Part shown: positions 1 to 64,000 of the stretch, in pieces
Layout: each line of letters opens with the position of its first letter
Numbering within the stretch: position 1 is the stretch's first letter
NCBI RefSeq assembly: GCF_002157505.1
Contig: NZ_NFSC01000031.1
Coordinates: 62,001 to 126,000 of the forward strand
DNA length: 64,000 nucleotides
DNA from: Arthrobacter agilis
GTDB taxonomy: Bacteria; Actinomycetota; Actinomycetes; Actinomycetales; Micrococcaceae
Direction: 5' to 3'
Notes under the pieces: model-generated
Databases searched by the model: none
Told to the model about the DNA's origin: nothing
The model's input: the letters and a program-made list of their open reading frames with translations, nothing else
Translations under genes and position numbers: made by a program

Positions 1-1155
1 CTCGGTGAGGCCGCGATCCTCGCGCAGCGCCTCGAAGAGCGGTGCGGCGCCCTCCTCGTCGAGGACCAGCCGGTTGGGGTCCTCGACCCATGGTTCGGTA
101 GGCACCGTCACGAAGGCGATGTTGCCGAGATCGACGGCCTTCATGCGATCGGCGATCTTCAGCAGTTCGGTCGGCCGGGACAGTCCCTCGTCGACAGTGA
201 GGTTGCGGGTGATCGTGTCGGCGATCGCGTAGAGCTTGGGCAGGTTGGTCAGCGTGCCCTCGGCCTGCACCTTGCGGGCCATGGACGCCATGAAGGACTG
301 CTGGGCAGCGATGCGCCCGGTGTCGCCGCCGTCGCCGAAGCTGTGGCGCGTTCGCAGGAAGGCCAGTGCCTGGTCACCCTCGACCTCACTGGTGCCGGCG
401 GGCAGGGACAGCCCGGAGTATTCGTCGTCCACCGGCTCCTCGACGCAGACCTCCACGCCGCCGAGCGTGGAGGACAGTTCCTTGACCGCGTTGAAGTCCG
501 CCATCATGAAGTGGTCGATGGACAGGCCCGTGAGGTTGTTGATCGCCGCGACGGTGCAGCCCGGTCCGCCCTCCTGGAGGGCCCCGTTGAGCTGGCCGAG
601 GTCCATCTCCTGGGACGACTCGCCCGTCTCGGGATTGGTGCAGCTGGGCAGGGGCACCAGGAGGTCACGGGGGAACGAGACGACCGTGACGTCCTCCCGA
701 TCCGCCGAGAGCGTCACCAGCATCATGACGTCCGAGTTCCCCTCGCCCGATGAGAGGTCTTCGCCGCCGATGAATTCGCCACTGTTGCCGGTCCGGGTGT
801 CGGTACCGAGGATCAGGATCTGGAGCGGATCGGTGCTGGAATCGACCGGGAGGGCCGATTCCCCGCCGAGGTTGAGCGGCATCGTGGCCACGTTGGACTG
901 CAGGCGGAACACCTGGACGGCGACGAACGCGACGGCGGCCACGAGGACCGACGCCACCACGATGGCCACCACCCGAAGCCTCCCGCGCGCGTTGCCGAGG
1001 TGCCGCCCGGCCGGGTGCGCGCCCTCCACCGCGTTCATGCCGTCCGCCGCGTTCGTGCCGCCGACCGCGTTCGTGCCGCCCGCCGTGGCGGGGGCAGTTG
1101 CCGAAAGGGCATCACTGGCGCTGTCGGCGCCCTCAGGGGACGTTCGGCGGGTCAT
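1..1155 (-). CDS. LCP (LytR-CpsA-Psr) family cell-wall glycopolymer ligase, C-terminus cut by window edge
   Basis: The gene starts with ATG at 1155 behind a GAAGGAG ribosome site and runs off the window, so 385 codons are visible and the C-terminus is missing. Order: a polar cytoplasmic tail of about 60 residues carrying three copies of a six-residue N-A repeat (about 28-45), one membrane helix (about 62-83), then an extracellular LCP domain with LILGTDTR (about 112), SFPRD (about 160) and FLRTRHSFGDGGDTGR (about 265). The conserved arginines and aspartates of these motifs bind the polyprenyl pyrophosphate of the substrate in known members. Family enzymes transfer lipid-linked glycopolymers to peptidoglycan outside the membrane. 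Which polymer is used here cannot be told. The family call is secure. Confidence 0.9.
   Translation of the reverse strand, partial: MTRRTSPEGADSASDALSATAPATAGGTNAVGGTNAADGMNAVEGAHPAGRHLGNARGRLRVVAIVVASVLVAAVAFVAVQVFRLQSNVATMPLNLGGESALPVDSSTDPLQILILGTDTRTGNSGEFIGGEDLSSGEGNSDVMMLVTLSADREDVTVVSFPRDLLVPLPSCTNPETGESSQEMDLGQLNGALQEGGPGCTVAAINNLTGLSIDHFMMADFNAVKELSSTLGGVEVCVEEPVDDEYSGLSLPAGTSEVEGDQALAFLRTRHSFGDGGDTGRIAAQQSFMASMARKVQAEGTLTNLPKLYAIADTITRNLTVDEGLSRPTELLKIADRMKAVDLGNIAFVTVPTEPWVEDPNRLVLDEEGAAPLFEALREDRGLTE
1031..1084 (-). repeat. Three 18-bp in-frame repeats in the LCP gene
   Basis: Units at 1031-1048, 1049-1066 and 1067-1084 differ at a few positions and encode TNAVGG, TNAADG and MNAVEG in the cytoplasmic tail. 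The length is a multiple of three, so gain or loss of a unit would keep the frame. Confidence 0.7.
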
Positions 1156-1211
1156 GCCCGGGCTCCTTCGGATGGGATCGGTGCCGGCGCGGGGCCGGGA
1201 GGAAGTGCCGG

Positions 1212-2141
1212 CTAGAAGCCGAGCTTGACCAGCTGCTTGGGATCGCGCTGCCAGTCCTTGGCCACCTTGACGTGCAGGTCGAGGTAGATCCGGGTTCCCA
1301 GCAGGGCCTCGATCCCGCGGCGGGCGTTCGTGCCGACCTCCCTGAGGCGGGCGCCGCCCTTGCCGATGATGATCGCCTTCTGGGACGGCCGCTCGACGTA
1401 GAGGTTCACGTGGACATCGAGCATCGGGTTGTCCTCGCTGCGTCCCTCGCGCGGAATCATCTCCTCGACTACGACCGCGATCGAGTGCGGCATCTCGTCA
1501 CGGACGCCCTCGAGGGCGGCCTCCCGGACGAGTTCGGCGACCATGACGGCCTCCGGCTCGTCCGTCAGCTCGCCGCCGGGGTACAGTACCGGCGATTCCG
1601 GCATGTGGTTGCTGAACACCTCTGCGACGGTGTCCACCTGGAAGCCGTCGGCGGCCGACACCGGCACGATGTCCGCCCACCCCTCGGGACCCGCCACGTC
1701 GGTACCGAGCTTCGACACGGCAAGGAGCTGCTCGGTCAGTGCCTGGCGGTCGACGAGGTCGGTCTTCGTCACCACCGCGATCAGCGGCTTGCGCTGGAGC
1801 CGCGCCAGCTGCTCCGCGATGAATCGGTCACCGGGACCGATCTTCTCGTTGGCCGGGAGGCAGAACCCGACGGCGTCGACCTCGGCGAGTGTATCAGCGA
1901 CGAGGTCGTTGAGGCGCTGGCCCAGCAGGGTGCGCGGCCGGTGCAGCCCCGGAGTGTCCACGAGGACGATCTGCGAGTCCGGCCGGTTGACGATGCCGCG
2001 GATGGTGTGCCGGGTGGTCTGCGGCTTGGCCGACGTGATGGCGACCTTCTGCCCCACCAGGGCGTTCGTCAGGGTGGACTTTCCGGCGTTGGGCCGTCCG
2101 ACGAGCGAGACGAATCCGGCCCTGTGCTTAGCGTCGCTCAT
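1212..2141 (-). CDS. era: GTPase Era, ribosome assembly factor
   Basis: The protein has 309 residues, the usual length for Era. The N-terminal GTPase domain shows the P-loop GRPNAGKST (about 16), DTPG (about 62) and TKTD (about 126). The C-terminal KH domain carries GKGGARLREVG (about 260), which in known Era binds the 3' end of 16S rRNA during 30S maturation. The ATG start at 2141 lies inside the end of the upstream CBS-domain gene (14-base overlap). With ybeY and the phoH-like gene it forms an overlapping run typical of actinobacteria and linked to rRNA processing. The call is secure. Confidence 0.97.
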   Translation of the reverse strand: MSDAKHRAGFVSLVGRPNAGKSTLTNALVGQKVAITSAKPQTTRHTIRGIVNRPDSQIVLVDTPGLHRPRTLLGQRLNDLVADTLAEVDAVGFCLPANEKIGPGDRFIAEQLARLQRKPLIAVVTKTDLVDRQALTEQLLAVSKLGTDVAGPEGWADIVPVSAADGFQVDTVAEVFSNHMPESPVLYPGGELTDEPEAVMVAELVREAALEGVRDEMPHSIAVVVEEMIPREGRSEDNPMLDVHVNLYVERPSQKAIIIGKGGARLREVGTNARRGIEALLGTRIYLDLHVKVAKDWQRDPKQLVKLGF

Positions 2142-3438
2142 TGTCAGCCTCTATCGTCTCTCGTTCGTCCTGCTCGGTGTTCTCGGGTGGTAGGCGGTAT
2201 GCGATGACGTGGGAGACCCTGTTGCGTCGGCCCTCCACACGCTCGGCCCGCAGGCCGATACCGTCAATTGTGACCTCGGATCCTACGATCGGCACCCTTC
2301 CGAGGGTCTTTGCCAGCAGTCCGCCCACCGTGTCGACTTCCTCGTCGTCGAGGTCGAGGCCGAAGAGCTCGCCGAGGTCGTCGATCCCCATCCGGGCGCT
2401 CACGCGGTATTCGCCGTCGGCGAGCCGTTCCTGCTCCGGCACCTCGGAGTCGTACTCGTCGACGATCTCCCCCACGATCTCCTCGATGAGGTCCTCGAGG
2501 GTGACGAGCCCGGCCGTTCCGCCGTACTCGTCGATGACGATGGCCACATGCGTGGATTCGCGCTGCAGCTCCCGGAGCAGGTCGCCCACGGGCTTCGATT
2601 CCGGGACGTACCGTGCCGGCCTGCAGTCCCCGTCCACCGGTCGCGAGAGGTTGGACGCCGGGCGGCCATGCAGGCTCGCGACGACGTCCTTCAGGTACAG
2701 CAGGCCCTTGATGTCGTCCGAGCTCTCCCCGATGACGGGGATCCTCGAATACCCCGAGCGCAGGAAGAGCGACATCGCCTGGTTCAGCGTGGAGCCCGAT
2801 TCGATGGTGACCATGTCCGTGCGCGGAACCATCACGGAGCGCACCTTCGTGTCACCGAGTTCGAACACCGAGTGGATGAGCTCGGCCTCGTTGTCCTCGA
2901 TCATCTCCGCGTCCGAGGCACGGGAGAGGAGCTCGCGGAACTCCTCCTGGGTGAAGAACGCGGCTTCATCGCGTGCGGCGCCCGGGGTGATCGAGCTGCC
3001 GATCTGCACGAGCCAGCGCGGGATGGGTCCGAGGACGGTGCACAGGGTGGCCACCAGGCCGGCGGTCAGACGGACGACGGCGGGGGCATGCATCCGCCCG
3101 AGCTGGCGCGGAGAGACTCCAACGATCACAAACCCGACGGCCGCCATCACTGCTGTCGCCAGGAGCCCGGCGAGCCAGACGTTGTCCAGCAGGTCGTGGA
3201 ACAGGATGGCGACGGCGACGGCCCCCGCCATTTCGAACCAGACGCGCCAGAATCGCAGCGCATGCATGTGGGCGACGGGGGCTTCGAGGATGCGGCGGAG
3301 CGACGGAGTGCGTGACTCCTGGACGAGGACTTCGCCCTCCTGCCGCGGGAGGTAGCTGAAGGCCGCTTCGGCAGCGGTCACGAGGGCGGCGGTGAGGGCG
3401 AAGAGCAGGGCCATGAGCCCGAGGAGCCAGATGGTCAA
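2128..3438 (-). CDS. Hemolysin-family (CNNM/CorC-like) CBS-domain membrane protein
   Basis: A protein of 436 residues. The first 150 or so hold three to four membrane helices of the CNNM (DUF21) type. Two CBS domains follow ([19 protein letters not shown] and [20 protein letters not shown]), then a C-terminal CorC_HlyC domain with the DTVGGLL motif. I chose the TTG start at 3438: AGGAGA lies about eight bases upstream and the TTGA overlaps the ybeY stop by four bases. Reading further upstream only crosses ybeY in another frame. Relatives are linked to magnesium or cobalt efflux in some bacteria; the hemolysin name is historical. The transported ion here is unknown. Confidence 0.9.
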
Positions 3439-3908
3439 GCGCTGGTCTCCTGGGGTGCGGTGCCGCCGAGGAAGTCCGACAGGAGCTGGCGCTGCAGGCC
3501 GAACATCTCCTTCTCCTCCTCGGGTTCCGCGTGGTCGTAGCCGAGGAGGTGGAGGACGCCGTGCGTGGTCAGGAGCAACAGTTCGTCGTTCGTGCTGTGG
3601 CCCGCGGCCGCGCCCTGGGACGCTGCGACCTCCGGGCACAGCACGATGTCCCCGAGCAGTCCGGCCGGCGTGATCCGCCCGGGTGTACCCGGACGCAGTT
3701 CGTCCATCGGGAAGGAGAGCACATCGGTGGGACCGGGCTCGTCCATCCACTCGACATGGAGCTTCTCCATCGCCGCCGTATCCACCAGGATGATCGACAG
3801 CTCGGCCTCGGGGTGGAGGAAGAGCGCCTCGAACAGGAAGTTCGCGAGGCGGACGAGTGACTCCTCGTCGACGTCGTACCCGGACTCGTTGTTGACCTCG
3901 ACGCTCAT
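3435..3908 (-). CDS. ybeY: Endoribonuclease YbeY, rRNA maturation
   Basis: A protein of 157 residues with the zinc signature H-x3-H-x5-H at His116, His120 and His126 ([11 protein letters not shown]), the metal site of the YbeY (UPF0054) family. Known members act in 16S rRNA 3'-end processing and 70S quality control. The ATG at 3908 forms a four-base ATGA overlap with the stop of the phoH-like gene, which fixes this start over the longer in-frame extension. Its place between phoH and era is the standard arrangement and fits a shared rRNA role. Confidence 0.96.
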
Positions 3909-4939
3909 CGTGCCGCCGCCGGACGGCCGGCGCGCGCCTGTCCGGCACGCTGCTCGTCGTCCCACGTGCTGTAGGCGCTGACGATGTCGCCGACGAGCCG
4001 GTGCCGCACCACGTCGGCGGCGTCCAGTTCGCTGAAGTAGACATCGTTGACATCCCGGAGGATCTCGCTGACGATCCGCAGTCCCGAGCTGGTGCCGTTG
4101 GGGAGGTCCACCTGCGTGACGTCGCCGGTCACCACCATCTTGGAACCGAAGCCGAGGCGCGTGAGGAACATCTTCATCTGCTCCGGCGTCGTGTTCTGGG
4201 CCTCGTCGAGGATGATGAACGCGTCGTTCAGGGTCCGCCCGCGCATGTACGCCAGGGGTGCGACCTCGATCGTGCCCGCCGCCATGAGGCGCGGAATGGA
4301 ATCCGGGTCCATCATGTCGTGCAGGGCGTCGTACAGCGGGCGCAGGTACGGGTCGATCTTGTCGTTGAGGGTTCCGGGCAGGAAGCCCAGGCGCTCCCCC
4401 GCCTCGACGGCGGGCCTGGTCAGGATGATCCGGTTAACTTCCTTCTGCTGAAGCGCCTGCACAGCCTTGGCCATGGCCAGGTAGGTCTTGCCGGTACCCG
4501 CCGGGCCGATACCGAAGACGATGGTGTTGCGGTCGATCGCTTCGACGTACGTGCTCTGGTTGAGCGTCTTGGGGCGGATGGTCTTGCCGCGCGAGGTCAG
4601 GATGTTCACGGACAGCACTTCCGACGGCCGGGCAGCGCTCTGCGTCTTCAGCATCGTGACCAGCTGCTCGAGGACGTGGGGAGAGACCGTCGCATTGTTG
4701 GTGGCCATGGTCTGGATCTCACCGATGAGCCGCTCGGTACGCAGCACGTCCGCTGAGGGACCGGTAATCGTCAGTTCATTGCCGCGGGCCTGCAGCCCCA
4801 CGCCGGGAAAGGAGTCTTCGATCAGACGCAGGGCCTCGTCGTTCGAACCGAGCGCCTGAACCATCTGCTCCGTCGAGTCGAAGACGAACGTCCGTGTGTC
4901 GAGTCCTGCCACGTTGATGCCTGTTGAAGATTCGCTCAT
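3905..4939 (-). CDS. PhoH-like ATPase
   Basis: A protein of 344 residues. An N-terminal KH-like region (about 20-100) precedes the P-loop ATPase domain, with Walker A GPAGTGKT at 145-152 and a DEAQN Walker B near 245. Members are thought to be RNA-related ATPases of uncertain function, often coupled to ybeY as here. I took the ATG at 4939 (MSESSTG) because the longer in-frame extension is low-complexity and lacks family similarity. The gene heads an overlapping run with ybeY, the CBS protein and era. Confidence 0.94.
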
Positions 4940-5413
4940 AGCTCGGCCGTCCGGCCTTCGATCGCCCCTCGTCTGAGTAGTCGTACTGTGTGTTGTTCGT
5001 GCTGTCCTGCGTGCTGTCCTGCGCGCTGCCGTCCTGGCGCCGATCCCGCCTCCGGGACGGAGCATGCCAACACGGCAGAGATGCCAATGTTACGGCATCC
5101 CCTTTTTGTCAACAGGCGCGGAAGCGCCTTGATTCCCGCGACGTCCGTTGGCCTACGCCTTACCGAGCGGCGCTCGACTTTCGTCGCGAATCGGCAACAG
5201 GTTCGTATCGATCAGGTTTCAGTCCCGCCGACCGCGCGTATTCGCACCGGCGTGCTCCGCGTGCTGTGCCAAGCTGAAACAGGTCCGGCAGCTCCGGACC
5301 CACGAGCGGTCGCCGATCCCTCCGGCGCAGGCGTCGGGGGTCGGCCGGACCGGGAAGATTCCACGCAACAGTTTCCAACCGCGCACCAGCGCGCCCGACA
5401 GAAGGGGGCCGGC
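4940..5413. other. 474-bp divergent intergenic region between phoH-like and GerMN genes
   Basis: No gene is supported here. On the phoH side are two dyads in tandem: TGCC-N5-GGCA at 5065-5077 and GATGCC-N8-GGCATC at 5080-5099. A perfect reverse-strand TTGACA lies just beyond, near 5107-5112, but no good -10 sits 16-18 bases from it. The rest towards 5413 shows no strong signal, apart from a GAAGGGGG ribosome site before the GerMN start. Confidence 0.5.
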
Positions 5414-6418
5414 ATGAACGAGCAGGACCCCCTGAAGAAGAACCGGCTCGGGCTCCGCGGGATGCTCCTGGTGTCGGGCGCGGTGCTCGCGGGCAGCAGT
5501 GTGTTCCTCCTTCCGGACGTGGGGCTCCTGCAGGGCAGCGCACCGACGACGACCCTTCCCGTCCAGCTTCCGACAGCGGTGCCCGACGGGGACTCCGGGG
5601 AGTCCGGGGAACCCGAGGCACCGGTTCAGAGCCAGGGAGCGGCGGCGGGTCCCGCTGACGCGGTCCAGCCGCTCCTGCCGGTCTACTGGCTCGGGAAGGT
5701 CGACGGAACCGAGCGATTGTTCCGTGAATTCCTCGTGGCTCCGGAATCCACCGGCGACCCGATCTCCGACGCGGTGCGGCTCATGACCTCGGGGCAGCCA
5801 CTCGACTCCGACTACCACTCGCCGTGGCGTGCCGCATCGAGCGTGAGCTCGTCGATCTCCACGAAGAACGTCATCACCCTCGACATCTCCTCGGATGCCT
5901 TCTCGGAAAGCCTCGGAGAGGACGACGCGCGCCTGGCCCTGCAGCAACTCGTCTACACCGCCACGGCGGCCGCCGCGAACGCCGGCCTCATCGCGGGCGG
6001 CGAGTCCAGTTCCGTCGTCGTCCTCGTCGACGGAGCGGCGGGTTACCGCGCCTTTGACTCCGTGGACCTCGGCGGGGAATGGACCCGGGATACGTCCACA
6101 CTCGCTCCCGTATGGATCATCGATCCGCAGGAGGGAGTCGAAGCCGACCGCTCCGGCCTGACCATCCACGGGGTGGGGCCGGCGACGGAGCAGACGCTCG
6201 CCTGGCGGATAGACCGGAGCGAGGACGGGCGGACGGACGACGCAACCGGCGATACCTCGCTCTTCCGCGACGGCTCGGTCCGGATCTCACCCGAGGACGG
6301 CGCTCCGGGCGCCTATTCCTTCTCCGTGACGCTCCCGCCCGGCTCCTACGAGATCACGGTGGCCGTGCCCTCCGGGGACGGCGAGGCACAGGACACGAAG
6401 TCCGTCGTCGTCCGGTAA
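5414..6418 (+). CDS. GerMN-domain cell-envelope protein
   Basis: A protein of 334 residues from the ATG at 5414, which follows a strong GAAGGGGG site. An N-terminal hydrophobic segment (about 13-37) looks like a signal peptide or membrane anchor, then comes an acidic, Pro-rich linker. The middle (about 85-220) is a GerMN domain (VYWLGKVDGTERLFRE through FDSVDLGGEW), and the last 100 residues form an immunoglobulin-like Gmad2-type domain. GerMN is found in spore germination proteins and also in non-sporulating actinobacteria, where it is often a lipoprotein partner of signalling systems. No lipobox cysteine is visible. Its role here is unknown; envelope location is inferred. Confidence 0.82.
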   Translation: MNEQDPLKKNRLGLRGMLLVSGAVLAGSSVFLLPDVGLLQGSAPTTTLPVQLPTAVPDGDSGESGEPEAPVQSQGAAAGPADAVQPLLPVYWLGKVDGTERLFREFLVAPESTGDPISDAVRLMTSGQPLDSDYHSPWRAASSVSSSISTKNVITLDISSDAFSESLGEDDARLALQQLVYTATAAAANAGLIAGGESSSVVVLVDGAAGYRAFDSVDLGGEWTRDTSTLAPVWIIDPQEGVEADRSGLTIHGVGPATEQTLAWRIDRSEDGRTDDATGDTSLFRDGSVRISPEDGAPGAYSFSVTLPPGSYEITVAVPSGDGEAQDTKSVVVR

Positions 6419-6453
6419 GCCCCCCGCGCCCGACGGGCCATGGCCGCCGTCGA

Positions 6454-7221
6454 CTACCAGCGGTCCAGAAGGTGGTTCAGCAGGACGAGGGCAGCCGGGC
6501 CGGCGGAGGACGAACGCAGGACGTGTGGTCCCAGGCGGGCCGCACCGGCACCGACTGCGCGCAGCTTCCCGAGCTCGGCGTCACTGATGCCACCCTCCGG
6601 ACCCACGACGACGGCGGTCGACGACGGCGCGTCCAGGGCACCCGTTGCGCGGAGCGCCGAGACCTGGTCGGCGAGGGAGGACTCGGCGTCCTCGTGCAGG
6701 ACGACCATGCGGTCCACCGACGAAGCCCAGGCGGCCAGCCCCGATGTATCCAGGACAGCGTGGACCTCGGGCACGAACGATCGGCGCGACTGCTTCGACG
6801 CCGCGCCCACGAGGGACATCCACTTCTGCCGGCCCTTTTCCGCCCTGTCACCGCGCCAGCGGACGATGCTGCGCTCGGCGTGCCACGGCACCACGGCGTC
6901 GACGCCGAGCTCGGTGGCCGACTCGACGGCCTGCTCGTCGCGACCGCCCTTCGCGAGGGCCTGGACGAGCACCAGGCGGTGCTGCGGCGCGGGATCCTGT
7001 CCGGCGGTCTCCACCTCGACCTCGATGGTCCCCGAGCCGACGGCCGAGATCACTCCGCCGATCCGGTAACCCGAGCCGTCGGACACGTCGATGCGCTCTC
7101 CCGCCCCGAGCCGCCGGACGGTCGCCGCGTGCCGGCCCTCGTCACCGTCGAGGACGAACAGGGCGCCGGGTGCGGCGGCGCGAACAGCCTCGCTCGACCC
7201 GAAGAACAGGGGACGCGTCAT
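6454..7221 (-). CDS. rsmE: 16S rRNA (uracil1498-N3)-methyltransferase RsmE
   Basis: A protein of 255 residues from the ATG at 7221 (MTRPLFF). It has an N-terminal PUA-like domain (HAATVRRLGAGERIDV) and a C-terminal SPOUT/TrmD-fold domain. VVVGPEGGISDAEL and LGPHVLRSSSAGPAAL form the knotted SAM-binding site of the RsmE family. RsmE methylates U1498 in the 30S decoding region. It starts two bases after the dnaJ stop, so the two are almost certainly co-transcribed, an arrangement common in actinobacteria. Confidence 0.96.
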   Translation of the reverse strand: MTRPLFFGSSEAVRAAAPGALFVLDGDEGRHAATVRRLGAGERIDVSDGSGYRIGGVISAVGSGTIEVEVETAGQDPAPQHRLVLVQALAKGGRDEQAVESATELGVDAVVPWHAERSIVRWRGDRAEKGRQKWMSLVGAASKQSRRSFVPEVHAVLDTSGLAAWASSVDRMVVLHEDAESSLADQVSALRATGALDAPSSTAVVVGPEGGISDAELGKLRAVGAGAARLGPHVLRSSSAGPAALVLLNHLLDRW

Positions 7222-7223
7222 GG

Positions 7224-8354
7224 TCAGCGGTTCCCGAGGCGCTCCCGCAGGCGTGCGAACACGCCGGAACCGCTGCTGGCGAGCTGGCCGTCCGTGTACT
7301 CCTCGTTCCGCAGTTCGGCGAGCTTGCGCAGGAGCTCCTCCTGCTGGTGGTCCAGGTTGCGCGGCGTCTCGACATTCAGGTGGACGCGCAGGTCTCCCCT
7401 GCCCTGGTTCCTGAGGTGCGTGACGCCGAGCCCGCGGAGGGTCACGATCTCGCCGGACTGCGTCCCGGGCTTGATGACCAGTTCCTGGTCGCCGTCGAAC
7501 GTGTCCAGCTGCACTGTGGTGCCCAGCGCGGCCGCCGTCATGGGCACGCTCAACGTGACATGCAGGTCGTCGCCGTCGCGGAGGAACGTCGAGTCGGTGT
7601 TGACGCGGATCTCGACGTAGAGGTCGCCCTGGGGGCCGCCGGCGATGCCGGCCTCGCCCTGGCCGGCGAGCTGGATACGGGTGCCCGTGCTGACGCCGGC
7701 GGGGACCTTGATGGTCAGGGTGCGGCGCGCGCGGACGCGTCCCTCGCCGCTGCATTCATGGCACGGGTTCGGGATCACGGTGCCGTAGCCCTGGCACGTG
7801 CCGCAGGGCGCGCTGGTCATGACCTGGCCGAGGATCGAGCGGACGGCCCGCTGGACCTGGCCGGAGCCGCCGCAGATGTCGCAGGTGCGGGGGGACGTAC
7901 CGGGCTGGCAGCAGGTGCCGTCGCACGTGGGGCAGACCTCCGCGGTGTCCACCTCGATCTTCTTGTTGGTGCCGAAGACGGCGTCCTTGAGGTCGATCCG
8001 CACGTTGATGAGCGCGTCCTGGCCACGTCGGGTCCGGGACGGCGCCCCCGCCTGCTGGCCCCCGCCCCCGAAGAAGGTCTCGAAGATGTCCTGGAACGCG
8101 AACCCGGAGCCCGAGTAGCCGGCACCGTAGCCGTTGTCCGTGCCGTTCTCGTTGCCGGTCGTGTCGTAGATCCGCCGCTTCTGCGGATCGGACAGCACCT
8201 CGTAGGCGTGCGTGATGCGCTTGAACTCCTCCGCGGCGTCCTCACCCGGGTTCACGTCCGGGTGGAGCTTGCGGGCGAGCTTGCGGTACGCCTTCTTGAT
8301 TTCCTCCCCGGTCGCACCCTGCGCCACACCGAGGACCTCATAGTGATTACTCAC
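7224..8354 (-). CDS. dnaJ: Chaperone DnaJ
   Basis: A protein of 376 residues. It has an N-terminal J domain with HPD (LHPDVNPG, about 32-34), a Gly/Phe-rich linker (about 75-100), a zinc-binding domain with four C-x-x-C repeats (about 140-205), and the two C-terminal peptide-binding domains. The first zinc motif reads CPTCDGTC, with Cys where Gly is usual. The start is GTG at 8354, with AGGAAG upstream. It stimulates DnaK ATPase in protein folding. Placement after hrcA under CIRCE marks it as the heat-shock-controlled DnaJ2-type copy of actinobacteria. Confidence 0.97.
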
Positions 8355-8462
8355 TCGTGCACATCACTTCCTGTTGGAGATTTCTGTCTACTGCTCGCCG
8401 GTCGTGCCGGCGGAATACCGTTGTGCCGGCGGAATGCCGAGGACGGCCACAGGGGCCGCGGG

Positions 8463-9476
8463 CTACTCCTCGAGGATCCTCGAGAGGTAACGGGCGACGG
8501 CGCGCACCGCGGCCATCGTCGTCGGATAGTCCATGCGGGTGGGCCCGAGGATCCCGAGCTTCGCCCCGGCGTCCGGACCGTAGCCCGTCGCGACCACGGA
8601 AGCCTCCGACAGGCCACCGTAGGGGTTCTCGCTGCCGATCCTCACCGAGATCCCGCGGGCGTCGTACTCCATCTCCGACAGGAGCCTCAGCATGACGACC
8701 TGCTCCTCGAGCGCCTCGAGGATGGGACCGATGCTGAGCGGGAAGTCACCCGTGGACCTGGCGAGGTTCGCCGTTCCGGCCAGCAGGATCCGGTCCTCAC
8801 GGCCGAGTCCGGCGAGCTGCTCGAGCGCCTTGACGATCGTACCCCCGTGCGTGCGCAGTGCGGGGGGCAGCTGCGACGCCGCGACGCCCAGCTCACCGGC
8901 AAGCGCAGAGAGTCTCACCCCGGACACCGCGGACAGGATGCGCTGCTTCAGGTCCGCGAGCTCGGCCTCCTGGATGTCCGCGGAGGTCCGGACGATGCGC
9001 TGCTGGACCGTGCCGTTGGTCGCTATCAGGACCACGAGGATCTGCTGGGGAGCCAGCAGGACGAATTCGATGTGGCGGACGGACGCCCCGCCCACACGGG
9101 GGAACTGGACGACGGCGACCTGGTTCGTGAGCTGGGCGAGCAGCCGGACGGTCCGGTCCATGACGTCGTCGAGGTCCTCCGCGCCCTCCAGCAGGGTCTG
9201 GATCGCCTTCTTCTCCGGCGCGGACAACGGCTTCACCTCGGAGATACGGTCCACGAACAGCCGATAGCCCTTGTCCGTGGGGATGCGGCCTGAACTCGTG
9301 TGGGGGGCCGCGATCAGGCCTTCCTCCTCGAGGACCGCCATGTCGTTGCGGATGGTGGCGGAAGAGACGCCGAGCTGGTGGCGGTCGACCAGTGCCTTGG
9401 AGCCGACGGGCTCCCGCGAATGCACGTAGTCCTCGACGATGGCCCGGAGCACTTCCAGGCGTCGCGGTTCACTCAT
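8463..9476 (-). CDS. hrcA: Heat-inducible transcription repressor HrcA
   Basis: A protein of 337 residues. An N-terminal winged helix (REPVGSKALVDRHQLGVSSATIRNDMAVLEEEGLI split over about 20-55) precedes the HrcA dimerisation and GAF-like region. HrcA binds CIRCE elements and represses chaperone genes, with GroEL assisting its folding in studied bacteria. A CIRCE-like element lies 53 bases upstream, so the gene is probably autoregulated. dnaJ follows after 108 bases and rsmE directly after that. Confidence 0.97.
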   Translation of the reverse strand: MSEPRRLEVLRAIVEDYVHSREPVGSKALVDRHQLGVSSATIRNDMAVLEEEGLIAAPHTSSGRIPTDKGYRLFVDRISEVKPLSAPEKKAIQTLLEGAEDLDDVMDRTVRLLAQLTNQVAVVQFPRVGGASVRHIEFVLLAPQQILVVLIATNGTVQQRIVRTSADIQEAELADLKQRILSAVSGVRLSALAGELGVAASQLPPALRTHGGTIVKALEQLAGLGREDRILLAGTANLARSTGDFPLSIGPILEALEEQVVMLRLLSEMEYDARGISVRIGSENPYGGLSEASVVATGYGPDAGAKLGILGPTRMDYPTTMAAVRAVARYLSRILEE

Positions 9477-9528
9477 TCGATGTCACCTCCGGGTCTGCAC
9501 GAACAGGCGTGGGGGCGGCTCCGAGTGA

Positions 9529-9555
9529 TTAGCACTCGACACACCCAAGTGCCAA
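9529..9555. promoter_or_regulatory. CIRCE operator upstream of hrcA-dnaJ
   Basis: TTAGCACTC, nine bases, then AAGTGCCAA: the consensus 9-9-9 inverted repeat with two changes in the second arm. Read on the reverse strand, the outer arm contains TTGGCA and the inner arm CTAATC, 17 bases apart, so promoter and operator may coincide. Another reverse -10-like TAGACT lies just upstream, near 9556-9561. Confidence 0.88.
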
Positions 9556-9640
9556 GTCTAGTACGTCCGGGCCGATTGTTAGCATTGGAAACCCGGGCCG
9601 CGGCAGACCGCCGAAGCCCTCGGCGGAAGGACAGCTCGGG

Positions 9641-10492
9641 ATGGACTACGGCTGGGGAGCACAGGACATCACGGTTCCGAAGCGGGTCGCCCTGCCCGAC
9701 GTCCCCGTGGAGAAGGACATGGTCCTCGAGGACGTGCAGAGCGGATTCGTCGGCGCGGTGGTCCGGGTCGAGAAGTCCGGCGGGCTGCAGGTGATGGTGC
9801 TCGAGGACCGGCGCGGGAAGCACCGGACGTTTCGGCTCGGTCACGGTTTCCTCCTCGACGGACAGCCTGTCCACGTCGTCGCACCTGTGCAGCGCGCAGC
9901 GCCGGCCTCCACCCGGACCGCGTCCGGTTCGGTCCGGGTCGAGGGCGCGCGGGCGAGGACGGCCCGGGCCAGCAGGATCTGGGTCGAGGGACAGCACGAC
10001 GCCGAACTGGTCGAGAAGGTCTGGGGGGACGATCTCCGGCTCGAGGGAATCGTCGTCGAGCCGCTGCACGGCGTCGACGATCTCGCGGGCGCGGTCCGCG
10101 CGTTCGGCCCCGGGCCGCAGCGGCGGCTGGGCATCCTCGTCGACCACCTGCTGCCCGGCACCAAGGAGTCCCGGATCGCTCAGCAGGCGATGACCGTGCC
10201 GGGCGCCCGCCACCACGTCCTGATCGTCGGCCACCCCTACGTGGACGTCTGGCAGGCGGTGAAGCCGGCCGCGCTGGGACTCGATGCCTGGCCCGTGGTA
10301 CCGCGGAACCAGGATTGGAAGACCGGGATCCTGGCCGGGCTCGGCTGGCCGCACTCCAACCAGGCGGCCGTGGCCCACGGCTGGAAGCGGATCCTCGCCG
10401 GCGTCAGCACCTACGCCGATCTCGAGCCCTCGCTGCTGGGCCGGGTGGAGGAGGTCATCGACTTCCTGACCGCTCCCCCGGGCACCGCCTGA
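9641..10492 (+). CDS. DUF3097 family protein
   Basis: A protein of 283 residues starting MDYGWGAQDI, with AAGGA about nine bases upstream. It matches the DUF3097 family, confined largely to actinobacteria and without known function. The N-terminal third looks like a small beta-barrel. The C-terminal part contains VEGQHDAELVEKVWGDDL and ILVDHLLPGTKE, which look like a Toprim-type acidic nucleotide-binding fold (glutamate, then D-x-D-like positions); this is my inference from the pattern. No membrane segment is seen. It is divergent from hrcA. Confidence 0.85.
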   Translation: MDYGWGAQDITVPKRVALPDVPVEKDMVLEDVQSGFVGAVVRVEKSGGLQVMVLEDRRGKHRTFRLGHGFLLDGQPVHVVAPVQRAAPASTRTASGSVRVEGARARTARASRIWVEGQHDAELVEKVWGDDLRLEGIVVEPLHGVDDLAGAVRAFGPGPQRRLGILVDHLLPGTKESRIAQQAMTVPGARHHVLIVGHPYVDVWQAVKPAALGLDAWPVVPRNQDWKTGILAGLGWPHSNQAAVAHGWKRILAGVSTYADLEPSLLGRVEEVIDFLTAPPGTA

Positions 10493-10570
10493 GCAGTCCG
10501 GGCGCCGCCACCACGTATCCTTGGATCCAGTCCGGGGGAACAGTCCCGCCAGCCAGCAAAGGAATTGACG

Positions 10571-10987
10571 TTGTCCAACACCGCCGACCAGCAGCACCAC
10601 GGGCGGGGCGAGTCCCGGCCCGCGTTCGAAGGGACGCCGGCACAAGCCCTTCCCCTGACGGCGTCCGAGGACCGCCAGTTCGCGACACTGGCGCACTTCG
10701 GCGGCATCCTGGGCTTCATCCCCTCGCTGCTGATCTTCCTCATCTTCAAGGACCGGGGGCCGTTCACGGCGCAGGAGTCGAAGGAGGCGCTGAACTTCAC
10801 GCTCCCGCCGACCCTCCTGGCGCTGGCGGCATGGCTCCTGTCGCTCGCGCCGGTGATCGGAGGGGTGTTCGCCGTCGTGAACGCCCTCATCTGGGTCACG
10901 ATCACGATCTTCTCGGTGAACGCAGGCATCCAGGTCAACCGCGGCAGGCCCTACCGGTACACCCTGAACCTGCGCCTGATCCCCTAG
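10571..10987 (+). CDS. DUF4870 family small membrane protein
   Basis: A protein of 138 residues from the TTG at 10571, chosen over the in-frame TTG at 10565 because AAAGGA (10556-10562) is then eight bases away. A 40-residue polar N-terminus precedes a DUF4870 domain. It begins at LTASEDRQFATLAHFGGIL and has three membrane segments (about 46-63, 82-103, 108-124) ending in a basic C-terminus. The function of the family is unknown. It lies 78 bases after the DUF3097 gene and converges with hemW. Confidence 0.82.
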   Translation: MSNTADQQHHGRGESRPAFEGTPAQALPLTASEDRQFATLAHFGGILGFIPSLLIFLIFKDRGPFTAQESKEALNFTLPPTLLALAAWLLSLAPVIGGVFAVVNALIWVTITIFSVNAGIQVNRGRPYRYTLNLRLIP

Positions 10988-11010
10988 GCCCGCCCGCGAT
11001 CAGTCGGCAC

Positions 11011-12240
11011 TCAGTCCGGCAGCAGTCTCCGTACGACGGCGTCCGCGAGCAGCCTGCCCTGGAAGGTCAGGATCACGCGGCCCGCGAAGGCCGCGGCGGG
11101 CTCGACCAGCCCGTCGGCGATCAGCCCGGCGATCGCCTTGCGGCCCGTCGCCGTGAGGGAGCCGGTCGGAAGTCCCTCAAGCAGCCGTACGCGCAGCATG
11201 ACGTCCTCGACGTAACGGTCCTCCGCCGACAGGATCTCGCGTCCCGCGGCCGGTGACCGTCCGGACTCCAGCGCATCGGCGTACGGACGTGGATGCTTCA
11301 CGTTCCACCAGCGCGTGCCCCCGACGTGCGAGTGCGCGCCCGGACCTGCCCCCCACCAGTCGCTCCCGCGCCAGTAGGCGAGGTTGTGCCGGCACTCATC
11401 GGCGGGCGTCCGCGCCCAGTTGCTCACCTCGTACCAGGCGAGGCCACCGGCGGTGAGCATCTCCTCCGCGAGGGCGTACTTGTCGGCATGGTCGTCGTCG
11501 TCGATGGGCGGCACCTGGCCGCGGCGAATACGCGATGCGAGCCGCGTCCCGTCCTCGATGATGAGGGCGTATGCCGAGATGTGGTCGGGGCCGTAGGACA
11601 ACGCCGTGGTCAGCGACGTCCGCCAGTCCTCCAGCGACTCCCCCGGCGTGCCGTAGATCAGGTCCAGGCTCACCTTCAGGCCGGCCTCCCGCGCCCACTG
11701 CACGGCCTGCGGCACGCGTTCGGGCGAATGGGTGCGGTCGAGCACGGCGAGCACGTGGGGCACCGCGGACTGCATGCCGAACGAGACGCGGGTGAAGCCG
11801 GCCTCCTTCAGGACGCGCAGCGACTCAGGGGTCACCGAATCGGGATTGGCCTCGGTGGTCACCTCCGCATCGGGCGCCAGACCCCACTGCGCCGTGGCCG
11901 CCCGCAGGATCGACGCGAGGTCCTCGGCGGGCAGCAGTGTGGGAGTGCCTCCGCCGAAGAAGACGGTGGACAGCGGCCGGGCCGGTACTCCCGATGCTTC
12001 CAGGACGCGCGCGCCGAGGGCGAGCTCGGCGAGCACGGACCCGGCGTACTCGTCCTGCGACGCCCCACCGCCGAGCTCCGTGGCCGTGTAGGTGTTGAAG
12101 TCGCAGTAGCCGCACCGCACCGCGCAGAACGGGATGTGCACGTACAGGCAGAAGTCGCGGTGGAGCGCTCCCTCTGCGGCCTCGGGCGGCAGGACGCCGT
12201 CCTCGGGCGCGGGGAGCCCGAGCGGCAGTGCGCTAGGCAA
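11011..12240 (-). CDS. hemW: Radical SAM heme chaperone HemW
   Basis: A protein of 409 residues. The radical SAM signature CAVRCGYCDF (about 36-45) holds the C-x3-C-x2-C cluster ligands, followed by FFGGGTPTLL typical of the HemN/HemW group. The C-terminal HemN-like domain includes the conserved CRHNLAYWRGSDW segment. HemW lacks coproporphyrinogen oxidase activity in studied bacteria and inserts heme into respiratory enzymes. It follows lepA after 30 bases, the usual order. Confidence 0.95.
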   Translation of the reverse strand: MPSALPLGLPAPEDGVLPPEAAEGALHRDFCLYVHIPFCAVRCGYCDFNTYTATELGGGASQDEYAGSVLAELALGARVLEASGVPARPLSTVFFGGGTPTLLPAEDLASILRAATAQWGLAPDAEVTTEANPDSVTPESLRVLKEAGFTRVSFGMQSAVPHVLAVLDRTHSPERVPQAVQWAREAGLKVSLDLIYGTPGESLEDWRTSLTTALSYGPDHISAYALIIEDGTRLASRIRRGQVPPIDDDDHADKYALAEEMLTAGGLAWYEVSNWARTPADECRHNLAYWRGSDWWGAGPGAHSHVGGTRWWNVKHPRPYADALESGRSPAAGREILSAEDRYVEDVMLRVRLLEGLPTGSLTATGRKAIAGLIADGLVEPAAAFAGRVILTFQGRLLADAVVRRLLPD

Positions 12241-12270
12241 GGGGACGCGCCGCCTCAGAACCGTGCATGA

Positions 12271-14124
<1,854 letters not shown>

Positions 14125-14308
14125 GTAGGTTCCTCACTTTTTCGGGACAGGGTGCGGCATGCGGCTCCCAGCCGTGCCGTCATCGGCGGCGGCCGGGGCT
14201 GGTTCGCGCCGTTTCAACTCCCCTTAGTGTCCCACGTGGCCGGACGGCTCCGGGAATCGCTACCCGCGGGCGCTGGGCCGGCGACGACTGCCCGCCTAGG
14301 ATTTCAGC

Positions 14309-14842
14309 ATGGCGATCACGGTCCGCTCCCTCCTGTCCCTCGCGACTCGCGTCGTCCGGGCGGTGAACAGCGCATCGCCTCCGGAGGCTCCCCGCCGCGG
14401 GGGTACGAAGCGCACCCGGACAGCCGGTTCCGCAGCCCCCACCGCGCGCAGGACGCCGAGCCGCCGGCAGGAAGCACTGCTCGCCTACTCACCCTTGAGC
14501 GACGGCAAACCGGACCCCGGTGAGATCGTCTGGACATGGGTGTCCTACGAGGACGACCCCGCGCAGGGAAAGGACCGCCCGGTGCTGCTCATCGGACGCG
14601 ACGGCGACATGCTGCTGGGCCTGATGCTCACGAGCCGGGACCGGAACAATGCCCGCGAGCACGATGACAGGTACATCGACATCGGCACGGGTACCTGGGA
14701 CCGGCAGGGACGTCCGAGCGAGGTGAAGGTCGACCGGCTCCTGCGAATCGCACCTGGGGATATCAGGCGCGAGGGCGCGGTCCTCCCGCGCCGGCTCTTC
14801 GAACAGGTCCTCGCAGCGGTGCCCGATCACCTGCTGGCGTAA
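14309..14842 (+). CDS. PemK/MazF-family protein without visible antitoxin
   Basis: A protein of 177 residues with AGGA seven bases before the ATG. The C-terminal 110 residues match the PemK/MazF fold: [21 protein letters not shown] contains the P-G-x-[IV] entry and the basic loop, followed by RPVLLIG and LMLTSRDR. The first 60 residues are basic, Ser/Pro-rich and probably disordered, unlike a standard toxin of about 110 residues. MazF toxins are sequence-specific endoribonucleases; here no small antitoxin gene precedes or follows. It could be a housekeeping relative rather than a toxin. Confidence 0.8.
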
Positions 14843-14972
14843 CGCACGGGCACGGGGAGTCCCCACGCGATCCGTCCGGACCACCCAGGTCGTCCTGAAC
14901 GCCCGACCCTCCATTGCCGGGCCTGCCCTGGAGCACCACGGCTCGGGTTCCGCGCGTGTTTCTGGTAGCCTT

Positions 14973-15058
14973 TATAGCTGTGTGTCCGCGCAGGTCTCCG
15001 GGCACTTTGGCCAATCGCCATACGGTATCCCCACGCCGCTCAGTCTTGGTTGGCCGAA
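14973..15058 (+). promoter_or_regulatory. Candidate rpsT promoter -10 and structured 5' leader
   Basis: A -10-like TATAGC lies at 14973-14978, without a convincing -35. The leader would be about 115 bases. Within it, 15006-15017 can pair with 15047-15058 over 12 positions (three G-U), closing a 29-base loop and ending 43 bases before the rpsT GTG. This may be an autoregulatory S20 site, but no consensus was available to compare. Confidence 0.4.
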
Positions 15059-15101
15059 ATACCCTCACGACCAGTCCGCAATACAAAGAAAGTTCTCATA
15101 C

Positions 15102-15362
15102 GTGGCAAATATCAAGTCCCAGAAGAAGCGCATCCTCACCAACGAAAAGGCGAGGCAGCGCAACAACTCGGTCAAGTCCGAGCTCAAGACCGCCATCCGC
15201 GCCGTGAACACGGCCGTCGAGGGCGCTGACAAGGACGCTGCCGCTACGGCTCTGCAGGCAGCCAGCCGCAAGCTCGACAAGGCTGTCAGCAAGGGTGTGC
15301 TGCACAAGAACAACGCAGCGAACCGCAAGTCCGCGATCTCCAAGAAGGTCAACGCGCTCTAA
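15102..15362 (+). CDS. rpsT: 30S ribosomal protein S20
   Basis: A protein of 86 residues, starting at GTG 15102 ([19 protein letters not shown]), with AAAGAAAG upstream. It is Lys/Arg/Ala-rich and helical throughout, as expected for S20, which binds 16S rRNA helices 9, 11 and 44. Single gene, closed by a strong hairpin 14 bases after the stop. It is convergent with holA. Confidence 0.98.
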
Positions 15363-15375
15363 GCTGCGAAACCTT

Positions 15376-15415
15376 CGACGTAGGGCCGACTCCTCACGGA
15401 GTCGGCCCTACGTCG
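15376..15415. terminator. Bidirectional terminator between rpsT and holA
   Basis: A perfect 18-bp stem (15376-15393 with 15398-15415) closes the loop TCAC. There is no long T run. It sits between two convergent genes and could serve both. Confidence 0.85.
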
Positions 15416-15479
15416 TTAACCGGTGGTTCCAGCGGCCTGACGGCCGACAATTTGTCGGTGGCACTGCTGACTCTGGCGG

Positions 15480-16490
15480 TCAGCCGTCTCCCAGTGCGAT
15501 GACGGTCACGGCCCGCTCGACGGCGTAGACCGGGTCCCGTGACTCGCCCTTCACCTGGGCGTCCGCCTCGGCGAGGGCTCGGATGGAACGGGCAAGGGCG
15601 TCCGAGCTGAAGCGCTGGGCTTCCTTCCGGGCCTGGTCGACCTGCCATGGCGCCATGCCGAGGTCCTTCGCAAGCTGCATCGAGGATCCTCTGACACCAT
15701 GGACCTTCGCGACGGCGCGGACCTTCATGGCGAGCGCGGCGACGATCGGGACCGGATCCGCTCCTGTCGCGAGGGCGTGGCGCAACATGGACAGCGCCTG
15801 AGCGGTGCGTCCTGCCAGCGCCGCATCGGCGACCTTGAATCCCGTGGCCTCCACGCGTCCGCCGTAGTACTTCTCCACCGTCTCGGCCGAGACATCGCCT
15901 GCCGTGTCCGCCATGAGCTGCTGGCAGGCTGCCGCAAGTTCCGGCAACTGCGAGCCGACGGCGGCGACGAGCGCCCTCACGGCGTCCGGCTCGATGCGCC
16001 GGCGCGCCAGCCGGAACTCTGTCGTGACGAACTCCGCTTTCTCGCCGTCCTTCTTCAGGGGCTGGCAATCGACGACGGTACCCACGGCCTTGATCGCGTC
16101 GAGCAGCTTCTTCCCACGATTGCCGCCCGAGTGACGCATGACCAGGACGACATCCGGCGCGGGATCCGTGAGGTAGGCGAGCGCGTCGACCAGGAATGCG
16201 TCGTTCATCTGGGCCAGCCCTGCAACCTCGATGACCTTCCAGTCACCGAACAGTGACGGGCTCGCATGCATCGTCAGGGTGCCTGTCTCATATGATCCGG
16301 CGTCGAAGCTGACGAGCTCCGCCCCTGGCTGTGCGGTGCGGACCTGCGCTCGGATCGACTCGGAGACCTTCGACGCCAGGTAGTCCTCGGGACCGGACAG
16401 CAGCATGACGGCCGCGGGACGTACCTCACGCCATGATGCCGGCTGCTGGTTGGAGCCGCTGCTGCGGCCGGCGGGTGATCTTGTTGCCAC
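15480..16490 (-). CDS. holA: DNA polymerase III subunit delta
   Basis: A protein of 336 residues from GTG 16490, with AGGA eight to ten bases upstream. After a polar N-terminus, VMLLSGPEDYLASK begins the HolA fold. FGDWKVIEVAGL, RRRIEPDAVRAL and the C-terminal clamp-loader collar region follow. Delta opens the beta clamp; its nucleotide-binding site is non-functional, as expected here where no P-loop is seen. It lies downstream of comEC with an 89-base gap, the usual actinobacterial order. Confidence 0.94.
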   Translation of the reverse strand: MATRSPAGRSSGSNQQPASWREVRPAAVMLLSGPEDYLASKVSESIRAQVRTAQPGAELVSFDAGSYETGTLTMHASPSLFGDWKVIEVAGLAQMNDAFLVDALAYLTDPAPDVVLVMRHSGGNRGKKLLDAIKAVGTVVDCQPLKKDGEKAEFVTTEFRLARRRIEPDAVRALVAAVGSQLPELAAACQQLMADTAGDVSAETVEKYYGGRVEATGFKVADAALAGRTAQALSMLRHALATGADPVPIVAALAMKVRAVAKVHGVRGSSMQLAKDLGMAPWQVDQARKEAQRFSSDALARSIRALAEADAQVKGESRDPVYAVERAVTVIALGDG

Positions 16491-16579
16491 GTGGCGAGGT
16501 TCCTTCCGTCAGATCTCCTTCCACTGTTTCACGGCGAGGCCATGCCTCAAAGCCGCGGGGCGCCCCGATGGTGCAGCGC

Positions 16580-19192
16580 CTACCGGAGCTCGTGGACTTC
16601 CAGGGTGTCGCCGACAACCTCCACGCTGAACGACCCGAGCTCGTCCGTCCTGGCCGTGGCGATGCCCAGGCGAGCGAGCGCATCGATGATGACCGGGTGC
16701 GGGTGGCCGTAGTCGTTGTCTTCACCCACGGAGATGAGCGCGAGGCTCGGAGCGATCGCTTCCAGCACCGCGGTGCCCCCATTTCTGGCCCCATGATGGG
16801 CGATCTTGAGGATGTCCACTCCCCCGTCAGCCAGTGCCGGCTCGGCGGTCAGCAGGGCGGCGGCAGCGTCCTCCTCGATATCGCCCGTAAGCAGCAGCGT
16901 CACAGACCGGTCCGGTGTCGGCACGACGACTTCGAGGACCGCGCTCGCGCTGTTCTCCTCCGACGTGACGGTGTCCCCCGTCGGCCAGAGGACGTCGACC
17001 TGGATCTGGGGGAGGTCGAGAGTCGTCGAGCTGGTCAGGCGCTCGGCCTCCAGCCCGGCGGCGGCTGCAGCCTCCGTCACCTCACGGGGCGGGCTCTCCT
17101 CGCTCGTCGAGTAGTACAGTGCCGTGACGGTCCTTCCCCGGACGGCGCCCTCGATTCCGCCATAGTGATCGTCGTGCAGGTGCGTGATGACGAGCGCGTC
17201 GATCACCTCGACCTGCAGGCGGTCCAGGCACCGGTCCATCGCGTCAGGATCCGGTCCTGCGTCCACGACCATGGCATGGCCGGCGGTCGTCCTGACGACG
17301 ATGCCATCTCCCTGGCCGACATCGCACATCGCCATCACCCAGCTCCCGGCGGGCCGCGCGATCGTCCCGTGCATGACAAGGGCACCCACTGCGCCGCACA
17401 GGACGAGAAGGAGGGCGAGGACGAGCGCTCCGCGGTGAGGCCGCCGGCGCACGTCCTGCCCGAGGGTAAAAGGACGGGCACCGCGTGGGGTACGACCCAC
17501 CGGGCGCGGGTCTGCAGCCCGGTCCGGGTCCGAGTCCGAGTCGACTCCAGTGTGCGCATCTGGAACCCGCGGCAAAGGTGCAGCGATCCTCCTCCCCCAC
17601 CAGCCTGCGATGGCCTCCCGCTGGATCATGAGCACGAGAAACGTCAGCGATACCAGTGCGGCCACGGCGGCGCCGGGTGCTCCCGGGATCCACGGCACGG
17701 ATGCACCCGGCATAGCAGCAAGCGTGTCGGCAACACCTGCAACCCACCGCGTTCCCCACTGGGCTGCTGCGATGAGGGGCTGCGCGAACACCGGAGCGGC
17801 TACGAGCGCGAGGACAGCCAGCATCCCCACGAGAGTGATCGCTGGGACCACGGGCGACGCCAGCACGTTGGCCGGCAGCGAGTACACCGGGAGCGTCGGC
17901 TGGATCAGGACGAGGATCGGTGTGCAGAAGAGTTGCGCGGTCAGGGGGATGGCGAGCAGTTGGGCTGCGACACGCGGCATCGCGAGGTTGAGCGTGTCGA
18001 CAGCCTTGGGTCCGGCGGTGACCAGCCCCAGGGTTGCTGCGACCGAGAGCAGGAAGGCGAAGGACACCGAGAGCCACGGGTCTACCGCGAGGAGGATGAT
18101 GATCGACAGCATCAGCAGAGTCAGGGACGCCCTGCCGCGCCCCGAGAGGACGGCGGCCACTCCGATCGTGCCCATCACCGCTGCCCGGAGGACGCTCGGT
18201 TCAGGACGGACAAGCATGACGAAGCCCACCAGTGCCACTACCGCGCCGGCGGCGGCGGGTGGCCGTGGCAGCCGCGCTGCCCTCAGTCCGAGGAACGCGA
18301 AGGCGACGACATAGGAGCAGTTGGCTCCGCTCACGGCCGTCAGATGGGTCAGCCCGGTGACCGTCATGGCCTTCTTCAGGGCGGGCTCGAGACCGGTCCG
18401 GTCACCGAGCACCATACCGGGCAGCAGACCATCACCAGCATCCCGGCCATCCCGAACGGCGAGGTCGCGAAAGCGCGTTCTCAGGTCGGCGGTGTAGCCG
18501 AGCCACCCCTCTGCCTTCTCGACCGCCGGGCTACTCGAGGGGAAGAAGACCGCAGCCGCCTTGCCCACGCGATCGGACGGTTTCGCGATGCCCAGCACAC
18601 GGACCGTGTCCCCCGTCCCCATATCGGCCCACTGTTCCGATCCGAAGACGACGACGGGCGTCGTGGAAGCGAAGGGATCCCCGTGCAGGACCCCACCGGC
18701 GACGACGGCATCGATGAGGTAGCGGTTGCCGCCGCCGAAGTTTCCTGGACCCAGCGACAACGGTTCCCCTGAGATTCGGAGGACGGCCGTGAACGGGATC
18801 CTGCCGGCAACGGCATCATCCACCGGTCCTGCTTCCGCGCGGGCGAGGCTCCCGCCGGCGGCGAGCAGGACGAGCGTCAGGGCTGCTGCTGCCGCGAGGG
18901 CCTGCGCGGGCACCATTGTCCATCTCCGGCCGGACCCGGGCGGGACGAGGAACACGACGCAGGCCAGGACCAGCCCGCTCGCAGCAGCAAGGAGACCGCC
19001 CACCGTCGCCCCTGTCGCTCCACCCCGGATGGCGATCGCAGCCGCCGCCCACGCCACTCCAGCCGACGGCACGAGGCGGAGGTCACCGCTCCACCGCGGT
19101 CGACAGGGTCGTGGACCTCCGTCCTTCGGCCCGCCACCGTCCCCCGTCCGGTGAGGCGCTGGGGTACCGGAGGAAGCCGCAGGACGGCTCAC
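16580..19192 (-). CDS. comEC: ComEC/Rec2-family DNA uptake channel protein
   Basis: A protein of 870 residues. Several N-terminal membrane segments precede an OB-like extracellular domain (about 130-240). The competence domain follows with many helices and HLTAVSGANCSYVVA (about 292). The C-terminal metallo-beta-lactamase domain has THLHDDHYGG (about 690) and IAHHGARNGG. In transformable bacteria ComEC passes single-stranded DNA across the membrane and its lactamase-like domain may degrade the other strand. The GTG start overlaps the comEA stop by four bases. No pseudopilus genes are in the window, so natural competence is unproven. Confidence 0.92.
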   Translation of the reverse strand: MSRPAASSGTPAPHRTGDGGGPKDGGPRPCRPRWSGDLRLVPSAGVAWAAAAIAIRGGATGATVGGLLAAASGLVLACVVFLVPPGSGRRWTMVPAQALAAAAALTLVLLAAGGSLARAEAGPVDDAVAGRIPFTAVLRISGEPLSLGPGNFGGGNRYLIDAVVAGGVLHGDPFASTTPVVVFGSEQWADMGTGDTVRVLGIAKPSDRVGKAAAVFFPSSSPAVEKAEGWLGYTADLRTRFRDLAVRDGRDAGDGLLPGMVLGDRTGLEPALKKAMTVTGLTHLTAVSGANCSYVVAFAFLGLRAARLPRPPAAAGAVVALVGFVMLVRPEPSVLRAAVMGTIGVAAVLSGRGRASLTLLMLSIIILLAVDPWLSVSFAFLLSVAATLGLVTAGPKAVDTLNLAMPRVAAQLLAIPLTAQLFCTPILVLIQPTLPVYSLPANVLASPVVPAITLVGMLAVLALVAAPVFAQPLIAAAQWGTRWVAGVADTLAAMPGASVPWIPGAPGAAVAALVSLTFLVLMIQREAIAGWWGRRIAAPLPRVPDAHTGVDSDSDPDRAADPRPVGRTPRGARPFTLGQDVRRRPHRGALVLALLLVLCGAVGALVMHGTIARPAGSWVMAMCDVGQGDGIVVRTTAGHAMVVDAGPDPDAMDRCLDRLQVEVIDALVITHLHDDHYGGIEGAVRGRTVTALYYSTSEESPPREVTEAAAAAGLEAERLTSSTTLDLPQIQVDVLWPTGDTVTSEENSASAVLEVVVPTPDRSVTLLLTGDIEEDAAAALLTAEPALADGGVDILKIAHHGARNGGTAVLEAIAPSLALISVGEDNDYGHPHPVIIDALARLGIATARTDELGSFSVEVVGDTLEVHELR

Positions 19193-20388
19193 CGCACCAC
19201 GATGAGGGGGAGGATCCCCTCGAGCATCCCCGGGCCGATCCCCGGTACCGCGTCGATATCAGCGGTCTGACCGAAAGGGCCATGCTCCTCGCGCCAATCG
19301 ATGATGCGCTGCCCCAGGACCGGACCCACGCGGGGCAATGACTCGATCTCGGCGAGTGTGGCGGTGTTGATGTCGATGACCCCACCTGAGCCTGCGGAGG
19401 GACCACTGCCGTCAGGAGTCCCTCCGGAAGCGCTCGCCTGCCCGCCCGAAGTGGCTGCCGGCGCATCCAGTGCACCCTGATCGGCTCGCGGTTCCTCACC
19501 CACGGCGAGGAGGTGGATGTGCTGTCCGTCGGACGGGGTAGCGGCGAGGTTGATTCCCTCGAGGTCGGCCTCGGGAAGAGCGCCGCCGGCCTTCTCCAGA
19601 ACCTCGAACAGGCGTGTGCCGGACGGGATCGTGACCACGCCGGGCGACGCGACCGCGCCCGTGACGTAGACGACGATGGCTCCCTGGTCGGCACCGCCCG
19701 CCGGGGCAGGCGTTCCTGCCGATGACCCATTCGGCGACCCCTCCGACGCGTCGCCGAGACGCTCCTGGTCGTCCCCCTGCTGCCCCGGTTGCTCCCCTCC
19801 GGGCGCGGCCCCACCACTGCCCGGGCGCGCTGCGTCCGAGCCCGCCACACCGGACGCACCTGAGGCACCGGACGCACCGGACGCACCGGACGCACCTGAG
19901 GCACCGGACGCACCGGACGCACCGTCGCCCGCATCAGTACCGCCCGCACCGGGAGCGTCGGGCGGGTCGGTACCCGGCTCTTCACCGCTGGGGGATCCAG
20001 CATCGAGCTGTACCGACACCGCGGCGGCAGACGGTTCGGAGCTGCGCACCAGGAACAGCGCAGCACCGATCGCCAGCGCGACCCCCAGGAAGACGAGCGC
20101 TGCCGACCGGGCGACGCCCCACTGCACCCCGCCGCGGAGGGCACTCGAATCCTGCCCGCCCCGGAGGGGAAGACCGGATGCAGGACGTGGCAGGACGTCA
20201 CTCCGGCGGAGCATGGGCTGCTCACGGCCGCCATCACCACTCCGGCCCTCGTCGGGCGGTGTCGAGTCGGGCCAGCTCTCATCGGACCGGCGCTTATCCG
20301 GCGGCGGGGAGTTGAGCGGCGGGGACGCGGACACCTGCGGGAGCTGCGCCCCTTCATCCCCTGCAGTCGGCCATCGGTGCTTTCCCAT
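19189..20388 (-). CDS. comEA: ComEA-family helix-hairpin-helix DNA-binding protein
   Basis: A protein of 399 residues, longer than classical ComEA (about 200). A polar cytoplasmic region of about 90 residues precedes one membrane helix (about 95-115). A long disordered spacer includes an almost pure Gly-Ala-Ser repeat, followed by an SLBB domain (VVYVTGAVASPGVV) and a C-terminal HhH domain (IDINTATLAEIESLPRVGP and DIDAVPGIGP). In transformable bacteria ComEA binds incoming double-stranded DNA outside the membrane and hands it to ComEC, its neighbour here. Confidence 0.92.
   Translation of the reverse strand: MGKHRWPTAGDEGAQLPQVSASPPLNSPPPDKRRSDESWPDSTPPDEGRSGDGGREQPMLRRSDVLPRPASGLPLRGGQDSSALRGGVQWGVARSAALVFLGVALAIGAALFLVRSSEPSAAAVSVQLDAGSPSGEEPGTDPPDAPGAGGTDAGDGASGASGASGASGASGASGASGASGVAGSDAARPGSGGAAPGGEQPGQQGDDQERLGDASEGSPNGSSAGTPAPAGGADQGAIVVYVTGAVASPGVVTIPSGTRLFEVLEKAGGALPEADLEGINLAATPSDGQHIHLLAVGEEPRADQGALDAPAATSGGQASASGGTPDGSGPSAGSGGVIDINTATLAEIESLPRVGPVLGQRIIDWREEHGPFGQTADIDAVPGIGPGMLEGILPLIVVR
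19852..19923 (-). repeat. Eight 9-bp units encoding Gly-Ala-Ser in comEA
   Basis: Units are of two kinds, ggacgcacc (A) and tgaggcacc (B), in the order ABAA ABAA, so the block is an exact 36-bp duplication. Both kinds encode Gly-Ala-Ser on the reverse strand. Confidence 0.85.
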
Positions 20389-20495
20389 GGGGCAACGCTA
20401 GGACCGGCGCACCGCGGACCCGCCGACGGCTGATGCTATGTGGACATCCGGCTGGAACGGCCGGCCGTAACCCTCAGAAGACCGTCAGGCGGCCG

Positions 20496-21413
20496 TCAGG
20501 ACCTGTCGGACGTGACGGGCTGGTCGGCGGTGACCGTCACGGCGACCACGCCGAGGCCCGCGTGCGCAGCGAGGACCGAGGGACAGGGAGCCAGGGACAC
20601 CCGTCCCGTCCCTGCCACCGCCTCGAGGCGCTCGGCCAGGCCGCGAGCCTCGTCCTCGTTGCCGAAGTGGTGCACGGTCAGCAGGACGCCGCCCGTCCGG
20701 GCCGCGACGTCGGCCTCCACCAGTTCCTGGAGCCGCGCCATCGCCCGCGGCGCCGACCGCATGCGTTCGAGGGGTACCAGCCGCCCGCCCTGCACATGGA
20801 GGATCACCCGGACGGACAGGAGCGTGCCCAACCAGCCCGCGGCTGCGGTGACCCTGCCGCCACGCCGCAGCTGCTCGACGCTCGGCACGTAGAAGTAGAG
20901 CGCGGAGGCACGTGCCGCCATCGCCGCAGCGGCCGCAGCTGCCTGCAGGTCGGCACCCGTCCGGGCGGCAGCGAGGGCGGCGAGGGCCGCACGGCCCTGC
21001 GCCATGCCCGTCGTCCTCGTGTCGATCACCTCGACCGGGATCGTCGCCCGTGATGCCGCCAGTCGTGCTGCTTCGACGGTCCCGGACAGCAGCCCCGACA
21101 GGTGGAGGGACACGACGCCGTCGTAGCCTTCCTCCGCGAGGCGGCCGTACACCCTGTCGAACTGGCCCGGCGATGGACGGGATGTGCGCACGTCCGATCC
21201 CGCTGCGAGGGCCACCATCAGCGGACCGGTGACGTCGTCGTGCTCACCCGTCAGGATGTCGGAACCCACGAGGACCGGCATCGCGACGACCTGCACGTCC
21301 TCGGCCGGACCGCCGGGCGCCATCCAGTCGGGCGGGAAGCCTGCGGCCGAATCGGTGACGACGGCTACCCGTACGGCGTCTCCGTGCGCCGGCGTCGCCG
21401 GTCCCGGCTCCAT
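20496..21413 (-). CDS. DegV-family fatty-acid-binding protein
   Basis: A protein of 305 residues from ATG 21413, which overlaps the leuS stop by one base (TGATG); the longer in-frame extension reads through leuS. VAVVTDSAAGFP near residue 15, RTSRPSPGQF, YDGVVSLHLSGLLSGTVEAA and VEVIDTRTTGMAQG are the DegV lipid-binding motifs. Members bind a fatty acid, and the FakB branch presents it to the kinase FakA. No fakA is in view. Translational coupling to leuS is likely. Confidence 0.9.
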   Translation of the reverse strand: MEPGPATPAHGDAVRVAVVTDSAAGFPPDWMAPGGPAEDVQVVAMPVLVGSDILTGEHDDVTGPLMVALAAGSDVRTSRPSPGQFDRVYGRLAEEGYDGVVSLHLSGLLSGTVEAARLAASRATIPVEVIDTRTTGMAQGRAALAALAAARTGADLQAAAAAAAMAARASALYFYVPSVEQLRRGGRVTAAAGWLGTLLSVRVILHVQGGRLVPLERMRSAPRAMARLQELVEADVAARTGGVLLTVHHFGNEDEARGLAERLEAVAGTGRVSLAPCPSVLAAHAGLGVVAVTVTADQPVTSDRS

Positions 21414-23911
21414 CAGGCCGGGACGATGTTGACCAGTTTGGGCGCGCGCACGATCACCGTGCGGATCCCCCGGCCGTCCAGGACGCGCTGCACCTGCTCG
21501 CTGGCGAGGGCGAGCTCGCGCAGGTCGTGCTCGGCGATGTCCGGGGATACCGTCAGCCGGTCCCGCACCTTGCCCTGCACCTGGACCACGGCCACGACGC
21601 TCTCCTGCGTCAGCAGCCCGGCGTCCACCGCGGGCCAGCCCGCCGTCGCCACTGTCGCGTCGTGTCCGAGGCGGTTCCACAGGTCCTCTGCCGTGTAGGG
21701 CGCGAAGAGGCTGAGGATGATGGCGACCGCCTCGGCCGCTTCGCGCACCGCGGGATCCGCGCCGCCCGCGCCGGAGTCGATCGCCTTCCTCGTCGCATTG
21801 ACGAGTTCCATGAGCTTCGCGATGACGACGTTGAACTTGTTGGCCTCCATCAGCTCCGCGGCCTCGGCCACGGTCCGGTGCGTCACCGAGCGCAGTGCCC
21901 GGTCACCCGCCGACGTGTCGGCTCCGACCTCGCTGGTGACGTCGCCACCGAGCCGCCAGGCGCGCGCCAGGAACTTCGCCGAGCCTGACGGCGAGACATC
22001 CGCCCAGTCGACGTCGTCCTCCGGCGGGGACGCGAACACCATGGTGAGGCGCACGGCATCGACGCCGAAGCGGTCGAGCTGCTCGCCGAGGTCCACGCCG
22101 TTGCCGAGGGACTTGCTCATGGCCTTGCCACCGTTGAGCACCTGGCCCTGGTTGAGCAGCGCGCTGAAGGGCTCGGTGAAGTTGACCATGCCGAGGTCGA
22201 ACAGCACCTTGGTGAAGAACCTGCTGTACAGCAGGTGCAGGATGGCGTGCTCGACGCCGCCCACGTACTGGCCGACGGGCAGCCAGCGGTTCACGGCCTC
22301 GGTGTCGAACGGGGCGGTGTCCAGCTGCGGGTTGACGAAGCGCAGGTAGTACCAGGACGAGTCCACGAACGTGTCCATGGTGTCGGTGTCGCGGAGTGCG
22401 GCACCGCCGCACTGCGGGCACGCCACGTTGACCCACTCCTCGACGGCGGCCAACGGGGACGTCCCCTTCGGCGCGAGGGCCTCGCCGCGCAGGCCCTCGG
22501 GCAGCGTGACCGGCAGCTGGTCGTCCGGAACCGCGACCTCCCCGCACGCGGGGCAGTGGATGATCGGGATGGGCGTGCCCCAGAAACGCTGCCGCGAGAG
22601 CAGCCAGTCCCTCAGGCGGTAGTTGATCGTGTGCTCACCCGTCCCCTGCTCCTCGATCAGCTCGATCGCACGGCGGATGGCCTCGGCCTTGTCCAGGCCG
22701 GTCAGCTCGCCCGAATTGACCAGGGTCCCCTCGCCCGTCGTCGCGATCCCGGTCCCGGCAGCATCCTCCGCCCCCGTGTCGACGACGGTGCGGACGGGCA
22801 GGTCGAAGGCGCGGGCGAAGTCGAGGTCGCGCTGGTCGTGCGCGGGGACCGCCATGATCGCACCGGTGCCATAGTCGGCCAGGACGTAGTCGGCGGCCCA
22901 GACGGGCAGTTTCTCGCCGTTGAGCGGGTTGACGGCGTAGCGGCCGGTGAAGACTCCTGTCTTCTCACGCTCCGTCGCCTGGCGCTCGATCTCCGACAGT
23001 CCCTTGACCTGCTCCCGGTACTGCTCCAGGTCCGCCCGCCGGTCCGGCGTGACAAGGTCCAGCGCCAGGTCGGCGTCCGCGGCCACGACGAAGAACGTCG
23101 CCCCGTACAGCGTGTCCGGCCGGGTCGTGAAGACGGTGACGTCGCTCGCCGGCAGATCGCCGTCGGCCTCGATCCGGAACCGCACGTGCGCGCCCTCGGA
23201 ACGGCCGATCCAGTTGCGCTGCATGGCGAGCACGCGCTCGGGCCAGTGGCCTTTCAGCTGCTCCATGTCGTCCAGCAGGCGGTCCGCGTAGTCCGTGATC
23301 TTGAAGTACCACTGGTTCAGGTTCTTCTTCGTGACCATCGTCCCGCAGCGGTCGCAGGCTCCGTTGATGACCTGCTCGTTCGCCAGCACGGTCTGGTCCT
23401 TGGGGCACCAGTTCACGGGCGAGTTGCGGCGGTAGGCCAGGCCCTTCTGGAAGAACCGCACGAAGAGCCACTGTGTCCAGCGGTAGTACTCGGGGTCGGA
23501 GGTGTGCAGCCGGCGGCTCCAGTCGGCGCTGATCGCGTAGCGCCTGAACGAGTTCGCCTGGGTCTCGATGTTCGCGTAGGTCCACTCGGCGGGATGGGCG
23601 TTGCGCTTGATGGCCGCATTCTCGGCGGGGAGCCCGAAGGAGTCCCAGCCGATCGGGTGCAGGACGTCGTAGCCCTTCTGGCGGTAGAAACGCGCTGCGA
23701 CGTCGCCCATGGCGAATGCCTCCGCGTGGCCCATGTGCAGGTCGCCGGAGGGGTAGGGGAACATGTCGAGCACGTAGCGGCGCTCGCGCTCGCCGTCGTC
23801 GGCCGGTGCGAACGCCTGGAGCCGGTCCCAGACCTCAGGCCACTTCGCCTCGATGGCGGAGAAGTCGTAGGTGTTCTCGTCCGGCTGAGCGCCCTCGGGA
23901 TTGATGCTCAC
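21413..23911 (-). CDS. leuS: Leucyl-tRNA synthetase
   Basis: A protein of 832 residues from GTG 23911 (MSINPEGAQ); an in-frame extension further upstream runs through the leader and has no similarity. A class I HIGH-type motif (DLHMGH, about 56), an editing domain insertion (with TTRPDTL, about 240) and MSKSLGNG (about 600) are visible. A zinc-type C-x2-C region, [10 protein letters not shown] and CPQCGGAAL, is also present. The upstream leader looks like a leucine attenuator. degV is coupled downstream. Confidence 0.97.
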
Positions 23912-24024
23912 TGTATGTTGACCTGTCCTGTCGGTGGAACGTCGTCCTGCTCGATGCTTCTTGTCTGATGCGCTGCCGCGAACCCGCGCCCAGGCGCCTC
24001 CGGGGTGTCCTGCGCCGGACACAC

Positions 24025-24074
24025 AAAAGCCCCTCACACACAGGAGGGGCCGCCGCACGGTGAGTACCGTGCGG
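24025..24074 (-). promoter_or_regulatory. leuS transcription attenuator (hairpin plus intrinsic terminator)
   Basis: In the direction of leuS transcription there is a perfect 9-bp hairpin (24066-24074 with 24053-24061, loop of four), starting right after the leader stop codon. Two bases later comes a 7-bp GC stem (24044-24050 with 24029-24035, loop of eight) followed by UUUU (24028-24025), an intrinsic terminator about 115 bases before the leuS start. Leader-peptide attenuators before leuS have been predicted in some Streptomyces. I could not derive a clear alternative antiterminator pairing by eye. Confidence 0.65.
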
Positions 24075-24101
24075 CTAGGTAAGGAGGAGGGCGCGGAGCA
24101 T
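24075..24101 (-). CDS. Putative leucine-rich leader peptide of leuS (MLRALLLT)
   Basis: A reading frame of eight codons, ATG CTC CGC GCC CTC CTC CTT ACC, then TAG, holds four leucines. A -10-like TAAAGT lies exactly six bases before the ATG, the spacing seen for leaderless transcripts in actinobacteria, so a ribosome site is not needed. The stop codon directly abuts the first hairpin of the attenuator. Four leucine codons of eight before leuS is unlikely by chance, but expression is not shown. Confidence 0.6.
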
Positions 24102-24149
24102 GCGTTCACTTTAGCAGTGCCCGCAGCCCGGTGCCGGATGCAGCTGCCA

Positions 24150-24191
24150 GGGTCATGCCCGGCCCGCCCTGCGGCGGACCGGGCATGACCC
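24150..24191. terminator. Hairpin between glpK end and leuS promoter
   Basis: A 13-bp stem (24150-24162 with 24179-24191) encloses a second 5-bp stem (24164-24168 with 24173-24177). It starts 15 bases after the glpK stop, with no U tract. It probably ends the glp transcript. Confidence 0.7.
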
Positions 24192-24205
24192 CGTGGAGGG
24201 GGGAG

Positions 24206-25723
<1,518 letters not shown>

Positions 25724-25792
25724 GTCGTACTCCTTCATTGGATGGACGTCGTTGATCGGCGGCTGCGCACAGCCGCCCGGTCGTGCTGGTGC

Positions 25793-26542
25793 CTAGGCGG
25801 CAGCTACAGGGAACGTGATGAACTGCACGACGATGCCGGCAAGGACACCACCGACGATCGGTCCGACGACCGGGACCCAGGCGTAACCCCAGTCGCTGCT
25901 GCCCTTGCCCCGGATGGGGAGGATGGCGTGGGCGATGCGGGGACCGAGGTCGCGGTTCGGGTTGATGGCGTAGCCCGTCGGGCCACCGAGGGAAGCACCG
26001 ATACCCACGACGAGCAGAGCGACCGCGAGGGGGCCGAGGCCCGTTGCGGTGGGGCCGAGGGACAGGATGACGAAGACGAGCACGAACGTGCCGATGATCT
26101 CGGTGACGAGGTTCCAGCCGTAGGAACGGATGGCGGGACCGGTGGAGAAGACGCCGAGCTTGTTGGCGGGGTCCGGCTCCTCGTCGAAGTGCTGCTTGTA
26201 GGAGAGCCAGCAGAGCACAGCGCCGAGGATGGAACCGAGCATCTGGGCCGCGAGGTAGGCGATGGCGTTGATGAAGTTCTTGTCGACGCCGGGAGCGAAT
26301 TCGGCGGTGTCGCCGTTGACCCAGAGACCCATCGTGACCGCGAAATTGAGGTGGGCCCCGGAGAGGGCTGCGACGTAGACGCCGGCGAAGACGGCGAGCC
26401 CCCACCCGAAGTTGACCATGAGGAAGCCGCCGTTATTTCCCTTGGTCCTGGCGAGCGCGACATTCGCGACGACGCCCGTACCGAGCAATAGCAGCAGCAT
26501 CGTGCCGAAGGTTTCGGCAACAAACACTTCCAGAGACATCAT
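25793..26542 (-). CDS. glpF: MIP-family glycerol facilitator with altered NPA boxes
   Basis: A protein of 249 residues with six membrane segments. The first pore box reads NFA (66-68, in GAHLNFAVTMG) and the second NPN (194-196, in YAINPNRDLGPR), where almost all aquaglyceroporins have NPA and NPA. I checked both in the nucleotides. The Arg after the second box, part of the selectivity filter, is kept. AGGAG lies three bases before the first ATG (26542) and six before the second (26539), which may be the real start. Context with glpK and glpD supports glycerol transport. Confidence 0.9.
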   Translation of the reverse strand: MMSLEVFVAETFGTMLLLLLGTGVVANVALARTKGNNGGFLMVNFGWGLAVFAGVYVAALSGAHLNFAVTMGLWVNGDTAEFAPGVDKNFINAIAYLAAQMLGSILGAVLCWLSYKQHFDEEPDPANKLGVFSTGPAIRSYGWNLVTEIIGTFVLVFVILSLGPTATGLGPLAVALLVVGIGASLGGPTGYAINPNRDLGPRIAHAILPIRGKGSSDWGYAWVPVVGPIVGGVLAGIVVQFITFPVAAA

Positions 26543-26568
26543 TGACTCCTCTATCTATTCATTTATCG

Positions 26569-26649
26569 ACGGGTGCCGCCGCCTCGACGGCACCCGTTGG
26601 TTCCCTCCGGCAACCACTGCCGTTGGCACTGCACCGCTGGAACAGCGGT
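26569..26649. terminator. Two hairpins between glpD and glpF
   Basis: The first after the glpD stop is a 7-bp stem with a 3-base loop (26633-26649). The second is a 10-bp stem with a 9-base loop (26569-26597), followed in the glpF direction by an A/T-rich stretch and the glpF ribosome site. They could end the glpD message partly or protect a processed glpFK message. Confidence 0.55.
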
Positions 26650-26673
26650 TCGACGACGCTGCGGCAGGTGCCG

Positions 26674-28422
26674 CTACGCGGTCAGGCTCTTGACCTGCAC
26701 TCGATGGGCCTCGGCAAGGACCTTCTCGGCGAGCTTGATCTCCGCTGCGGATTCCGCAGCGGTCCAGCCCAGCAACGGGGCCAGGGTCTCGGCAAGCTCT
26801 GCGAGCAGTTCCTCGGAGACCAGGCCCCGGAATGCAAGCGATGTACGGCGAATCAGGACGTCGATCAGGTGGCCGACCTGCTCGTGCTCCACCATGTAGG
26901 CGAGTTCTCGCGTGCTCAGCTCCTGCGTGGAATTAAACATCCTGTCCGGGCTTTCGGCGAGGTATTCGAGAACATCCTTCGCGCGGGTTCCGTAGCGCGT
27001 GAGCAGGACCTCCAGCCGGGCCTGGTCGACGCCCGACCGGACCGCCGCCGTGATCCAGGAGCGCCGCGACGCTTCGTCCGTCGGGAAGTCCTTGCCACCG
27101 CCGATCGCGACACCCGCTGTCGAGGTCCTGCGCGTGGCACCGAGGGCCGCGAGCGTGTCGTCGGCGAGGTGCTCGGACAGGGCGCGGAAGGTGGTCCACT
27201 TGCCGCCGACGAGGCTCAGCGTGGTGACGGTGCGGCCGCCCCGCTTCTCCTCGCGCTTCTCGATACGGTAGTCGCGCGAGACGAAGCCCGGCTGCGTGTC
27301 GTCGTGGCGCGGCAGGGGCCGCACACCGGAGAAGCTGTACACGATGTCGTCCCGCGACACCTCGATATCGGGGAAGACGTGCCCGATCAGCTCGAAGAAG
27401 TATGCGATCTCCTCGTCCGTGCAGACGGCCTGCTCCTCGACGTCGACGTCGATGTCGGTGGTGCCGACGAGGACGCGGTCCCCCATGGGGTAGATGAGAA
27501 CGATGCGGCCATCGAGATGCTCGAAGAAGATCTCCGTGCCGTTGCACGCTGCGAGCAGTCGGGGGTTGTCCAGCACGATGTGCGAGCCCTTGGTGCCGCC
27601 CATGAAGAGGGTCTCCGCACCGAGTGCCGCGTTGGTGCTGTCGGTCCAGGCACCGGTCGCGTTGACGACGACGTCGGCCTGGAAGGAGAAGGTTTCACCG
27701 GAGAGCTCGTCCCGCAGCAGGACGCCCTCATCGGTGGTGCCGATGGCGCTGACGTAGTTCGCGGCGCGGGCGGCCGGGTTGGCGACCTGGCCGTCGCGCA
27801 GCACGTCCAGCGTGAGGCGCTCCGGGTTGTGCACGGAGGCGTCGAAGTAGGTTGCCGCGTACTTGATGTCCTTGCGGAGCTCGGGCATGGCGGCGAGCGC
27901 CTTCTTGCGGCCGACGAAGGAGTGGCGGGGGACGTTGCCGCCGTCGCGGGAGAAGAAGTCGTACATCGTGAGGCCGGCCTTGATGAGGACGGCGCCGCGC
28001 TCCACCTGCTTGCCCGGGCGGTGGGTGAGGAAGCGCAGGGGGGCGGAGAGGATGCCCGAGAACGTCGTGTAGATGGGGATGGTGGTCTGCAGCGGCTTCA
28101 CATAGTGCGGCGCGATCCGCAGGAGGGCGTTGCGCTCGATGACCGACTCGCGGACGAGGCGGAACTCGCCGTTCTCGAGGTAGCGGATCCCGCCGTGGAT
28201 CATGTGCGACGAGGCGCCCGAGGCTCCCTGGCAGTAGTCGCCGCGCTCCACGAGTGCGACGTCGATCCCCTGCAGTGCGAGGTCGCGGAACGTGCCGACC
28301 CCGTTGATGCCGCCGCCGATGACGAGCACGGAGGCCCGGGGGGTGTCCCTGAGCTTCTGCACCACGGTGCGGGTAGAAGTTGTCGTGCCTTCACCGGTGG
28401 TCCGGTCGGCTGGAATGCTCAA
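26674..28422 (-). CDS. glpD: Aerobic glycerol-3-phosphate dehydrogenase
   Basis: A protein of 582 residues. The FAD site VLVIGGGINGVGTFRDLALQG begins near residue 32 (GGGINGVG dinucleotide motif). SSHMIHGGIRYLE, TKGSHIVL, VGTTDIDVD and GGKWTTFRALSEH are typical of GlpD, and the C-terminal DAO_C domain is complete. I took TTG 28422, with GGAG eight bases upstream; reading further upstream only crosses the divergent regulator. It oxidises glycerol-3-phosphate to dihydroxyacetone phosphate at the membrane, feeding electrons to quinone. Confidence 0.96.
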   Translation of the reverse strand: MSIPADRTTGEGTTTSTRTVVQKLRDTPRASVLVIGGGINGVGTFRDLALQGIDVALVERGDYCQGASGASSHMIHGGIRYLENGEFRLVRESVIERNALLRIAPHYVKPLQTTIPIYTTFSGILSAPLRFLTHRPGKQVERGAVLIKAGLTMYDFFSRDGGNVPRHSFVGRKKALAAMPELRKDIKYAATYFDASVHNPERLTLDVLRDGQVANPAARAANYVSAIGTTDEGVLLRDELSGETFSFQADVVVNATGAWTDSTNAALGAETLFMGGTKGSHIVLDNPRLLAACNGTEIFFEHLDGRIVLIYPMGDRVLVGTTDIDVDVEEQAVCTDEEIAYFFELIGHVFPDIEVSRDDIVYSFSGVRPLPRHDDTQPGFVSRDYRIEKREEKRGGRTVTTLSLVGGKWTTFRALSEHLADDTLAALGATRRTSTAGVAIGGGKDFPTDEASRRSWITAAVRSGVDQARLEVLLTRYGTRAKDVLEYLAESPDRMFNSTQELSTRELAYMVEHEQVGHLIDVLIRRTSLAFRGLVSEELLAELAETLAPLLGWTAAESAAEIKLAEKVLAEAHRVQVKSLTA

Positions 28423-28448
28423 GGGACTACTCCGTCGCTTCTCTGTAG

Positions 28449-28528
28449 CTGCTCTTGCTGGAATGGGTGCTGCGGTTCCATTCTTCGAGCAGTGGGAATA
28501 GCAGTCAATCGGATTGCACAAACGTGCA
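28449..28528. promoter_or_regulatory. glpD promoter and candidate operators in the glpD-sorC divergent region
   Basis: Reverse-strand -35 TTGACT (28503-28508) and -10 AAGAAT (28480-28485) are 17 bases apart. A clean dyad TGCAC-N4-GTGCA (28515-28528) sits just upstream of that -35 and 20 bases before the regulator start. A larger imperfect dyad, CTGCTC/GAATGG with CCATTC/GAGCAG (28449-28492), overlaps the -10. Binding of the neighbouring SorC-type protein is inferred. Confidence 0.5.
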
Positions 28529-28548
28529 CGGACGGCCACACTGGCGGG

Positions 28549-29550
28549 ATGACGACGACGAACGGCGGTCCTCGGCGGGTACCCGCAGAGGTGGAGCAGA
28601 CCCACGGCAACCGCTCGCGGGATGCCCTGCGGGCCGCGCAGATGTACTACCTCCAGGACCTCACCATGGACGCCATCGCGCGCGAGCTGCGCACCTCCCG
28701 CTCCACGGTCTCCCGCCTGCTCTCCATGGCGCGCGAGACAGGCCTCGTGCAGATCCAGGTCAACAATCCGTCCGAGCGTGCCCCGGCGCTGGAGCAGCAG
28801 ATCAGCCGCCGGTTCGGCGTCGAGGCCCACGTGGTGCCGGTCGCGGACTCTGTCAGCGACTCCGAGGTGCTCGACCGCGTCGCCATCCAGGCGGCCCGTA
28901 CCATCGGGCCGCTCGTGGATTCGAATGCCATTATCGGCGTCGCCTGGGGATCCACCCTGAGCGCCGTCAGCCATCACCTGACCCGCAAGCAGACCCACGA
29001 CAGCACCATCGTGCAGCTCAATGGTGCCGGGAACACCCAGACCACGGGGATCACCTACGCGAGCGAGATCCTGCGGCGCTTCGGGCAGGCCTACGGCGCA
29101 CGCGTGGAACAGTTCCCCGTCCCCGCGTTCTTCGACCACGCGGCCACCAAGACGGCGATGTGGGAGGAGCGCAGCGTCCGCCGCATCCTCGACCTTCAGG
29201 GCCGGATGACCATGGCGATCTTCGGCGTCGGCTCCATCGGCGCCGGCATCCCCAGCCACGTCTACAGCGGTGGCTACCTGGACCGGGCGGACCTCGACAC
29301 CCTGGAGAGCGAGGAGGTCGTGGGCGACGTCGCCACCATGTTCTTCCGGGCGGACGGCTCCTACAGCGACATCCTGCTCAACGAGCGCAGCACCGGCCCG
29401 GACCTCGACGACCTGAGGCGGGTCCGAAGGCGCATCTGCGTCGTGTCCGGAGAATCGAAGATCAATGGCCTGCGGGGGGCGCTCGCGGCAGGACTGGCCA
29501 CCGACCTCATCCTGGATGAGGGATCCGCCCGGCGCCTCGTGCACACCTGA
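28549..29550 (+). CDS. SorC/DeoR-type sugar-binding transcriptional regulator
   Basis: A protein of 333 residues. The N-terminal helix-turn-helix (about 30-60) contains YLQDLTMDAIARELRTSRST. The remainder is the SorC-family effector domain (IGVAWGSTLSAVSHHL, IFGVGSIGAG, VGDVATMFFRADG), which in relatives binds phosphorylated sugars. It is divergent from glpD, so a phosphorylated intermediate of glycerol or polyol catabolism is the likely inducer; that is inference. The ribosome site is weak (GGCGGG). Confidence 0.9.
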   Translation: MTTTNGGPRRVPAEVEQTHGNRSRDALRAAQMYYLQDLTMDAIARELRTSRSTVSRLLSMARETGLVQIQVNNPSERAPALEQQISRRFGVEAHVVPVADSVSDSEVLDRVAIQAARTIGPLVDSNAIIGVAWGSTLSAVSHHLTRKQTHDSTIVQLNGAGNTQTTGITYASEILRRFGQAYGARVEQFPVPAFFDHAATKTAMWEERSVRRILDLQGRMTMAIFGVGSIGAGIPSHVYSGGYLDRADLDTLESEEVVGDVATMFFRADGSYSDILLNERSTGPDLDDLRRVRRRICVVSGESKINGLRGALAAGLATDLILDEGSARRLVHT

Positions 29551-29595
29551 ACGCCCGCTCGTCCGTGAACGGAGAAGCTCCCGAGGCACGTGCGG

Positions 29596-30609
29596 CTACA
29601 CCGTGAGGACCACCTTGCCGCGGACGGCACCCGACTCGAGGTAGTCCATTGCCTCGGCAGCCCTCGCCAGCGGGAAGGTGCGGTCGATGCTGGGTACGAC
29701 GGAGCCGCCTTCGATCAGGGGTACGAGCCGCTCGAGGGCTTCCGCGCGTACCACGGCGAAGACCATCGCCAGCCTCTGGTGAACGAACGGAGACAGCGCC
29801 ACGGCTCCGAGTTGCCGGTGCAGGCCGCCGGTCAGGTTCCCTCCGCCCTCACCGCCGACGATCACCGCCGTGCCGTTCGGCGAGAGGGCACGCCGCAGGC
29901 GGGCCACCGAGGGGGTGCCGCCGATATCGAGGATGAGGTCGAAGGCGGCACCGCCGAGGGCGAAGTCCTGCACCCTGTAGTCGATCACCTGGTCGGCGCC
30001 CAGTGCGCGCACGTACTCGGCCTTGGCGCCGCTGCACACCGCCGTGACCTGCGCTCCTGCCGCCCTGGCAAGCTGCACAGCAAAGCTGCCGACACCGCCC
30101 GAGGCCCCGAGGATCGCCACGTGCTGGCCTTCGCCGACCCGGCCGGCGTCGTGCAGCGCCTTCACCGCTGTGACGCCGGAGACCGGCACCGCTGCGGCCT
30201 GGACGAAGGACAGCGCGGCCGGCTTGTGGACGAGGCCCCCCTCCCTCGCCGTCGCGAACTCCGCGAAGGTGCCGCGTCCGACGCCGAACACCTCGTCGCC
30301 GACGGCGAAGCGCGACACCCGGGCACCGACCGCGACGACGACGCCCGCGACGTCCATGCCGAGGACCGGATTCCTCGGCCCGCGCAGCCCGAAGGCAAGC
30401 CTCCCGAGGTACGGCAGGCCGGTCATCGTGTGCCACACCCCCCGGTCGAGCCCGGCAGCCCGCACCTGGATCAGCACCTCGTCGGCCGCGACCCCGGGCA
30501 CCGGCACATCGCGGGAGTGCAGCACCTCCGACCCGCCGTAGGCATCCTGCACCACCGCCCTCATGGTCCCGGTACCCGCCGTCGTCGTCCTGCCCGACCG
30601 TTCCTGCAT
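29596..30609 (-). CDS. Medium-chain dehydrogenase/reductase, quinone oxidoreductase-like
   Basis: A protein of 337 residues. A GroES-like N-terminal domain (about 16-140) lacks the zinc-ligand cysteines, and the Rossmann domain shows ILGASGGVGSFAVQLARAAG (about 168). The lack of zinc ligands and the AxxGxxG motif point to an NADPH-dependent zinc-free quinone oxidoreductase or enoyl reductase. ATG 30609 has GGGAAGG at good distance; the internal ATG at 30564 (MRAVVQ) is the alternative. It is divergent from a TetR gene with a shared operator-like dyad, suggesting induction by a small hydrophobic compound. Confidence 0.88.
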   Translation of the reverse strand: MQERSGRTTTAGTGTMRAVVQDAYGGSEVLHSRDVPVPGVAADEVLIQVRAAGLDRGVWHTMTGLPYLGRLAFGLRGPRNPVLGMDVAGVVVAVGARVSRFAVGDEVFGVGRGTFAEFATAREGGLVHKPAALSFVQAAAVPVSGVTAVKALHDAGRVGEGQHVAILGASGGVGSFAVQLARAAGAQVTAVCSGAKAEYVRALGADQVIDYRVQDFALGGAAFDLILDIGGTPSVARLRRALSPNGTAVIVGGEGGGNLTGGLHRQLGAVALSPFVHQRLAMVFAVVRAEALERLVPLIEGGSVVPSIDRTFPLARAAEAMDYLESGAVRGKVVLTV

Positions 30610-30660
30610 GACTGCCTTCCCGGAGCCGCACGGTGCGCCACCCGTCTATGGAGCACCGTA

Positions 30661-30675
30661 TCGTACAATGTACGA
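30661..30675. promoter_or_regulatory. TetR-type operator over divergent promoters
   Basis: The perfect dyad TCGTAC-AAT-GTACGA contains TACAAT (30664-30669), a -10-like hexamer for the TetR gene. Its complementary strand reads TACGAT towards the oxidoreductase. A repressor bound here would cover both start regions. Confidence 0.7.
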
Positions 30676-30701
30676 AAGCACTAGGGTGAGGAGTCGACGC
30701 A

Positions 30702-31358
30702 ATGGCCGCACGCACGGGAACGAACGAACGGATTCCCCTGTCCAGGGAGCGCGTCCTGCAGTGCGCGCTCGCGCTGGCCGACCGCGACGGCATCGCAGGC
30801 CTGACGATCCGCACGCTCGCCCAGGAGCTGGGCAGCAGGCCTATGAGCCTCTACTACTACGTCGCCAACAAGGAGCAGATCCTCGACGGCATCGTGGACC
30901 TGGTCTTCGGGGAGGTGCACCTTCCGGTAATCGGCAACGCGTGGCGGGAGGAGATGCTCGTCCGGGCGCGCTCCATGCGGGAGGTGCTGAGCCGCCATCC
31001 CTGGGCGGTGGGGCTGCTCGAATCGCGGACGCATCCCGGCCCGGCGACCCTGCGGCACCATGATGCAACGCTCGGTACCCTGCGCAGCGCCGGTTTCACG
31101 CTCCGCGCGACAGCCCACGCCTATGCACTGCTCGACAGCTACATCTACGGTTTCGCCCTGCAGGAGGTGGCACTGCCGCTCAGCGGCGCCGAATCGGTGG
31201 CCGATGTCGCGGCACCCATCATGGAGCAGTTCGCGGGCGGGCAGTACCCGTGGATGATGGAGATCGCCACCGGGATCGTGATGCAGCCGGGCTACGACTT
31301 CGGGGACGAATTCGAGTACGGGCTGGAGCTCATCCTCGACGGACTGCATCCCCACTGA
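30702..31358 (+). CDS. TetR/AcrR-family repressor
   Basis: A protein of 218 residues. The N-terminal HTH (about 18-60) contains GLTIRTLAQELGSRPMSLYYYVANKEQIL, whose YYYV-NKE signature is that of the TetR class with a tetracycline-repressor-like C-terminal domain. GTGAGGAG lies before the ATG. It probably represses itself and the divergent oxidoreductase through the 15-bp dyad at 30661-30675. The inducer is unknown. Confidence 0.92.
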   Translation: MAARTGTNERIPLSRERVLQCALALADRDGIAGLTIRTLAQELGSRPMSLYYYVANKEQILDGIVDLVFGEVHLPVIGNAWREEMLVRARSMREVLSRHPWAVGLLESRTHPGPATLRHHDATLGTLRSAGFTLRATAHAYALLDSYIYGFALQEVALPLSGAESVADVAAPIMEQFAGGQYPWMMEIATGIVMQPGYDFGDEFEYGLELILDGLHPH

Positions 31359-31406
31359 GCGACGCGCAGGGCCTGCCGGCGCGGGCCCCGCCCGGGCCGA
31401 TCTCGG

Positions 31407-31412
31407 TAGAGT
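31407..31412 (+). promoter_or_regulatory. -10 of a probable leaderless transcript (aldo/keto reductase)
   Basis: TAGAGT ends six bases before the ATG at 31419, the spacing of leaderless promoters in actinobacteria. No ribosome site is present. Confidence 0.55.
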
Positions 31413-31418
31413 TTCCCC

Positions 31419-32252
31419 ATGAGCTCCTCCGTCCCCCGCGTCGCTCTCGCCGACGGCACCGCGATCGACGTCGTCGGGTACGGCGTCTACAAGGTCCCGC
31501 CCGCGGACACCGCGCACCTCTGTTCGACGGCGCTCGACGCCGGCTACCGGCTCCTCGACACGGCGGCCCTTTACGGCAATGAAGCCGGCGTCGGCGAAGC
31601 TGCCCGGGCCTATCTCGAGACCGGCGACCGGGAGGACCTGTTCGTCACGTCGAAGGTCTGGAACGACGACCACGGCTTCGACGCCACGCTGCGCGCGTTC
31701 GACGCATCGATGGACCTGCTGGGCCTCGACCGGCTGGACCTCTACCTCATCCACTGGCCGTGCCCGACGAAGGACCTGTACGTCGAGACCTGGCGCGCCC
31801 TCGAGCGGCTGCAGGCCGAGGGCCGCGTCCGGGCCATCGGGGTCTCCAACTTCCAGCGTCCGCACCTGGAGCGCCTGCTGGCCGAGACCGGCGTCGTCCC
31901 CGTCCTCAACCAGATCGAGCTGCACCCCTACCTGCAGCAGCACGACCTGCGCTCGTTCCACGAACGGCACGGCATCGCCACGCAGGCATGGAGTCCCCTC
32001 GGGCGTGGCAACGTACTGCAGGACCCCGTCGTCGGGCGCATCACGGCCGAGCTCGGGCGGACGCCGGCGCAGGTGATCCTGCGGTGGCACCTGCAGCACG
32101 GCATCCTCACGATCCCGAAGGCGAGCTCCCGCGAGCGCATCAGCTCCAACCTCGACATCTTCGGGTTCGCCCTCGACGACGCGCACCTCGCGGCCCTCGA
32201 CGCACTGGACCGGGACCAGCGGTTCGGCTCGCACCCGGACCGGGTGGGCTGA
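31419..32252 (+). CDS. Aldo/keto reductase
   Basis: A protein of 277 residues with the AKR catalytic tetrad: Asp and Tyr in LLDTAALYGNE (about 46-52), Lys in VTSKVWND (about 77) and His in YLIHWPCP (about 110). IGVSNF and the IPKASSRERISSN cofactor loop indicate NADPH. It is closest to the 2,5-diketogluconate or prostaglandin-F-synthase-like bacterial AKRs; the substrate is unknown. It heads a run with one-base and four-base overlaps to the hydrolase and glycosyltransferase. Confidence 0.93.
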   Translation: MSSSVPRVALADGTAIDVVGYGVYKVPPADTAHLCSTALDAGYRLLDTAALYGNEAGVGEAARAYLETGDREDLFVTSKVWNDDHGFDATLRAFDASMDLLGLDRLDLYLIHWPCPTKDLYVETWRALERLQAEGRVRAIGVSNFQRPHLERLLAETGVVPVLNQIELHPYLQQHDLRSFHERHGIATQAWSPLGRGNVLQDPVVGRITAELGRTPAQVILRWHLQHGILTIPKASSRERISSNLDIFGFALDDAHLAALDALDRDQRFGSHPDRVG

Positions 32253-33196
32253 TGCGTCACGCCGTCGTCCGCAGCATCCCCTGGGAGGGAACGCTTCAGC
32301 GGGTCTGGGACTATCCCGCCGACTACCCCGCCGACTACCCCGCCGACTACCCCGCCGACTACCCCGCCGGCGGGGCGTCCGACGGGCCGTCCGAGGGTCC
32401 GCACGGCGCGACCATCGTCATGGTGCACGGGTTCCGGGGGGACCACCACGGGTTGCTGCGCCTGGTCGACGAGCTGCCGGGCCACCGGGTCCTGCTGCCG
32501 GACCTGCCGGGGTTCGGGCAGGGCCAGGAACTGAGCGGCACGCACGACGTCGCCACCTACGCCCGTTTCATCGCGGACGTCACCCGGAGGTTCGCCCCGG
32601 AACCGCGCGTCCTGCTCGGGCACTCCTTCGGCTCGATCGTCGCTGCCGAGGCCGCGGCGCTGGACCCGGACCTCGCCGGGATCCTGGTCCTCGTCAATCC
32701 CATCAGTGCTCCCGCGCTCGAGGGGCCGAGCCGCGCCGCATCCCGGATCGCGGAGGGCTACTACGTCGCCGCGGACCGCCTGCCGGACGCCGCCGGGCGG
32801 GCGCTCCTGTCGAATCCCGCGGTCGTGCGCGGCATGAGCATCTTTATGGCCAAGACGAAGGACCGGAACCTGCGACGCTGGATCCATGGCCAGCACGACG
32901 CCTACTTCAGCTCGTTCGCCGGCCGGCGCGTCGTGCTGGAGGCGTTCCGGGCGTCCATCTCGGGAACCGTCCGGGACCGTGCGCGTGAGCTGCGGATGCC
33001 CGTCCTGCTCATCGCCGCCGAGAACGACGACATCGGGTCGGTCGCCAGTCAACGGGAGTTGGCGGCCCTCATCCCGGACGCGACCCTCGAGGTCATCCCC
33101 GGCGTAGGCCACCTCGTCCACTACGAGAAGCCGCGCGAGGCAGCGCTGTTGCTGAAGGGCTTCCTGGAGAACTGCTTGAAGGACACGCCCGCATGA
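32252..33196 (+). CDS. Alpha/beta hydrolase with a DYPA repeat
   Basis: A protein of 314 residues starting at ATG 32252, sharing one base with the reductase stop (TGATG). After 18 residues come five copies of Asp-Tyr-Pro-Ala (about 20-39). The hydrolase fold follows: oxyanion VHGFRGDHHG, nucleophile elbow GHSFGS (Ser about 130), acid in AENDDIGS and catalytic His in GVGHLVHYE. No signal peptide is seen. The fold and triad are clear; the substrate is not. The repeat is not a family feature. Confidence 0.87.
   Translation: MRHAVVRSIPWEGTLQRVWDYPADYPADYPADYPADYPAGGASDGPSEGPHGATIVMVHGFRGDHHGLLRLVDELPGHRVLLPDLPGFGQGQELSGTHDVATYARFIADVTRRFAPEPRVLLGHSFGSIVAAEAAALDPDLAGILVLVNPISAPALEGPSRAASRIAEGYYVAADRLPDAAGRALLSNPAVVRGMSIFMAKTKDRNLRRWIHGQHDAYFSSFAGRRVVLEAFRASISGTVRDRARELRMPVLLIAAENDDIGSVASQRELAALIPDATLEVIPGVGHLVHYEKPREAALLLKGFLENCLKDTPA
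32309..32368 (+). repeat. Five 12-bp tandem repeats in the hydrolase gene
   Basis: Units of gactaccccgcc, the first with one change (gactatcccgcc), encode DYPA five times. The array is 60 bp and in frame. Confidence 0.92.
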
Positions 33197-34278
33197 GGAT
33201 CCTGTTCGACGCGCGCTTCACGCGCACCGACCACCACGATGGCATCAGCCGTTACGGAGCCAGCCTGATCGCCGCCCTCGCCGAGACGGACGATGTCGTG
33301 ATGCTCATCAGCGACCCCCGGCAGCTCGCCCTCCTGCCGGACGTGCCGTACGTGCGGATCAACAGCCCCCTCTCCCCCGCGGAACTGTTCGTCGCCCGGC
33401 GCATCAACCCGCTGGAGCCCGACGTCGTCGTGTGCCCCATGCAGACGATGGGGTCGTGGGGCCGCAGGTATCCGCTCGTCCTCACCCTGCACGACCTCAT
33501 CTACTACCAGAACCCGACGCCGCCGTCGTTCCTCCCGCTCCCCGTGCGCCTGCTCTGGCGGCTCTATCACCTCGCCTACTGGCCCCAGCGCCTCCTCCTC
33601 GACCACGCGGACGTCGTCGCCACCATCTCCAGCACGACGGCGGACCTCATCCGGCAACACCGGCTGACGCGCCGGCCCGTCCTGCTCGTGGGCAACGCGC
33701 CGCAGCCGACGGAGCGCCGCCGCGATCCGGAGGCGCCGCGATCGGCATCGCTGCTCTACATGGGCTCCTTCATGCCCTACAAGAACGTCGAGACACTCGT
33801 CCGCGCCATGGCCCTCCTGCCCGGGCACACGCTCCACCTGCTGAGCCGCATCACTCCGGAACGCCGCCGGGAGCTCGAGACCCTCGCGCCCGGAGGGGAG
33901 CGCGTCGTCTTCCACGGCGGCGTGACGGACGCCGAGTACGAGGACTTCCTGCACGACTCCACCGCGCTCGTCACCCTCTCGAAGGCGGAAGGGTACGGAC
34001 TGCCCATCATCGAGGCGATGGCGACGGGCACCCCGGTGATCGCGAGCGACATCCCGATCTTCCGCGAGGTCGGCGGTACCGCAGCGCTGTACGTCGACCC
34101 GGACGATCCGGCGGCGGTGGCCGCGGCCGTGCGGACCCTGGAGGAGCCCGGCCGGTGGGCCGAGGCGTCCCGTGCCGGGCTCGAGCGGGCGTCGGCCTAC
34201 TCGTGGGCCGCATCGGCGGAGCAGCTTCGGCTCGCGTGCCGACGGGCTGTCGCCGAGCATGCACGACGGCGGGCCTGA
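33193..34278 (+). CDS. Glycosyltransferase family 4 protein
   Basis: A protein of 361 residues of the GT-B fold. The N-terminus has GISRYGASLI and VLTLHDLIYY. The C-terminal donor domain has LLYMGSFMPYKNVETLVRAM and the E-x7-E motif in SKAEGYGLPIIEAMATGTPVI (about 275). It overlaps the hydrolase stop by four bases (ATGA). No membrane helix is seen. GT4 enzymes use nucleotide sugars to extend oligosaccharides or lipids; the acceptor here is unknown. Confidence 0.92.
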   Translation: MRILFDARFTRTDHHDGISRYGASLIAALAETDDVVMLISDPRQLALLPDVPYVRINSPLSPAELFVARRINPLEPDVVVCPMQTMGSWGRRYPLVLTLHDLIYYQNPTPPSFLPLPVRLLWRLYHLAYWPQRLLLDHADVVATISSTTADLIRQHRLTRRPVLLVGNAPQPTERRRDPEAPRSASLLYMGSFMPYKNVETLVRAMALLPGHTLHLLSRITPERRRELETLAPGGERVVFHGGVTDAEYEDFLHDSTALVTLSKAEGYGLPIIEAMATGTPVIASDIPIFREVGGTAALYVDPDDPAAVAAAVRTLEEPGRWAEASRAGLERASAYSWAASAEQLRLACRRAVAEHARRRA

Positions 34279-34279
34279 C

Positions 34280-34567
34280 ATGGCTGACCTCCAGTGCCCG
34301 GCCACGGCGATCCTGCTGGACGCCGCCGCCGCTCCGCCCCCGTGGCTGGCGCGCCTGCAGGTCGCCGGGCGGTTCGAGGCACGCGGTTCCGATGCCGTCG
34401 TGGCCCTCGTGGAGGAGACGGCCGACCTGTGCCGCGGCGAGGTCTTCGTGGTCGCCGCACCTCCGGCCGATATCGACCAGGCGCTGCGGACGCAGGGCAT
34501 CGCGGGCACCGCGCCGATCGTCATCGACATCGATTCCGACGGGTGGCGGGCCGTGCCCGCTCCCTGA
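34280..34567 (+). CDS. Unknown 95-residue protein
   Basis: The ATG at 34280 is one base after the glycosyltransferase stop, so translation is probably coupled. The protein has alternating hydrophobic strands (AILLDAA, AVVALVEE, VFVVAAPP, PIVIDID) and ends in an acidic DIDSDGW segment. The pattern suggests a small alpha/beta Rossmann-like or HAD-like fragment. I do not recognise a family. Confidence 0.6.
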   Translation: MADLQCPATAILLDAAAAPPPWLARLQVAGRFEARGSDAVVALVEETADLCRGEVFVVAAPPADIDQALRTQGIAGTAPIVIDIDSDGWRAVPAP

Positions 34568-34622
34568 GGCGCGTCTTCCGTTGCCGTGCCCTATACAGCC
34601 GCACAGCACAGGCGTACGGTCC

Positions 34623-35201
34623 ATGACCATGGAACTGTCCCTGCCGCAGCGTGTAGCGCACTCCGTAGGAGAGGATCCCCTGTCGGAACGGGTCGCGGTC
34701 ACCCAGGAGGTCATCTACGGGCCACTGTTGGGGTGGGCACGGCGCAGCCCGTTCCATACCGGCGTGCTCGGCCACTCGGTGCATCCGCTGCTCACCGACC
34801 TGACGCTCGGTTGCTGGTTGAGCGCGTCCATCCTCGACGTGGCCGGCGAGGTCCAGGGGCGCTCCAGCGCTACGCTCCTGGTGGGAGCAGGGCTGGCGGC
34901 GTCCGTACCGACTGCGCTTTCCGGCGCCGGTGACTGGGCGGGGATGACGGGCGTGGAACGCCGGATCGGCGCGGTGCACGCACTGGGCACCGACATCGCC
35001 ATCTTCCTCCTCCTCGGTTCCCTGATCGCCCGGATCCGGCACCGCCATTCCCTGGGGATAGGGCTCGGCCTGGCGGGCAACGCGGTCGTGGCCGGAGCGG
35101 GATTCCTGGGAGGCCATCTGGCGCTCAACCGCGGTACTGCCCGCCGGGCGGCTGACTCAGAAACCGACGCGAACGCAGGCATAGACACCGACGCAGGCTG
35201 A
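34623..35201 (+). CDS. DUF2231 family membrane protein
   Basis: A protein of 192 residues. HTGVLGHSVHPLLTDLTLGCW is the typical start of a DUF2231 domain, followed by four membrane segments with conserved His and Gly. The family is often found near heme- or redox-related genes but has no assigned role. ATG 34629 is an alternative start. A polar acidic tail ends the protein. Confidence 0.85.
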   Translation: MTMELSLPQRVAHSVGEDPLSERVAVTQEVIYGPLLGWARRSPFHTGVLGHSVHPLLTDLTLGCWLSASILDVAGEVQGRSSATLLVGAGLAASVPTALSGAGDWAGMTGVERRIGAVHALGTDIAIFLLLGSLIARIRHRHSLGIGLGLAGNAVVAGAGFLGGHLALNRGTARRAADSETDANAGIDTDAG

Positions 35202-35265
35202 CGAGTGGGCTGCGACGCTGCGGCGAACCCGATGCGGGCCGTGGGCTAGAGCGCTGAGCTGCCGG

Positions 35266-37455
35266 CTAGAGCACGTCGAGCGCGTCGAGCCGGATATGGA
35301 CCGGCTCTCCCGTCCGTTTCGCCGACAGCGTGGCGCGGCGGGCCCGCAGCTGCCGTGTCATGGCGGCTGCTGCCCGATAGGGGAAGAACAGGAGGACGCG
35401 GTGGCTTCCCTGCCCGGCGAGAGCGTCCGGAGACGGAGCACCCGCCCGCCCGGTGCCCTTCGGGTCCGCTGCTGCACGTGCCGCCAGCATCGCCTCCCGG
35501 CGGATGTCCGGCGGGACGGGCGCAGGCCCGACGACCCGGGCGCCCTCCGTCTCGACTCCCTCGAGGAAGTACGTCAGGGCCTCCCGGGTCCCCGTTAGCA
35601 CGGCATACCGCACGGCGGGAGGCAGGCCGAGTTCCTGCCGCTCCAGAAGCTCCCGCGCCGCAGCGCCGGTGGGATCCCAGCGCACGAGGTGGCCGACCGC
35701 GACGTCGTCGTCGCCGGTGATGACCACGGTGCCCCCTGCCGCGGACGGGCGCGCCAGGATGGCCGCCGCGAACCAGCGCCGCAGGGCGTCCTCCCCGGCG
35801 CGCAGGGACTCACGGCTGAGCAGGGCGTTCCCGTCGAGCAGGATGACGGCCGCATAGCCGCCGGGTGCCACGGGCTCGGCGCCGGGCGTCGCGACGACGA
35901 CGGCAGGCACGTCCCGGACGGTGTCGACGATGTGCTCGCCCGCGGAGGACACGACCGGCACGCCGGGGAAGGCCCGCCCCAGTTCCTCGGCGGTCCGGGT
36001 AGCACCCGCGACGGTCGCACGGACCCGGGTCCCGCCGCACTCGGGACAGGACCAGGAGGTCTCGGGCCGCCCGCACCACCGGCAGGCCGGCAGCGCATTC
36101 CTGCTCGGCTGCGCCAGCGGCCCGGCGCAGGAGGAGCACCGTGCAGCGTGACGGCACCGGTCACACGCCAGGGACGGGGAGAATCCGGTACGGGCCACCT
36201 GCAGCAGGACGGGCCCGTGCTTCAGCCCGGCCTGCGCCGCAGCCCAGGCCGCGTGCGGTATCCGGGCCTGCGCAGCCAGCGGGTCGCGTTCCATCTGGTA
36301 GGCGTCGGCGGCGTGGACGACCCTCGGTGTCGCCCGGCGCACCTCGCCACGATCGGCCTGGACGGCGTGGGCCCAGCCGGTGTCGACGAGCCGCTGCGCC
36401 TCCGTGCTCCGGGAGAAGGAGGAGAGCAGGACGGCGGCGCCCTCCTGCTCCGCGCGCAACAGCAGCACGTCGCGGACGTGCTGGTACGGTGCGCGCTGCT
36501 CGAGATGCTGGTCGTCGCCGTCGTCCCACAGGCACACCAGCCCCAGGTCGCGCACGGGCGCGTACGCGGCCGAACGGGTCCCGACGGCGACCGTCGCCGA
36601 CCCGTGCAGGATCCGCAGGAAGCTGCGATAGCGGGGCGTCGCGCCGTCCTCCCCGGTGAGGCGGGCCACGGCGGACGGGCCGAGGCGCGCCACGAGCGCG
36701 GTTTCGACGCGCGCGAGGTCGCGCTGGTCGGGAACGACGACGATGGAGCCGCGGCCCGAGGCGGCCGTCCCGGCGACGGCCTCGGCGATCTCCTCCGTCC
36801 ACGCCGTACTGCCGAAGCCGCCGAGGCTCGTGAGGACCGCGCGCGGTGACTCCCCCGCACGCAGGTGCTGCAGGTAGGCCGGCCCGTTGAGGTAGCGGCG
36901 GAAGATGCCGGGGGCCGGTGGTGCCGGCCTGCCAACGGCCGCATCAACAACCGCATCAACCGCCGGATCGACGACGGGATCGACCACCGCAGCAGCTCCA
37001 GGGGGGAACTCGTCCTCCACACGGGCCATGCGCGGCGGGACGGCCAGCCGCAGGACGTCGCTCACCGTTCCGACCGACCGCGCGGCGACGGCCGTCGCGA
37101 GGGCCAGGACCTCGGGCGTCAGGACCCGTTGGGGGGACACGACCTTGCCCAGGGGCAGGAGCGTGGCGGTGGTGCTCGCCTCATCGACCCGTTCGGCGAG
37201 GAATCCCGTGTGCTCACGTCCGGCGAACCGCACCTTGACCCGCACCCCGGGCTGCGCCTCGGCGTCCATGGCCGCGGGTACCGCGTAATCGAAGAACCGG
37301 TCGAGATGGGGTAGCTGCGCGTCGAGGATCACCCGGGCCACGGGACGCGTCGACGCCCGTTCGGGGTCGGTCTGGGGCAGCTTCGCGGGCCCGAAGCCGT
37401 GCAGCAGCGACAGCTGGCCGTCCGCCCCGATCGTGTCCCGCGTCGTCTCCGTCAT
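35266..37455 (-). CDS. priA: Primosomal protein N' (PriA), helicase-dead actinobacterial form
   Basis: A protein of 729 residues. The N-terminal 3' DNA-binding domain is present (RVILDAQLPHLDRFFDYAVP). The helicase region lacks the P-loop lysine (SLGGFGSTAWTEE where GxGKT is expected), and the DEAH position reads DDGD. The zinc-binding cysteines remain (CDRCRHAARCSSC and CRWCGR with CPECGG). Actinobacterial PriA is known to be a probable non-helicase. An acidic VVD repeat is inserted near residue 155. It acts in replication restart. It is last in the pyrR-to-priA run, 48 bases after metK. Confidence 0.93.
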   Translation of the reverse strand: MTETTRDTIGADGQLSLLHGFGPAKLPQTDPERASTRPVARVILDAQLPHLDRFFDYAVPAAMDAEAQPGVRVKVRFAGREHTGFLAERVDEASTTATLLPLGKVVSPQRVLTPEVLALATAVAARSVGTVSDVLRLAVPPRMARVEDEFPPGAAAVVDPVVDPAVDAVVDAAVGRPAPPAPGIFRRYLNGPAYLQHLRAGESPRAVLTSLGGFGSTAWTEEIAEAVAGTAASGRGSIVVVPDQRDLARVETALVARLGPSAVARLTGEDGATPRYRSFLRILHGSATVAVGTRSAAYAPVRDLGLVCLWDDGDDQHLEQRAPYQHVRDVLLLRAEQEGAAVLLSSFSRSTEAQRLVDTGWAHAVQADRGEVRRATPRVVHAADAYQMERDPLAAQARIPHAAWAAAQAGLKHGPVLLQVARTGFSPSLACDRCRHAARCSSCAGPLAQPSRNALPACRWCGRPETSWSCPECGGTRVRATVAGATRTAEELGRAFPGVPVVSSAGEHIVDTVRDVPAVVVATPGAEPVAPGGYAAVILLDGNALLSRESLRAGEDALRRWFAAAILARPSAAGGTVVITGDDDVAVGHLVRWDPTGAAARELLERQELGLPPAVRYAVLTGTREALTYFLEGVETEGARVVGPAPVPPDIRREAMLAARAAADPKGTGRAGAPSPDALAGQGSHRVLLFFPYRAAAAMTRQLRARRATLSAKRTGEPVHIRLDALDVL
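36941..36988 (-). repeat. Four 12-bp in-frame repeats in priA
   Basis: Units begin at 36941, 36953, 36965 and 36977, with divergence between units. They encode the acidic VVDPVVDPAVDAVVDAAV segment. Confidence 0.7.
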
Positions 37456-37503
37456 GATGCTGAAGCGTCCGGCAGCCTGCGCCGCGCGCTGTCCCCTTCC
37501 GGT

Positions 37504-38715
37504 TCAGGCGTTGAAGTAGCTCCGGAGCTTGTCCACGCGGTCGGTGCGCTCCCAGGTGAAGCCCTCCTCCTCGCGGCCGAAGTGGCCGTGGGCCGCGGTG
37601 CGCTGGTAGATGGGACGCTTGAGGTCTAGTGCAGTGATGATGCCCAGGGGGCGGAGGTCGAAGATCTCGCGGACGGCGGTGCCGATGGCGAGCGGGTCGA
37701 CCGTCTCGGTGCCGAAGGTCTCGACATAGATGCCGACGGGCTGGGCCATGCCGATGGCGTAGGCGATCTGGATCTCGGCGCGGCGCGCAAGACCGGCGGC
37801 GACGACGTTCTTCGCGACCCAGCGCATGGCGTAGGCGGCCGAACGGTCCACTTTCGAGGGATCCTTGCCGCTGAAGGCCCCACCGCCGTGCCGGGCCATG
37901 CCCCCGTAGGTGTCCACGATGATCTTGCGGCCCGTCAGTCCGGCATCTCCCACGGGACCGCCGATCACGAACGCGCCGCCCGGGTTGAGGATGTGCCGGA
38001 CGGAGGACGCGTCGAGCTCGGAGTCCGCGAGGACCGGCGCGATGACGTGGTCGGCGAGGTCGGCCCGGAGCTGCTCGAGGGACACGTCGGCGGAGTGCTG
38101 CGATGAGATGACGACGGAGTCGATCGAGACCGGTTGGTCGCCGTCGTACCCGATGGTGACCTGGGTCTTGCCGTCGGGCCGGAGGTACGGAAGGGTGCCG
38201 TCCTTGCGGACGGCGGTGAGTCGCTCGGAGAGGCGGTGGGACAGCCAGATGGGCGTCGGCATCATGACCGCGGTCTCGTCGCTCGCGTAGCCGAACATTA
38301 TCCCCTGGTCGCCGGCACCCTGTGCGTCGTAGGGATCGACGCCGGTGCCCTCGCGGGTCTCCAGGGAGGTGAACACGCCCGAGGCGATCTCCGCGGACTG
38401 CTGGCCGATGGACACCGACACACCGCACCGGGCGCCGTCGAAACCGTTCGCCGAGGAGTCGTAGCCGATGCCGAGGATCGTCTTGCGGACGATGTCCGGG
38501 ATCTCGACGTACGCCTCCGTGGTCACCTCACCCGCGACATGTACCAGCCCGGTGGTGACGAGCGTCTCGACCGCTACGCGGGAATCGGGATCCTGCTCGA
38601 GGAGGCCGTCGAGGATCGCGTCGCTGATCTGGTCGCAGATCTTGTCCGGGTGGCCCTCTGTGACCGACTCCGAGGTGAAAAGGCGCAGGGGGGAATCAGT
38701 GCTGGGTGAATTCAC
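37504..38715 (-). CDS. metK: S-adenosylmethionine synthetase
   Basis: A protein of 403 residues. [24 protein letters not shown] (first 17 or so residues after the start contain the ATP-binding His and Asp), [12 protein letters not shown] and [16 protein letters not shown] (P-loop) are diagnostic. It makes SAM from methionine and ATP. The start is GTG 38715, six bases after the -10-like TAGAGT, so the transcript is probably leaderless. It lies between coaBC and priA as in other actinobacteria, but with its own promoter. Confidence 0.98.
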
Positions 38716-38892
38716 GTGCCCACTCTACTTGGTCGGGGGGACAGTCCGGCCCGGATGCTACGCGGCACGACCGCCCCTGCGACTGCCGGATGGACGTCGG
38801 ACGGACGACGCCGTAGGACCCCGGACGGACGATGACGGAGGACGCCGGACGGATGTCCGCCGACACCTGGTGGAACGCCCGGCGGACCCGCC
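38716..38892 (-). promoter_or_regulatory. metK promoter region with leaderless -10
   Basis: TAGAGT on the reverse strand (38722-38727) ends six bases before the GTG of metK. The rest of the 177-base gap holds degenerate GGACGGACG repeats (about 38789-38865). There is no room for a SAM riboswitch between promoter and start. Confidence 0.55.
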
Positions 38893-40107
38893 TCAGCGGG
38901 ACAGGAGCCGCGCGGCGTGGTCGAGAACGGCATCCGCGACGGCCCGCTTCGATCCGCGCACCGCCGCAGACTCGCTGCCGTCGGCATCGAGGATGGTGAC
39001 CTCGTTCGAGTCCTCGCCGAAGACGAGGTCCGAGCCGACGACGTTCAGCACGAGGAAGTCGCAGCCTTTCCGCGCGAGCTTGGCGCGGGCATGCGTGAGG
39101 GGGTCGGCCGTGGCGTCCCCGGTCTCGGCGGCGAATCCCGCGATGACGAGCGGCTTCCCGCGGTCCTGCCGGGCCAGCACGGCCTCACGGAGGATGTCGG
39201 GGTTCCGGACGAAAGTGATCACGGGGTCGGTCCCGTCGTCGTTCTTCTTGATCTTGGTGGCGACGACCTCGGCGGGACGGAAGTCGGCGACGGCAGCGGC
39301 CATCACGAGGACGTCGGTGGCCGGGAGCGCCGCGAGGACGGCCTCGCGTAGCTGGAGGGCTGATTCGACCCGCACGACGTCGCAGCCGCGCGGCGGTGCG
39401 ACCTCCGCATGCGCGAGGACCAGGGTGACATGCGCACCCTGAGCGAGAGCGGCCTCGGCGAGGGCCATGCCCTGCTTGCCGGACGACCGGTTGCCGAGGA
39501 AGCGTACCGGGTCGAGGGCCTCGCGCGTGCCTCCCGCGGAGATGGTGACGCGCTTGCCCTGCAGGGCGCCGGACCCCGAGGACCGGGCGACGGCGTCCAT
39601 CGCCGCGTCGAAGATGTCGGCCGGTTCGGGCAACCGGCCGGGACCGGAGTCCGAGCCGGTGAGACGCCCGGACGCGGGCTCCATGATCGTGACGCCGCGG
39701 GAGCGGAGGGTCTCGACATTCGCCCTCGTGGCGGCGTGCTGCCACATCTCGGTGTGCATGGCGGGTGCCAGGAAGACGGGGCCGTGCGCCATGAGGAGCG
39801 TGCCGGTCAGCAGGTCGTTGGCGAGCCCGGCGGCAGCGCGGGCCAGGACGTCGGCGGTGGCCGGGGCGACGACGATGAGGTCGGCCTCGTGGCCGAGCCG
39901 CACGTGGTTCACCTTGTCGACGTCGTCCCACACGCTGTTGCTCACCGGGTTGCCCGAGAGCGCCTCCCAGGTGGCGGTGCCGACGAAGCGCGTCGCCGCG
40001 TCCGTCGGGATGACGGTGACGTCATGCCCCGACTCCGTGAAAAGACGGAGGAGGGATGCTGCCTTGTAGGCTGCGATCCCTCCTCCGACACCAAGTACTA
40101 TGCGCAC
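38893..40107 (-). CDS. coaBC: Bifunctional phosphopantothenoylcysteine decarboxylase / synthetase
   Basis: A protein of 404 residues. The N-terminal CoaC flavoprotein domain has GVGGGIAAYKAASLLR (about 6-21) and the PAMHTEMW loop. The C-terminal CoaB domain has SAGGTREALDPVRFLGNRSSGKQG (shown in part, SAGGTREALDPVR) and AAVADFRP. Together they make 4'-phosphopantetheine for CoA synthesis. GTG start at 40107, 31 bases after the rpoZ stop. Confidence 0.97.
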   Translation of the reverse strand: MRIVLGVGGGIAAYKAASLLRLFTESGHDVTVIPTDAATRFVGTATWEALSGNPVSNSVWDDVDKVNHVRLGHEADLIVVAPATADVLARAAAGLANDLLTGTLLMAHGPVFLAPAMHTEMWQHAATRANVETLRSRGVTIMEPASGRLTGSDSGPGRLPEPADIFDAAMDAVARSSGSGALQGKRVTISAGGTREALDPVRFLGNRSSGKQGMALAEAALAQGAHVTLVLAHAEVAPPRGCDVVRVESALQLREAVLAALPATDVLVMAAAVADFRPAEVVATKIKKNDDGTDPVITFVRNPDILREAVLARQDRGKPLVIAGFAAETGDATADPLTHARAKLARKGCDFLVLNVVGSDLVFGEDSNEVTILDADGSESAAVRGSKRAVADAVLDHAARLLSR

Positions 40108-40138
40108 CGGTTGTCCGTGTCCTGCTCGACGGGCGGGA

Positions 40139-40399
40139 CTACTCGGACTGTTCCATGGGCGAGGACACGAGCATGCCCTCGTTGATCTCGCGGAGCGCGA
40201 TGGAGAGCGGCTTCTCGTTCAGCTTCGTGTCGACCAGGGGGCCGACGTACTCGAAGAGCCCTTCGTGGAGCTGCGAGTAGTACGCGTTGATCTGGCGGGC
40301 GCGCTTGGCACCGTAGATCACGAGGGCGTACTTCGAGTCCGAGGCCTCCAGCAGAGAGTCGATCGGCGGGTTGATGATGCCTTCGGGCTGAGTTGACAC
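40139..40399 (-). CDS. rpoZ: RNA polymerase omega subunit
   Basis: A protein of 86 residues. [30 protein letters not shown] (first part [17 protein letters not shown]) is the conserved omega region that clamps the beta' C-terminus. GTG start with GGAGAA seven bases upstream and TAATAT further upstream. gmk before it and coaBC after it are its usual neighbours. Confidence 0.96.
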
Positions 40400-40441
40400 A
40401 AATTCTCCAAATATTAGGCGGAACGGCTGGTGCAGGGCTTC

Positions 40442-41011
40442 TCAGCGCTGCAGCGGACGCAGTCCCATCAGTGATACGAGCTCGTCTGCCGCATGCTCCA
40501 CGGTGTCGTTGACGACGGTGTGGTTGAATTCCGGCTCGGCGGCAAGTTCCAGTTTAGCTGTTTCCAGCCGCTGCTGCTGTTCCTCCGGTGTTTCGGTGCC
40601 GCGGCCCACGAGCCGGCGCACCATCTCGTCCCAGCTCGGCGGCGCCAGGAAGACGAAATTCGCCTCCGGCATGCTCTCCTTGACCTGGCGCGCGCCCTGC
40701 AGATCGATCTCGAGCAGCACGGTGCGGCCCTCGTCCATCGCGGCCTGCACGGTGCGGCGCAGTGTGCCGTAGCGGTTGCGGCCATGGACCACGGCCCACT
40801 CCAGCAACTGCCCGTCCTCGATGAGCTGGTCGAACTCCTCGGAGGAGACGAAGAAGTAGTGCACGCCATGGACCTCACCGGGGCGGGGAGGCCGGGTGGT
40901 CGCGGAGACGGAGAGCCACACCTCCGGGTAGTTGTCCCGGATGTAGGTCGAGACCGTTCCCTTGCCGACCGCGGTCGGGCCGGCGAGGACTGTCAACCGG
41001 GGCTGGAACAC
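40442..41011 (-). CDS. gmk: Guanylate kinase
   Basis: A protein of 189 residues. P-loop GPTAVGKGT (about 11-19), [20 protein letters not shown] for GMP binding, and [13 protein letters not shown]. It converts GMP to GDP. GTG start at 41011 with AAGGAAG upstream, ten bases after mihF. Confidence 0.98.
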
Positions 41012-41021
41012 TGACGCTTCC

Positions 41022-41360
41022 TTACTTACTGGCCGAGCCAGAATGGTGGTGTCCGAGGTACTCGACGAGTAACCTGCGCTGATGGATGCCGAGTCCGCGG
41101 ACGCGGCGCGTCGGGGCGATACCGACCTCTGCCATGATGGCGGCCGCCCGCACGTCCCCCACGCCGGGCAGGGCCTTGAGGAGATCCAGGACCTTGAGGC
41201 GGCCCACGGCGTCGTCGCCGTCGGGATTCTCGATCACTTCCGCCACAGAGAGCTTACCGGTCTTCAGCCGGGACTTGATGTCCGCCCGAACCGCACGTGC
41301 CGCCGTCGCCTTCTCCCGCGCCTGTGTTCGTTCGACATCCGTCAATGGCTTCAGACTCAC
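41022..41360 (-). CDS. mihF: Integration host factor, actinobacterial type
   Basis: A protein of 112 residues. [18 protein letters not shown] is the H2TH-like DNA-binding element of mIHF, followed by [19 protein letters not shown]. Known members are essential nucleoid proteins unrelated to enterobacterial IHF. GTG start with GGGAG upstream. It sits between pyrF and gmk, its conserved place. Confidence 0.97.
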
Positions 41361-41480
41361 TGGTGCTCCCTGCGCTTGACGGCACCTGATGGGGCGGCGG
41401 CCGCTCGTCGTATCGATGGGGTGGATGGGTCGGGTCCCGAACCGAACCTACCCGGCGCACGCCTCCGAAATCAATGCGCC

Positions 41481-42321
41481 CTACGCGAGCTCGTCACGCG
41501 TCCGCTCCGCCGCTGCCCGCAGGTTCCCGGGAGTGGGTCCGGCCGCGAGGATGGCACGGCTCGACGTCGGCAGGACGAACGGCAGGGCGTCCCCGAACGC
41601 AGCACCCAACTCCTCGGGCCCCGCACCCTGTGCTCCCACGCCGGGGGCGAGGATGGGGCCGTTGAGTGCGGCGAGGTCCAGCCCGAGCTGCTGGGCGGCG
41701 TCGCCGATGGTCGCCCCGACGACGAGCCCCACGTGCCCCGGCGCCGACCCGGCGTTCTCGGCGGCGGCAGCACGCGCGATGGACCGCGCCACGGACGCGT
41801 CCCCTCCGACGTGCTGCACCGAACGGCCCTCCGGATTCGAGGTGAGTGCGAGGACGAAGACGCCCCGGCCGGTCGCGGCCGCGAGGTCGATCGCGGGCCG
41901 GAGGGACTCGAACCCGAGGTACGGGTTGAGCGTCACGGCGTCGGCGGCCAGGGGCCGCCCCTCCCCCAGCCATGCCTCGGCATACGCCTGCATCGTCGAG
42001 CCGATGTCACCGCGCTTGGCGTCGGCGATCGTCAGGACCCCGGTCTCGGCGGCGTGCGCCAGCAGGGCCTCGAGGACCGCCAGTCCCTGCGCGCCGTGCC
42101 GCTCGTACAGCGCCACCTGGGGCTTGACGGCTGCTGCGACGGGCCCGACGGCGTCGAGCACCGCGAACGAGAACCGCTCGAGGCCCGCGGGTGAGTCGTC
42201 GAGTCCCCAGGCAGCCAGCAGCGCGGGATGCGGATCGATCCCGACACACAGGCTGCCCTTCGCCGCACGGGCCGCCGCGAGCCGCTCCCCGAAGGGGGCA
42301 CGGGCCGCGGCGGCACCAGCC

Positions 42322-42332
<11 letters not shown>
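41481..42332 (-). CDS. pyrF: Orotidine-5'-phosphate decarboxylase (type 2)
   Basis: A protein of 283 residues. [11 protein letters not shown] near the start, [14 protein letters not shown] (catalytic Lys and Asp, about 95-108) and [11 protein letters not shown] mark the longer, actinobacterial type 2 enzyme. It makes UMP, the last de novo step. It overlaps the end of carB by 11 bases. Confidence 0.96.
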
Positions 42333-45632
<3,300 letters not shown>

Positions 45633-45633
<1 letters not shown>

Positions 45634-46955
45634 CAGTTCTCTTCCTGCGTTGTGCTGCTCAGTTGCGAAGTGTGCCGGGGCTGCGTGCCCGACACCTTGG
45701 ATCCATGCGTCCCCAGTTCTGCCGAGGCCGCACCGGCCAACGCCTCCGATTCGGAGGACGCGTCGAGGAGGGAGGCCGCACGGGCGTCGCCTGCCCCGTC
45801 CTTCTCGGCCTGCATGAGGTCGACGAAGCGGTCGAAGAGGTACGCGGAGTCGTGGGGACCCGCCGCCGCTTCGGGGTGGTACTGGACCGAGAACGCCGGG
45901 ATGTCCAGGCAGGCGAGTCCCTCGACGACGTCGTCGTTGAGGTTGACGTGGCTCACCTCGACGCGCCCGTAGCTGCCGGCGGGTGCCTCGACCGGCCCGT
46001 CGAGCGGAGCGTCGACGGCGAACCCGTGGTTGTGCGAGGTGATCTCGACCTTGTCGGTGCGCCGGTCGAGGACCGGCTGGTTGATGCCGCGGTGGCCGTA
46101 GCGGAGCTTGTAGGTGCCGAAGCCGAGGGCGCGGCCCAGGATCTGGTTCCCGAAGCAGATGCCGAAGAACGGCATCCGTTCGTCGAGCACGCGGCGCAGG
46201 AGTTCCACCTGGGCGTCGGCGGTGGCCGGGTCGCCCGGGCCGTTGGACATGAACACGCCGTCCGGCTGTGCGGCCACGACGTCGTCGAAGGTCGCCCCGG
46301 CGGGCAGGACGACGGTGCGTACGCCGCGCTGGGCGAAGTGCTTGGGCGTCATGGCCTTGATGCCGAGGTCCAGCGCCGCGATGGTGGCGACGGGCTCGTC
46401 GGTCCAGCCGTGGTCCGCGGGCTCGACGACGTACGCCTCGTCGATGCTGACCTCCTCGGCGAGGCGGGCGCCTGCCATGGAGGGCTGGGCGAGGACCTGC
46501 TCCAGCAGCTGCCCCTCGGGCAGGACCGCGTCGGCGCCGGAGAAGATGCCGGCCCGCATGGCGCCACGTTCGCGGAGGTGGCGGGTGACGGCGCGGGTGT
46601 CGACGCCCTCGATGCCGACCACGCCCTGCTCGCGCAGCTGCTCGTCGAGGCTCTGCTCGGATCGCCAGTTCGACGGGCGGCGGGCGGCGTCGCGGATGAT
46701 GTATCCGGCGACCCAGATGCGCCGCGACTCGGCGTCGTCGGCGTTGACCCCGGTGTTGCCGATGTGGGGCGCTGTCTGGACGACGAGCTGACGGGCGTAG
46801 GAGGGATCGGTGATGGTCTCCTGGTAGCCGGTCATGCCGGTGGCGAAGACGGCTTCTCCGAGGGCGGTGCCCTCGGCGCCGTAGGCCCGGCCGCGGAAGG
46901 TCCGGCCGTCCTCGAGGACGAGCACCGCGGGTGCCTTGGATTGGACGTTGCTCAC
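45633..46955 (-). CDS. carA: Carbamoyl-phosphate synthase small subunit
   Basis: A protein of 440 residues from GTG 46955. The N-terminal domain ([18 protein letters not shown]) precedes a class I glutamine amidotransferase with the nucleophile in FFGICFGNQ and His/Glu in FSVQYHPEA. About 50 residues beyond [10 protein letters not shown] are an unusual Ser/Ala/Thr-rich tail. The start overlaps the upstream small gene by four bases (GTGA). Confidence 0.97.
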
Positions 46956-47488
46956 AGCTGTTCCCTGCCTTCGGGTTTCGGTGGGGTTCGGGGGGTGGGT
47001 TCGGCGGGCACGAGCGCCGCGACGGCGGCGACGAGCTGGGCCTTGGATGCGGGGTGACGTGTACGGAAACCGGTGTCGACGCGGTCGGGACCCAGGAGCC
47101 AGGTGATGACGACGAGTCCCTCCTTCTCGACGAACTTGCCGGTCATGCCGCTGGCGAGCTGGACCGAGACGAGGTCCGCGCGCGGGATGAAGACGGTCCG
47201 TGCACCCGTGCGGGTGATGATGACGCCGTCGCGGTGGACGGCGGCGACGGCGTTGCCGCGGAGACCGAGCCCGTGGACCGCGATGCGGTCGAGCCAGTCG
47301 GCTGCGGTGGTCGTCGCCACGTACTGGCCCTCGGCCTCGTAGAGGACGGGTCCCGGGTCCGCGGGCACGTCGGGTGGTGCGGGGACGTCGGCCTGGCGGC
47401 GCAGCCGGTTGCGCCACCCGAGCGCCATGAGCGCGACGATCACGACGATGATGCCGAGGGTCAGCGCGACCCAGCCTAGGTATTCCAT
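46952..47488 (-). CDS. Single-helix membrane protein with PH-like domain
   Basis: A protein of 178 residues. One N-terminal membrane helix (about 5-25), then a cytoplasmic all-beta domain (about 50-160) resembling a bacterial PH-like fold ([38 protein letters not shown]). The gene lies between pyrC (13-base overlap) and carA (four-base overlap), where actinobacterial pyr operons often carry such a gene. Its role is unknown. Confidence 0.78.
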
Positions 47489-48852
47489 GCCTGGGCCCCC
47501 TCCGCGATCGGCGCCGCGGGCCGCGGCGTGGCGAGGCGTCCGTCCAGGACCGTCGGGTGTCCGCCGTAGAAGGTCGCCCGTACGCTTCCGGGCAGCTCGA
47601 GCCCCCGGAACGGGCTGTTGCGTCCCTTGGTGGCCATGGTGGACGGATCCACCGTCCAGCGCGCAGCGGGGTCGACGAGGATCAGGTTGGCAGGCTCACC
47701 GGCCGCGAGGGGGCGGCCCTGGTGCTCGAGGCGGCCGATGCGGGCCGGCGTCGTGGAGGTGACACGGGCGAAGCCCTCCCAGTCGAGCAGGCCGGTCTCG
47801 ACCATGGTGTGCTGCACGACGGACAGCGCGGTCTCGAGCCCCGTCATGCCCATCGCGGCCTGCGCCCACTCGCATTCCTTGTGCTCGCTCGGGTGCGGCG
47901 CGTGGTCCGTCCCGACGACGTCGATCGTGCCGTCGGCGAGGGCCGCGCGCAGCGCGTGCACGTCGTCGGACGTGCGCAGCGGCGGGTTGACCTTGTACAC
48001 GGGGTCGTAGCTGCGGACCAGTTCGTCGGTCAGCAGGAGGTGGTGCGGCGTGACCTCGGCGGTGACGTCGATGCCGCGGGCCTTGGCCCAGCGGATGATC
48101 TCGACCGACCCGGCAGTGGAGACGTGGCAGACGTGCAGCCGCGACCCGACGTGCTGGGCCAGCAGGACGTCGCGGGCGATGATGCTCTCCTCGGCGACGG
48201 CTGGCCAGCCCGTGAGTCCGAGGACGGCCGAGACCTCGCCCTCGTTCATCTGGGCGCCCTCCGTGAGCCGCGGCTCCTGGGCGTGCTGGGCGATCACGCC
48301 GTCGAAGGCCTTGACGTATTCCAGGGCCCGGCGCATCAGGACGGGGTCGGAGACGCAGATGCCGTCGTCGGAGAACACGCGGACGGACGCCCGGGACTCC
48401 GCCATGGCACCGAGCTCGGCGAGGCGTTCACCGCCCAGGCCCACGGTCACGGCGCCCACGGGACGCACCTCGACCCACCCGGAGGCGAGGCCCAGGCGGT
48501 ACACCTGCTCGACGACGCCTGCCGTGTCGGCCACGGGCGAGCTGTTGGCCATGGCGTGGACCGCGGTGAAGCCGCCCAGCGCGGCGGCCCGGGAGCCGGT
48601 CTCGACGGTCTCGGCGTCTTCCCGGCCCGGCTCGCGGAGGTGGGTGTGGAGGTCCACCATGCCGGGCAGGGCGACGAGGCCGTCGGCCTCGAGGGTCACG
48701 GCTCCCTCGGAGGCGTCCTCCGCTGCGGCCGGCCCGACGGCGGCGATGATGCCGCCGCGGACGAGGAGGTCCTGCTTGGCACCGCCGAGGATCGAGGCGC
48801 CGCGGATCAGGTATTCGGGATAGTGGGTGGATTCGCTGGTGTTCGTCGTCAC
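47476..48852 (-). CDS. pyrC: Dihydroorotase
   Basis: A protein of 458 residues of the amidohydrolase superfamily. Metal ligands [10 protein letters not shown] (about 66-75), plus [15 protein letters not shown] and GTDHAPH. Closes carbamoyl-aspartate to dihydroorotate. GTG start overlaps the pyrB stop by four bases. Confidence 0.97.
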
Positions 48853-49877
48853 GGGGTACGGCCTTCCGGTGTCGTGGCAGGCTGGAGGTCCTGCAGGTCG
48901 TCGTCCGGCTCGTCGTGCTGGTCACCCGAGAGCAGCAGGTAGAGCGTCGCCATGCGTACGGAGACGCCGTTGCGGACCTGGGCGAGCACGGTGGAGCGGG
49001 GCGAATCGGCAGCGGCCGAGGAGATCTCCAGCCCGCGGTTCATGGGGCCGGGGTGCATGATCACGGTGTCGTCGAGGCCCATCGTGTCGAGCAGTGCGAG
49101 GCGCCCGTCGTCGAATCCCCAGCGCCGCGAGTACTCGCGGGTCGAGGGGAAGAACGCCGCGTTCATGCGCTCGGCCTGGAGGCGCAGCATCATCACGGCG
49201 TCGGGCCGCTGTGCGAGGGCGTCGTCGAGGTTGTAGTACACCGTGCACGGCCAGGACGCGACGCCGACCGGGAGCAGCGTGGGCGGACCCGCGAGGAGGA
49301 CCTCCGCGCCGAGCGTGGTCAGCAGCCAGACGTTGGAGCGGGCCACCCGCGAGTGGAGGACGTCGCCGACGATCAGGACCTTCATCCCGGCGAGGGTGCT
49401 GCCCGCGGAGGGGCTGCCGCCGAGCTGCGCCCAGTGGCGCCGGAGCGTGAAGGCGTCGAGCAGCGCCTGGGTGGGGTGCTCGTGCGTCCCGTCGCCGGCG
49501 TTGACCACAGCGGCGTCGATCCAGCCCGACGCCGCGAGCCTGGCCGGCGCGCCGGACGCCGGGTGGCGGATCACAACGGCGTCGGCGCTCATGGCCTCGA
49601 GGGTCTGCGCGGTGTCCTTCAGGGACTCGCCCTTGGACACCGACGAGCCCTTCGCCGCGAAGTTGATCACATCGGCGGACAGGCGCTTCGCGGCGGCCTC
49701 GAACGAGATGCGGGTGCGCGTGGAGTCTTCGAAGAAGAGGTTCACGACGGTGCGTCCGCGCAGGGCGGGGAGCTTCTTGATCTCCCGCTCCCCCACCGCC
49801 GCCATCTCCTCGGCGACGTCGAGCAGGCGCAGGGCATTCCTCGCCGAGAGGTCCTGGGTGCTGAGCAGGTGCTTCAC
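48849..49877 (-). CDS. pyrB: Aspartate carbamoyltransferase catalytic subunit
   Basis: A protein of 342 residues. [13 protein letters not shown] binds carbamoyl phosphate; [14 protein letters not shown] and [11 protein letters not shown] bind substrates. Residues after about 320 are a polar tail. ATGA overlap with pyrR. Confidence 0.98.
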
Positions 49878-50461
49878 AGGCGATCCTCGATGACGACCTC
49901 GTTCACCGCGGAGCCGCCGATCAGGTCGATCTCCGCCAGGTGGACCCGGACACGTTCCCGCGACGACGTGGGGAGGTTCTTGCCGACGTGGTCGGCGCGG
50001 ATGGGAAGTTCGCGGTGGCCTCGGTCCACGAGGACGGCGAGGCGCACGATGCGCGGCCGTCCGAGGTCCGCGAGGGCGTCGAGGGCTGCGCGGATGGTGC
50101 GTCCCGAGTACAGGACGTCGTCGACGAGCACCACGACCTTGTCGTCGATGCCCGACGGCGGCAGCTGCGTGGCGAGCGGCGAGCGGGTCGGGTTGCGGCG
50201 CAGGTCGTCCCGGTACATGGTCACGTCGAGCTGGCCGGTGATGAGATCGGGGTCGACGCTCTCGTCGACGGCGGCGATCTTCTGGGCGAGCCGGCGGGCC
50301 AGGGGGAAACCCCTGCGCGGGATGCCGAGGAGGACGAGATCGCGGGATCCCTTGTTCGCTTCGAGGATCTCGTGGGCGATGCGCGTGAGTGCCCGGTCTA
50401 TATCTGCTTCTGCGAGAACAACGCGCTTGTGGATGCCGGATTCCGAGGCAGGCACAGTCAT
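49874..50461 (-). CDS. pyrR: PyrR regulator / uracil phosphoribosyltransferase
   Basis: A protein of 195 residues from ATG 50461. [19 protein letters not shown] is the PRPP-binding loop and [14 protein letters not shown] the conserved C-terminal motif. PyrR binds a pyr leader hairpin when UMP is high; a matching hairpin lies at 50480-50495. AAGGAGG precedes the start. First gene of the pyr run. Confidence 0.97.
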
Positions 50462-50479
50462 AACACGCTTCCTCCTTCC

Positions 50480-50495
50480 CCGCCTCACTGGACGG
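50480..50495 (-). promoter_or_regulatory. PyrR-binding RNA hairpin before pyrR
   Basis: In the mRNA, CCGTCCAGTGAGGCGG can fold as two short stems around the loop AGTGA and contains the TCCAGnGAGG core recognised by PyrR. It directly adjoins the GGAAGGAGG ribosome site, and no terminator is seen, so translational repression is likely, as described in mycobacteria. Confidence 0.75.
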
Positions 50496-50522
50496 AATTT
50501 AAAGGTTGGTTGCACCATCAAA

Positions 50523-50551
50523 ACTATCACAGCGCCGCTTGCCCCTAGGGT
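50523..50551. promoter_or_regulatory. Divergent promoters of pyrR and prsW
   Basis: For prsW, TAGGGT (50546-50551) ends six bases before its ATG, a leaderless layout. For pyrR, GATAGT on the reverse strand (50523-50528) with TG one base upstream could be an extended -10; no good -35 is seen. Confidence 0.45.
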
Positions 50552-50557
50552 TGCACC

Positions 50558-51847
50558 ATGGCGATGAACAATCACGGAGCCGGCGCAGGCGGCCCGCAGT
50601 GGAACGATGCCCGGGGCTTCGGCCGCCACGACACCTCCTTCTCCCCGCACCCCGGTTGGTGGGGCGACACCACTGTGCGGCACCACCGTCCGGCCCCCAC
50701 CCCGACCAGCGAACACCCCTTCCGGCCGGTCTGGAACCAGCCGCCCCCGCGCCGCCACGGCGTCCTCAACATCCTGCTCGTGATCGTCGCGGCCCTCGTC
50801 GTCGCGGGCGTCCTCCTCCTGCTCTCCCTCTCCCTGGGTCCGTCCGCGTTCGTGCTCTGCGGCATCCTCGCCCTCGTGCCCCTCGGCATCTGCCTGCTCG
50901 GCCTGCGCTGGATCGATCGCTGGGACCCCGAACCCCGTGGCGCCCTGCTCTTCGCGTTCCTCTGGGGCGCCGGTGCCTCGGTCGTCGTGGCACTGCTGCT
51001 CGGCTCCTGGGTCGTGGAACTCCTCGGGACCGCGCTCGAGACGACCTCGCCGGAGGTCATCGGCCCGGTCCTGCAGGCGCCGCTCGTCGAGGAGTTCGCC
51101 AAGGGCCTCGGCGTCCTCATCCTGGTCTACACGCGCCGCAGCCACTTCGACGGTCCCGTGGACGGCATCGTCTATGCCGGGACGGTCGCGGCAGGCTTCG
51201 CCTTCACCGAGAACATCCTGTACTTCGGCTCGGCCGTCAGGGAGTCCGGTACCGCGGGCGCCCTGGTCGGGGTGTTCATCCTGCGGGGCCTGTTCTCCCC
51301 CTTCGCGCACGTCATGTTCACGTCCCTCCTCGGGTTCGTCCTCGGCTACGCACTGAACCGTGGAGGGGGCAACGCCCGCATCCTGGCGGCGTTCGTCCTC
51401 GGACTGATCCCCGCGATGGCGGGGCACATGCTCTGGAACGGCGGGACCCTCGTGCTGTTCCACAGCTTCGTCCTGTTCTACCTCGTGGTCCAGGTGCCGC
51501 TGTTCATCGTCGCCGTGATCGCGGTCGTGCTCCTCCGCCGGTCCGAGAGGCGACTGACGGAGGCACGCCTCGGCGACTACGCCCGCGCGGGCTGGTTCAC
51601 GCCCGAGGAGGTGAGGATGCTGGCGACGCGCCCGGGACGTTCGCAGGCGCTCGCCTGGGCACAGTCCATCGGGGCGAAGCAGGACATGCGCGAGTTCATC
51701 CGCACCGGGGCCCGCATCGCTTATACGCGGCAGCGCCTGCTGGGCGGGCGGCGCGACGCCGACTACGCCGCGCAGGAGCGCGGCCTGCTGGAGGAAGCCA
51801 CCCAGCGCCGCGCACGGATCTTCGAGCTGGCCTCGGCCGCGCGCTGA
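50558..51847 (+). CDS. PrsW-family intramembrane metalloprotease
   Basis: A protein of 429 residues. A polar N-terminus of about 65 residues precedes eight or so membrane helices and a 95-residue cytoplasmic tail. Family motifs: EEF-K (Glu178-Glu179), F-E-N (Glu218-Asn219) and the His of HVMFTS and GHMLWNG, which hold the metal. In Bacillus PrsW cuts an anti-sigma factor; the substrate here is unknown and no anti-sigma gene is near. Confidence 0.92.
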
Positions 51848-51924
51848 ACCGGTGATCCCGCCGTTGCATCACGCCGTCGTCGTGTGCCCGGTTTCGGCCG
51901 CATGCTGAACCGGCCGGAAACGCG

Positions 51925-51959
51925 GAAGCTCCCGTCGTCCAGGGGACGACGGGAGCTTC
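51925..51959. terminator. Bidirectional terminator between prsW and nusB
   Basis: A perfect 16-bp stem (51925-51940 with 51944-51959) with a 3-base loop. It is centred between the convergent prsW and nusB genes, with no long T run. Confidence 0.85.
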
Positions 51960-51975
51960 TGAAGAGTCCTGCGGG

Positions 51976-52386
51976 CTATGCGAGCAGGGTCGGCTTGAGC
52001 TGCTGGAGCCGGCCGAGGAGCCCGTTGACGAACTTCGGTGATTCGTCGGTGGAGAGGATCTTCGCCAGCTCCACGGCCTCGCTGACGGCGACGCCGTCGG
52101 GGACATCCTCGTTGTACAGGAGTTCCCAGCTGCCGATCCGCAGGATCATGAGGTCGACTGCGGGCATGCGGTCGAGTGTCCACCCCTGCGAGTAGGTGCT
52201 GAGGAACTCGTCGATCTGCTCCTGGTGCTCCAAGACCCCCTCCACGATGTCCACCGTGTAGTCGGCGATGACCATGTCGGTCTTCTCGCGACGGGCGCGG
52301 ATGACCTCGAGGGCCGGCATGCCGCGCTGCTCGGATTCGAAGAGGATGTCCAGGGCCCGGCGACGGGCCTTACTGCGTGCGCTCAC
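51976..52386 (-). CDS. nusB: Transcription antitermination factor NusB
   Basis: A protein of 136 residues, all helical. [15 protein letters not shown] at the start and the closing [19 protein letters not shown] are typical. Acts with NusE on boxA RNA in rRNA operons. GTG start overlaps the efp stop by four bases. Confidence 0.96.
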
Positions 52387-52946
52387 TCGTTGACGCGTCC
52401 CAGGTACTCGCCCGTGCGGGTGTCGACCTTGACCTTGGTGCCCGTACCGAGGAACAGCGGCACCTGGATCTCGTGGCCGGTCTCGACCGTGGCGGGCTTC
52501 GTGCCGCCGGTGGAGCGGTCACCCTGCAGGCCCGGCTCCGTGTAGGTGATCTCCAGCGTCACGGACGCGGGGAGCTCGACGTACAGGGGCGAGCCCTCGT
52601 GCAGGGCGATGGTGGCCATCTGGCTCTCGAGCATGAAGTTCGCCGCGTTGCCGACGGTCTTGCCGGGCACGGTGATCTGGTCGTAGTCCGACGTGTCCAT
52701 GAAGACGAAGTCCTCGCCGTCCTTGTACAGGTACTGGTAGTCGCGGCGGTCCACGGTGGCCGTCTCGATCTTGAGGCCTGCGTTGAAGGTCTTGTCGACG
52801 ACCTTGCCTGAGAGGATGTTGCGAAGCTTGGTGCGGACGAATGCTCCACCCTTGCCAGGCTTGACGTGCTGGAATTCGAGGACGTTCCAGAGGTTGCCTT
52901 CGAGCTTCAGCACAGTGCCGTTCTTGATGTCGTTCGTGGTCGCCAC
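52383..52946 (-). CDS. efp: Elongation factor P
   Basis: A protein of 187 residues with three beta-barrel domains. The tip loop carries [10 protein letters not shown], with Lys at the position that approaches the peptidyl-transferase centre, and the C-terminus has [23 protein letters not shown]. Relieves stalling at proline runs. GTG start. Confidence 0.98.
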
Positions 52947-53182
52947 AGATTCACTTTCGTCAGTTTCGCGGATGGATGGGCCGGCCGAGGCACAGCGGGC
53001 ACGCGGAAGCGCGCTAAAAGTCCACGGCCCAGTCTACCCTGTGCCGCGTGGACACCGCCCGCCGTCGCCCGCTCGCTCGCGCCTCGAAGGGCGCATCGGG
53101 CGGGTGATCACCGCGAATTCCGCCGGCAGGAGATCCTCGTCACGGGATCAGGGCAGGCATCATGACGGGGATCAGGACGGGC
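52947..53182 (-). promoter_or_regulatory. efp upstream region
   Basis: A 236-base gap. TAGACT on the reverse strand (53031-53036) is a likely -10 about 85 bases before efp; no convincing -35. No trace of aroQ, which often stands here in relatives. Confidence 0.4.
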
Positions 53183-54853
<1,671 letters not shown>

Positions 54854-54854
<1 letters not shown>

Positions 54855-56062
54855 CAGACCCCGGCGGAGTCCAGGAACTCCGGGATGTTCTCGAGGTAGC
54901 TGCGCAGATTGCGGGCGGTCTCCGCGAGCGAGTCGCCGCCGAACTTCTCCGTGACGGCCTCGGCCAGCACCAGGGCCGTCATGGCCTCGGCGACGACGCC
55001 GGCGGCAGGTACCGCGCAGACGTCAGACCGCTGGTGGTGCGCCCGGGCGGCCGCGCCGGTGCTCACGTCCACGGTGCGCAGGGCCCGCGGCACCGTGGCG
55101 ATGGGCTTCATCGCCGCTCGGACGCGGAGGACGTCACCGATGCTCATGCCGCCCTCGATGCCGCCTGCGCGGTTGCTGGCGCGCACGATCTTGCCGTCGT
55201 CGTTCCGGACGATCTCGTCGTGCGCCGCGGTGCCGCGGCGCGCCGCCGTCTCGAAGCCGTCACCGACCTCCACGCCCTTGATGGCCTGGATTCCCATGAG
55301 GGCGGCGGCCAGTCGTGAGTCGAGGCGGCGGTCCCAGTGCACGTAGCTCCCGAGTCCCGGCGGCAGGCCGTAGGCGACGACCTCGACGACGCCGCCGAGG
55401 GTCTCGCCCTCCTTGTGTGCGGCGTCGACCTCGGCGACCATCGCGTCCGAGGTGTCCCGGTGGAAGCAGCGCAGGGGGTCGGTGTCGAGGGCGATGACGT
55501 CGCTCGGCGTGGGCAGTGGGGCGTCCTCAGGCACGGAGACGGTGGCGATGGACACCGTATGGCTGACCAGGCGGATGCCGAGGCCCTCGAGGAACTTGGC
55601 GGCCACGGTGCCGAGCGCCACGCGGGTGGCGGTCTCGCGGGCACTCGCACGCTCGAGGACGGGACGGGCCTCGTCGAAGCCGTACTTCTGCATGCCGGTG
55701 AAGTCGGCGTGCCCGGGCCGGGGCCGCGTGAGCGGGGCGTTGCGCGCGGAGGACGCGAGTTCCGCGGTGTCCTCCTCGCCGAGGGGATCCGCGGACATGA
55801 TCTGCTCCCACTTGGGCCACTCGGTGTTCGCCACCTCGATGGCGACGGGACCGCCCTGCGTGAGGCCGTGGCGGACACCGCCGAGAATGCGGACGGAGTC
55901 CTGCTCGAACTTCATGCGGGCACCGCGTCCGTACCCGAGACGCCGGCGTGCCAGGGCCTCCTGGATATCGCTGCTCGTGATGCCCACACCCGCGGGCATT
56001 CCCTCGATGATCCCGACCACGGCCGGACCGTGGGATTCTCCTGCCGTCAACCAACGCAACAT
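54854..56062 (-). CDS. aroC: Chorismate synthase
   Basis: A protein of 402 residues from ATG 56062 ([12 protein letters not shown]), the family's usual start; an ATG nine bases upstream is possible. [22 protein letters not shown] and the C-terminal [17 protein letters not shown] are FMN and substrate motifs. It makes chorismate from EPSP. Confidence 0.97.
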
Positions 56063-56094
56063 GGTTTCCATACTGCCATGCAGGGCACCGGGCT

Positions 56095-56973
56095 TCAGCG
56101 CCGGGGAGCCCCCACTGCGTCACACATCACGTTTAAGACGGACGCCGGGTCCTGGACCACGTCCGGGAAGAACAGACAGACCTGCTCGACGGCCTGGTGG
56201 AGCAGCATGTCGAGGCCGGGCACGATCCGCCCGCCCGCCCGCTGCCACGCGGCGGCCAGGGCGCTCGGCCACGGGTCGTAGGCCACGTCGAGCAGCGTGC
56301 CGTCGGTCCGGAACCCGTCGTCGAGCGACGCGGCGAGGGGGTCCCCGGCGCGCGGCGGCAGCGTGGACACGACGACGTCCGCGGAGCGCAGCGCACCACC
56401 GACCTCCGGCCAGGCCTGCAGTTCGACGCCGATGCCGAGGAGCGCCCCGATCCGCAGGAGGTCGGAGGCTGCCTCCGGGCGACGCACCACGACGCGCGTG
56501 GTGGAGGCGCCCAGGCGCGCCAGTCCCGCGACGGCGGCAGCGGCGGTGCCTCCACCGCCGATGATGACGGGATGGGCGGGTGTGCCCACTCCGGCCCCCG
56601 CCAGGGCGTGCGCCACGCCGGCGACGTCCGTGTTGTGCCCGGTGAGCACGCGGTGTGAACCGTCGCCGCCGACGACGACCGTGTTGACGACACCCAGCGC
56701 GGTCGCCAGGTCCGTGGTGGTGTCGGCCAGCCGCGCCGTCCCGGCTTTCAGGGGCATGGTGACGGACAGGCCGCGCCAGCCGTCCTCGGACCGCACGGTG
56801 CCGAGGAAGTCCTCGAGGGACCGCTCATCGACGTCGATCGCCGTGTAGGAACAGGCGATACCCAGGGCGCGGTAGGCGGCCGCGTGCAGCAGGGGCGACT
56901 TCGAGTGACCGATCGGCGAACCGATCACGGCGGCCCGGAGAGTCCGGGCCGCCGGGGATGCCTCCGGATGCAC
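56095..56973 (-). CDS. aroE: Shikimate dehydrogenase
   Basis: A protein of 292 residues. [17 protein letters not shown] (shikimate site), SVTMPLKAG with catalytic Lys, and NADP loop [10 protein letters not shown] with [11 protein letters not shown] start directly abuts the mltG stop. Confidence 0.94.
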
Positions 56974-58197
56974 CTAGTCGCACCGTCCGGGGTGGTCGGC
57001 GCACCATGCGTCGTACTCGGCGACGTAGCGCAGGTGCTCCGCATACGTCTCAGAGAACTTCGTCTCCGCAGTGTCGAGGTTCACCGTCACCCAGAAGTAG
57101 AACGGGACGTCCGCCGGGTTGACCGTCGCGTCGATGGCCTCGTCGCTCGGGGAGCCGATGGGGCCCTTCGGGAGACCCGGGTTCGCGAAGGTGTTGTACG
57201 GGTTCGACGCGTCCGCCTTCTCTTCCTCGCTGAGCTGGTAGGTACGCTTCCCCAGGCCGTACGCGACGGTCGCATCGGACTGCAGGAGTCCGCTGGTCTC
57301 GGTGTTGCCGGGCGTGAGCCGGTTGTTGATCGCGCCGGCCACCGTGGCGTAGTCGCCCTCGCCGGCCTCGGCCTGGACGATACTGGCGATCGTCAGGATC
57401 TCGTACTGCTTGTCCGGATCCGTGACGCCGTCCTCGGCGAGGCGGTCGGTCGTGGCCTTGACCATCTCCTCGATGATCTGCGGGGCCGTCGCCTCGACGT
57501 CGAAACGGTACTCGCCCGGGTGGAGGTACCCCTCGAGCGACAGCGCCTGCGACGGGAGGCCGAACTGCGTGGGATCTTCCGCGAGAGCGTCGAACTCCGC
57601 CCGCGGGATGCCGGTGGACTCGCTGAGGATGTCGAAGACCTCGCCCTGCCGGAGGTCGCGGGCGACAGCGGCGTAGGAGACGAGCGACGGGTCCGCCCCG
57701 AGCAGCGCCTCGGCCGCGTCGGCCGACGGCATCTGCAGGCGCATCTCGTACTCGCCGGGCTGGACCTCACGTCCTTCCGAGATCGCGGACAGCGCCGTGA
57801 TGAACGTGGCGGAGTCGGCGACGATGTCGGCACTCTCGAGGCCGTTGCCGATCGCCAGGGCACCGGCTCCCTCGGGGACCGTGAATACCGTCTCCTCGCC
57901 GCCGGGACCCGGGTAGTCGGTCACCTTGTTGAGACCGAGCATGTCGCGCAGCATCAGCGCGACGCCGAAGACCATACCGGCGAACAGCAGAAGGACGACG
58001 AGGACGACGACGGTGCGCCGGCGTCGCCGGCGCTGCCGAGCCTTGGAGGTCGGGTGCTTCGCGGTGCGCGCGGGGGTGTCCTGCGCTGCGAAGAATTCCT
58101 CGACGGGCTCGGGATGCGCGTAGCCGTCATCCTCGTAGTACGCGTCGACGTCGCTGGGGTCCTGCGAGGCAGTGGAATTGCGGGTACCGTCGTTCAC
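56974..58197 (-). CDS. mltG: Endolytic murein transglycosylase MltG
   Basis: A protein of 407 residues. An acidic 45-residue tail and Arg-rich stop-transfer segment precede one membrane helix (about 62-84); the YceG-like domain holds SLEGYLHPGEYRF, the catalytic Glu in IVQAEAGE (about 270) and NPYNTFANPGLPKGPI. It cuts nascent peptidoglycan strands. GTG start overlaps ruvX by four bases. Confidence 0.96.
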   Translation of the reverse strand: MNDGTRNSTASQDPSDVDAYYEDDGYAHPEPVEEFFAAQDTPARTAKHPTSKARQRRRRRRTVVVLVVLLLFAGMVFGVALMLRDMLGLNKVTDYPGPGGEETVFTVPEGAGALAIGNGLESADIVADSATFITALSAISEGREVQPGEYEMRLQMPSADAAEALLGADPSLVSYAAVARDLRQGEVFDILSESTGIPRAEFDALAEDPTQFGLPSQALSLEGYLHPGEYRFDVEATAPQIIEEMVKATTDRLAEDGVTDPDKQYEILTIASIVQAEAGEGDYATVAGAINNRLTPGNTETSGLLQSDATVAYGLGKRTYQLSEEEKADASNPYNTFANPGLPKGPIGSPSDEAIDATVNPADVPFYFWVTVNLDTAETKFSETYAEHLRYVAEYDAWCADHPGRCD

Positions 58198-58811
58198 GAC
58201 TCCGCATCCCTCCTGCTCGGCGAATTGTCCTTGATAACTGGCTCCTCTGTAGGGGTCAGCAGCGGGCCCTGGATACCCGCTGCGTCACGCGCAGGAACCG
58301 GATCCCCCACGTCCCGTCCACGTGAACGTTGCATATCGATGGCGTGCTGGAGTATTTCGACAGCAGCCACTTGATCCACTACCTTACGATGCTCGCGGCT
58401 GCTCAGACCAGCAGCATGCAGCGACCGGTGGGCCGACACGGTGCTCAGCCGCTCATCCACCAAGCGTACCGGGACGACGAGTGACTGTCGGGTAAGTTCC
58501 TCGACGACGAGTTTCGCGTAGGTCCTTGCCATCTCGGCGGATGCTCCCTCGCGGCCGCTGAGGTTACGGGGAAGTCCCACGAAGATCTCCACGACGCCCC
58601 GCTCGAGGGCCTCGCGCACGAGGATCCGGATGTCGTAGTTCTTCCGCGCGTCGCGCTTCAGCGTGCGGATCGGGGTCGCCAGCAGTCCGTCCCTGTCGCA
58701 CCCCGCGAGGCCGACCCGGACCTGGCCCACGTCGACGCCGAGCTTGGGACCGAAGGGGTAGGGTGCGGCGTCCTGCGTGCCGGACGCCGCACCGGAACCG
58801 TCGTCGCCCAC
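58194..58811 (-). CDS. ruvX: Putative Holliday junction resolvase / pre-16S rRNA nuclease (YqgF)
   Basis: A protein of 205 residues from GTG 58811, chosen because reading further runs into alaS. The RNase H-like fold shows GVDVGQVRVGLAGCD (catalytic Asp), VGLPRNLSGREG and VDERLSTVSA. The 45-residue C-terminal tail is longer than in most relatives. Homologues process the 5' end of 16S rRNA. Confidence 0.93.
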   Translation of the reverse strand: MGDDGSGAASGTQDAAPYPFGPKLGVDVGQVRVGLAGCDRDGLLATPIRTLKRDARKNYDIRILVREALERGVVEIFVGLPRNLSGREGASAEMARTYAKLVVEELTRQSLVVPVRLVDERLSTVSAHRSLHAAGLSSREHRKVVDQVAAVEILQHAIDMQRSRGRDVGDPVPARDAAGIQGPLLTPTEEPVIKDNSPSRRDAES

Positions 58812-58819
58812 GGGAGGCG

Positions 58820-61498
58820 TCAGCGCTCCGCCACGGCGGTGCGGATGGCCGAGAGCGCCTCGGCGATGCGCGACGCGTCGGACCCGCCGCCCTGCGCGAC
58901 GTCGTCCTTGCCTCCACCGCCGCCGCCGAGGATCTTCGCCGCGGTGCGCACCAACGCGCCCGCCTTGACCCCGGCGCTCCGGGCGGCCTCGTTCGTCGCG
59001 ACAAGCACCAGCGGACGGTCCTGGGAGACACCGGTGGCGGCGACGACGGCGGGCTCGGACCCGAGGCGTCCGCGCAGGTCGAGGACGAGCGTCCGCAGTT
59101 CGTCCGCGCCGCCGATCTCGCCAGCGTCGTGCGCGATGAGGCGGACGCCGTCGACGTCCACCGCGGTGTCCACGAGGGATCCCGCAGCGGCGGCCAGCTG
59201 TTCCTTGCGGAGGCGGTCGAGTTCCTTCTCGGCCGCCTTGAGCTTGGTCAGGGTCGCCGAGAGTCGCTCCGGCAGCTGCGCCGAGGGCACCTTCAGCATG
59301 TCGGAGAGCTCGGAGACGAGGGCACGCTCCGCCGCGAGGTGGCGGAACGCGTCGAGCCCGACGAGGGCCTCGACGCGCCGGTTTCCGGATCCGACCGACT
59401 GCTCGCCGAGGAGCGTCAGGCTCCCGATGAGGGATGTCGACGCTACGTGCGTTCCTCCGCACAGTTCCCGGGAGAAGTCCGCGTTCATCTCGACCACGCG
59501 GACGGTCTCCCCGTACGCCTCGCCGAACAGGGCCGTGGCGCCGAGCGCCTTGGCGTCCGCCAGGGACATGATCTTGGTCTCGACCTCGTAGTTGTTGCGG
59601 ATCGCGATGTTCGAGACCTCCTCGATCTCGGACCGTGCCGCGGCACTGATGCCCTCGCCCCACGAGAAGTCGAAGCGCAGGTAGCCCGCTTTGTTGAACG
59701 AGCCGCGCTGCAGCGCCTCGGGGCCGAGGATCTCGTGCAGGGCCGCGTGGACGATGTGCGTGCCCGAGTGGGCCTGCTCCCCCGCGTGGCGGCGCTGGCG
59801 GTCAACGGCGGCCGTCACCGTCGCACCCTGGGCGACCTCGCCCTCCCGTACGACGGCGCGGTGCACGCTCAGGCCCTTGATGGGCCGCTGGACGTCCAGG
59901 ACCTCGACGACGAAGCCGTTCCCGGTGATCAGGCCGACGTCGGCGGCCTGGCCGCCCGCCTCGGCGTAGAACGGGGTCTGGTCGAGGACGAGCTCGATCT
60001 CGTCGCCCTGGAGCGCACTCGGGACCGACTGGCCCTTGTCGAGCACGCCGATGATGGTCGCTTCGGACGTGAGCTCGTCGTAGCCGGTGAAGACCGTCTG
60101 GCCGCGTCCGAGCAGTTCGTTGAACACGGAGAGGTCGGCGTGCCCGGCCTTCTTGCCGCGGGCGTCCGCCTGGGCACGCTGGCGCTGCTCGAGCATGAGC
60201 GAGCGGAAGCCGTCGGCGTCGACCGCCAGGCCGGCCTCCTCCGCCATCTCCAGCGTCAGGTCGATCGGGAAGCCGTACGTGTCGTGCAGCGTGAAGGCAT
60301 CCTGTCCGGACAGCGGGCGCTGCTCGGCCAGGGACTCACGGACCGCTTCCTCCAGCCGTGCCGTGCCGGAGGCGATGGTCCGCAGGAACGCCTTCTCCTC
60401 GGCGTAGGCGATGCGGCTGATCCGCTCGAAGTCCTTCTCGACCTCGGGGTAGACGCCCTTCATGGCGTCCCGGGACGCGGGCAGGAGCTCGGGCAGGCAC
60501 GCCTTCTCGACACCGAGGAGCCGCATGGCCCGGACGGCCCGGCGGATCAGGCGGCGCAGCACGTAGCCGCGGCCCTCGTTGGAGGGCGTGACGCCGTCGG
60601 CGATGAGCATGAGGGAGGACCGGATGTGGTCGGCCACCACGCGCATGCGGACGTCGTCGGTGTGGTGCGGGTCGTCGGGCGATTCAGCGCTCGTGTAGGT
60701 CCTTCCGCTGAGCGCGGCGGCCCGGTCGAGCACGGGACGCACCTGGTCCGTCTCGTACATGTTCTCGACGCCCTGCAGGATCATTGCGAGGCGTTCGAGG
60801 CCCAGGCCCGTGTCGATGTTCTTCTTCGGCAGTTCGCCGAGGATCTCGAAGTCGTCCTTGCCGGTGCCTTCGCCGCGCTGGTACTGCATGAAGACGAGGT
60901 TCCAGATCTCCACGTACCGGGTGTCGTCCGCTTCGGGGCCGCCGTCGACGCCGTACTCGGGTCCGCGGTCGTAGAAGATTTCGGAACAGGGGCCGGCGGG
61001 GCCGGGCTGGCCGGTGGACCAGTAGTTGTCCTTCTTGCCCATCTTCTGGATGCGCCCGGCGGGGACACCGATGCTGTCGCGCCAGATCGCCAGCGCTTCC
61101 TCGTCCTCGTGGTAGACCGTGATCCAGAGCTTCTCCGGCGGCAGCCCGAAGCCGCCGTCGGCCACGTCGCTGGTCAGCAGCTGCCAGGCGAGACGGATGG
61201 CTTCGGCCTTGAAGTAGTCGCCGAACGAGAAGTTGCCGCACATCTGGAAGAAGGTCCCGTGGCGGGCGGTCTTGCCGACCTCCTCGATGTCACCGGTGCG
61301 GATGCACTTCTGGACGCTCGTCGCCCGGCTGTAGGGAGCCTCTGCGCGCGCCGTGAGATAGGGGATGAACGGCACCATGCCGGCGACGGTGAACAGGAGC
61401 GACGGGTCGGAGGAAATCAGCGACGCCGAGGGCACGACGGTGTGGCCGTTCTTCTCGAAGTAGCTCAGCCAGCGGCTGGCAATCTCGTGGGACTTCAT
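58820..61498 (-). CDS. alaS: Alanyl-tRNA synthetase
   Basis: A protein of 892 residues from ATG 61498, with AAGGA seven bases upstream. The class II catalytic domain (FTVAGMVPFIPYLT, GDIEEVGKTARHGTFFQMCGNF in part) precedes the editing domain with HSGTHIVHAAL and CGGTHV, and a Gly-rich C-terminal oligomerisation region. All parts are complete. Confidence 0.98.
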   Translation of the reverse strand: MKSHEIASRWLSYFEKNGHTVVPSASLISSDPSLLFTVAGMVPFIPYLTARAEAPYSRATSVQKCIRTGDIEEVGKTARHGTFFQMCGNFSFGDYFKAEAIRLAWQLLTSDVADGGFGLPPEKLWITVYHEDEEALAIWRDSIGVPAGRIQKMGKKDNYWSTGQPGPAGPCSEIFYDRGPEYGVDGGPEADDTRYVEIWNLVFMQYQRGEGTGKDDFEILGELPKKNIDTGLGLERLAMILQGVENMYETDQVRPVLDRAAALSGRTYTSAESPDDPHHTDDVRMRVVADHIRSSLMLIADGVTPSNEGRGYVLRRLIRRAVRAMRLLGVEKACLPELLPASRDAMKGVYPEVEKDFERISRIAYAEEKAFLRTIASGTARLEEAVRESLAEQRPLSGQDAFTLHDTYGFPIDLTLEMAEEAGLAVDADGFRSLMLEQRQRAQADARGKKAGHADLSVFNELLGRGQTVFTGYDELTSEATIIGVLDKGQSVPSALQGDEIELVLDQTPFYAEAGGQAADVGLITGNGFVVEVLDVQRPIKGLSVHRAVVREGEVAQGATVTAAVDRQRRHAGEQAHSGTHIVHAALHEILGPEALQRGSFNKAGYLRFDFSWGEGISAAARSEIEEVSNIAIRNNYEVETKIMSLADAKALGATALFGEAYGETVRVVEMNADFSRELCGGTHVASTSLIGSLTLLGEQSVGSGNRRVEALVGLDAFRHLAAERALVSELSDMLKVPSAQLPERLSATLTKLKAAEKELDRLRKEQLAAAAGSLVDTAVDVDGVRLIAHDAGEIGGADELRTLVLDLRGRLGSEPAVVAATGVSQDRPLVLVATNEAARSAGVKAGALVRTAAKILGGGGGGKDDVAQGGGSDASRIAEALSAIRTAVAER

Positions 61499-61643
61499 GG
61501 GGCAATCCTTCTGGTGGTCGGGACGCGGCGGAGCGGGAGCATCGGCAAGCCCGTGCTGCGGAAAGCTGGGCCGCGGCCAGGACACGGCGCGGTCAGGACA
61601 CGTCGCGCTGGGCGGCGTGCAGGGGCAGGAGCTGCGGGCTGTC

Positions 61644-61919
61644 CTAGCGGATGGCGCGGCGCGGGGTGGACAGCGCGTCGGCGGTACCGGCGTCGGACGC
61701 GGCAGGAGCGTCGACACCGAGCGCGGCACGGAGGTCACCCTCGCGCTCGGCCATCGCTGTGCGCAGCGTGTCCGCGAAGTCCGCGATGCTGTCACTGATC
61801 TGCCCGACGGCGCGGTTCAGGCCCTCGGGCCCGAGGTTCGATCTGGCCTGGGATACCTTGCGTACGGCGACGACGCCGATCGTGATGCCGGCTGCCAGCC
61901 AGAAGGCTCTTCTGATCAT
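61644..61919 (-). CDS. DUF6167 small membrane-anchored protein
   Basis: A protein of 91 residues. A short hydrophobic N-terminus (about 5-20) is followed by an amphipathic helix. The family is conserved between alaS and the DUF948 gene in actinobacteria; function unknown. Confidence 0.78.
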   Translation of the reverse strand: MIRRAFWLAAGITIGVVAVRKVSQARSNLGPEGLNRAVGQISDSIADFADTLRTAMAEREGDLRAALGVDAPAASDAGTADALSTPRRAIR

Positions 61920-61943
61920 CGTTCTCTCCGGTTCGGTGGGGGA

Positions 61944-62318
61944 CTAGCGGCTGCGCCGACGGCGCGCAGGCGACTTCCGGCCCGCGAGGGCCGAGCGGAC
62001 ACCATACGAGAACGCCGACACCTTGATGAGCGGAGAGCCGATCGTGGCGGCGACGAGCGACGACAGGGCGGAGATGTTGGCCGACGCGTCGGAGACGTTC
62101 GACGTGATGCCGTCGACGGTCCTGAGCTGCTGGTGGGTGGTGCTCACCGTGCTGGTGACCTCCTCGATCAGTGGGGTCGTCTCGTCGGTGACGGTGCGGA
62201 TGGCCTTGCGCAGCTCGTCGAACACGCGGCCGAGCTTCCAGATCGGCACGGCCAGCAGCAGGACCAGGACGGCGAACACGCCAGCAGCTATCAGGCCCGC
62301 AATATCTCCACCTGACAT
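61944..62318 (-). CDS. DUF948 family membrane protein
   Basis: A protein of 124 residues. One N-terminal membrane helix (about 5-27), then a coiled-coil-like region rich in Thr/Val and a basic C-terminal RRRRSR end. DUF948 proteins are of unknown role. The usual neighbour of rpsD and DUF6167. Confidence 0.85.
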   Translation of the reverse strand: MSGGDIAGLIAAGVFAVLVLLLAVPIWKLGRVFDELRKAIRTVTDETTPLIEEVTSTVSTTHQQLRTVDGITSNVSDASANISALSSLVAATIGSPLIKVSAFSYGVRSALAGRKSPARRRRSR

Positions 62319-62395
62319 GGGCGGTCTCCTTTACGCAGGGTGCACCGCCTCTCGGGCGGGCATGGGAATTCTTGCTCCTAGTACCTTACAGAACG

Positions 62396-62425
62396 AAGAG
62401 CCCGCGGCGTGTGCCGCGGGCTCTT
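62396..62425 (-). terminator. Terminator of rpsD
   Basis: A 13-bp GC stem (62396-62408 with 62413-62425) with a 4-base loop, 48 bases after the rpsD stop; followed by CGTTCT. Confidence 0.85.
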
Positions 62426-62473
62426 GGTCTGCACTTCTCGCTCGAGGCTGCCGGATACGGTCAGCCGGGGCGA

Positions 62474-63100
62474 CTAGCGTGCGTAGTACTCGACAACGAG
62501 CTGCTCTTCGCAGGTCACGGGGACCTCGGAGCGCTTCGGGCGACGCACGAGGCGCGCCTGGAGCTTGTCGAGCTGGACGTCCAGGTAGCCGGGAACGGCG
62601 GGGAGGACGTCGCGGTGCGCACCAGCGGCAGCAACCTGGAGCGGGACCATGGTCTCGCTGCGGCTGTGGACGTGGATGAGCTGGCCTTCGGACACGCGGA
62701 ACGACGGACGGTCCACGCGGGCACCGTCCACCATGATGTGGCGGTGCACGATGAGCTGGCGGGCCTGGGCGCTGGTCCGGGCGAAGCCGGCACGCAGCAC
62801 GAGGGCATCGAGACGCATCTCGAGCAGCTCGATCAGGTTCTCACCGGTCAGGCCGGCGGTGCGGCGGGCTTCCTCGAAGATGCGGGCCATCTGCGCTTCG
62901 CGGATGTTGTACTGGGCGCGCAGACGCTGCTTTTCGCGCAGGCGTACGGCGTAGTCGCTGTCCTGCTTGCGACGCGCACGGCCGTGCTGGCCCGGCGCGT
63001 AGGGCCGACGCTCGAGGTACTTCTCTGCCTTCGGGGTCAGAGCGATGCCGAGGGCGCGCGAGATGCGGACCTTCCGGCGGGCACGTGTGTTGTTAGCCAC
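62474..63100 (-). CDS. rpsD: 30S ribosomal protein S4
   Basis: A protein of 208 residues from GTG 63100 (MANNTRARRKVRISRALGI), with AAAGG upstream. It includes the S4 domain (RLDALVLRAGFARTSAQARQ) and lacks the N-terminal zinc cysteines of some relatives. Binds 16S rRNA early in 30S assembly. It stands alone, away from the alpha operon, as usual in this group. Confidence 0.98.
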   Translation of the reverse strand: MANNTRARRKVRISRALGIALTPKAEKYLERRPYAPGQHGRARRKQDSDYAVRLREKQRLRAQYNIREAQMARIFEEARRTAGLTGENLIELLEMRLDALVLRAGFARTSAQARQLIVHRHIMVDGARVDRPSFRVSEGQLIHVHSRSETMVPLQVAAAGAHRDVLPAVPGYLDVQLDKLQARLVRRPKRSEVPVTCEEQLVVEYYAR

Positions 63101-63412
63101 GTTTACCTTTCGATGTTTTTGCGGCGAAGGAACGGACTTGCGCCACGGGGGCGTCCGCACTTCTGGTGTCGCTGGCCTCCACTTGCGGAGAGCCGGGATT
63201 GGCCGCTTCCCGGTACTACAGTGCGCTGCGACCCTGGCCGCCACTCCATGCCGGGCAGCAGGAAACCTGCGGTACGGCATGGGAGGGAAGGCTGGTACAC
63301 GACGACTTGCCAGTCAGCGTTCAATGCTAGCAGTCGGCCCACCGGGCTGCCGAATCGCAGGCCTGCGAGTCGTGCGCTTCCCGGCGCTAATTCCAGGCGC
63401 TAATTCCCGGCG
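63101..63412 (-). promoter_or_regulatory. rpsD promoter and long structured leader
   Basis: No gene fits in this 312-base gap. Reverse-strand TAGCAT (63324-63329), preceded by TGC, is a plausible extended -10, giving a leader of about 215 bases. The leader holds an 8-bp stem (63246-63253 with 63275-63282) enclosing a symmetric 4x4 internal loop and a 5-bp GCAGG-AAA-CCTGC stem. Confidence 0.5.
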
Positions 63413-63421
63413 CTACTTCCC
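63383..63421. repeat. Three 13-bp tandem repeats at the 3' end of rarA
   Basis: Copies of ggcgctaattcc plus one base at 63383, 63396 and 63409; the last, with one change, contains the rarA stop codon. Confidence 0.8.
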
Positions 63422-64000
63422 GCGGATGATCCGCCGGAGCTTCGCCAGGCGTGAGGCGATGTCCCGCTCGACGCCCCGGTCCGTCGGCTCGTAGTAGTCG
63501 CGCCCCACGAGGTCATCCGGTGCGTACTGCTGCAGCGCGATGCCGTGCGGCTCGTCGTGCGAGTACACGTAGCCCTTCCCGTGCCCGAGCTGCGATGCCC
63601 CCGGGTAGTGCGCGTCCCTCAGGTGGGCGGGTATCCCCTGGCCCCGGCCCGCCCTCACGTCCGCGATGGCCGCGTTGATGCCGTTGTAGGCCGCATTCGA
63701 CTTCGGGGCGGTCGCGATGTGCACCACTGCCTCCGCGAGGATGATCCGTGCCTCGGGCATGCCCACGAGCTGCACTGCCTGGGCGGCCGCGACTGCGGTC
63801 TGGAGGGCGGTCGGATCGGCCATCCCCACGTCCTCGGACGCGGAGATCATCAGTCGCCGGGCGATGAACCGCGGGTCCTCCCCCGCCTCGAGCATCCGTG
63901 CGACGTAGTGCAGCGCGGCGTCGACGTCCGACCCGCGGAGGGACTTGATGAAGGCGCTCGCCACGTCGTAGTGCTGGTCGCCCGCGCGGTCGTAGCGCAG
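63413..64000 (-). CDS. rarA: Replication-associated recombination protein RarA, N-terminus beyond window
   Basis: The visible 195 codons are the C-terminal part. [20 protein letters not shown] opens the region after the AAA+ domain, then [27 protein letters not shown] and [18 protein letters not shown] of the MgsA tetramerisation domain. RarA acts at stalled replication forks. The frame is open to position 64000, so the ATPase domain lies outside. Confidence 0.94.

Follow-up and report, generated by a model that had tools for sequence, protein, structure and literature searches.

A compact leader element lies directly upstream of leuS on the minus strand of the 64,000-nucleotide stretch of Arthrobacter agilis DNA analysed here (the window), and we suggest, with a probability of about 0.6, that it serves as a transcription attenuator of leuS, controlled by the ribosome and responsive to leucine, in which a folded hairpin (H1) hinders the terminator hairpin (T) that abuts it. 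An earlier note on this DNA had proposed a leucine leader-peptide attenuator at this site, and the conservation of the leucine leader, the promoter spacing and the terminator supports that interpretation. The element is of a kind already known before leuS in Streptomyces, where leucine attenuators were predicted for S. avermitilis and S. coelicolor in 2005 (PMC1262725) and where the LeuL2 leader upstream of leuS was mapped in S. lividans TK24 in 2021 (PMC8079986).

The gene itself, encoding leucine--tRNA ligase (21413-23911, minus strand, GTG start at 23911), was identified by TIGR00396 (966 bits, cut-off 548). The leader frame at 24101-24075 on the same strand reads ATG CTC CGC GCC CTC CTC CTT ACC TAG and encodes MLRALLLT*, with leucine at codons 2, 5, 6 and 7 (CUC, CUC, CUC, CUU). 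This is the eight-codon frame with four leucines already pointed out before leuS, and its codon run is for the amino acid of the downstream gene. The -10 box TAAAGT (24113-24108), likewise seen earlier, is preceded by TGC, as in an extended -10, and ends six nucleotides before the ATG, which is the predicted 5' end of the RNA. H1 (24075-24052), delimited by fold, covariation and geometry, is proposed to act as both antiterminator and pause hairpin. It begins with the G of the stop codon TAG, five nucleotides past the last leucine codon (CUU, 24083-24081). The contact between stop codon and hairpin had been described correctly; the stem, given then as 9 bp, measures 10 bp with this G included. 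T follows with a gap of 0 nt, its stem GGCCCCUCC..GAGGGGCU opening at 24051 and its short U-run (UUUU) occupying 24028-24025; the terminator noted earlier ahead of leuS was recovered at 24051-24025 by both the fold and the terminator scan. Within the terminator loop a UG at 24042-24041 takes a pause-like position, 10-11 nt past the base of H1.

From the ATG to the last U the module is 77 nt long. The 108-nt leader folds with a z of -3.0, an equally good fold being found in one of 200 dinucleotide shuffles, and the terminator scan returned three terminator-like sites in 701 bases, where 0.3 would be expected by chance, two of the three being the T hairpin. An intrinsic terminator is thus present by sequence between the leader ORF and leuS, and its stem is conserved and covarying. 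The traits of the LeuL2 type, namely a position directly upstream of leuS, a Leu-rich ORF and a hairpin with a U-run, were all found in the window. The Rfam scan, which covered T-box and other leader families, gave no match at gathering in the window or in 10 related loci, and all weaker matches fell far under their gathering scores.

Comparison with relatives proved informative. The LeuS of the window was used to retrieve named relatives, of which the best 80 of 585 confirmed were taken, and a covariance model, R1, was built from the sequences of 31 relatives; it begins at the ATG and so excludes the promoter. R1 matched the leuS upstream region of 56 of the 80 relatives and of the window (E up to 0.1; L044 only at E 0.03), the 31 building sequences matching by construction, and at the same threshold gave no match elsewhere in the 717,745 bases searched. 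The element was seen upstream of leuS in Arthrobacter, Paenarthrobacter, Pseudarthrobacter, Sinomonas and Zafaria, and also in Nocardioides, Kribbella, Planobispora, Actinomadura and some Propionibacteriaceae. The 24 relatives without an R1 match include Kocuria, Rothia, Micrococcus, Nesterenkonia, Yaniella and other Propionibacteriaceae, as well as L048, where the 39 bases upstream are too few to judge. Four loci from Glutamicibacter and close relatives (L036, L037, L038 and L041) carry a diverged leuS leader that R1 missed, with a single, very rare CUA codon (for example MNPKRNLA*) and the same promoter spacing and two hairpins. In whole-genome searches R1 matched 160 of 394 species and 68 of 137 genera of the class, and 79 of 149 genomes and 18 of 32 genera of the family. 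The family matches include the A. agilis genome and seven other listed genomes of its genus, and no member of the genus was among the 20 unmatched family genomes listed (of 70). A weak second match in the A. agilis genome (E 0.06), considered as a possible second copy of the leuS element, proved to be an ilvB leader (TIGR00118); a third match had only E 6.6. Judged from sequence, this conservation places the leuS element far beyond chance; the short frame and the stems, whose fate in relatives the earlier note had singled out as decisive, are both kept.

The counts that follow draw on a wider sample. At least 150 class matches were listed, the A. agilis match included, and 111 of these were fetched; those left unfetched belong mostly to families with many similar-scoring matches (f26, f27 and f24). 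The genes after the 111 fetched matches are leuS in 99, cimA in seven and ilvB in four (the latter two by tblastn), with a contig edge in one (L145). The 99 leuS matches, the 56 loci and the window, minus one duplicate, make 155 distinct leuS elements. Start codons were counted in 150 of these, five having no start codon at model position 1, and 153 could be split into H1 and T, with two left out.

In 148 of the 150 elements a TAnnnT box stands 6 nt (118) or 7 nt (30) before the leader start, at a background rate of 0.0014 per position. The six-base spacing reported for the window is thereby a conserved one. Only L018 and L185 are without the box, and in L018 the model start is misplaced, its GTG having TAGAGT six nucleotides before it. 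Because the box keeps this distance of 6-7 nt, the leader of the window is very probably leaderless, as read from promoter spacing. The S. lividans leuS leader, MRAVRLLLSEPR, is leaderless by its mapped transcript start (PMC8079986), and exactly this peptide is encoded in eight of the 111 fetched matches. Leader ORFs of the leuS elements have 8 codons in 62 cases and 11-12 codons in 67, and contain two to five leucine codons in 147 of 150 and one in the other three. The last leucine codon is CTT in 136 of 150. CTT makes up 197 of the 435 leucine codons of these leaders and 3.4% of the 3855 leucine codons in 56 leuS genes, and it is these counts that mark the CUU of the window as a conserved sensor codon.

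The arrangement of the two hairpins is equally constrained. H1 starts 4-5 nt past the last leucine codon in 144 of 153 elements, and H1 is separated from T by 0 nt in 105, 1 nt in 37, 2 nt in 10 and 3 nt in one, in minimum-energy folds that extend helices where possible and so shorten the gaps slightly. Despite this fixed gap the hairpins vary in length, H1 from 19 to 68 nt and T from 15 to 38 nt. Alignment of relatives, which had been suggested earlier as a check, revealed conserved leucine codons and covariation in both stems, with 39 double-change cells against 8.6 in shuffles (31 sequences). In 59 representatives the native arms also paired better than swapped arms (z -17.9 for H1 and -11.6 for T), with the caution that relatedness inflates all z values of the swap test.

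The following sequence of events is proposed. Transcription would begin at or next to the leader ATG, as the spacing of the -10 box suggests, and a 70S ribosome would start at the extreme 5' end of the RNA. When charged tRNA-Leu is sufficient the ribosome would reach the stop codon and cover the 5' arm of H1; H1 being prevented, T would fold and transcription would end. When tRNA-Leu is uncharged the ribosome would wait at the leucine run, whose conserved and rare codon is CUU, leaving H1 free to fold. Lying 0-1 nt from T, a folded H1 may then hinder the closing of T in the exit channel of RNA polymerase, allowing read-through into leuS: the base of T has to close beside the RNA:DNA hybrid, and a duplex fixed 0-1 nt ahead of that base would be forced into the channel as well. 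A hairpin-stabilised pause at H1 would, in addition, give the ribosome time to load. We infer three parts of this scheme: the direction of regulation, the blocking of T by the abutting H1, and the role of H1 as a pause hairpin. H1 should oppose T because starvation must raise leuS and H1 folds under starvation, and contact is the likely cause since H1 and T share no paired bases. Coaxial stacking of the two hairpins could even favour T.

The effect of ribosome position on the hairpins was modelled by masking the RNA up to the front edge of the ribosome and truncating it before the 3' strand of the terminator. Median pairing of H1 was 0.96 with the ribosome at the first leucine codon, 0.48 at the last and 0.00 at the stop codon, so that a ribosome waiting at the last leucine codon leaves H1 half formed. 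H1 toggled between the first leucine codon and the stop in 150, 145, 129 and 55 of 153 elements at front edges of +9, +12, +15 and +18, and its switching would therefore depend on the ribosome not reaching too far, given that only 55 respond at +18.

The same model bears on whether a stalled ribosome exposes a hidden antiterminator of the trp type, formed by the 3' arm of H1, or by the leader, with the 5' strand of T. Pairing of this kind is the accepted mechanism of leader-peptide attenuators, and antiterminator hairpins, which may correspond to H1, are among the features reported for the leuS of two Streptomyces (PMC1262725). In the positive controls, E. coli trpL and leuL (NC_000913), the terminator 5' strand was held at 0.62 and 0.67 when the ribosome stalled and at 0.01 at the stop, at +12. 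The controls have their limits, leuL giving 0.37 at the stop for +9, and the values at the last regulatory codon falling to 0.38 (trpL) and 0.45 (leuL) for +18. Among the 153 leuS elements classical sequestration of the terminator 5' strand was found in none at +9 and +12 and in three at +15 and +18. The medians for this strand were 0.13 at the first leucine codon, 0.34 at the last and 0.37 at the stop, which is if anything the reverse of the classical order. The native H1 3' arm also paired with the T 5' strand more weakly than swapped arms did (z +3.3 on 59 and +2.7 on 116 representatives). Pairing of the H1 5' arm with the T 3' strand gave z -1.9 (p 0.03) on the 116 and -0.4 on the 59. No other pair of segments approached H1 and T in strength, and besides these only the pairing of the leader with the post-terminator stretch was clearly better than swapped. 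On these tests the idea that the leader pairs with H1 or T to form a hidden antiterminator was rejected. As modelled, then, there is no sign of a classical base-paired antiterminator in the leuS elements, and we regard the trp-type explanation as improbable. The earlier remark that antiterminator pairing is not obvious here was borne out across 153 elements with trpL and leuL working as controls. Comparison of equilibrium terminator probability between stalled and stop positions was dropped as a test when the E. coli trp control proved unresponsive, and was replaced by the truncated RNA on which both controls work. Competition between H1 and T was not seen in equilibrium folding, so that blocking of T by H1 is without base-pairing support.

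A different reading of H1 is that it serves only as a pause hairpin, for ribosome loading and catch-up, with T alone deciding the outcome and read-through depending on contact between ribosome and polymerase or on Rho. A UG lies 10-12 nt past H1 in 115 of 152 elements (one of the 153 had no anchor) against 35 +/- 5 in shuffled sequences, a count that related sequences inflate. This distance is the spacing of hairpin-stabilised pauses such as that of his, and a leaderless ORF does need time for a ribosome to load. The UG might, however, serve the terminator loop, and a pause alone leaves unexplained both the contact of H1 with T (0-2 nt in 152 of 153) and the fixed 4-5 nt between the last leucine codon and H1. 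We consider a pure pause role rather unlikely, though less so than the trp-type pairing. Obstruction of T by H1, the reading preferred here, may include such a pause.

Downstream of T a candidate anti-leader was recognised at 24001-23984 (minus strand), in which GGAGG (24001-23997) is complementary to the leader CCUCC (24087-24083) and GGGCGCGG (23991-23984) to the leader CCGCGCCC (24096-24089). This helix is contained in the minimum-energy fold of the window, where the gapped duplex has z -2.3 and the best ungapped stretch p 0.21, and it can form only in read-through RNA. Across elements, leader pairing in the 0-60 nt after T had a mean z of -0.68 +/- 0.16, compared with -0.11, -0.16 and -0.03 in three control regions; in a fine scan, from which two of the 59 representatives were missing, it was strongest in the first 30 nt (-0.73 +/- 0.16). 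Native leader and post-terminator stretches paired better than swapped ones, with z -4.5 for the 27 leader cores of Micrococcaceae (+0.3 in the control region) and z -4.1 for the 87 cores of other families (-2.3 in the control region); the corresponding swap tests on representatives gave z -3.8 and -4.7, and -1.3 with 16 representatives. In full leaders of Micrococcaceae the leucine core paired with the post-T stretch at 0.71, compared with 0.62 in shuffles, and exceeded the shuffled value in 35 of 43. The leuS start region was rejected as a pairing partner of the leader, the mean z being 0.04 (-30 to 0) and 0.06 (-15 to +15), with -0.25 +/- 0.17 (0 to +30) and -0.42 +/- 0.22 (-45 to -15) in flanking windows (five of 153 leuS starts were unplaced). 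The evidence for leader:anti-leader pairing behind T is suggestive only.

Such pairing could mean that the leucine run acts after read-through, in translational or stability control of the leuS mRNA, much as in the LEU element of leuA, whose Leu codons are described as pairing with the leuA Shine-Dalgarno box (Seliverstov 2005, PMC1262725). The better pairing of native duplexes in both family sets is in keeping with this. Against it, z falls to -1.3 on the 16 diverse representatives, no more than 12 of 43 Micrococcaceae sequences reach significance singly and that of the window (p 0.21) does not, the other families give a negative z in the control region too, the signal lies 0-30 nt after T and away from the leuS start, and a role of this kind cannot account for the terminator. 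We therefore think it very improbable as the main function of the element, and return to attenuation through H1 and T.

The nearest precedent for H1 opposing T, by analogy, is the ilvBNC attenuator of Corynebacterium glutamicum. Its antiterminator hairpin adjoins the terminator, and the two are proposed to compete by way of a GCC trinucleotide alone; mutating the region that they share increases expression seven- to eight-fold (PMC11857589). As described there, this 'fast attenuator' resembles the window element in a leader start next to the transcript 5' end, as predicted for the window, in CUU among its regulatory codons and in an antiterminator hairpin immediately before the terminator. It differs in that its antiterminator and terminator share the GCC, whereas H1 and T of the window adjoin each other with no paired bases in common. 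Nor was an overlap of the ilvBNC type found in the 153 minimum-energy folds, where the two hairpins are distinct and 0-3 nt apart; a transient overlap is possible. For the ilvB1NC leader of Mycobacterium tuberculosis the proposal is that the antiterminator cannot form while a ribosome occupies the stop codon (PMC13236596). That leader shares with the window an amino-acid-sensing uORF and an intrinsic terminator before the gene, and is unlike it in serving a branched-chain biosynthesis gene, in its 166 nt and in the mutually exclusive antiterminator and terminator folds given in the account. Mycobacterial poly-cysteine uORFs (Canestrari 2020) are, as predicted for the leader of the window, leaderless, amino-acid-sensing uORFs of an actinobacterium, but are cited as translation attenuation and sense another amino acid. 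The Streptomyces leuS leaders, as reported, agree with the window in the gene, the short Leu-rich ORF, very probably leaderless in the window too, the hairpin and the U-run; the stop codon of the window (8 codons, UAG) is at the foot of H1, whereas in elements encoding the MRAVRLLLSEPR peptide it falls inside H1. E. coli trpL and leuL have regulatory codons, a response to ribosome position and an intrinsic terminator in common with the window, and differ from it in their base-paired antiterminator. They are also led by Shine-Dalgarno sequences. In the E. coli trp fold the 1:2 hairpin and the terminator are 22 nt apart, compared with 0 nt for H1 and T of the window.

The literature searched, which took in few subscription journals, gave no account of the distribution of the leuS element, the fixed geometry of CUU, 5 nt, H1 and T, the missing paired antiterminator or a version before cimA. 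If it is true that a folded hairpin vetoes an abutting terminator without shared bases, searches built on competing pairs would miss such attenuators, in a phylum rich in leaderless transcripts; in S. lividans they make up 17% of transcripts (PMC8079986). The element would also explain how leuS can respond to a shortage of leucine in loci for which the Rfam scan gave no T-box.

The sample further contained leaders with isoleucine codons and the same two adjoining hairpins before cimA (citramalate synthase, of the isoleucine route; L204, L209, L213, L214, L219, L221 and L222). The last isoleucine codon before the stop is AUU in six of the seven (for example MQHRHIVIP*), and the cimA leader is likely to be an isoleucine attenuator, of which no description was found in the same, mainly non-subscription, literature. 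In the four ilvB leaders, with valine and leucine codons, the run ends with GUU in three and CUU in one. Pieces of three cimA and one ilvB product (232-233 residues) had TIGR00977 and acetolactate synthase models as their best NCBIfam matches, with scores under the full-length cut-offs, as expected for pieces. Since a TAnnnT box lies 5-8 nt before the start codon in only one of seven cimA and one of four ilvB leaders, these are less clearly leaderless. The sensed amino acid thus shifts with the gene, leucine for leuS, isoleucine for cimA and valine or leucine for ilvB. A wider and more tentative proposal, which we would not yet favour over its negation, is that actinobacterial attenuators of this form do without competing base pairs: the ribosome on a leaderless ORF of 8-12 codons would set H1, H1 would block T sterically, the module would be reused with other sensor codons (CUU for leuS, AUU for cimA, GUU or CUU for ilvB), and the anti-leader behind T would then close the leader in full-length mRNA. 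As the module is compact, exchanges its sensor codons between genes and was matched in 160 of the 394 class genomes sampled, the question can be put directly to experiment in harmless soil bacteria.

The ilvB leader of A. agilis itself, MQPEPVVVVLTQRVA* (L083), lies outside the window at C25:318894-319007 and is followed by a gene matching TIGR00118 (586 bits, cut-off 538). Its geometry is CUU, 5 nt, H1, 1 nt and T, and in the masking model it too was without the classical antiterminator pattern. By eye, a -10-like GAAACT is placed six nucleotides before its ATG.

In the window, glpK (24206-25738) is situated upstream of the leuS element. The possibility that T terminates glpK was ruled out by the strong hairpin that glpK has of its own (24195-24146), beyond its end at 24206, and by the promoter box between glpK and T. 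This inverted repeat at 24146-24195, just past glpK, is strong and has no clear U-run. The leuS frame is open across the entire leader, from 23911 to 24109 (ORF 21413-24109), which is probably an effect of high G+C.
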